IMG/VR virus record: IMGVR_UViG_3300031772_000299
Span: 1-23,123 of that record
DNA: 23,123 nucleotides
Reading direction: 5' to 3' (one strand)
From: a virus
The notes beneath the pieces were generated by a model. That model did not search any database. It was not told the DNA's origin and saw nothing but the letters and a program-made list of their open reading frames with translations. The translations under genes and the position numbers were made by a program. Positions 1 to 23,123 of the stretch are shown one piece after another. Positions within the stretch are counted from its first letter, which is position 1. Every line of letters starts with the position of its first letter.

Positions 1-13
1 CGTACCAAGTAGG

Positions 14-223
14 GTGACTATTGCCGTAACAAGTCGAATGCAGGAGAAGGATTTTCGTTGGCGAGAGTTGATGCCTGTAGTCAAGAGGTCTTGGCCCACC
101 CATAGCGATACCATGGCCCGCCGCGCTGTGGATCGCCTAATCCAGCACAATCGGACTGAGGGTAGGATCAGGATGGTAAGGAGAGGTCTATGGACATGGT
201 CCCAGATCCCGAAATCGGAGTAA
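14..223 (+). CDS. Small basic winged-helix-like protein, possibly 5' partial
   Basis: A 69-residue reading frame counted from a GTG at 14. The frame is still open to the left edge of the window, so the real start may lie outside it. An in-frame ATG at 38 is another option, but neither start has a good Shine-Dalgarno. The protein is rich in Arg, Lys and Trp. Its pattern (RELMPVVKRSW, then ARRAVDRLIQHNRTEGRI, then a short strand around RRGLWTW) looks like a winged helix: a recognition-type helix followed by a beta wing. The 3' end overlaps the next gene by 34 bases, which suggests translational coupling. A DNA-binding role, in regulation or packaging, is inferred only from this fold-like pattern and the position upstream of the terminase genes. 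I do not recognise a specific family. Confidence 0.5.
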   Translation: MTIAVTSRMQEKDFRWRELMPVVKRSWPTHSDTMARRAVDRLIQHNRTEGRIRMVRRGLWTWSQIPKSE

Positions 224-654
224 GCCCCGACGACCAGCTCAAGTCCGAGTTAGTGCGCCTATTCCACGACCAGCAGCGAATCTTCCGTGAGATCAGTAAG
301 CGTAGGAAGGAGATCCGCAACCGTCTTCCCGAGGGGGATAAGGAGCGGTTGTCTCGTCCTGGTGCTGGGCAGTCGAAGATGAGCAGGATTGGCTTATCAG
401 TTAGCCAGGTCAGTTATTTGCTGCGAGTCCATCATTCGACGGTATGGGACTTACTTCGTCGTGGGGAGTTGCAGGACACCCATCCTTTGACGGTAGGGGA
501 GTACCTTCACCAGGGTTACGGGCTAAGCAAGGCAACGAAGCGAATGTTGTTAGACCGTGATGATTGGCGTGACTGGCACGAGGAGAGTGTAAGGAGTGGT
601 GAGGTGACAGTAGAGGATGAGGAAGTCCCCGAGGAGTCAGTGGTGGTTGAGTAG
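190..654 (+). CDS. Helix-turn-helix protein upstream of terminase
   Basis: A 154-residue protein. The start at 190 has AAGGAG at 178-183, six bases upstream. A second ATG two codons later is possible. Residues 15-60 are charged and probably helical or coiled. Residues about 69-93 read LSVSQVSYLLRVHHSTVWDL followed by LRRGEL, a good helix-turn-helix pattern of the type that selects a partner site through its second helix. A second helical segment (GLSKATKRMLLDRDDW) follows, and the C-terminus is very acidic (EDEEVPEES). The arrangement resembles small DNA-binding proteins that accompany phage terminases, but the next gene is the better candidate for the small subunit. It may therefore be an accessory packaging or regulatory protein. 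The HTH is visible in the sequence; the role is inferred from position. Confidence 0.7.
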   Translation: MDMVPDPEIGVSPDDQLKSELVRLFHDQQRIFREISKRRKEIRNRLPEGDKERLSRPGAGQSKMSRIGLSVSQVSYLLRVHHSTVWDLLRRGELQDTHPLTVGEYLHQGYGLSKATKRMLLDRDDWRDWHEESVRSGEVTVEDEEVPEESVVVE

Positions 655-705
655 TTACTCGGGTGAGGCAAACAAAACGACAGGTATGGCGAAGGGCAGG
701 GGCAG

Positions 706-1452
706 ATGTCGAACAAAGAGGACCATGTCATCAGGGGGGACTTGGGCTCCAAGAGGTCTGGGGACGTGGAAGGTTCTGGTGGTGGTGGTGGTGAGGAATA
801 CTCAGAAACCGAGGCACTCGCCCAGGCTGCTAGGGCTTGGGAAGAGTTACCGGATGAAATAGCAGAAAGGCGAACCCAAGTACGCGATTTTATTAGACGT
901 GGCCTAAGTTACACGGTCATTGCTTCTTTTTTAAAAGTGTCCACCAGGACGGTGAAAAGAGACGTCGCGTGGCTGCGGCATGTTGGCAAGTATTGGGTAG
1001 AAAGATTCGTGAACGAGGAGGAGATAGGCGAGTCAGCTTCGCTTTTCATAGAAATTGAAAACATTTCTATGAGGATGGCCGAGGACGCTTCAAGGCCTTT
1101 CGAGTTCGAGTCAAAGGTCAAACTCGTCAAGGCTGCAGACGGCACCCAAGAGGAAACGACCGAAACGAAAAAGATTATGGTGGATCACCAAGCTGTCTCC
1201 AACCACTTGCGGAACGCTATGCAGGCTCGGGTGCAGAGGCAAGTGATGCTCCGCAATGCGAATTTGATGAAAACAGCCGCAGTGAATGTGAATTTAGGGG
1301 GACAGGTCAATGTCGGAGTCCTTAGCGATGAGCAACTTAGATCCGTCGCTGATGAGAACGCTCGTCGAATCGCAGAACTGTCTGCTGCAATCGCTCGACT
1401 TACAACGTCTAATCCTCTTAAGGGACCAGATAAAGAACCATGGGAGGATTGA
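706..1452 (+). CDS. terS: Terminase small subunit (probable)
   Basis: A 248-residue protein directly before, and overlapping, the terminase large subunit, which is the usual place for the DNA-recognition subunit. Residues 1-30 form a flexible Gly-rich leader, with a run of glycines encoded by repeated GGT at about 778-792. Residues about 56-91 contain a helix-turn-helix (RDFIRRGLSYTVIASFLKVS, then TRTVKRDVAWL). Residues 100-190 are mostly helical and fit an oligomerisation domain. The C-terminal 46 residues (helix around DENARRIAELSAAIARL) are encoded in the region that also encodes the start of the large subunit. Small subunits of this kind form rings that bind the packaging site and stimulate the large subunit. 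The start is uncertain because only a weak purine stretch (AGGGGC) lies just before 706. Confidence 0.75.
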   Translation: MSNKEDHVIRGDLGSKRSGDVEGSGGGGGEEYSETEALAQAARAWEELPDEIAERRTQVRDFIRRGLSYTVIASFLKVSTRTVKRDVAWLRHVGKYWVERFVNEEEIGESASLFIEIENISMRMAEDASRPFEFESKVKLVKAADGTQEETTETKKIMVDHQAVSNHLRNAMQARVQRQVMLRNANLMKTAAVNVNLGGQVNVGVLSDEQLRSVADENARRIAELSAAIARLTTSNPLKGPDKEPWED

Positions 1453-2935
1453 CCTGCTTGTTGTTGAAGTTCTTGGCTTGCAGTTACGGCCTTTTCACGT
1501 TCGAATCCTTCGCTTTTCAGTCTACATTTTTCAAACGAGGGGCGAGGGATTGATCCTTGCCCCTCGGGGCTTCGGGAAATCCACGATATCGACCGTTTGC
1601 TTTACGATTTGGTTGATTCTCTGCAATCCAGATATTCGTATTTTGATAGGTAGCTCAACGGCAGCAAAATCAGAGGCATTTCTTAGGGAGATCAAGGCTC
1701 ACTTCGAGCAGAACGAAAAGCTAAAGGAGCTTTTTGGCGATAAGTATAGCGCCACAGGATGGAAGGCTGCTGACATAGTAGTAATAGACCGAAAGAAAAT
1801 CGCAAAAGAACCCACCATTTCAGCTCGAGGATGGTCTGGGGCTGTTGTCGGATCGCATTACGACGTCCATCTGATTGACGACTTAGTGAACGAAGATAAC
1901 GCTAGAACCAAAGGCCAAAGAGAGAAATTAAGGGACTGGTTTTACATGTCTTTAGACCCGACATTGGAGCCCGAAGGATGCCGACTCAATATCGGCACGA
2001 GGTATCACCCGGACGACATTTACGGGCATTTTATCGAGCAAGGAAAGCAGGAGACGATCGACTCTGGCGCTGATTACGATTTCGAGCCCGAAGCGACAAG
2101 ACTAAGGCCGATCAAGATTCTAAAGCTATCTGCTCTTCAGCCTGACGGAAGTAGTTTGTGGGAGGAAAAATTCCCAGTAAGAAAGCTGTTTCAGAAAAGA
2201 TCGCGGATGGGGATCATAAGATTTAACGCTCAGTTCCAGAATGATACGGAGTTGATGAAAGGTAAGATATTCAAGGAGGAGTATTTCGAGTATTACAATC
2301 CCTTAGAAATCGACCCGACCTCGCTAAAGATATTCCAAGGTGTTGATTTAAATGCCGGACAGGGGAATACGAACGACTTTTTCAGTCTCGTCACCAAGGG
2401 ATACGACGATCGGAATAGGGGCTATACTCTCGACGTCGTGCATGGACGCTACACGTTCCGAGAACAGATGATGGTCATTTTATGGAAAGCGGGAAGGGGA
2501 GTTGACGAGATTAAGGAGCTTTTGGGAATTCCAGATCTCGACATGACCAAGATCATGAGTTTGTTTAAGGGCCAGCCTAAGACCGCAAGAAGACAATATC
2601 GCAGAGTTATAAGAATCGGGGTAGAGTCGGTGGTGTACCAAAAAATGCTACCTGACACACTCATTGAGATATGCGCTACGCTTCCGGTCATGCGGATCAA
2701 TCAGGATCTGGACAAAGAGACTAGGATGATGATTTACGCGAGCCGATGGGAAAACCATATGGAGTTTCTTCCAGACGACAATAGCGTTGACGGCTTAAAG
2801 GAAGAGGCTTTACTTTTCCCAGACGCCGAGCACGACGACATTATAGACGCACACGAAATAGCAAACAGGGTTTCTGCTATGGGTTGGGCCGATAACATAG
2901 AATCAGACGAAGGCGTCCAGGCGAGAGTTTTTTAG
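1310..2935 (+). CDS. terL: Terminase large subunit (packaging ATPase/nuclease)
   Basis: A 541-residue DNA-packaging motor and headful or cos nuclease. The ATPase Walker A is APRGFGKST at residues 84-92. Walker B is VHLIDDL near 186-192, with the DD pair typical of phage terminases of the TIGR01630-like group. The coupling motif is GTRYHPDD at 229-236. The nuclease half has an RNase H-like core: GVDLN with Asp346, a strand ending at Asp375, and HDDIID at 508-513 supplying the last acidic residues. Length and motif order are normal for the family. The start at 1310 has AGGGGG at 1296-1301 eight bases upstream, and the helical segment before Walker A needs this or a nearby start, so the 143-base overlap with the small subunit seems real. 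A charged stretch at about 395-430 is a modest insertion between nuclease strands, not an intein. Confidence 0.95.
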   Translation: MSESLAMSNLDPSLMRTLVESQNCLLQSLDLQRLILLRDQIKNHGRIDLLVVEVLGLQLRPFHVRILRFSVYIFQTRGEGLILAPRGFGKSTISTVCFTIWLILCNPDIRILIGSSTAAKSEAFLREIKAHFEQNEKLKELFGDKYSATGWKAADIVVIDRKKIAKEPTISARGWSGAVVGSHYDVHLIDDLVNEDNARTKGQREKLRDWFYMSLDPTLEPEGCRLNIGTRYHPDDIYGHFIEQGKQETIDSGADYDFEPEATRLRPIKILKLSALQPDGSSLWEEKFPVRKLFQKRSRMGIIRFNAQFQNDTELMKGKIFKEEYFEYYNPLEIDPTSLKIFQGVDLNAGQGNTNDFFSLVTKGYDDRNRGYTLDVVHGRYTFREQMMVILWKAGRGVDEIKELLGIPDLDMTKIMSLFKGQPKTARRQYRRVIRIGVESVVYQKMLPDTLIEICATLPVMRINQDLDKETRMMIYASRWENHMEFLPDDNSVDGLKEEALLFPDAEHDDIIDAHEIANRVSAMGWADNIESDEGVQARVF

Positions 2936-2968
2936 GAGTTGATAGCCAAACAGGAGGCGGGAGAGAGC

Positions 2969-4789
2969 ATGAAAATTTCGAGTGCATCAAGTATCGGCGA
3001 GACAGAAGAGCACGTTCGTTCGTTCGTCATTAAGCAGGTAGAGCAAAACGACGTTATGGCTACCAGTAACAAAATTCCTGATGACGACTTCAAGAAAGCC
3101 GATCTCGATAACAAGGTCATTGCGCCGCCGTATGATCCCTTCGCCCTGTCAGTGATAAGCGAATCTAGCGGCATCCTCGGTCAGTGTATCGACGTCATGG
3201 AGGTCAATGTTGACTCGTTTGGGTTCGAATTGCGCCCCTCAGTTGACGACGACACTTTCGAGGAATTGAACAGAGATCCAGCAAAGAAAAAGGAGATAGA
3301 GGAAGAATGGCAGAGAGTCATGAATTTCTTTAAATATTGCAACCGCACGCTGTCGTACACACAGCTACGAAGGCGTTTTAGGCGTGACTATGAGCTTACC
3401 GGAAACGCCTATTTCGAGATCCTCCGGAACCAACTCACGCAGAAAATAACAGGCCTGGAGTGGCTCACGTCTCACACGATGAGGGTGGCGAGAATAGACT
3501 CCAAGTTTACCGACTATATGGCTAGGCGGAAGATCAACGACATCGAGATAGAAGAGACGCCCGACAAAAGAAAGTTTCGGCGATACGTCCAGGTGAAGGA
3601 GCGGCAGCAAAAACCCGTCTGGTTCAAAGAGTTCGGCGATCCTCGTTTGATGGACTCGGAGACAGGCGGTAGAGCAGTCGTGATAAGAAATTCTGAAGGA
3701 AGGGTGACGAGTATCTCACCAGAGGTAGATTCGGTTCATGTTTTCGAGGTCGATAAGTTTGAGGCGGGCAACATGAGGCTCGCCACAGAGGTTTTGCATT
3801 TCGTCAACTATCAGGCCTCAAGGACCCTTCCCTACGGGTCGCCCCGGTGGATTGGAAACCTCATATCGGTAATGGGTAGCCGACAGAGTGAGGAAGTGAA
3901 CCTCCTTTACTTCAACAACAAGACCGTGCCTCCAGGGATGCTCCTAGTAAGCGGCGGGAAGTTAGCCTCTTCAACAGTCGACCGGATCACTAATCACATC
4001 AAAGAGAACATCAAGGGAAGTAAGAACTACCATTCGATCCTTGTGGTCGAGGCTAATTCAGGCGCTCCAAACCCGAACCTACCAGCCCCGCCTCATCCCC
4101 AGCTTCAATGGGTATCCATGATCGACGCCCAACACGGGGACGCTCTTTTCCAGAACTACGATCAAAACAATATAGACAAAGTTATCAGTAGTTTCCGGTT
4201 TTGGAGTGGGTACGTCTCACGAACCCGAGAGATCAACGTAGCTACAGCGGAGGTCGCTCGCCAAATCAGCGAGGAACAAGTGTTTCAGCCTGAACGTGAC
4301 GAGTTCGATTCGATCATTAATAGGACGCTGTTGGTCGAGATGGGGATCAATTTCTGGGAGCACCGGACCAAGGGGCCTCAACTTTCTTCGCCCAAGGCTA
4401 TGGCTGATATCCTGGATAAGATGAAACCTTACCTTACGGGCATAGAGGGCCGGGAAATCGCCAAACTTATTTTTGGCAGAGAGTTTAAGGATCTGAAAGA
4501 CGAATGGGTCCAGAAGCCCCTTACCTTGGTCATCGCGGAGTTGGTCAAAGGTGCTCAGGCCGCAAACGACGCTATCGCCTCGATGCGGTCAGGGAAAATT
4601 CCAGCTTCGGGTCAGGGTGGGGTGAAAGATCCAGCATCTCAACAGGCCGAAGAGCTCAAGAAAATGGCTGAGCTACCGAACGATGAACAGGCGGTCCTCG
4701 AGTTCGTGACCAAACTGATTACAGTCCGAGAGGCCCTGTCCAAGGCCGAAGTAGTCCTCTCGGAGAACGCTATGAGAGGGCCGATATGA
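2969..4789 (+). CDS. Portal protein (PBSX/XkdE-like)
   Basis: The portal forms the dodecameric ring at one capsid vertex through which DNA enters and the tail attaches. With the start at 2969 the protein has 606 residues. AGGAGG at 2952-2957 supports this ATG over the in-frame TTG at 2939, whose AGGAG sits only one base upstream. Family signs include PYDPFALSVISESSGILGQC near residue 54 and YELTGNAYFEILRN near 141. Further on are LEWLTSHTMRV and a central HFVNYQ...YGSPRW stretch near 280-300. All are typical of PBSX-type portals. The C-terminal part (about 530-606) is helical and Ala/Gln-rich, fitting the internal barrel or crown. It follows the terminase by 33 bases and shares an ATGA junction with the minor head protein, the classical terminase-portal-minor head order. 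Confidence 0.9.
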   Translation: MKISSASSIGETEEHVRSFVIKQVEQNDVMATSNKIPDDDFKKADLDNKVIAPPYDPFALSVISESSGILGQCIDVMEVNVDSFGFELRPSVDDDTFEELNRDPAKKKEIEEEWQRVMNFFKYCNRTLSYTQLRRRFRRDYELTGNAYFEILRNQLTQKITGLEWLTSHTMRVARIDSKFTDYMARRKINDIEIEETPDKRKFRRYVQVKERQQKPVWFKEFGDPRLMDSETGGRAVVIRNSEGRVTSISPEVDSVHVFEVDKFEAGNMRLATEVLHFVNYQASRTLPYGSPRWIGNLISVMGSRQSEEVNLLYFNNKTVPPGMLLVSGGKLASSTVDRITNHIKENIKGSKNYHSILVVEANSGAPNPNLPAPPHPQLQWVSMIDAQHGDALFQNYDQNNIDKVISSFRFWSGYVSRTREINVATAEVARQISEEQVFQPERDEFDSIINRTLLVEMGINFWEHRTKGPQLSSPKAMADILDKMKPYLTGIEGREIAKLIFGREFKDLKDEWVQKPLTLVIAELVKGAQAANDAIASMRSGKIPASGQGGVKDPASQQAEELKKMAELPNDEQAVLEFVTKLITVREALSKAEVVLSENAMRGPI

Positions 4790-5856
4790 GCGGCGGGTGT
4801 GGATGTGGTATAGAAGATCCGTTCCAGACGCTCGAAAAAGCTGTTAGGCTAAGAACAGAGTGTGAAGACACCCTGTTATCGCTGAGAGTACCCATCGCCA
4901 AGGCATCCGTTCTGAACCCATTTAGGCAGAATGACTTCGTCCGCCTTGAGGCAAGACTGACAGCCAAGCTGATAAAGGCATTCAACTCGACCGCATCGGA
5001 CGAGATGGATACGCTTCTGGCCCTCATTAAGGGGGTCGACTTAGCAAAGCCAGAATCGGTCCAGTTTTTCATAGCGGAGAGTTCGAAGGTCTTGAAGGGA
5101 TTAGATCGAGCAGTCGCACGAGAGGTAACTCCGGTGCTCAGTAAGGCGATAGATGAAATGTACAAAGCCGCGAATCTACAGACTTCCAAGGATCTATTGG
5201 ATACAGGGAAGTCAACGGACAAGCGGCTATTGGCGTTTGGAGGCCGTGACGAAAGGGTCATAGACCTTCTCAACAAGAATCAGGCCTTTCACGTCTCTGA
5301 GGGATACCGGAACAGGATTTCGGATTTCGATACCAAGATTAGAGGCACCCTAAACAAAGCCCTAGAGGAAGGGTGGTCAAGACCTGAAGTCGCCAAGGGG
5401 TTGACTAAAGCAATGGGGTCGACAATCCAAGACGAGAATTATTGGAACATCGTCGGGTCTACTTGGCTTAACAGATCTCGGAACTGGGGTGCCCTGGAAG
5501 CTATGAGCGAGGCCGGTATTGAGCAGTTTGTCATTATCGCAGTTATGGACGAAAGAACGTCGCCCATTTGCCGTACAATGAACGGAAAGACTTTTAGTGT
5601 AGGCAAGCAGATCGCTATTATGGAAGAATCGGCGCAGTCTGATAGCCTGGACGAGCTAAAAGCGTCGACTCCATGGCTCACTAGTCGGAAAGATGAGGAT
5701 GGTAAAGAGGTGGTTGGTCTTTGGCGTTCCAACGGGAGATTCTCAGAGTTGTACCGAGAGGGGGTAGCCCAAAGATCCGAGGGTAGTATCCAGAAACTGG
5801 GTGTAGCACTTCCTCCCTATCACGGTTTATGCAGAACCACAGTCGGAGTAGCGTAA
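4786..5856 (+). CDS. Minor head morphogenesis protein (Mu F / SPP1 gp7-like)
   Basis: A 356-residue protein whose ATG lies inside the ATGA junction with the portal. The C-terminal half carries the Mu F-like domain (PF04233). AVMDERTSPICRTMNGK at about 252-268 and LPPYHGLCRTT at about 342-352 supply the conserved Asp, two Cys and His of that family, which may form a metal or disulfide site. Proteins of this family associate with the portal, are packaged in few copies inside the head, and influence DNA exit. The N-terminal half is helical. The very first residues contain a compact Cys cluster (GCGCG, residues 4-8), which is unusual and could bind metal, though that is speculative. The Mu F core is shortened by a charged insertion at 280-330 that separates its two conserved motifs. 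Confidence 0.88.
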   Translation: MSGGCGCGIEDPFQTLEKAVRLRTECEDTLLSLRVPIAKASVLNPFRQNDFVRLEARLTAKLIKAFNSTASDEMDTLLALIKGVDLAKPESVQFFIAESSKVLKGLDRAVAREVTPVLSKAIDEMYKAANLQTSKDLLDTGKSTDKRLLAFGGRDERVIDLLNKNQAFHVSEGYRNRISDFDTKIRGTLNKALEEGWSRPEVAKGLTKAMGSTIQDENYWNIVGSTWLNRSRNWGALEAMSEAGIEQFVIIAVMDERTSPICRTMNGKTFSVGKQIAIMEESAQSDSLDELKASTPWLTSRKDEDGKEVVGLWRSNGRFSELYREGVAQRSEGSIQKLGVALPPYHGLCRTTVGVA

Positions 5857-6638
5857 TGAGAGAAAAGATTATTAAAGCACTGGTTTTCGATAGCAGTCTT
5901 TTCAGTTGCGCCTCAGCTATAGGGTGGGCTCATAGTGTTGGGTTTCACTCGAGTATCCCTCCGCAGATAGTCGAAAAGTGCGTCGTCCTCCAGCAGGCAG
6001 AATTCGAAGAAGGGACTACCGAAGGGATGGAAGTTTTCCCTATTACCTATGGAGTAGTCGGCATCGGCGTCGTTCTGCGGTCTGATTTGCTAAAGTCATT
6101 CGCATCAAACCCCGACGCAGGAGTAAGAAACAAAGCGGGTCTTGGCGAGAACAAAGAAGTTTTCAACGGCGAAGGCTACTCTAATACAGCTCCAGGCGTC
6201 ACGAGGCTGGTAGGGCAGGAACCGGGGTCCAATAAGAAGCCGGTTGAAAAAATCGAAAAAAGGTTCGCTTTCGCAAAATCTTACGTAGAGAAAAAAATTG
6301 TCATAGGGGCAGTTTACGTCCCTTACGATCCAGAGGACGAAACCACCATAGATCTCCACGGTCACGCAGCTTCCGCTGAAGATATCGAAAAGGCGGCGTA
6401 CGGTTTCATGGAGGAGTTGAAGAACTACTCAATAGACCGGCAGCATAACAAGTTGCCCGATTATGGGTACGTCGTCGAAAGTTATATCGCAAAGTCAGGC
6501 GATCCTTTGTTCAAAGAGGGGACTTGGGTGGTCGGCGTAAAAGTAACCGACGATGCAACGTGGGAAAAGATCCAAAACGGCGAGGTAACGGGGTTCTCGC
6601 TGGGAGGATCTGCCGTCCTTCAAGAACTGGTAGCCTAA
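5856..6638 (+). CDS. Prohead serine protease, XkdF-like
   Basis: A 260-residue protein. The start at 5856 shares one base with the previous stop (TAATG) and has CGGAG at about 5845-5849; an upstream in-frame ATG at 5829 lies inside the minor head gene and lacks such a site. Residues about 138-255 match the phage serine protease XkdF family (PF14550). The signs are GAVYVPYDPED, DLHGH, an alpha-helical IEKAAYGFMEEL, DRQH with His197, YVVESYIA, GTWVVGVKV and GFSLGG with Ser248. His197 and Ser248 are the likely catalytic pair by analogy with the S78 clan. The enzyme would cleave the scaffold and possibly the capsid protein inside the prohead. Residues 1-75 form a separate small domain (start ALVFDSSLFSCASAIGWAHS), resembling a segment seen at the N-terminus of other phage head proteases. 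Confidence 0.85.
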   Translation: MREKIIKALVFDSSLFSCASAIGWAHSVGFHSSIPPQIVEKCVVLQQAEFEEGTTEGMEVFPITYGVVGIGVVLRSDLLKSFASNPDAGVRNKAGLGENKEVFNGEGYSNTAPGVTRLVGQEPGSNKKPVEKIEKRFAFAKSYVEKKIVIGAVYVPYDPEDETTIDLHGHAASAEDIEKAAYGFMEELKNYSIDRQHNKLPDYGYVVESYIAKSGDPLFKEGTWVVGVKVTDDATWEKIQNGEVTGFSLGGSAVLQELVA

Positions 6639-6650
6639 TAGGAGCAAAGG

Positions 6651-7919
6651 ATGAAAGTACCGAAAGCATTTATGAGAGATTTGCAGGTTGATTTCGTGTC
6701 TCTTGTGAATAAGGGAGCGAACAAGCAGAGGTTTGCGATTTACAAATCAGCCGAAGGAATTGCAGTCGAGGCTAAAGAAGCAATTGCAAAAGCTGCAGAG
6801 ACGGTGAAAGTTCCAGTAAATAAATACGGAGAAATGGAAGTATTCTACGATGATTACGGGAACCCAATTCCTATCGGGAGTTCGTTTAAAGAGGTGCTTC
6901 AGGCCCGCGACACTCAGGCTCAAATTGATCAGAGTCGGTGGGCTATGGAGGATTACTTTCACATCCTCAAGTGCGTTCTAAGGGGAGTAGTTCAAGACAC
7001 AACGCAGGTTGATAAGTCAGCCGCCATGAAAAAGGCGATCGACGAGTTCAAATCTGCGACAGTCACTTTGTTCAAGGGTCTGCCCGTCGAGAAGGCGGCA
7101 GAGTTGCTAAACGTAGGAGGAGAAGGTATGCGAAATTCGGGCAATCAGTCCAACGCTGCAGCTCCGTCTGAAGTCAACAAGGCTAACGGCAGCGGCGGAA
7201 GTGTGGCGGGCATTAGCTCCAACCCACAGTCTGAAGCCCAAAACCGTACCTCCGACGCTCAGCCGGTAGTTGGTATCACCAAGGAAGAAGCCGTCAAGTT
7301 GAACAAGGCGGACGCCACGGAGATGCTCAAGAAAGTCCAGAGTGATATCGAAAAGGCCGGAGAGGTGGCAAAGATCCTTCAGGAGGTCCTGAAAACAGGA
7401 ACAGACCAGGATCTTGGAACGGGACGGGATACCGTGGCTTCGAATGGTGCCACAGGGACGGTCGCTCCCGATCATGCCGCTAGCGCAGCGGCCACGACTC
7501 CTGCTACCGAGAATGTAAACAAAGCTGCCGGTTCAGCGAACGACGCTGCAATTGGGGCTGATGCTTCAGCAACTCCTGGCCCCGGCCCGGCCAAGTCAGG
7601 AGAAGTCAATATGATGGGTCAGATTCAAAAGATGTTCGAGACTTTCGCTACGACCATGACCGTGGCTATGGACGGAAAGATCTCGGGCGCAGTTGCTCTG
7701 CTAAAGGAGGACGTCAATAAGGCTATCGAGTCTAAGTTGAACCCGCTAGCCGCCAACGTCCAGAAATTAGAGAAGTCAGCAGGTTTGTCCAATTCTGATC
7801 CTTTCGATTTTGACACTGAAGGCGAAAAAAAGCGTCTTACTGTGACCAAGAGCGACGACCAGGAGTGGGCAAAGGTTACTGGTAATTTAGGTTCCCTGAG
7901 TAGGTCGGCCAAACGCTGA
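6651..7919 (+). CDS. Scaffold-like capsid assembly protein
   Basis: A 422-residue protein between protease and capsid, with AGGAG at 6640-6644 before the ATG. Residues 1-35 (DLQVDFVSLVNKGANKQRF, then AIYKS) resemble the N-terminal segment found in several XkdF-type head proteins. Residues 36-155 are mainly helical. Residues 160-320 are low complexity, rich in Ala, Asn, Gly, Thr and Pro, and probably disordered apart from a helix at about 208-248. Residues 321-378 form a predicted long helix (MMGQIQKMFETFATTMTVAM onward). The tail ends in a basic segment (SLSRSAKR). Helical, charged architecture with disorder and a basic C-terminus is typical of internal scaffolds, which bind the capsid protein and are then cut by the protease. 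Function is inferred from position and composition. Two internal ATGs with strong ribosome sites lie in the same frame (see separate entries). Confidence 0.65.
   Translation: MKVPKAFMRDLQVDFVSLVNKGANKQRFAIYKSAEGIAVEAKEAIAKAAETVKVPVNKYGEMEVFYDDYGNPIPIGSSFKEVLQARDTQAQIDQSRWAMEDYFHILKCVLRGVVQDTTQVDKSAAMKKAIDEFKSATVTLFKGLPVEKAAELLNVGGEGMRNSGNQSNAAAPSEVNKANGSGGSVAGISSNPQSEAQNRTSDAQPVVGITKEEAVKLNKADATEMLKKVQSDIEKAGEVAKILQEVLKTGTDQDLGTGRDTVASNGATGTVAPDHAASAAATTPATENVNKAAGSANDAAIGADASATPGPGPAKSGEVNMMGQIQKMFETFATTMTVAMDGKISGAVALLKEDVNKAIESKLNPLAANVQKLEKSAGLSNSDPFDFDTEGEKKRLTVTKSDDQEWAKVTGNLGSLSRSAKR
7115..7130 (+). promoter_or_regulatory. Internal in-frame translation start in scaffold gene (M160)
   Basis: TAGGAGGAGAAGGT precedes the ATG at 7128-7130, the strongest Shine-Dalgarno-like sequence in this gene. 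The ATG is in frame with the 422-residue protein at residue 160. It would yield a 263-residue C-terminal product that begins exactly where the low-complexity part starts. Lambda C/Nu3 is the known precedent for a scaffold made from an internal start of a head gene. The sequence shows the site; use of it is inferred. Confidence 0.5.
7598..7613 (+). promoter_or_regulatory. Second internal in-frame start in scaffold gene (M321)
   Basis: AGGAG at 7598-7602 lies eight bases before an ATG at 7611 that is in frame with the scaffold gene (residue 321); another ATG follows immediately. It would release a 102-residue protein consisting of the final long helix and the basic tail, the part expected to contact capsid protein. 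The site is visible; its use is an inference. Confidence 0.4.
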
Positions 7920-7983
7920 TCTGAAGGCGCTGTAATTTCGCAGCAAGACAGTATTTCAGCACACGTTCAAAGGAGAACGATCT

Positions 7984-8982
7984 ATGATCCCGAATCGCAC
8001 GCTTCTTGAAAAGGCCGACCTCGCAGTAGGTGATTTAGTGACCGATGGTGGCTATTTGCTACCCGCCCAGGCAGTCCGGTTCCTTCGGGTTCTGATTGAT
8101 GAGCCTACCCTCATCAAGCAAGCTCGAGTCGTCCCAATGCGGGCTCCAAAGCAAATGATCGAAAAGATCCGCTTCGGAAGCCGTATCCTCCGCCCAGGCA
8201 CCTCCGGTTCTGCTCTGTCCGGCGGCGATCGTGTTAAGCCGGATCTCGGTTCGGTGGAGCTCGACGCCGAGTTGTTCAAGGCTGAAGTCCGGTTGAACGA
8301 CGAGACTCTCGAAGACTCGATCGAACGTGGCGACCTTAAGGAAACAATCCTTGAGCTGATGGCGCAAAGGGTTGCTCTCGATATGGAAGAAGTGATCGTC
8401 CGAGGCGATACCGCTTCCGGTGATTCGTTCCTTGCGACCTTCGACGGTTTGCTAAAGCAAGCTGACGCGAACGTGGTCGACCATTCGACTGATCCTATCG
8501 ACACAAAGACCACCAAGGGCCTGTTCTACAAGCTCTTGAAGGTGATGCCGACCGAGTTCAAGCGCGACAAGCGTTCCTTGATCCACTATGTCAGCACAAA
8601 CATGGAAATCGACTACCGCGAGACTCTGTCTCAGCGTGCGACAGCTATGGGTGACAAGTACGTCTCGGATGACGCTCCTGCCACCACAGCAGGCGTGCCC
8701 ATTCAGGATTTGCCAACAATGCCAGACGGACAGGCGCTGTTGACCAACCCCCTGAATATCAACGTAGGCGTATGGCGGAAGATCAAGGTCGAGACAGACA
8801 AAGACGTGTCTGCGGGCCAGTTCATCACCGTATTGACTGTTCGTTTCCATTCTCGATTTAGCGTGAAGGAAGCGGTCGTCAAGGCTACCGGAGTTACAGT
8901 TCCAGTTGCATCCAATACCAGCGTCGGCCTCTCGGCGGGTGGACTTGGTGGACGCATTGGTCCTTTCACTTTCACAGTTTAA
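7984..8982 (+). CDS. Major capsid protein, HK97 fold
   Basis: A 332-residue capsid subunit with AAAGGAG at 7969-7975, eight bases before the ATG, consistent with high expression. It begins directly in the mature-type segment (TDGGYLLPAQAVRFLRVLID) and has no long N-terminal delta domain, which fits the presence of a separate scaffold gene. Later features typical of HK97-fold capsids include a long spine helix (LKETILELMAQRVALDMEEV, about 119-138). They also include a P-domain with the TMPDGQALLTNPLNINVGVW stretch, and a late strand, QFITVLTVRFHSRFSVKEAV, near the end. The length matches the smaller HK97-like capsids. It stands about 65 bases after the scaffold gene and is followed by a GC-rich hairpin. 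Codon use looks more GC-rich than in the genes after it. Confidence 0.9.
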   Translation: MIPNRTLLEKADLAVGDLVTDGGYLLPAQAVRFLRVLIDEPTLIKQARVVPMRAPKQMIEKIRFGSRILRPGTSGSALSGGDRVKPDLGSVELDAELFKAEVRLNDETLEDSIERGDLKETILELMAQRVALDMEEVIVRGDTASGDSFLATFDGLLKQADANVVDHSTDPIDTKTTKGLFYKLLKVMPTEFKRDKRSLIHYVSTNMEIDYRETLSQRATAMGDKYVSDDAPATTAGVPIQDLPTMPDGQALLTNPLNINVGVWRKIKVETDKDVSAGQFITVLTVRFHSRFSVKEAVVKATGVTVPVASNTSVGLSAGGLGGRIGPFTFTV

Positions 8983-9002
8983 TTCTAGTTCCAAAACGAA
9001 AA

Positions 9003-9028
9003 GGCCCCCGATCGTATGGTCGGGGGTC
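9003..9028 (+). terminator. Hairpin after capsid gene, terminator-like
   Basis: An 11-pair stem (9003-9013 with 9018-9028; two G-T pairs) closes a GTAT loop and contains a run of five C-G pairs. It lies 20 bases after the capsid stop. The tail ATTTCGAG is only partly T-rich, so it may be a leaky terminator or an mRNA-stabilising hairpin that separates the highly expressed head genes from the accessory genes. Confidence 0.65.
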
Positions 9029-9081
9029 ATTTCGAGTTATTGTATCTTGGCGATAGTTGGACGTAGAAAACGGAGAAGAAT

Positions 9082-9762
9082 ATGAGCGTTGTAGAAGAAT
9101 TAGTAAGTCAGGGTTTTGATGTTAAGAATACAAAGATTCTTGCTGCCTCGCCCAGACGAGTAGAGAACTATTACGCACTGGGATTGCGCTTCGTCCTAAA
9201 GAAGGATGAAAAAGGTCGGCCAAGTCAGCATGGGTGGACCGCAGTCACGATGAAACAAGCCCACAGGCTCAAAGATTTGATCGACCCAGTTACCAACGAG
9301 TCCTATTTGATGTTCGCCTACGTCCCCCTGCCTGCTGATTTGCTAAAGAAAAAGCAAGAGCGGCTAGTCGATAGAGTGGATGTGGCATTCCTTACAGGCC
9401 TCCCTGCAGGCGCAGAGGAAGTCGAGTTCAACGAAACATTAGCTAAAAAATCAACAAGAGAACAAGATAGCTTCGTAAAGATCGAAATGGAGCAACAATC
9501 TAAGGGCTTCCACGAAGAATCTGACGACTCCGCAATCATGGATAAGGACGACTTCATCGAGGTAGAGAAGTCGGGAAGAGTCGTAGAAGAGAGGACACAG
9601 TCAGACGTCGAGCAAGACGGTATGACAACAGCCACTGCAATCGAACGCAAGGAATTGCAATTTAAGACCGTTGCAGAGCTGAAGATTATGATCAAGGATA
9701 TGGGTATGGAAATACCAAAAAGGGTAAACAAGGACGAATTGATTGAGATGATCGTCGGCTGA
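9082..9762 (+). CDS. Unknown virion-region protein with C-terminal SAP/HeH-like motif
   Basis: A 226-residue protein, with CGGAG at 9071-9075 before the ATG. Residues 1-100 are mixed and start with a helical segment (SVVEELVSQGFDVKNTKIL). Residues 100-190 are strongly acidic and probably disordered. The last 35 residues (FKTVAELKIMIKDMGMEIPK, then RVNKDELIEMI) follow the helix-extended-helix pattern of SAP/HeH/LEM-type domains, which often bind nucleic acid. It sits just after the capsid hairpin and before other accessory virion genes. In many phages a small HeH-bearing protein lies near the head-tail connector genes, so it may be a structural or DNA-contacting head protein. No family could be assigned to the first 190 residues. 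Confidence 0.7.
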   Translation: MSVVEELVSQGFDVKNTKILAASPRRVENYYALGLRFVLKKDEKGRPSQHGWTAVTMKQAHRLKDLIDPVTNESYLMFAYVPLPADLLKKKQERLVDRVDVAFLTGLPAGAEEVEFNETLAKKSTREQDSFVKIEMEQQSKGFHEESDDSAIMDKDDFIEVEKSGRVVEERTQSDVEQDGMTTATAIERKELQFKTVAELKIMIKDMGMEIPKRVNKDELIEMIVG

Positions 9763-9788
9763 ATCTAATTGGGGTAAAGGATTGAAAA

Positions 9789-10292
9789 GTGTTTGTTAGA
9801 TTCTTTTATCGAAATAGGGTTGGCAAGGACACGAAACTGATTTCGTGGTCGAATGATTTTACAAAGGAAGCTGAGAATGGGTTTCAGCTATACGCGGATA
9901 TCAATGTTGTAAATAGCGACTACCAACATGCAAATTCAAACGGTGTATTTTTACACAAGGTAGTAGGTGGGGCATTGGTTCTTCGTGACATTGCAGATCT
10001 TGCGAAGGATAAAGCAAATGTTGCAGGAATAATTCAGCAAGCAAGTGATGCAGTTGATCAGTATTTAGATGGCAAAGAAAAGGCGACGTGGCTGATGTTT
10101 GGTGCGTCGAAGACGTTCGAATACCTCCAGGCCGTACAGGCAGCGGCTGGAATTGCTGACAACCAATTGAGCGTCCAGGGACAGACAGCAAAAGCAACGC
10201 TAGAAGGCATTAGAGTAGGTTTGACTAGCCCTATCGAGGTAATCATTATTCAGAGAGATGCTGACATAGCATTGTTAGATCAGGAGGATTAA
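9789..10292 (+). CDS. Unknown protein, accessory head region
   Basis: A 167-residue protein that I do not recognise. The start is a GTG at 9789, two codons after an in-frame stop at 9783, so no upstream start exists. AAAGG at 9776-9780 is its ribosome site. It has a beta-rich N-terminus, a central helical part (LRDIADLAKDKANVAGIIQQ, then a second helix), a segment around WLMFGASKTFEYLQ, and a final strand (PIEVIIIQRDADIALL). No signal peptide or membrane segment is seen. The first 300 bases are clearly AT-richer than the surroundings (about 39% GC by count, against about 58% in the 60 bases that follow), which hints at transfer or a mosaic join. It overlaps the next gene by one base (TAATG). 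Confidence 0.6.
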   Translation: MFVRFFYRNRVGKDTKLISWSNDFTKEAENGFQLYADINVVNSDYQHANSNGVFLHKVVGGALVLRDIADLAKDKANVAGIIQQASDAVDQYLDGKEKATWLMFGASKTFEYLQAVQAAAGIADNQLSVQGQTAKATLEGIRVGLTSPIEVIIIQRDADIALLDQED

Positions 10293-10762
10293 TGGGAGTC
10301 ACAGCAGGACCAGCAAGACCAGTTGCTATCAGGCACGAAACGAAAACAGACGCTGCCCAGTCCACTGGCGCGACCAACGGAACTTTTATAGATATTTCGT
10401 TTCCGACCAATTCTTTTCTTGAGGGCTCTGAATACATAGAAAAGCCAAACAGTACCGATTTCAGGTTAGTTTTCGCTGGCATTTACCGCGCGTCATTTTC
10501 AGTGACTACAGATCCTGCTGCCAACGATACCGGATGGGAGGCTAGGGCTGTACTTGATGGGGTGGCAATCTCGCATTCAAGAATTCAAGGCTCAGGGAGA
10601 GCAATTACTGCTGAAAACAATACTATTGAGAAATCATTTACGTTTAGAACAACGACTGCGAATCAGATCGTTAAGTTTCAGGCAGCTCCGACAGAGGCTA
10701 CTGCGACTGACGTTGTGCCAACTTACACAAGCGCAGAAATAGAGTTGATTAGCCTGACATAA
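10292..10762 (+). CDS. Probable capsid decoration protein, jelly-roll-like
   Basis: A 156-residue protein translated from an ATG that shares one base with the previous stop; AGGAG lies just before it. It is almost entirely beta-strand by pattern: FRLVFAGIYRASFSVTT, WEARAVLDGVAISHSRIQG, KSFTFRTTTANQIVKFQ, and a final SAEIELISLT. The alternation of strands with a GxYxxxFxVxT motif and closing IELISL resembles C1q/TNF-like beta-sandwich domains that phages use as head decorations or fibre tips. The start has no signal peptide. Position between capsid and fibre genes supports a virion surface role. The fold is an inference from pattern, not a recognised family match. Confidence 0.6.
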   Translation: MGVTAGPARPVAIRHETKTDAAQSTGATNGTFIDISFPTNSFLEGSEYIEKPNSTDFRLVFAGIYRASFSVTTDPAANDTGWEARAVLDGVAISHSRIQGSGRAITAENNTIEKSFTFRTTTANQIVKFQAAPTEATATDVVPTYTSAEIELISLT

Positions 10763-10772
10763 GGGGACTTAA

Positions 10773-13700
10773 GTGGGAAGATTAGCAGAGGTAAATCAGA
10801 CTTTAGCTATCGGCTTAAAGCTGTTCGATGGAGCTACTAATCAATTCCCTAGAGTCAGGGTGTACAACAGTGCTGGAACGGAGCAGACAGCAGCTCCTTT
10901 CAGCAGTCCTATTGCGCTGACACACAGGGCAGTTGGATTTTATAGCGCAACCGTGACGCCTACTGCTGAAGGCGAGTTTTTCATAGTCTATCAGGTGTAC
11001 TCCGACGCTGGGTTCACGACGCTAAATAAGAAGTACGAAGAGGTGATTGACGTTGCTGCTATCAGGTCTGTAGACCAGGATTTGAGTACCCTGCTTACCA
11101 GAGTAGGCACGCCAGTAGGAACAGTATCCAGCGATATCGCAGGTATACAGACAAAGCTCGGTACACCAGCAGGGGCTAGCGTTTCGGTGGATATTCTGTC
11201 TAATTTCACAAGACTTGGCGCACCAGTCGGTGCTTCCATCTCCGCAGACCTTGCGGCTGTAAAAGCGGATACCGGATCAATCAAGACGACGGTCGATACG
11301 AACCTGAATGCGACCGTTAGTTCTAGGCTCGCAACAGCCTCCTATACTGCACCCGATAACGCCACTATAGGCACTATCAACACGAAGATCGGCACGCCTT
11401 TAGGCACCGTATCGACCGATATCGCAGGCGTTCAAACCAAGCTCGGCACTCCAGCCGGGGCTAGTGTTTCGGTAGACGTTGCTGCAGTCAAGGCGGATAC
11501 TGGATCTATCAAGACGACGGTTGATACGAACCTGAACGCGACCGTTAGTTCTAGGCTCCCAACTTCCGGATACACAGCACCCGACAACGCCACCATTGGG
11601 ACAATCAACACGAAGATTGGCACACCAGCCGGTGCCAGCGTTTCGGCAGACGTTGCTGCAGTGAAGGTCGATACGGCAGCGATTCTTGTCGATACAGGAA
11701 CTAGCGGCGTTGTAGTTGCTACAGCCGACCAGGACGCAATAGTGGATAAGGTTTGGGATGAGCTAGCAGGCTCCCATGTCGCGGTCGGATCATTAGGGGC
11801 TAACCTCGACGCAAAGGTATCGACTAGAGCGACTCAGACCAGTGTTGACGCGATTCAAAACAATACAAATTTCGTTGGGGTGGTCCAGAGTCCACTGATC
11901 AAGCCCGCGTCTGGGAGTGTGAACTACAAGTTCTACGGACGCCTGTTCGATTCTGCTGGAAGCCCAGAAGATCCAGATACGAATTTAATGAACATTCGAA
12001 TCGAGACAGTAGGTGGTTCGGTCGTCGTTGCTACAGCAGCTATGACGAGAACGGGGGTAGGGCAATACGAGTATTTGTATTCAGTATTGGCAGCGGACGC
12101 AGAACGTCCTCTCGTAGTGTTCATGGAGTACGCAGAATCTGCGATAGCATTCCAGCATATTAGAACCACAGAGGTTCAGGAATTCGAGACGACTCTGGAC
12201 GCTATCAAGTTGGACACGACAGCGATCAAAGCTAAGACCGACCAGCTCGCATTCACTGCGACTCGAGTAAATTCAGTGATTTCCACTACCCAGGAAGACG
12301 ATATCGTAGATAAGGTCTGGGACGAGCTTCAGGCGGATCACGTCGACGTTGGCTCGCTTGGAGCGAGACTCGACGCAACCGTTTCCAGTAGAGAGTCTGA
12401 CGTCGCAGCAGGGGCGAGGAATACTGCCACTCTTACAGCTATAGGAGGCGTTGGGACCACCGCTAGCGTCATAAACGCAAAGATAGGCGTTCCTGTCGTC
12501 AGCGTTTCCGCCGACATTGCCGCAGTCAAAGCGGTAGTTGATGGAATTAGCATGGGCACGACCCCTCAAGTCATTGCAAACGCGGTTTGGGACGAACTTG
12601 CTTCAGCCCACACTGTTTTAGGCAGCTTCGGAAGGGGGCTAGCCATTCTCTTTGGTGACGCTTCCACGTTGAACGCAGTCGATATCGCTATAGAGGTCTG
12701 GAATTCGGCGGTTGCGTCATTTGGAGCAGGCGGCACCTTTGGGGAGAGAATTACCAACATCAAGAATCGCCTCGATATCGTGGACGGCAAAACGGATCTT
12801 TTGCTTAACGAAAGGCTCCCACTGGCTCGGGCAGAGAGGATCGACCATCTCGACGCCAATATCTCAAGCCTCGAGACGGAGGCCTCAGCTAGCAGCCGAG
12901 CGGCAACCGATCAAGCTGAGCACGATATTACGCAGGCCGCACTCGATGCAGTGCTCCTAGTAATCGGCACACCGTTCCCAGAATTGAGTCAGATCATAGC
13001 TTTGCTTGAGAACGTAACTTACGGATTGGCAAACCTTCGGATCCAGCTAGACGGGAAAGCATCCCTGGCTGGTCAGGTAGGGCAAACCGCACAGCTTACA
13101 AGTATCCAGGACGCCCTCGCCAACGCAACGACAGGGTTGGCCGCCCTCCTAGCCGCAATCGTCAATCAGACTGCTCCATTGACCGACGTTACGTTTGGTT
13201 TGGCAGCTATCAAGTCAGAGCTGAATCTGAAGTCGACGACAGCCCAGGTAGGGACCATCCCGACTTCGTCTCAAATTCGAGACGCCGTGTGGAACCAAGC
13301 GACAGCAGCATTGACCATTATTGGGTCGATCGGGAAACTGATTGCCGACAACCTGAACGATACTATCAGCTCTCGGTCTAGTTCCGCCCAAGCAGTAGCA
13401 ATTGCGGCGCAGTTAACTAGCGTCCTAACAAGGCTCGACAACGCCACCTACGGCCTAGCAGCCTTGCAGGTTGAACACGACAACACCCAGGCATCATTGG
13501 GTGTCGTAGATCTTGCAGTTGCGAACGTAGACACAGATTTAGCCACCGCTAGGGCAGATATTTTGGCAGCGATTTCGGCTCTAGTTAATGGTACGCCAAC
13601 GATCATCGCAGCATTGGATGTCATCAAAGGAGGTGGCTTCGTCGCAGGGGACGATCTGCATTCCATTCGTCTTGCAATAGGAACGGGCTCCGCAACTCTT

Positions 13701-14522
13701 GCCAAGCAGGACGACATTCTCGCAGAGTTGGCTGATATCAAAGGCGGGGGGTTCAACGTCCTCACAGATTCACTTGAAAAAATCCGAGACGAGTCGACAG
13801 TCATTGAGGCCCAGTTAGCTCAGGCCCGACTTAGCATAGAAACGAAAGTCGACGTTGTTGATGATAAGGTCGACGCCGTGGACTCGAAAGCTACTGGAAT
13901 TGATAATAAGCTGACGAACATCACCTACGGCTTGCCAGCAATAAAATCAGCAGTCGATTCAGGCTTTTCTTCGAATAGCATGGGGATAGCAATCATTTCT
14001 GGTCAGGTGTCAGCGGTGAACGGGCTGATTGTAAGCCTTAGCGCCCAGCTCTCGCTTGCAGAGGCGGGTATCCTTTCAGAAATCCAATCCCAGGACACAG
14101 CAGCTATCCAGGTAACTGTTAATGGAATAGTCAGTCTCTTGCAAAACGCAACGTATGGACTTTCTGCTATCAGGACAGCTCTGGATTCGTTCAGGACAGC
14201 CGAACAGATCGACGATGCTTCCAAGGATACTCTGCTCAATTCAATCGTCTCCAGTATCAGTACAGTGGTCCTGGCATTGGACGCCATTAAAGGCGTAGGT
14301 TTCAGTGCAGGAGATTCACTAGCACAGGCTTCGATTAAGTTAGCTAGCATTTTGGCGGAGTTTCCGTTGCTTGCGACGAGCGTCCAAGGGGCCGCGATCA
14401 TTTTGCGGCTTCATGAGCTAGCCGATGGGAATACAGGTTCGTTCGATCCGGATACTGACTCTCTCGCTGCTATCGGAGAGAAGCAGGGCTTTATCGAGGG
14501 TTTTGAAGCCGGGGGGGCTTAA
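10773..14522 (+). CDS. Giant modular repeat protein, probable virion fibre
   Basis: A 1249-residue protein starting at a GTG (10773) with AAGGGG at 10761-10766. Residues 1-95 form a beta domain. Residues about 121-291 carry repeats of the type LGTPAGASVSVDIA in a strict 19-residue register. Residues 378-465 form a second beta domain. Five VWDE-type repeats follow one pattern (e.g. VDKVWDELAGSHVAVGSLG at 324, again at 512, 602, 639, 836). Six repeats of the type LDNATYGLAAL lie at 744, 782, 803, 888, 1047 and 1123, and three IKGGGF motifs lie at 951, 989 and 1172. The whole is rich in Ala, Ile, Val, Asp and Thr with few Cys. Such Ala/Val-rich register repeats suggest a long trimeric rod or coiled fibre. 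It lies between capsid and connector, so a head or neck fibre is more likely than a distal tail fibre. It is not the tape measure, which is at 21339. Confidence 0.7.
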   Translation: MGRLAEVNQTLAIGLKLFDGATNQFPRVRVYNSAGTEQTAAPFSSPIALTHRAVGFYSATVTPTAEGEFFIVYQVYSDAGFTTLNKKYEEVIDVAAIRSVDQDLSTLLTRVGTPVGTVSSDIAGIQTKLGTPAGASVSVDILSNFTRLGAPVGASISADLAAVKADTGSIKTTVDTNLNATVSSRLATASYTAPDNATIGTINTKIGTPLGTVSTDIAGVQTKLGTPAGASVSVDVAAVKADTGSIKTTVDTNLNATVSSRLPTSGYTAPDNATIGTINTKIGTPAGASVSADVAAVKVDTAAILVDTGTSGVVVATADQDAIVDKVWDELAGSHVAVGSLGANLDAKVSTRATQTSVDAIQNNTNFVGVVQSPLIKPASGSVNYKFYGRLFDSAGSPEDPDTNLMNIRIETVGGSVVVATAAMTRTGVGQYEYLYSVLAADAERPLVVFMEYAESAIAFQHIRTTEVQEFETTLDAIKLDTTAIKAKTDQLAFTATRVNSVISTTQEDDIVDKVWDELQADHVDVGSLGARLDATVSSRESDVAAGARNTATLTAIGGVGTTASVINAKIGVPVVSVSADIAAVKAVVDGISMGTTPQVIANAVWDELASAHTVLGSFGRGLAILFGDASTLNAVDIAIEVWNSAVASFGAGGTFGERITNIKNRLDIVDGKTDLLLNERLPLARAERIDHLDANISSLETEASASSRAATDQAEHDITQAALDAVLLVIGTPFPELSQIIALLENVTYGLANLRIQLDGKASLAGQVGQTAQLTSIQDALANATTGLAALLAAIVNQTAPLTDVTFGLAAIKSELNLKSTTAQVGTIPTSSQIRDAVWNQATAALTIIGSIGKLIADNLNDTISSRSSSAQAVAIAAQLTSVLTRLDNATYGLAALQVEHDNTQASLGVVDLAVANVDTDLATARADILAAISALVNGTPTIIAALDVIKGGGFVAGDDLHSIRLAIGTGSATLAKQDDILAELADIKGGGFNVLTDSLEKIRDESTVIEAQLAQARLSIETKVDVVDDKVDAVDSKATGIDNKLTNITYGLPAIKSAVDSGFSSNSMGIAIISGQVSAVNGLIVSLSAQLSLAEAGILSEIQSQDTAAIQVTVNGIVSLLQNATYGLSAIRTALDSFRTAEQIDDASKDTLLNSIVSSISTVVLALDAIKGVGFSAGDSLAQASIKLASILAEFPLLATSVQGAAIILRLHELADGNTGSFDPDTDSLAAIGEKQGFIEGFEAGGA
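11259..11624 (+). repeat. Direct DNA repeat inside the giant protein gene
   Basis: Two copies (11259-11396 and 11487-11624), offset by 228 bases, encode residues 163-208 and 239-284. Within about 50 bases around the shared ACGAACCTGAA the copies differ at only a few positions. The near-identity at synonymous sites shows a recent duplication, or recombination that homogenised the copies, and not merely protein-level constraint. Confidence 0.85.
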
Positions 14523-15634
14523 TGACTGTTTATGATAGAACCAATGCCGTACCGAATCAGACTCTCTGCCTGAGAGCTACTTTTCGGCGTTTTAATCAGC
14601 CCTTCGATCCGTATTCAGTAGGCCCGGTAAGAATCACGAAGAAAGATCCCCGAGACGTGACTTACGTCGAGGGGACGGACCTGTTGGAGACTATTCCGCA
14701 GAATCAGGTGTCGAAAGTTGGGGTTGGGCTGTACCAGTATTTCACCATGCCAAGCACCATAGCCGCTCCTGGAACCTACTACGACGCAGTCACCTTCCTT
14801 TTCGAGGCTGGCGGTGATCCGTTCGTTGTCGTGAATACGTTCGTTGTCACTACGACAGGCGTTCCAAAGATCGGATACATTACAGTCCAAGACCTTCGGG
14901 ATGAGGGTTTGACGGACACCGTGAAATACACGGACGCGATGCTGAATAAGAGGATCGCCTACTGGTCGAGACAGATAGAAAGCTGGCTCGGTCGGTGGTT
15001 CGAACCCCGATCAATGATCATCGACGTGGACGGCCAGGGAAGTTGGGAGTTGCAGTTAGACTTTCCCATAGTCCAGGTCCAGAAGGTCACTCTGCTCGAC
15101 CAAGAGTTCCCAATCACCGAAGTCTATACTTACGAATTGGCCGATCTAGTGGTGTACAATAGGCATATCACCCAAGGCCTAATCCAGCCCGACGACAGAG
15201 AAGATCCCAGGATCGGAAACATTTACTTTCCCAAGGGGCGACTGAACGTCAGGCTGCAGGGTGTTTTTGGCTATACGAATACCGTTGGCGCTACACCAGT
15301 GGAAATCGAAAGAGTGGTGACGTTACTCGTCCTTAGAGACAAGGAGGGGTTGGCCTCTCCGAAACGGAACAGCAGCCTCCTCTCGGGCCTCGCGGGGGTC
15401 GTTTTAGAGGAAAGAACGGACGACCATTCCTACAAGATAGGTGCGCCGACCAGAAGCATGGGAACCCTGTCGTATTACACAGGAGATCCAGAGATAGATC
15501 AGATCCTTATGACCTACAGGAGGCCATTGCACATAGGTAAGAATCTCGGGGCGAATTTCGCAGGCGACGATACCGGTAGCGAACAGGATAGGTTCCGAGC
15601 GGGCTTCGACTTCTACTACGGTAGGAGCCTATAG
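14522..15634 (+). CDS. Head-tail connector (adaptor) with N-terminal beta domain
   Basis: A 370-residue protein sharing a TAATG junction with the giant protein. Residues about 120-370 fit an adaptor of the gp6/gp15 head-tail connector type. The signs are a first helix starting ITVQDLRDEGLTDTVKYTDA, then LNKRIAYWSRQIESWLGRWF, a beta part, and a helix around VEIERVVTLLVLRDKEG. Such adaptors bind beneath the portal ring. Residues 1-115 are an extra beta-rich domain (QTLCLRATFRRFNQPF onward) not usual in connectors. It resembles in layout the N-terminal domain of the neighbouring giant protein. The C-terminal 60 residues are extended and polar. Function is inferred from gene order and secondary structure pattern. 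Confidence 0.7.
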   Translation: MTVYDRTNAVPNQTLCLRATFRRFNQPFDPYSVGPVRITKKDPRDVTYVEGTDLLETIPQNQVSKVGVGLYQYFTMPSTIAAPGTYYDAVTFLFEAGGDPFVVVNTFVVTTTGVPKIGYITVQDLRDEGLTDTVKYTDAMLNKRIAYWSRQIESWLGRWFEPRSMIIDVDGQGSWELQLDFPIVQVQKVTLLDQEFPITEVYTYELADLVVYNRHITQGLIQPDDREDPRIGNIYFPKGRLNVRLQGVFGYTNTVGATPVEIERVVTLLVLRDKEGLASPKRNSSLLSGLAGVVLEERTDDHSYKIGAPTRSMGTLSYYTGDPEIDQILMTYRRPLHIGKNLGANFAGDDTGSEQDRFRAGFDFYYGRSL

Positions 15635-16101
15635 TGGCAAACTTTCTCAGCTCGGGGATCGAACCAAGCCTGATTCACGGGGTAGATATGGAGATTGAAA
15701 GGGTTTCGCTGACCGACACTGTCTTCGATCCCATTTTTAATGAGCCCGTAGGCCAGGGTGGTCCTCAGTATGACGCAAGGGAGACGATCCTAGCTCAGAT
15801 CCACTGGCAACAGTCCGATGAGCTTGTAGCCTCGACAGGCGGCGACGACGCCCAGACCAAGGGCTGGATCACCATGCTTCGCTCCCATGTCGATGAGCTT
15901 CCGAAAGGGGCCTTCAAGAAAGGCGACAGAATCGTAAAGGTAGACGGGAATAGCTACGAAGCTAACCCATTGTATCTAGTTGAGATAAGGCGAGCGGCCC
16001 AGTACCGAACCCAGAAGTTGTGGAAGTTTTTCTTTGTTACCCGACAAGAGACAACGCCCGCAGTTAGAACGGGTGGGATTAGTGGGGGTAATGTTTTATG
16101 A
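15634..16101 (+). CDS. Probable head-closure (stopper) protein
   Basis: A 155-residue protein starting with a GTG (15634) that overlaps the previous stop by one base. It is beta-rich, with a predicted strand series around ETILAQIHWQQSDELV, GDRIVKVDGNSYEANPLYLV and LWKFFFVTRQE. This resembles the small beta-barrel head-closure or stopper proteins (SPP1 gp16-like) that seal the portal after packaging. The position between the adaptor and the tail-completion protein agrees. No motif proves it, and it could be another neck protein. It has no signal peptide. Confidence 0.6.
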   Translation: MANFLSSGIEPSLIHGVDMEIERVSLTDTVFDPIFNEPVGQGGPQYDARETILAQIHWQQSDELVASTGGDDAQTKGWITMLRSHVDELPKGAFKKGDRIVKVDGNSYEANPLYLVEIRRAAQYRTQKLWKFFFVTRQETTPAVRTGGISGGNVL

Positions 16102-16565
16102 AAACAGGTGGTTGGGTGAAGTACGCTGCTGTTCTGAAACGTGGGGCAGATAAGGGTCATCAAGAATTAGCAAAAGCTGTAGCAAAAGCAGCAGTTACGC
16201 TTGCTAGCGACGTCAAAAAGAACATAGTTAGCGGAGGCGAGTTAGCTGGTGTCCCATTCACTCCAAACGCGCCTTCGACCATAGCCCGAAAGGGTTCGTC
16301 CAAACCCTTGATTGACTCAGGGGACATGATGAAAGCGGTCGCGGCCAGGAAAGAATCGCCGCTCGTATGGTTCGTCGGGATTGCGGGCAACGAGCAATCA
16401 GAAGGTGTTAGCATAGTAGAGTACGCACGAATCCATGAGTTCGGGTTGATAAGCGAGGACGGCCAGATGACGATTGCGAGGCCCTTCTTTTTCCCGACAG
16501 TAGATAAGAGGCGAGACGCCTTGCAGCAACAGATCAAAGAAACTATGGAGAATCTTTTCAAATGA
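16098..16565 (+). CDS. Tail completion / virion morphogenesis protein (gpS/gp10-like)
   Basis: A 155-residue protein with an ATGA junction to the previous gene. It has an N-terminal helix rich in Ala and Lys (ELAKAVAKAAVTLASDVKKN). Then come the stretch FTPNAPSTIARKGSSKPLID, SGDMMKAV, a strand VWFVGIAG, YARIHEFG at about 113-120, and IARPFFFPT at about 131-139. The order TIARKG, PLIDSG, HEFG, ARPFFFP is typical of the phage virion morphogenesis/HK97 gp10-like families that close the top of the tail. Length is normal. Strong context: neck proteins before it and a probable tail terminator after it. Confidence 0.8.
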   Translation: MKTGGWVKYAAVLKRGADKGHQELAKAVAKAAVTLASDVKKNIVSGGELAGVPFTPNAPSTIARKGSSKPLIDSGDMMKAVAARKESPLVWFVGIAGNEQSEGVSIVEYARIHEFGLISEDGQMTIARPFFFPTVDKRRDALQQQIKETMENLFK

Positions 16566-17173
16566 CAGAAATCAGGTCGCACAGGACGGAGGTGATTCGG
16601 CAGTTGATAATTCAACTACGTGCCGCATTGCCGATATTCAATGCGAACGTGATTTACAATACAGACATCGACTTTTCTAGCACAGGCATCGGCATCGACC
16701 TAGCAAAGCTGCCAGCGATGTATATGCTTGGGCCTAATATGCCTCGGAACGATTTGTTCACAAGCCACCAGAAACCATCAGAGAGATACGGAGCGCCGCT
16801 TCCGGACTCGACAGTGCCTTCCAAGTTTAGGACTTTCACGGCAGAAGAGGCGATCGACCTTGTTTTTCAGTTGGTTATTCTCTGCAATCACCAGGATACT
16901 TTTCTGACCATTACGGACAAGGTTCACGCCTACTTTATGAATGGCAAGAGTGTGTCTGCAGAGAAATGTCCAGGGGAACCGGCTAGGGGAACCAATGCTT
17001 ACGAAATAGACCTCGTAGGCCGATTGTCATCGACGCTTATGGCGAATCGAAGCAATCTGAAACAAGCCGTTGGCCAGTTGATTGTTAGAGGAGTCCTAGT
17101 AAGTGACGGCCAGATCTTCCAGGAGTCCGGAGTCGCTGCTGAAGTTCCTATTTTGACGACGAAACTTATTTGA
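16562..17173 (+). CDS. Probable tail terminator / neck protein
   Basis: A 203-residue protein starting in an ATGA junction. It has an N-terminal helix (EVIRQLIIQLRAALPIF), strands, then a helical and strand part (AEEAIDLVFQLVILCNHQDT). A later section contains FLTITDKVHAYF and a final beta part ending VPILTTKLI. The layout of a helix followed by a mixed alpha/beta body, and its place after the tail-completion protein and before the sheath, fit the tail terminator proteins of myoviruses. I found no residue-level signature, so the assignment is by context. It may bind the top ring of the tail tube. Confidence 0.5.
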   Translation: MTEIRSHRTEVIRQLIIQLRAALPIFNANVIYNTDIDFSSTGIGIDLAKLPAMYMLGPNMPRNDLFTSHQKPSERYGAPLPDSTVPSKFRTFTAEEAIDLVFQLVILCNHQDTFLTITDKVHAYFMNGKSVSAEKCPGEPARGTNAYEIDLVGRLSSTLMANRSNLKQAVGQLIVRGVLVSDGQIFQESGVAAEVPILTTKLI

Positions 17174-17185
17174 GGAGAGAGTGCA

Positions 17186-17530
17186 ATGGTCACGTTACGT
17201 AGCAAGAGTAAGTCGATTAGAGTTTACAATCTCGATTGCGCGATCCCTCAAATGGGGGCAAAAGCACAGCGTCAGAGTAGCGGCTGCGACAAGGTAGACA
17301 CCGAACGGGTTCTGACTCTTCAGCCTGGAGAAAAGCGGTGCAACTTACCGCTGTGCATTCTCGATAGCCTGTCTATCAAGAATGCAATTGCAGCCAATGA
17401 GATCAAGGTCCTAAAGGTTTCAGAGCACGGCAACAAGTCGGGCTCTCAAGCGCCGACAGTAGCGAATAAGCACCCAACAGGAACAAAGGGGGCAAAGTCA
17501 TTTGCTGCCTCCGAACCAAAGGAGCAGTGA
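17186..17530 (+). CDS. Small unknown protein before the tail sheath
   Basis: A 114-residue protein with AGGAG at 17173-17177, eight bases before the ATG. Residues 1-80 contain a pattern common in small phage structural proteins. It has an early strand (KSIRVYNLDC), a central LQPGEKRCNLPLCILDS with a Pro-Gly-Glu turn, and a final strand (NEIKVLKV). The last 30 residues are polar and low complexity (GTKGAKSFAASEPKEQ). Four cysteines (about residues 18, 34, 52 and 57) could pair or bind metal. I do not recognise a family. The position suggests a minor neck or sheath-associated protein. Confidence 0.6.
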   Translation: MVTLRSKSKSIRVYNLDCAIPQMGAKAQRQSSGCDKVDTERVLTLQPGEKRCNLPLCILDSLSIKNAIAANEIKVLKVSEHGNKSGSQAPTVANKHPTGTKGAKSFAASEPKEQ

Positions 17531-17536
17531 AAAACT

Positions 17537-19777
17537 ATGGAAGACTTAGCCCCAAGAATTAGGACCGGAGAAACGCCGCCAAAAGTTCAGAATATCCAAG
17601 GAGCGCCTACGTCTACGTTTGCTATGCTCGGGATATTTCAGAAGGGACCGATCGGGGTTCCTACCTTCACAGCAGGGCCTGAAGACGTCCGAAAGATATT
17701 CGGCGGGCCAATCGCAGGAGGGTTAGGCCAAAAGGGGCTTGCCCTAGCCTATTCCAACGGTGCCGGTGCCGGTTACGTGACTCGAGTCGTGCATTATACC
17801 GATCCTTCGGATCTAAGCACCTCGACCGCCATTGCCTCGTTCAAGGCGATTGACGATCGAATTCCAAACGCAGGTGTCGCTGCATCCGGATCGGTAAAAG
17901 TCGCCAACAATGCGATAGAGGAATGGGAATACGCTGTTGCGTCTTTCGACGTTATCAACAACGCCATTGACGCTGGCGATAAGTTGACAATCAACGGCGA
18001 GGACTTCCAGGAAACTGTAGACTTCGTAGTCGGAGGCACAGCAGCTCTCACCGCTACTGCAATCATGACCGCGATTAACGCAAGTATCGCTCCTGCGATT
18101 TCAGGGGTATTGACCGCCTCGATCAATATCAGCAATCCCATTAGAGTCTTGCTCACCGCAGTAGTCCCAGGGACGGCTGGCAACGCTCTGACGCTTGTCG
18201 AAGTCGATGGGGCCACTAACAACTTCACAATTTCCGGGGCCACGTTCTCGGGAGGGGCGAACGGTGATTCTCTTACAGTTGGCGCGATTACGCTCCAATT
18301 TGGAATAGATATCGCCCTTGGGGTGACTTCGATCCTCACTGCCTTAGCAATTCAGGTCGCGGTCAACGCACTCGTTGCAGTTAGCGCAGCTATCGACCCG
18401 ACAGATACGACCCGAGTTCTCGTTACTGCTGCCGCAGTGGGGACAGCAGGTAACTCGATTGCTTTGACTAAGGTTGATGCCGACAACGATTTGACCTTGT
18501 CAGGAGCCACCCTTACTGGAGGATCGGATCCAGAATCAGAAATCGCTACGACAGTCACAGCCAGCGACGGCCCAGGAACCCATGCAAACGGTCGGATCAT
18601 CAGAATCAGCGCAGCCAAGAACGCTCTTGCGTCATGGTTCCGTCTCGACGTTCTGTCATCGGCTGGCGTTGTTCAGGACAGTTTCGACAACCTGAACCTC
18701 AATCCAGCCAGCTCGGACTACGCCGAGCTCCGAATCAACGGTAGGCAGAACAAGCTGATTACGTTCGTAGACGAAGAATCAACGAACACCTTGGGCAATA
18801 ACAACCTTCCTGCTCTAGGGGATCACCTATTGGCGGGTGGAAACGACGGGCTGGTTGGCATCACCGATCAAGACTTCATCGGAGACTCAGGCACCAAGAC
18901 TGGGATCTACGCTTGGAAGAACCTTGAGGCACGCTTCGCATTGGCTTGCTGTTGGGAACGCCCAACGCTTGCCGTCCAGCAGGCGGGTCGACAGTTTGCA
19001 GAGCTGCAAAAGCATTTCGCTTGGATTGAGGATACTCCAGCAGGCCAAACCGCTGCACAGGTTGTAGCTTACAAGTCGGCAAACGGTATTAGTTCAGAGT
19101 TCTCTGCACTCTACTGGCCGCTTGTAGTCATCAGCGATATGACTCCTGGCATCTCGTTCGGATCTGACTTGGTCATAGGAAACTCGCCAGTCGTTCTTGG
19201 TCGATGCGCCGCCACCGACAACGCTGTCGGCAAAGGGGTAGCTAAGGCCCCAGCCGGTATCGTAGACGGAGCTATCAAGGGTATCGTGCGCCTAGAAACG
19301 GATGTTACTCAGGATCAAGCCGTACGCGATTTGCTGTTTCCAGACGGGATTAATCCTCTTTGGAGCGAACAGGGTGTTGGGCCGTTTATCGACGGAGCTC
19401 GACTCACGAAGTTGGACGGACTTGTTTCCAACTTCAACGAAAGAAGGGTGTTTATATTCGTAGAGGTTTCGATAGCCCAAGGTATTCGATATGCCAAGCA
19501 TGAGAATATTGAGGAGAAGCTATACAATAGCCTCAACGCAACCGTTACCGTGTTCCTTACTCGGTTCTGGCGTCAGGGCGGTCTGCGAGGCGCAATCCCA
19601 CAGGAGGCGTTCTACGTAGACTTCACATTCGGGTCGGGGACGATAAATCCTCCAAGCGAAGCAGAAGCGAGTCGGGTAAACGGAGAGATTGGTATCGCTA
19701 CCAAGAAGCCCGGATACTTCTTTACGATCAGCTTCACTGTTGATCAGAGGGCCTTACTGGCAGAGTTAGCCGGTTAA
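17537..19777 (+). CDS. Contractile tail sheath protein with inserted repeat domain
   Basis: A 746-residue sheath protein that polymerises around the tail tube and contracts on infection. N-terminal sheath features appear at residues 25-85 (TSTFAMLGIFQKGPIGVPTF, then a GYVTRVV strand). The C-terminal half shows the usual sheath core, with helices around 470-500 and 590-660 and a final domain ending KKPGYFFTISFTVDQRALLA. Residues about 147-330 are an insertion not expected in the minimal sheath. It consists of two related domains of about 90 residues (see separate entry). The protein is longer than many sheaths, which fits the insertion. Only a distant ribosome site (AAGGAG, 12 bases upstream) precedes the ATG. 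Sheath presence identifies the phage as a myovirus. Confidence 0.9.
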   Translation: MEDLAPRIRTGETPPKVQNIQGAPTSTFAMLGIFQKGPIGVPTFTAGPEDVRKIFGGPIAGGLGQKGLALAYSNGAGAGYVTRVVHYTDPSDLSTSTAIASFKAIDDRIPNAGVAASGSVKVANNAIEEWEYAVASFDVINNAIDAGDKLTINGEDFQETVDFVVGGTAALTATAIMTAINASIAPAISGVLTASINISNPIRVLLTAVVPGTAGNALTLVEVDGATNNFTISGATFSGGANGDSLTVGAITLQFGIDIALGVTSILTALAIQVAVNALVAVSAAIDPTDTTRVLVTAAAVGTAGNSIALTKVDADNDLTLSGATLTGGSDPESEIATTVTASDGPGTHANGRIIRISAAKNALASWFRLDVLSSAGVVQDSFDNLNLNPASSDYAELRINGRQNKLITFVDEESTNTLGNNNLPALGDHLLAGGNDGLVGITDQDFIGDSGTKTGIYAWKNLEARFALACCWERPTLAVQQAGRQFAELQKHFAWIEDTPAGQTAAQVVAYKSANGISSEFSALYWPLVVISDMTPGISFGSDLVIGNSPVVLGRCAATDNAVGKGVAKAPAGIVDGAIKGIVRLETDVTQDQAVRDLLFPDGINPLWSEQGVGPFIDGARLTKLDGLVSNFNERRVFIFVEVSIAQGIRYAKHENIEEKLYNSLNATVTVFLTRFWRQGGLRGAIPQEAFYVDFTFGSGTINPPSEAEASRVNGEIGIATKKPGYFFTISFTVDQRALLAELAG
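17975..18523 (+). repeat. Tandem duplicated domain within the sheath gene
   Basis: Sheath residues 147-240 (GDKLTINGEDFQETVDFVVG to TFSGG) and 243-329 (GDSLTVGAITLQFGIDIALG to TLTGG) have the same layout. Both contain a GDxLT start and a helix with AI, the motif RVLLTAVVPGTAGNALTLV versus RVLVTAAAVGTAGNSIALT, and an SGAT[FL]xGG end. They are two copies of one beta-rich domain, probably on the outer face of the contractile tail. Confidence 0.8.
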
Positions 19778-19789
19778 TTTAAACTTACG

Positions 19790-19810
19790 CCTGGGGCCGG
19801 GTGCCCCAGG
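19790..19810 (+). terminator. GC-rich hairpin between sheath and tube genes
   Basis: A perfect 8-pair stem (19790-19797 with 19803-19810) has a 5-base loop. The sequence after it (TTAGATGAAG) is not T-rich, so classical termination is doubtful. It may be an mRNA-stabilising or attenuating hairpin that sets the sheath-to-tube ratio. It lies 12 bases after the sheath stop and ahead of the strong tube ribosome site. Confidence 0.45.
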
Positions 19811-19833
19811 TTAGATGAAGGGAGGAGAATCGG

Positions 19834-20298
19834 ATGCCAGTACAAGGATCGCCAAAAGACTTTCTGAAGCGTTACAAATTCATAATCGAATGCGACCGGC
19901 TCGGCGACACAGCATTCCAAAAGTGCAGTGAGATTGAATCGGATATCGAAGTCAACGAATACGCTGAAGGCGGCGCTATTTTCAACGAGAAAGACGCGGG
20001 AAGAGTAACCTTTACCAACGTCACTCTCGAGCGTGGCCAGACAAGCGACGACAACGATATGGAGTCGTGGCATCTTGAGGCCGCTGCCGCAGGAGACGAC
20101 GTTGGAGGTGTTGGCGATAGTTACAAGACTAATGCTGATATCGTTAACCAGAAGCGAGACGGTACCACTGCTCGTCGATATCGGATGTTTAATGCTTGGC
20201 CAAAGCGAGTTAAGGTAGGTCCTTGGGACAACACCAGTTCCGAGCATACCTTTAGCGAAGCCGAGATCGTATTCAACTACAGTATTCGAGTCCCGTGA
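19834..20298 (+). CDS. Tail tube protein (T4 gp19-like)
   Basis: A 154-residue protein with GGAGGAG at 19821-19827, six bases before the ATG, one of the strongest ribosome sites in the window, as expected for an abundant subunit. The pattern is a T4 gp19-type tube (PF06841): SPKDFLKRYKFIIECDRLGD start, AFQKCSEIESDIEVNEYAEG, then VTFTNVTLERGQTSD, and a final set of strands (ARRYRMFNAWPKRVKVGPWD, then EAEIVFNYSIRVP). Length is typical. It stacks in hexameric rings to form the inner tail channel inside the sheath encoded just upstream. Confidence 0.9.
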   Translation: MPVQGSPKDFLKRYKFIIECDRLGDTAFQKCSEIESDIEVNEYAEGGAIFNEKDAGRVTFTNVTLERGQTSDDNDMESWHLEAAAAGDDVGGVGDSYKTNADIVNQKRDGTTARRYRMFNAWPKRVKVGPWDNTSSEHTFSEAEIVFNYSIRVP

Positions 20299-20328
20299 GT
20301 TAGGTTGGACGGTATGCCAAGAAAATTA

Positions 20329-20345
20329 GGGGCCTAACCAGCCCC
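20329..20345 (+). terminator. Possible weak terminator in the 20299-20439 gap
   Basis: Stem GGGGC (20329-20333) with GCCCC (20341-20345), a 7-base loop, followed by GTTTG. It is the only structured element I see in the 141-base gap between the tube and chaperone genes. Five pairs with few Ts is weak, so this is tentative. No convincing promoter is visible in the same gap. Confidence 0.3.
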
Positions 20346-20439
20346 GTTTGAAATTCCTGATTGAGCGTAAATTAGAAAGTCTGCGACCAAATTCTAGTAA
20401 ACCGCTCGATTGTAGAAACAGAACCACTGGGGTAAAGAC

Positions 20440-21177
20440 ATGGAAATACACCTTCCCGGCCTGGACCAGATCGTCAACGTACGCCCGCTCAAAGTAAAAG
20501 AAATAAACCTACTTACAGACCGCGCCTCCCTTCAGAACGGGGAAACCGTTAACAGGCTCTTAAAGGATGCTCTAGTTGATTCTTTTATCGACCCCATAAC
20601 CCTATTGGACGGGGACCGAAACGCGATCCTGTTTGGAGTACGCCGCGCTACTTGGTTAGACGACTATGATATCACCGTCTCATGCCCAGCTTGCCGCCAG
20701 AGACAGGACTTTACAGTCGATCTCAGCAATATCCAGGAAAAGTCAGGCGATAGAGATTTGATCAAGAAACGCTACGAGGAACCCAACTTCCTAGCGCCAT
20801 TCCAATTTAAGGGATGTGGGTTGACTGCTTGGTGGCGGTTTACGGACGGGTCCGACTTCAAGAAATTGATTGATATCAATAAGAAAAAATCGAACCAGCT
20901 CGCAAGTGAATCGCTAGCCCTCCGAATCAAAAGGATCGAAGGATCTAAGGAAGGCGTCCCGATAAAGAGGGTTCTTGAGGAGCTCGACGCCTCAGATATG
21001 AGTGATTTCAACGAATATTACGACGAATGCGCCCCCGGTCACGACACTAAGGTCGATCTTATCTGTACGAATGGCCTTTGCGGCGCTGAGTTTACTGTCG
21101 ATATGCCGATTGAACCTGAAAATTTTTTCAAGCGCAGTGTACGAGGGAGACGCTCCTCGATTGTAAGTTCTACGTAA
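20440..21177 (+). CDS. Tail assembly chaperone (T4 gp26/T4_baseplate-like), zero-frame product
   Basis: A 245-residue protein between tube and tape measure, where the tail assembly chaperone is expected. The start at 20440 has only a weak GGGGTAAAG site. The body resembles T4-type baseplate/chaperone proteins (PF12322 type): IHLPGLDQIVNVRPLKVKEI start, a helix-rich middle, and a zinc-ribbon-like pair of cysteine sites, CPAC at 82-85 and CTNGLC at 209-214, separated by a long insertion. The last conserved part is FTVDMPIEPENFF, ending at residue 230. Directly after it lies a slippery sequence, and the remaining zero-frame tail is only 15 basic residues. A minority of ribosomes should slip to give the extended form (see next entries). 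Such chaperones coat the tape measure during tail assembly. Confidence 0.85.
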   Translation: MEIHLPGLDQIVNVRPLKVKEINLLTDRASLQNGETVNRLLKDALVDSFIDPITLLDGDRNAILFGVRRATWLDDYDITVSCPACRQRQDFTVDLSNIQEKSGDRDLIKKRYEEPNFLAPFQFKGCGLTAWWRFTDGSDFKKLIDINKKKSNQLASESLALRIKRIEGSKEGVPIKRVLEELDASDMSDFNEYYDECAPGHDTKVDLICTNGLCGAEFTVDMPIEPENFFKRSVRGRRSSIVSST

Positions 21178-21338
21178 CTTGCCTGCCCCCGATGGCCACT
21201 GCGCTGAATATAAGTTGGAGTGAGATCGACGATATGATTTGGACTGATTTTGTCCACGTCATGGGAAAGTTAGAGGAAATTAGAGGTCGAGAGGAGTCTG
21301 CTCTCAGGAGTAGCTCAAGTAACGCAAGGAGAGTTTAA
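21114..21338 (+). CDS. Frameshift-encoded C-terminal extension of the tail assembly chaperone
   Basis: This frame has no start with a ribosome site near its beginning. The only ATG (21192) would give 48 residues and has no Shine-Dalgarno. After the -1 slip at 21123-21129 the chaperone would read QAQCTRETLLDCKFYVTCLP and then continue (PMATALNISWSEIDDMIWTD, and a final charged helix with KLEEIRGREE), adding 69 residues for a total near 299. The segment has sensible composition with a WSEIDDMIWTDF motif like those in frameshifted chaperones. It stops at TAA 21336-21338, which is immediately followed by the tape measure ATG in the same frame. No further product is likely from this stretch on its own. 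Confidence 0.75.
21120..21129 (+). promoter_or_regulatory. Programmed -1 ribosomal frameshift slippery site
   Basis: The run AAATTTTTTC holds two overlapping X XXY YYZ heptamers in the zero frame of the chaperone: A AAT TTT (21120-21126) and T TTT TTC (21123-21129). In the -1 frame a stop at 21111-21113 ends just before it, and the frame is open from 21114 to 21338. Downstream, 21142-21149 can pair with 21153-21159 (seven pairs with one bulged G), a possible stimulatory hairpin about 12 bases from the slip site. Slippage gives an extended chaperone, as in other tailed phages just upstream of the tape measure gene. Confidence 0.8.
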
Positions 21339-23123
21339 ATGGGGGTTCTCGATCCGCTTGGGGTTATTTTTCTTGCGAAAGACTTGGCGTCAACGACCAT
21401 CAAGAAACTTGAAGGTAACTTCCTTTCCCTCGACAAAACCGTCCAAGCCAGCTCCAAGAATTTCTCGCAAGGGCTCGTCGTTATGGGGCAGGGGCTAACA
21501 GCTCTTGCCGCAGGGGCTGCAGCCTTAGCTCCTCTAGCTATTGGCATTAAGCTCGCAGGGGATTTCGAAGCAGTCCTACTGAACATAAAGAAAATAGCTG
21601 GAGATTCAGCCGACATACCGGCGCTTAGCGCGGCGTTTATTGCTATGGGGCCTCATTTGGCGATGACTGCGGCCCAGCTTGGCGAGATCGGGGTCGCAGC
21701 AGCCCAGTTAGGTATTTCCTCCACGAAAGATATCACTGCATTCACAGAGGGGGTGGCTATGATGGCTGTCGCCTTGGACGTTACGACTGAAGCTGCAGGA
21801 ACCGCTTCAGCAAAGATGCTCAATATTTTCAAACTGCCTATAGAACAGATTCAAAATCTAGGGTCCGCATTCAACGCGCTCTCCAATACAACAGCAGCGT
21901 CTGCCGCCGATATAGTGAACGCGACTTTTAGGGCATCCAGTACCCTGGCCTCGCTCGGAGCTACCGCACCTCAAGTATCAGCCCTTGCAGCGTCTCTCGT
22001 ATCTCTAGGCGTCCCGGCAGAAATAGCCGGATCCTCGCTACGAAGAATGTTTGAGATGGCGACGACTCAGCCAAAGAAACTGTCCGATGCAATGGGGATA
22101 ACCGTAGACGATCTACAGCAGAGGCTGGGGAAAGACGCCGTGGGAACAATACTCCAGTTCCTCGAAAAGCTCAGAGCAGTACCCAACGCAGCTATTCGGG
22201 TAGGTATGGCAACCAAGATCTTCGGCGAGGAGGGGTCAAAAGCAGCCAATCTCTTGTCCCAGAGTCTCGATCAGACACGAAAGAACATAGCCTTTGCGAC
22301 GGCTGAATTTGAAAAAGGGACGAGTATCATTCAGGAGTTCGAAGCCCAGGCGGTAGGCTTCAATTTCTCAGTCAAGCAAATGAAGAGTGCCTTCGACGCC
22401 CTGTTTGTCACCTTGGGAACAGCAGTGCTCCCGATTCTTACCCCAATCGCAAAAGGGATTGCCAACGTAGTCGCGGCCTTCACGAAGCTAATCGAGCCAG
22501 TAAAAGAGGTCGTTGCGGGGGTTTTAGGGTTCGTAGGCGCGTTTCTAATGGCTACAGGATCACTCATCCTGTTCCGAGGGGCCTTGTTCGCACTCAAAGG
22601 CTTGATGGTTATAGTCGGAGCGACGTTTTCCGGTTTCATAGCTATTTTCGCCCAAGCTGCCTTGGTTGTCGGCGTTTTGATTGCTTCGTTCTATCTGCTG
22701 AAGAGGGCCTTCGAGAGTAACTTTGGTGGGTTCGGAGACTTTCTCCGGGGTGTCTTCGACAAAGTCTCAGCGTTCGTCCAGGCTGTCATCGAGGTGTTTT
22801 CCAGTGGGGAGATATCAGGTGCCTTGTACGAGGAGTTGCAGCGTACCGGAATGCTTGAGTTTACCGAAGCAGTCCTAAGAGGCTTCAGCCGGGTGAAGAC
22901 GTTCCTTAGTGGGATGCTAAACGGTTTTATGGCCGCTTGGGCTTCCGTCGAACCGGTAGCTGTGGCTGCTTTGACGGCAATCATGGAAGTATTCTCTGCG
23001 CTTGGCCAAATAGTTATAGCTTTAGTCAACGGATTCGACAGCCTCTTTGGAGGGGCCGGTAGCCAAATCGCAATCCTTGAGGGTGTTGGAAAAGCTGGCA
23101 AGTCAACAGGGCTCGTTATTGGA
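21339..23123 (+). CDS. Tail tape measure protein, 3' partial
   Basis: The frame runs 595 codons without a stop to the right edge, so the gene continues outside the window. The start at 21339 has AAGGAG at 21326-21331, seven bases upstream, and the ATG touches the previous stop (TAAATG). Residues about 1-60 form a helical lead. Residues 70-400 match the phage tail tape measure pattern (TIGR01760-like), e.g. FEAVLLNIKKIAGDSADIPA, then LGEIGVAAAQLGISS and a second repeated helical part. A strongly hydrophobic block at about 391-450 (start VVAGVLGFVGAFLMATGSLI) is typical of tape measures and may contact the membrane during infection. Length of the complete protein would set the tail length and cannot be read here. 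Confidence 0.9.
   Translation, partial: MGVLDPLGVIFLAKDLASTTIKKLEGNFLSLDKTVQASSKNFSQGLVVMGQGLTALAAGAAALAPLAIGIKLAGDFEAVLLNIKKIAGDSADIPALSAAFIAMGPHLAMTAAQLGEIGVAAAQLGISSTKDITAFTEGVAMMAVALDVTTEAAGTASAKMLNIFKLPIEQIQNLGSAFNALSNTTAASAADIVNATFRASSTLASLGATAPQVSALAASLVSLGVPAEIAGSSLRRMFEMATTQPKKLSDAMGITVDDLQQRLGKDAVGTILQFLEKLRAVPNAAIRVGMATKIFGEEGSKAANLLSQSLDQTRKNIAFATAEFEKGTSIIQEFEAQAVGFNFSVKQMKSAFDALFVTLGTAVLPILTPIAKGIANVVAAFTKLIEPVKEVVAGVLGFVGAFLMATGSLILFRGALFALKGLMVIVGATFSGFIAIFAQAALVVGVLIASFYLLKRAFESNFGGFGDFLRGVFDKVSAFVQAVIEVFSSGEISGALYEELQRTGMLEFTEAVLRGFSRVKTFLSGMLNGFMAAWASVEPVAVAALTAIMEVFSALGQIVIALVNGFDSLFGGAGSQIAILEGVGKAGKSTGLVIG

Follow-up and report, generated by a model that had tools for sequence, protein, structure and literature searches.

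In phage lambda, the scaffold Nu3 is made from an in-frame internal start inside the longer gene C. The overlap of C and Nu3 is the subject named in the title of Shaw and Murialdo (1980), as cited in PMC8508860. The locus described here raises the question of whether a scaffold gene that lies apart from its protease gene might likewise give more than one protein. The window, i.e. the whole stretch of 23,123 bases analysed, carries a head module that runs from terminase through portal, Mu-F-like protein, XkdF-type protease and a 422-residue gene to an XkdG-like major capsid protein. Its genes and gene parts of concern are the following.

5829..6638, plus strand: XkdF-type prohead protease gene, apart from the scaffold gene (PF14550 and phrog_3017)
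6651..7919, plus strand: scaffold-position gene of 422 residues (main start ATG 6651, AGGAG, gap 6)
6693..6746, plus strand: N-terminal tag, residues 15-32 (FVSLVNKGANKQRFAIYK), from the phrog_3017 match
6834..7088, plus strand: helical domain, residues 62-146 (HMM of RcZahn-type scaffolds, E 6.7e-5; hhalign probability 88%)
7984..8982, plus strand: major capsid protein gene, XkdG-like (phrog_1623, E 7.1e-91)

The product of 5829..6638, an ORF whose start was set mechanically and has no SD, matches PF14550 at residues 147-263 (E 1.2e-23) and the protease part of phrog_3017 (positions 37-155, E 1.1e-32). The capsid product shows 42% identity with the annotated major capsid protein of Agrobacterium phage JP1 and also matches annotated XkdG-type capsid proteins. 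A PF14550 protease thus adjoins an XkdG-like capsid gene, as in the XkdF/XkdG (PBSX-like) module. The VSLVxxxAN tag of that module is also present, but on the scaffold gene, where residues 8-49 match positions 5-46 of phrog_3017, the XkdF family (E 1e-8). The peptide at the head of this gene, FVSLVNKGANKQRF, also opens the fused protease-scaffold of PBSX-type phages. The PBSX-type XkdF system (Bacillus, Listeria and Enterococcus prophages; PBP180) has the tag, the PF14550 protease and the XkdG-like capsid protein in common with the window, although tag, protease and scaffold form a single gene in Bacillus phage PBP180 and Bacillus-type prophages, whereas in the window 5829-6638 and 6651-7919 are separate ORFs, with the protease split off and the tag staying on the scaffold. 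What the window has is a related, split form of the PBSX XkdF/XkdG module. Behind this XkdG-like head lie T4-like tail genes at 19834-21177 (gp19 tail tube, T4 baseplate family), which makes the arrangement a mosaic, and between the head and tail genes there is a 1249-residue ORF (10773-14522) of repeats such as GTPAGASVSVDVAAVKADTGSIKTTVDTNLNATVSSRL.

Five phage isolates whose protease is likewise split off have a gene in the same place, between protease and major capsid protein: Agrobacterium phage JP1, Rhizobium phage RHph_I4, Stenotrophomonas phage DLP_5, Aeromonas phage HJ05 and Rhodobacter phage RcZahn. In all five and in the window the tag, VSLVxxxANxxxF, heads the gene after the separate protease, and this tag-bearing gene lies directly upstream of the capsid gene. 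In split-type phages the XkdF-type tag therefore goes with the scaffold and not with the protease. From its place, its helices and its low complexity, the product of 6651..7919 is presumably the scaffold of a phage with a separate prohead protease gene. The AlphaFold model of the 422-residue protein is poor (mean pLDDT 42.9) and was used solely for helix boundaries; its helices, at low confidence, lie at residues 78-84, 88-115, 120-143, 146-161 and 319-376. A PDB search returned coiled-coil matches only. The motif KAGRxM(S/A)xxRLxxLxxAL, which recurs before the final coiled-coil in relatives (e.g. L137, L140, L024), is absent in the window.

Ribosome-binding leaders precede most gene starts in the window, and for this reason the host is taken to read such leaders. 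Two in-frame ATGs inside the scaffold gene also carry them.

7114..7127, plus strand: leader TAGGAGGAGAAGGT ahead of ATG 7128, with AGGAGG at 7115-7120
7128..7919, plus strand: proposed 263-residue product from M160, with linker, middle helix and C-terminal coiled-coil (from the leader and the post-domain position)
7598..7602, plus strand: AGGAG leader ahead of ATG 7611
7611..7919, plus strand: possible 102-residue product from M321, with the final long helix and basic tail (from the leader and the low-confidence helix 319-376)

A preliminary description of this DNA had proposed that the gene gives three nested products from its own start and these two ATGs, apart from the protease gene. Its arithmetic is borne out: ATG 7128 is codon 160 and ATG 7611 is codon 321 of the ORF 6651-7919, both have the leaders described, the nested products would have 422, 263 and 102 residues, and both starts sit in the scaffold gene. 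A further ATG, at 7614, directly follows ATG 7611. Leader strength was taken as the ungapped duplex with the 16S tail in kcal/mol. ATG 7128 (-12.58 kcal/mol, gap 7) is joint best of the 109 in-frame internal ATGs in 20 window genes, in a tie with ATG 2969, and ATG 7611 (-9.32 kcal/mol, gap 8) is seventh. ATG 2969 (AGGAGG, gap 11), rather than TTG 2939, is probably the true start of the portal gene. Of all the internal candidates in the window, an in-frame TTG at 16604 in gene 16562-17173 has the strongest leader (GGAGGUGA, gap 8, -17.2). At the level of sequence, then, the window has what characterizes lambda C/Nu3 in one respect, an in-frame internal start with a ribosome-binding leader; in the defining feature of that system, a start within the protease gene itself, it departs from lambda, since the protease gene ends upstream of the scaffold gene that holds both ATGs.

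Such leaders might be accidental. It could be that only the full-length 422-residue scaffold is made and that GGEG and SGE in low-complexity linkers mimic leaders by chance. When the window gene was shuffled synonymously (2000 trials), a leader at least as strong as the observed one was kept in 27% of trials at M160 and in 73% at M321, and some internal ATG matched the strength of the M160 leader in 42%. The GGEG and SGE peptides thus largely force the leaders, so that the window alone proves nothing at the codon level. RNA accessibility around the internal starts of the window shows nothing unusual locally. Chance nevertheless accounts poorly for the strength at M160: among 1300 internal ATGs of capsid genes from 140 split-type loci, a single one has a leader of -12.5 or better, while 57 reach -9 or better, the range of M321. 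Together with the comparisons given below, this makes a gene with a single product unlikely in our judgement.

Relatives were needed for further comparison. Single searches with the scaffold protein gave no relative among viral contigs or phages, and a single search with the capsid protein gave none in viral contigs; loci were therefore collected by capsid alignments. Scanning of 296 loci left 255 after removal of 6 without an upstream ORF, 33 without the tag motif and 2 without a start, i.e. in 255 of the 296 the capsid gene is preceded by a gene with the tag at its head (some contigs carry several locus names; L034, L200 and L216 are one). At 70% identity the 255 genes reduce to 149, comprising 9 fused and 140 split ones. 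A smaller set of 215 loci had 3 without an ORF, 19 without the motif and 1 without a start. The whole-family tests of late starts and of compensation used 106 split genes, and the counts for post-tag starts, domain models and the capsid-gene control used 140. The true start of each gene was taken as the best leader within 40 codons upstream of the tag, which leaves the internal region under test untouched.

Across the split-type scaffolds an internal start recurs directly behind the tag. Of the 140 genes, 110 have an ATG 15-45 codons past the beginning of the tag motif, and the bin from +20 to +24 alone holds 76 ATGs, where the bins from +45 to +95 hold about 5-17 each. A post-tag ATG with a leader of -7 or better occurs in 98/140 genes, compared with a mean of 54.9 and a maximum of 67 in 200 synonymous shuffles; at 40% non-redundancy the figures are 60/93, with a shuffle mean of 34.1 and a maximum of 42. 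Every codon phase is represented among these leaders (29, 21 and 16), and the peptides that they encode vary (KESKM, KEGGEEM, GGEDLSM, KEKTM and others), so that it is a nucleotide signal and not the residues that is kept. This is strong sequence evidence that a conserved internal start splits the tag from the scaffold body in the family. It also bears on the idea that leader-like sequences pause ribosomes and aid the folding of successive domains rather than initiating translation. Their position at domain boundaries in the low-confidence model would suit pausing, but in relatives leader and start codon stay paired, spaced as at a start, although the residues encoded there differ, and we regard pausing as very improbable. 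On a quick capsid tree (136 of the 149 genes; start labels taking in GTG and TTG besides ATG), the post-tag start needs about 20 gains or losses, fewer than with shuffled labels, and is thus clustered but labile. No report on internal starts of this split-type scaffold family was found in the open-access literature searched.

The window itself departs from this pattern. The scaffolds of JP1, RHph_I4, DLP_5, HJ05 and RcZahn resemble that of the window in the split protease, the tag at the head and the capsid gene next to it, and they have the post-tag internal start (in DLP_5, AAGGAG with a gap of 6), whereas the window lacks it. In the window the range 15-45 codons past the tag motif holds only a GTG at +36 (-2.56) and no leadered start, and an ATG at tag +46 has a leader of -1.36.

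A start behind the helical domain, where M160 lies (14 residues past the domain end), occurs in one part of the family. Genes of the KGG clade (L218, L221-L223, L227-L230, L232-L234 and others) have a second internal start in this position. Its leader is, for instance, AAGGAGG or GGAGGUGA, and where the case is clearest the start stands 126-171 codons ahead of the stop. Members such as L218, L221, L227, L228, L233 and L234 have two strong internal starts per gene, and three nested products per gene are predicted for this clade. Like this second start, M160 is an ATG with a strong leader (-12.58) at most 60 codons past the helical domain. In the KGG type a post-domain ATG at -9 or better occurs in 14/21 genes against a null expectation of 10.5, a count that 2/200 shuffles reached; it leans in favour because 12 of the 21 genes served as seeds of the domain model, having been chosen for a strong late start, and among the 9 others 2 (L235 and L245) show one. 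If an ATG 60 or more codons past the tag is counted as late, 14 of the 140 split-type genes, the window included, have a late ATG whose leader reaches -12.5 or better, and the other 13 genes have it at tag+212 to +266, 10 of them being KGG-model seeds. This clustering of very strong late leaders behind the domain also speaks against a scaffold made in full length only. The helical domain of the window is nearer to the RcZahn type (E 6.7e-5) than to the KGG domain, which it matches weakly (hhalign probability 4.6%); between the two types themselves the match is at 41%.

Broader versions of the post-domain start did not hold. As a general feature it was rejected, since the RcZahn type has it in 2/28 genes against a null of 2.65. 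Enrichment of late internal starts in the whole family was rejected likewise, with 80 leaders in 106 genes compared with 93 in synonymous shuffles, and this shortage of late leaders agrees with a single full-length product. Late starts do not compensate for a missing post-tag start either, being found in 8/33 genes without one and in 19/73 with one.

The preliminary description had called for a check of whether both leaders are conserved in relatives, and they are not kept in the nearest ones, L034, L089 and L217. The nearest to the window by scaffold sequence is L034, and the two also fall together on the capsid tree, with long branches and a support of 81. In L034 the post-tag start is a GTG at tag+39, whose leader scores -13.85, while its ATG near the position of M160, behind the domain, has a weak leader and lacks one of the M160 type. 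L089 and L217 have no strong ATG leader at the place matching M160. These gaps again agree with a full-length product only. The M321 leader has no clear counterpart in close relatives and varies freely among them, the outcome that the preliminary description had named as telling against its proposal. The idea of nested starts thus survives as a property of the family, in view of the 98 post-tag starts and the second start in one subgroup, while the two particular leaders of the window are not conserved in its nearest relatives.

For M160, the absence of a post-tag start in the window, the nearest relatives without its leader, the lack of enrichment in the RcZahn type and the 27% of synonymous shuffles with an equally strong leader have to be counted against it. 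We consider it likely to be a real internal start nonetheless, because of its post-domain position, the clustering of late leaders of the -12.5 class there and the rarity of ATGs as strong in capsid genes; it has the leader strength and position of the KGG second start, even though the leader is missing in the nearest relatives. M321 is uncertain. We think it rather improbable that this phage makes all three products of 422, 263 and 102 residues. Both ATGs are leadered at good spacing and the KGG genes with two strong internal starts provide a precedent. In fused PBSX-type genes, too, an internal ATG is frequent in a place like that of M321, about 90-115 residues from the stop. The strength of the M321 leader is, however, reached by the 57 capsid-gene ATGs mentioned above, close relatives offer no equivalent of M321, and the signal in the fused type is not significant: statistical support for an internal start in fused PBSX-type genes was rejected, as 5/9 non-redundant genes against a null of 3.2 was reached in 45/300 shuffles. 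Many fused xkdF genes (L007, L095-L136) have a leadered ATG at the boundary between protease and scaffold, e.g. AAGGAG before KTGKETEEM, which is possibly a Nu3-like start.

Our preferred reading, which we hold to be probable, is that one scaffold gene with its own start and an in-frame internal start gives a long tagged and a short untagged scaffold, and that the main internal start in this phage is M160. Most likely, ribosomes would start at 6651 and at 7128, and the long and short scaffolds would have the C-terminal coiled-coil and tail in common. In most relatives the internal start would lie directly past the tag, and one clade would add a start past the helical domain; in this phage the main one would be M160, past the helical domain, with M321 maybe as a weaker third. 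On this reading the gene would follow the strategy of lambda C/Nu3 in a form not seen before, placed in a scaffold gene separate from the protease. In both cases a scaffold would come from an in-frame internal start and the C-terminal part would be common to both products, but the long product of lambda is the protease, whereas that of the window would be a scaffold with a short tag, the protease gene lying separately upstream. The comparison with lambda drawn in the preliminary description is therefore apt as an analogy, although the fused XkdF genes of the PBSX type are the nearer parallel. According to what PMC6316719 states of them, genes 24.1 and 26 of phage SPP1 have dual in-frame starts, the internal AUG having its own RBS, as proposed for the window gene; they differ in being lysis genes whose two forms differ by 9 and 2 residues and not by scaffold domains.

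The ratio of tagged to untagged scaffold presumably matters. For example, the tag or the N-terminal domain might mark a minor form that touches the portal or nucleates the shell, and the short form might fill the shell. Contact between scaffold and portal is described in PMC10275583 as needed in other phages to build the portal into the shell, and a minor tagged form may be the one that makes this contact. A wider hypothesis, to which we give slightly less than an even chance, is that internal ribosome-binding sites, conserved and placed at domain boundaries, let this widespread scaffold family make a tagged and an untagged scaffold, or in some lineages three nested ones, from a single gene. 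The tag would have stayed on the scaffold when the protease split off, so that the long form is defined by the tag and not by the protease; the dose of the tagged form would set portal incorporation or shell size; and this phage would have exchanged the post-tag start for one behind the domain.

It is the scaffold and not the protease that the conserved N-terminal tag goes along with, and the system offers a direct way of testing what sets scaffold stoichiometry where scaffold and protease are separate. If the internal starts are used, the annotation of the main scaffold would be wrong in many phages, since gene callers predict a single protein, and reconstituting capsids with the full-length protein would employ the wrong mixture.

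Follow-up and report, generated by a model that had tools for sequence, protein, structure and literature searches.

Chaperone gene, slippery site and extension in the window

The window, by which we mean the whole 23.1-kb stretch of DNA analysed here, is a virus record with a myovirus tail module (Table 1). A PF12322 gene lies between its tail tube and tape measure genes, the position expected of a G/GT tail assembly chaperone. The 0-frame protein matched PF12322 with 33.3 bits, against a curated cut-off of 24.5 (Pfam E 5e-8), and also matched phrog_150/9914. Its AF2 model (pLDDT 85) matched gp26 of SP-15 (E 1.5e-15) and gp26 of Aeromonas phage 25 (E 1.3e-6). Neither sequence nor fold comparison found a relative of this chaperone among solved structures, and the lambda/HK97-type chaperone fold was not recovered, the HK97 chaperone 2ob9 matching the short form only at E 6.2.

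Upstream of the tail genes, an ORF of 1249 aa (10773-14522) contains internal repeats of the IGTPLGTVSTDIAGVQTKLGTPAGASVSVDVAAVKADTGSIKTTVDTNLNATVSSRL type. The capsid protein (7984-8982, phrog_1623) shares approximately 40% identity with the capsids of phages such as Agrobacterium JP1 and Stenotrophomonas vB_SmaS_DLP_5; the latter is named as a siphovirus, whereas the tail of the window is contractile, so that the head and tail modules differ in origin.

Table 1. Features of the tail region and the frameshift locus, in window coordinates
Feature	Position	Strand	Basis or remark
Tail sheath protein; contractile tail (myovirus)	17537..19777	+	phrog_17610 and phrog_23 tail sheath
Tail tube protein (T4 gp19 type)	19834..20298	+	PF06841, E 2e-22
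PF12322 gene, 0-frame, 245 aa (T4_baseplate, T4 gp26-type); short chaperone form (G-like)	20440..21177	+	
Slippery run AAATTTTTTC: A_AAT_TTT (21120-21126) and T_TTT_TTC (21123-21129)	21120..21129	+	sequence
-1 frame extension (T-like), 69 aa and TAA, with WSEIDDMIW segment	21129..21338	+	open frame
Predicted RNA structure, candidate stimulator: 9-bp stem 21131-21139/21197-21205	21131..21205	+	
Alternative stand-alone ORF, 48 aa, ATG, same -1 frame (rival reading)	21192..21338	+	without SD-like stretch upstream
Tape measure protein, incomplete at the contig end	21339..23123	+	PF10145, E 1e-27; phrog_28

The first-pass annotation had proposed that a programmed -1 frameshift extends the chaperone, at a run holding two overlapping X_XXY_YYZ heptamers in the chaperone frame. 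Both heptamers are present, as positions 21118-21129 read GAA AAT TTT TTC in that frame. The -1 frame stays open to 21338 as described; its opening, however, is at 21120 rather than 21114, with TGA stops at 21111-21113 and 21117-21119. It ends in a TAA (21336-21338) that directly precedes the tape-measure ATG at 21339, and the fused product has the expected length of about 299 residues (230+69 = 299 aa). A single in-frame heptamer is not rare, since the other genes of the window contain 15. A useful shift is confined to the 19 codons from the opening of the -1 frame to the 0-frame stop, where about 0.04 heptamers are expected by chance and two overlapping ones were found. The genes of the window contain 10 further Phe-Phe pairs, and T_TTT_TTC encodes none of them. 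The 0-frame tail after the site comprises 16 codons, which is longer than in most relatives.

Between 21178 and 21335, the extension frame has the best codon usage of the six frames and no stop. This codon usage falls at the 5th percentile of gene windows, yet above 97% of off-frame windows. The extension by itself had no match in Pfam or PHROGs. We compared it with four extension profiles: cyanophage-only, +1-only, jumbo-only, and a mixed profile built from the extensions of all branches with the window left out. The mixed profile, the sole one to detect it, scored 14.3 bits (best of 500 shuffles, 6.5), and it matched the C-terminus of T4 gp51 with 19.6 bits (best of 500 shuffles, 5.3). T4 gp51 passed the cyanophage-only profile, which the window extension failed. 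Since the branch-only profiles miss it, the homology of the window extension rests on the mixed-profile test together with its position.

Conservation of site and frame, and predicted downstream RNA structure

The search for close relatives with the chaperone, tape measure, tube and sheath proteins yielded a single near-identical contig, whose sequence stops short of the site. Among phage records, tblastn revealed 27 distant relatives, ten of which were opened and examined. All ten carry an out-of-frame extension starting at a conserved Phe-Phe pair, close to the end of the PF12322 gene, or at the matching Phe. The extension is in the -1 frame at T_TTT_TTC in Atu_ph07, Paride, Phosso and Vibrio 2.275, as in the window, and in the +1 frame at UUU_C or UUU_UUU in SP-15, BRock, LuckySocke, GXN1, immuto and LR756508. 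KVP40, which like T4 belongs to the Straboviridae, has one PF12322 gene with the site GAT TTT TTC GTA TAA and a -1 extension, and HTVC008M, Cr30 and phiM12 have a -1 extension at T_TTT_TTT.

Alignment scans of IMG/VR enlarged this set. The extension was in the -1 frame at NNT TTT TTC in all 80 cyanophage-like gp26 loci, and in 56 of 56 distinct loci of the jumbo-phage branch, 55 of which have T_TTT_TTC. In a third branch, all 79 viral loci have the extension in the +1 frame, mostly at UUU_UUU_U sites (TTT TTT TAC, 37; TTT TTT TGG, 37; TTT CTT TGG, 3; TTC TTT, 2). The type of site thus agrees with the frame throughout the family, with -1 extensions at T_TTT_TTC and +1 extensions at UUU_UUU_U or UUU_C. 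Phe-Phe pairs outside the site used T_TTT_TTC in 9/255 and 4/96 cases. The codon that precedes the site in the cyanophage branch encodes Ser, Ala, Asn or Asp, while its third base is always T, a pattern that selection at the protein level does not explain. The homologue checks suggested with the initial proposal thus found T_TTT_TTC conserved in relatives and, in T4 gp51, the extension fused in frame to the PF12322 domain. Of the proposed double slippery site, T_TTT_TTC is the conserved half, whereas the second heptamer, A_AAT_TTT, is not conserved.

Some loci showed individual features. L206, L207 (C-terminal end near 3640-3940) and L227 have a -1 extension of similar type (LTLSEVEDMDL...) and no classic slippery heptamer, and L264, of the jumbo branch, has a -1 extension with no T_TTT_TTC near the stop. 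In the third branch, PF12322 genes with +1 extensions also occur at 14 loci on MAG contigs of bacteria and archaea (L212-L225), which may be prophages or binned free virus.

The structure predicted downstream of the window site consists of a 9-bp stem enclosing three hairpins (21142-21159, 21163-21182 and 21185-21196). Its MFE is -31.5 kcal/mol (z -4.1) and was equalled by 0/200 shuffles; a repeat run gave z -3.8, a value reached by 2/257 windows of the contig. The bulged hairpin noted in the first-pass annotation (approximately 21142-21159) is real, but it forms an inner part of this larger predicted structure and is unremarkable by itself (z near 0 for 56 nt). The stem starts nearer the slip site than usual stimulators do. 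Strong structures 3' of the site were also found in Atu_ph07 (z -6.6), Phosso (-3.9), P-SSM2 (-3.6) and S-PM2 (-4.0). Among 43 cyanophage-like loci, a covarying stem had 92.6% of cells paired, with compensatory changes, and 0/500 shuffles scored as high. Downstream structure in the +1 branch was weak, with a mean z of -0.65 against -0.09 for controls. The cyanophage-like gp26 loci (L107-L186) additionally have an SD-like GAG-GGN approximately 10 nt upstream of the site, which can be likened to the SD-type stimulator of dnaX; GAG was present there in 69/80 loci, compared with about one third elsewhere. The window lacks such a stretch upstream of its site. We regard the structures after the sites as candidate stimulators of frameshifting.

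Probable frameshifting and alternative explanations

Frameshifting is strongly supported by relatives, which keep the site, the frame and the extension, and the profile match of the extension and the strong downstream RNA structure point the same way. A programmed -1 frameshift at T_TTT_TTC in the PF12322 chaperone gene, as predicted from these sequence comparisons, is very probably the correct explanation of the window, in agreement with the original proposal. The gene product would be a T4 gp26-like tail assembly chaperone. The majority of ribosomes would stop at 21177 and release the short, G-like form, while a minority would slip back one base at T_TTT_TTC and continue to 21338, producing the 299-aa, GT-like form at a rate that we infer to be low. 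As tRNA-Phe decodes both TTT and TTC, both tRNAs would be able to re-pair, and the slip may be aided by the RNA structure starting at 21131. If lambda is a guide, the portion shared by both forms would coat the tape measure protein, and the additional C-terminal domain would recruit tail tube subunits.

The extension might instead be a separate small gene of 48 aa, translated from ATG 21192 by termination-reinitiation after the stop at 21177, a reading that we consider unlikely. The first-pass annotation had found no usable start for the extension, which holds with the caveat that this ATG is in frame, only 14 bases downstream of the stop, but has no Shine-Dalgarno-like stretch. For SP-15, BRock, immuto and P-SSM2, the GenBank annotation gives the extension a gene of its own, and an ATG lies 2 nt past the stop in 66/80 cyanophage-like loci. 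However, none of the 80 cyanophage-like ATGs is preceded by an SD-like stretch, nor is ATG 21192, unlike most genes of the window; in 14/80 loci of the cyanophage branch, the first ATG comes later than 2 nt after the stop; and 39/55 extensions of the jumbo branch have no Met within the first 25 residues. The stand-alone start is therefore not a conserved element. A separate gene also leaves unexplained the invariant T_TTT_TTC and its agreement with the frame, and it conflicts with gp51 of T4, RB49 and Acj9, in which PF12322 domain and extension form one protein. Transcriptional slippage, in which RNA polymerase slips on the T6 run so that some mRNAs gain or lose a base, would account for the T runs that almost every relative has at the site, and could serve the -1 and +1 branches alike. 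We think it very unlikely: a run of six T's is short for a polymerase to slip on efficiently, the -1 site ends in C at 80/80 loci, so that the T run is not maximised, and the +1 branch includes TTT_CTT, TTC_TTT and TTT_CGN sites with no long run. The covarying downstream stems moreover fit ribosomal slippage.

An open -1 frame that arose by chance, with the 245-aa protein as the sole product, would be consistent with the weak codon usage and similarity of the extension. It is highly improbable, as the end of the extension abuts the tape-measure start exactly, the mixed-profile score was reached by 0/500 shuffles, and site and architecture are as elsewhere in the family. An assembly error, by which the true gene would be a single in-frame gene of 299 aa comparable to T4 gp51, has some basis in the error-prone nature of homopolymers and in the site being covered by no second contig; nevertheless, more than 200 loci have the same out-of-frame arrangement, and finished reference genomes show it too, which makes this explanation hardly credible.

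Known systems and the direction of the predicted shift

The closest known systems are gp26/gp51 of T4-like phages (Vladimirov, Gautam & Davidson 2022, Virology 566:9-15, cited in PMC10885494 and PMC12846349), which share PF12322 with the window and have a C-terminal extension of apparently the same kind. The window differs in its distance from these phages, as its fused protein scored 85.7 bits with the +1-branch profile against 8.6 with the cyanophage profile, in its own downstream RNA structure and in having no SD-like stretch before the site. Lambda gpG/gpGT and the other phages of Xu et al. 2004 are similar in gene position and in having short and extended forms (PMC5009743), and low-level -1 slippage as in lambda is likewise expected for the window (PMC5009743). 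The lambda shift was measured, while that of the window is predicted from sequence, and a sequence search detected no relatedness between lambda gpG/gpGT and the window chaperone. Haloviruses of the HF1 group have a +1 site, TTT-CGC, before the tape measure (PMC7230728), which is the same gene position and the same UUU_C type of site as in BRock and GXN1 of the +1 branch; they differ from the window in the direction of the shift, and no PF12322 gene was found in them by search. The chaperone gene of Vandenendeviridae and Andersonviridae has a GTTTTT -1 site (PMC12846349), and resembles that of the window in that the 3' end of the short form holds a poly-T -1 site and the extension comes before the tape measure (PMC12846349).

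The suggestion that a chaperone of this type paired with such a slippery site may be an undescribed variant is, for the most part, not supported. Citing Vladimirov et al. 2022, PMC10885494 and PMC12846349 list T4-like gp26/gp51 among the tail assembly chaperones and describe poly-T -1 signals in T4-like TAC genes as known. The kind of frameshift is thus known, and the window is a divergent member; taken alone, it shows what a long-tailed phage would be expected to have, in a lineage remote from those described. Two points may be new here, namely the existence of a +1 branch and a single family in which the direction changes. Our results also suggest that the "baseplate hub" label of gp26/gp51, carried by over a thousand phage records, should often read frameshifted tail assembly chaperone.

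T4 was still described as the exception in a 2016 review (PMC5009743). Two PF12322 genes are present in each of T4, RB49 and Acj9: gp26 has neither site nor extension, and gp51 has the extension in frame. In T4 the two are paralogues, of which gp51 has the fused extension. The arrangement in T4, RB49 and Acj9, compared with the single gene with T_TTT_TTC in KVP40 and the cyanophages, agrees with a statement in PMC10885494 that some T4-like phages have a short gene and a fused long gene in place of the frameshift, and with the older observation that cyanophage gp51 resembles T4 gp51 at the C-terminus only (PMC3037559). Versions of a single chaperone with a -1 site, with a +1 site or with a second gene copy provide a natural set for studying the evolution of frameshift direction and of the ratio of forms.

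A tree of 55 short-form proteins requires at least three changes of frameshift direction, and a switch of direction within the PF12322 chaperone family is likely on this basis. The tree places the window on the +1 side, on a long branch. This placement no more than suggests a switch of direction at the window itself; grouping it with the jumbo -1 branch was not rejected (AU p 0.07), and uniting all -1 rows in one clade was borderline (p 0.041). Tentatively, and at somewhat less than even chances, we propose that one chaperone family shifts -1 at U_UUU_UUC and +1 at UUU_UUU_U or UUU_C, at the same Phe-Phe and into a related extension, that T4 substituted gene duplication, and that the window may be a -1 lineage derived from the +1 side.
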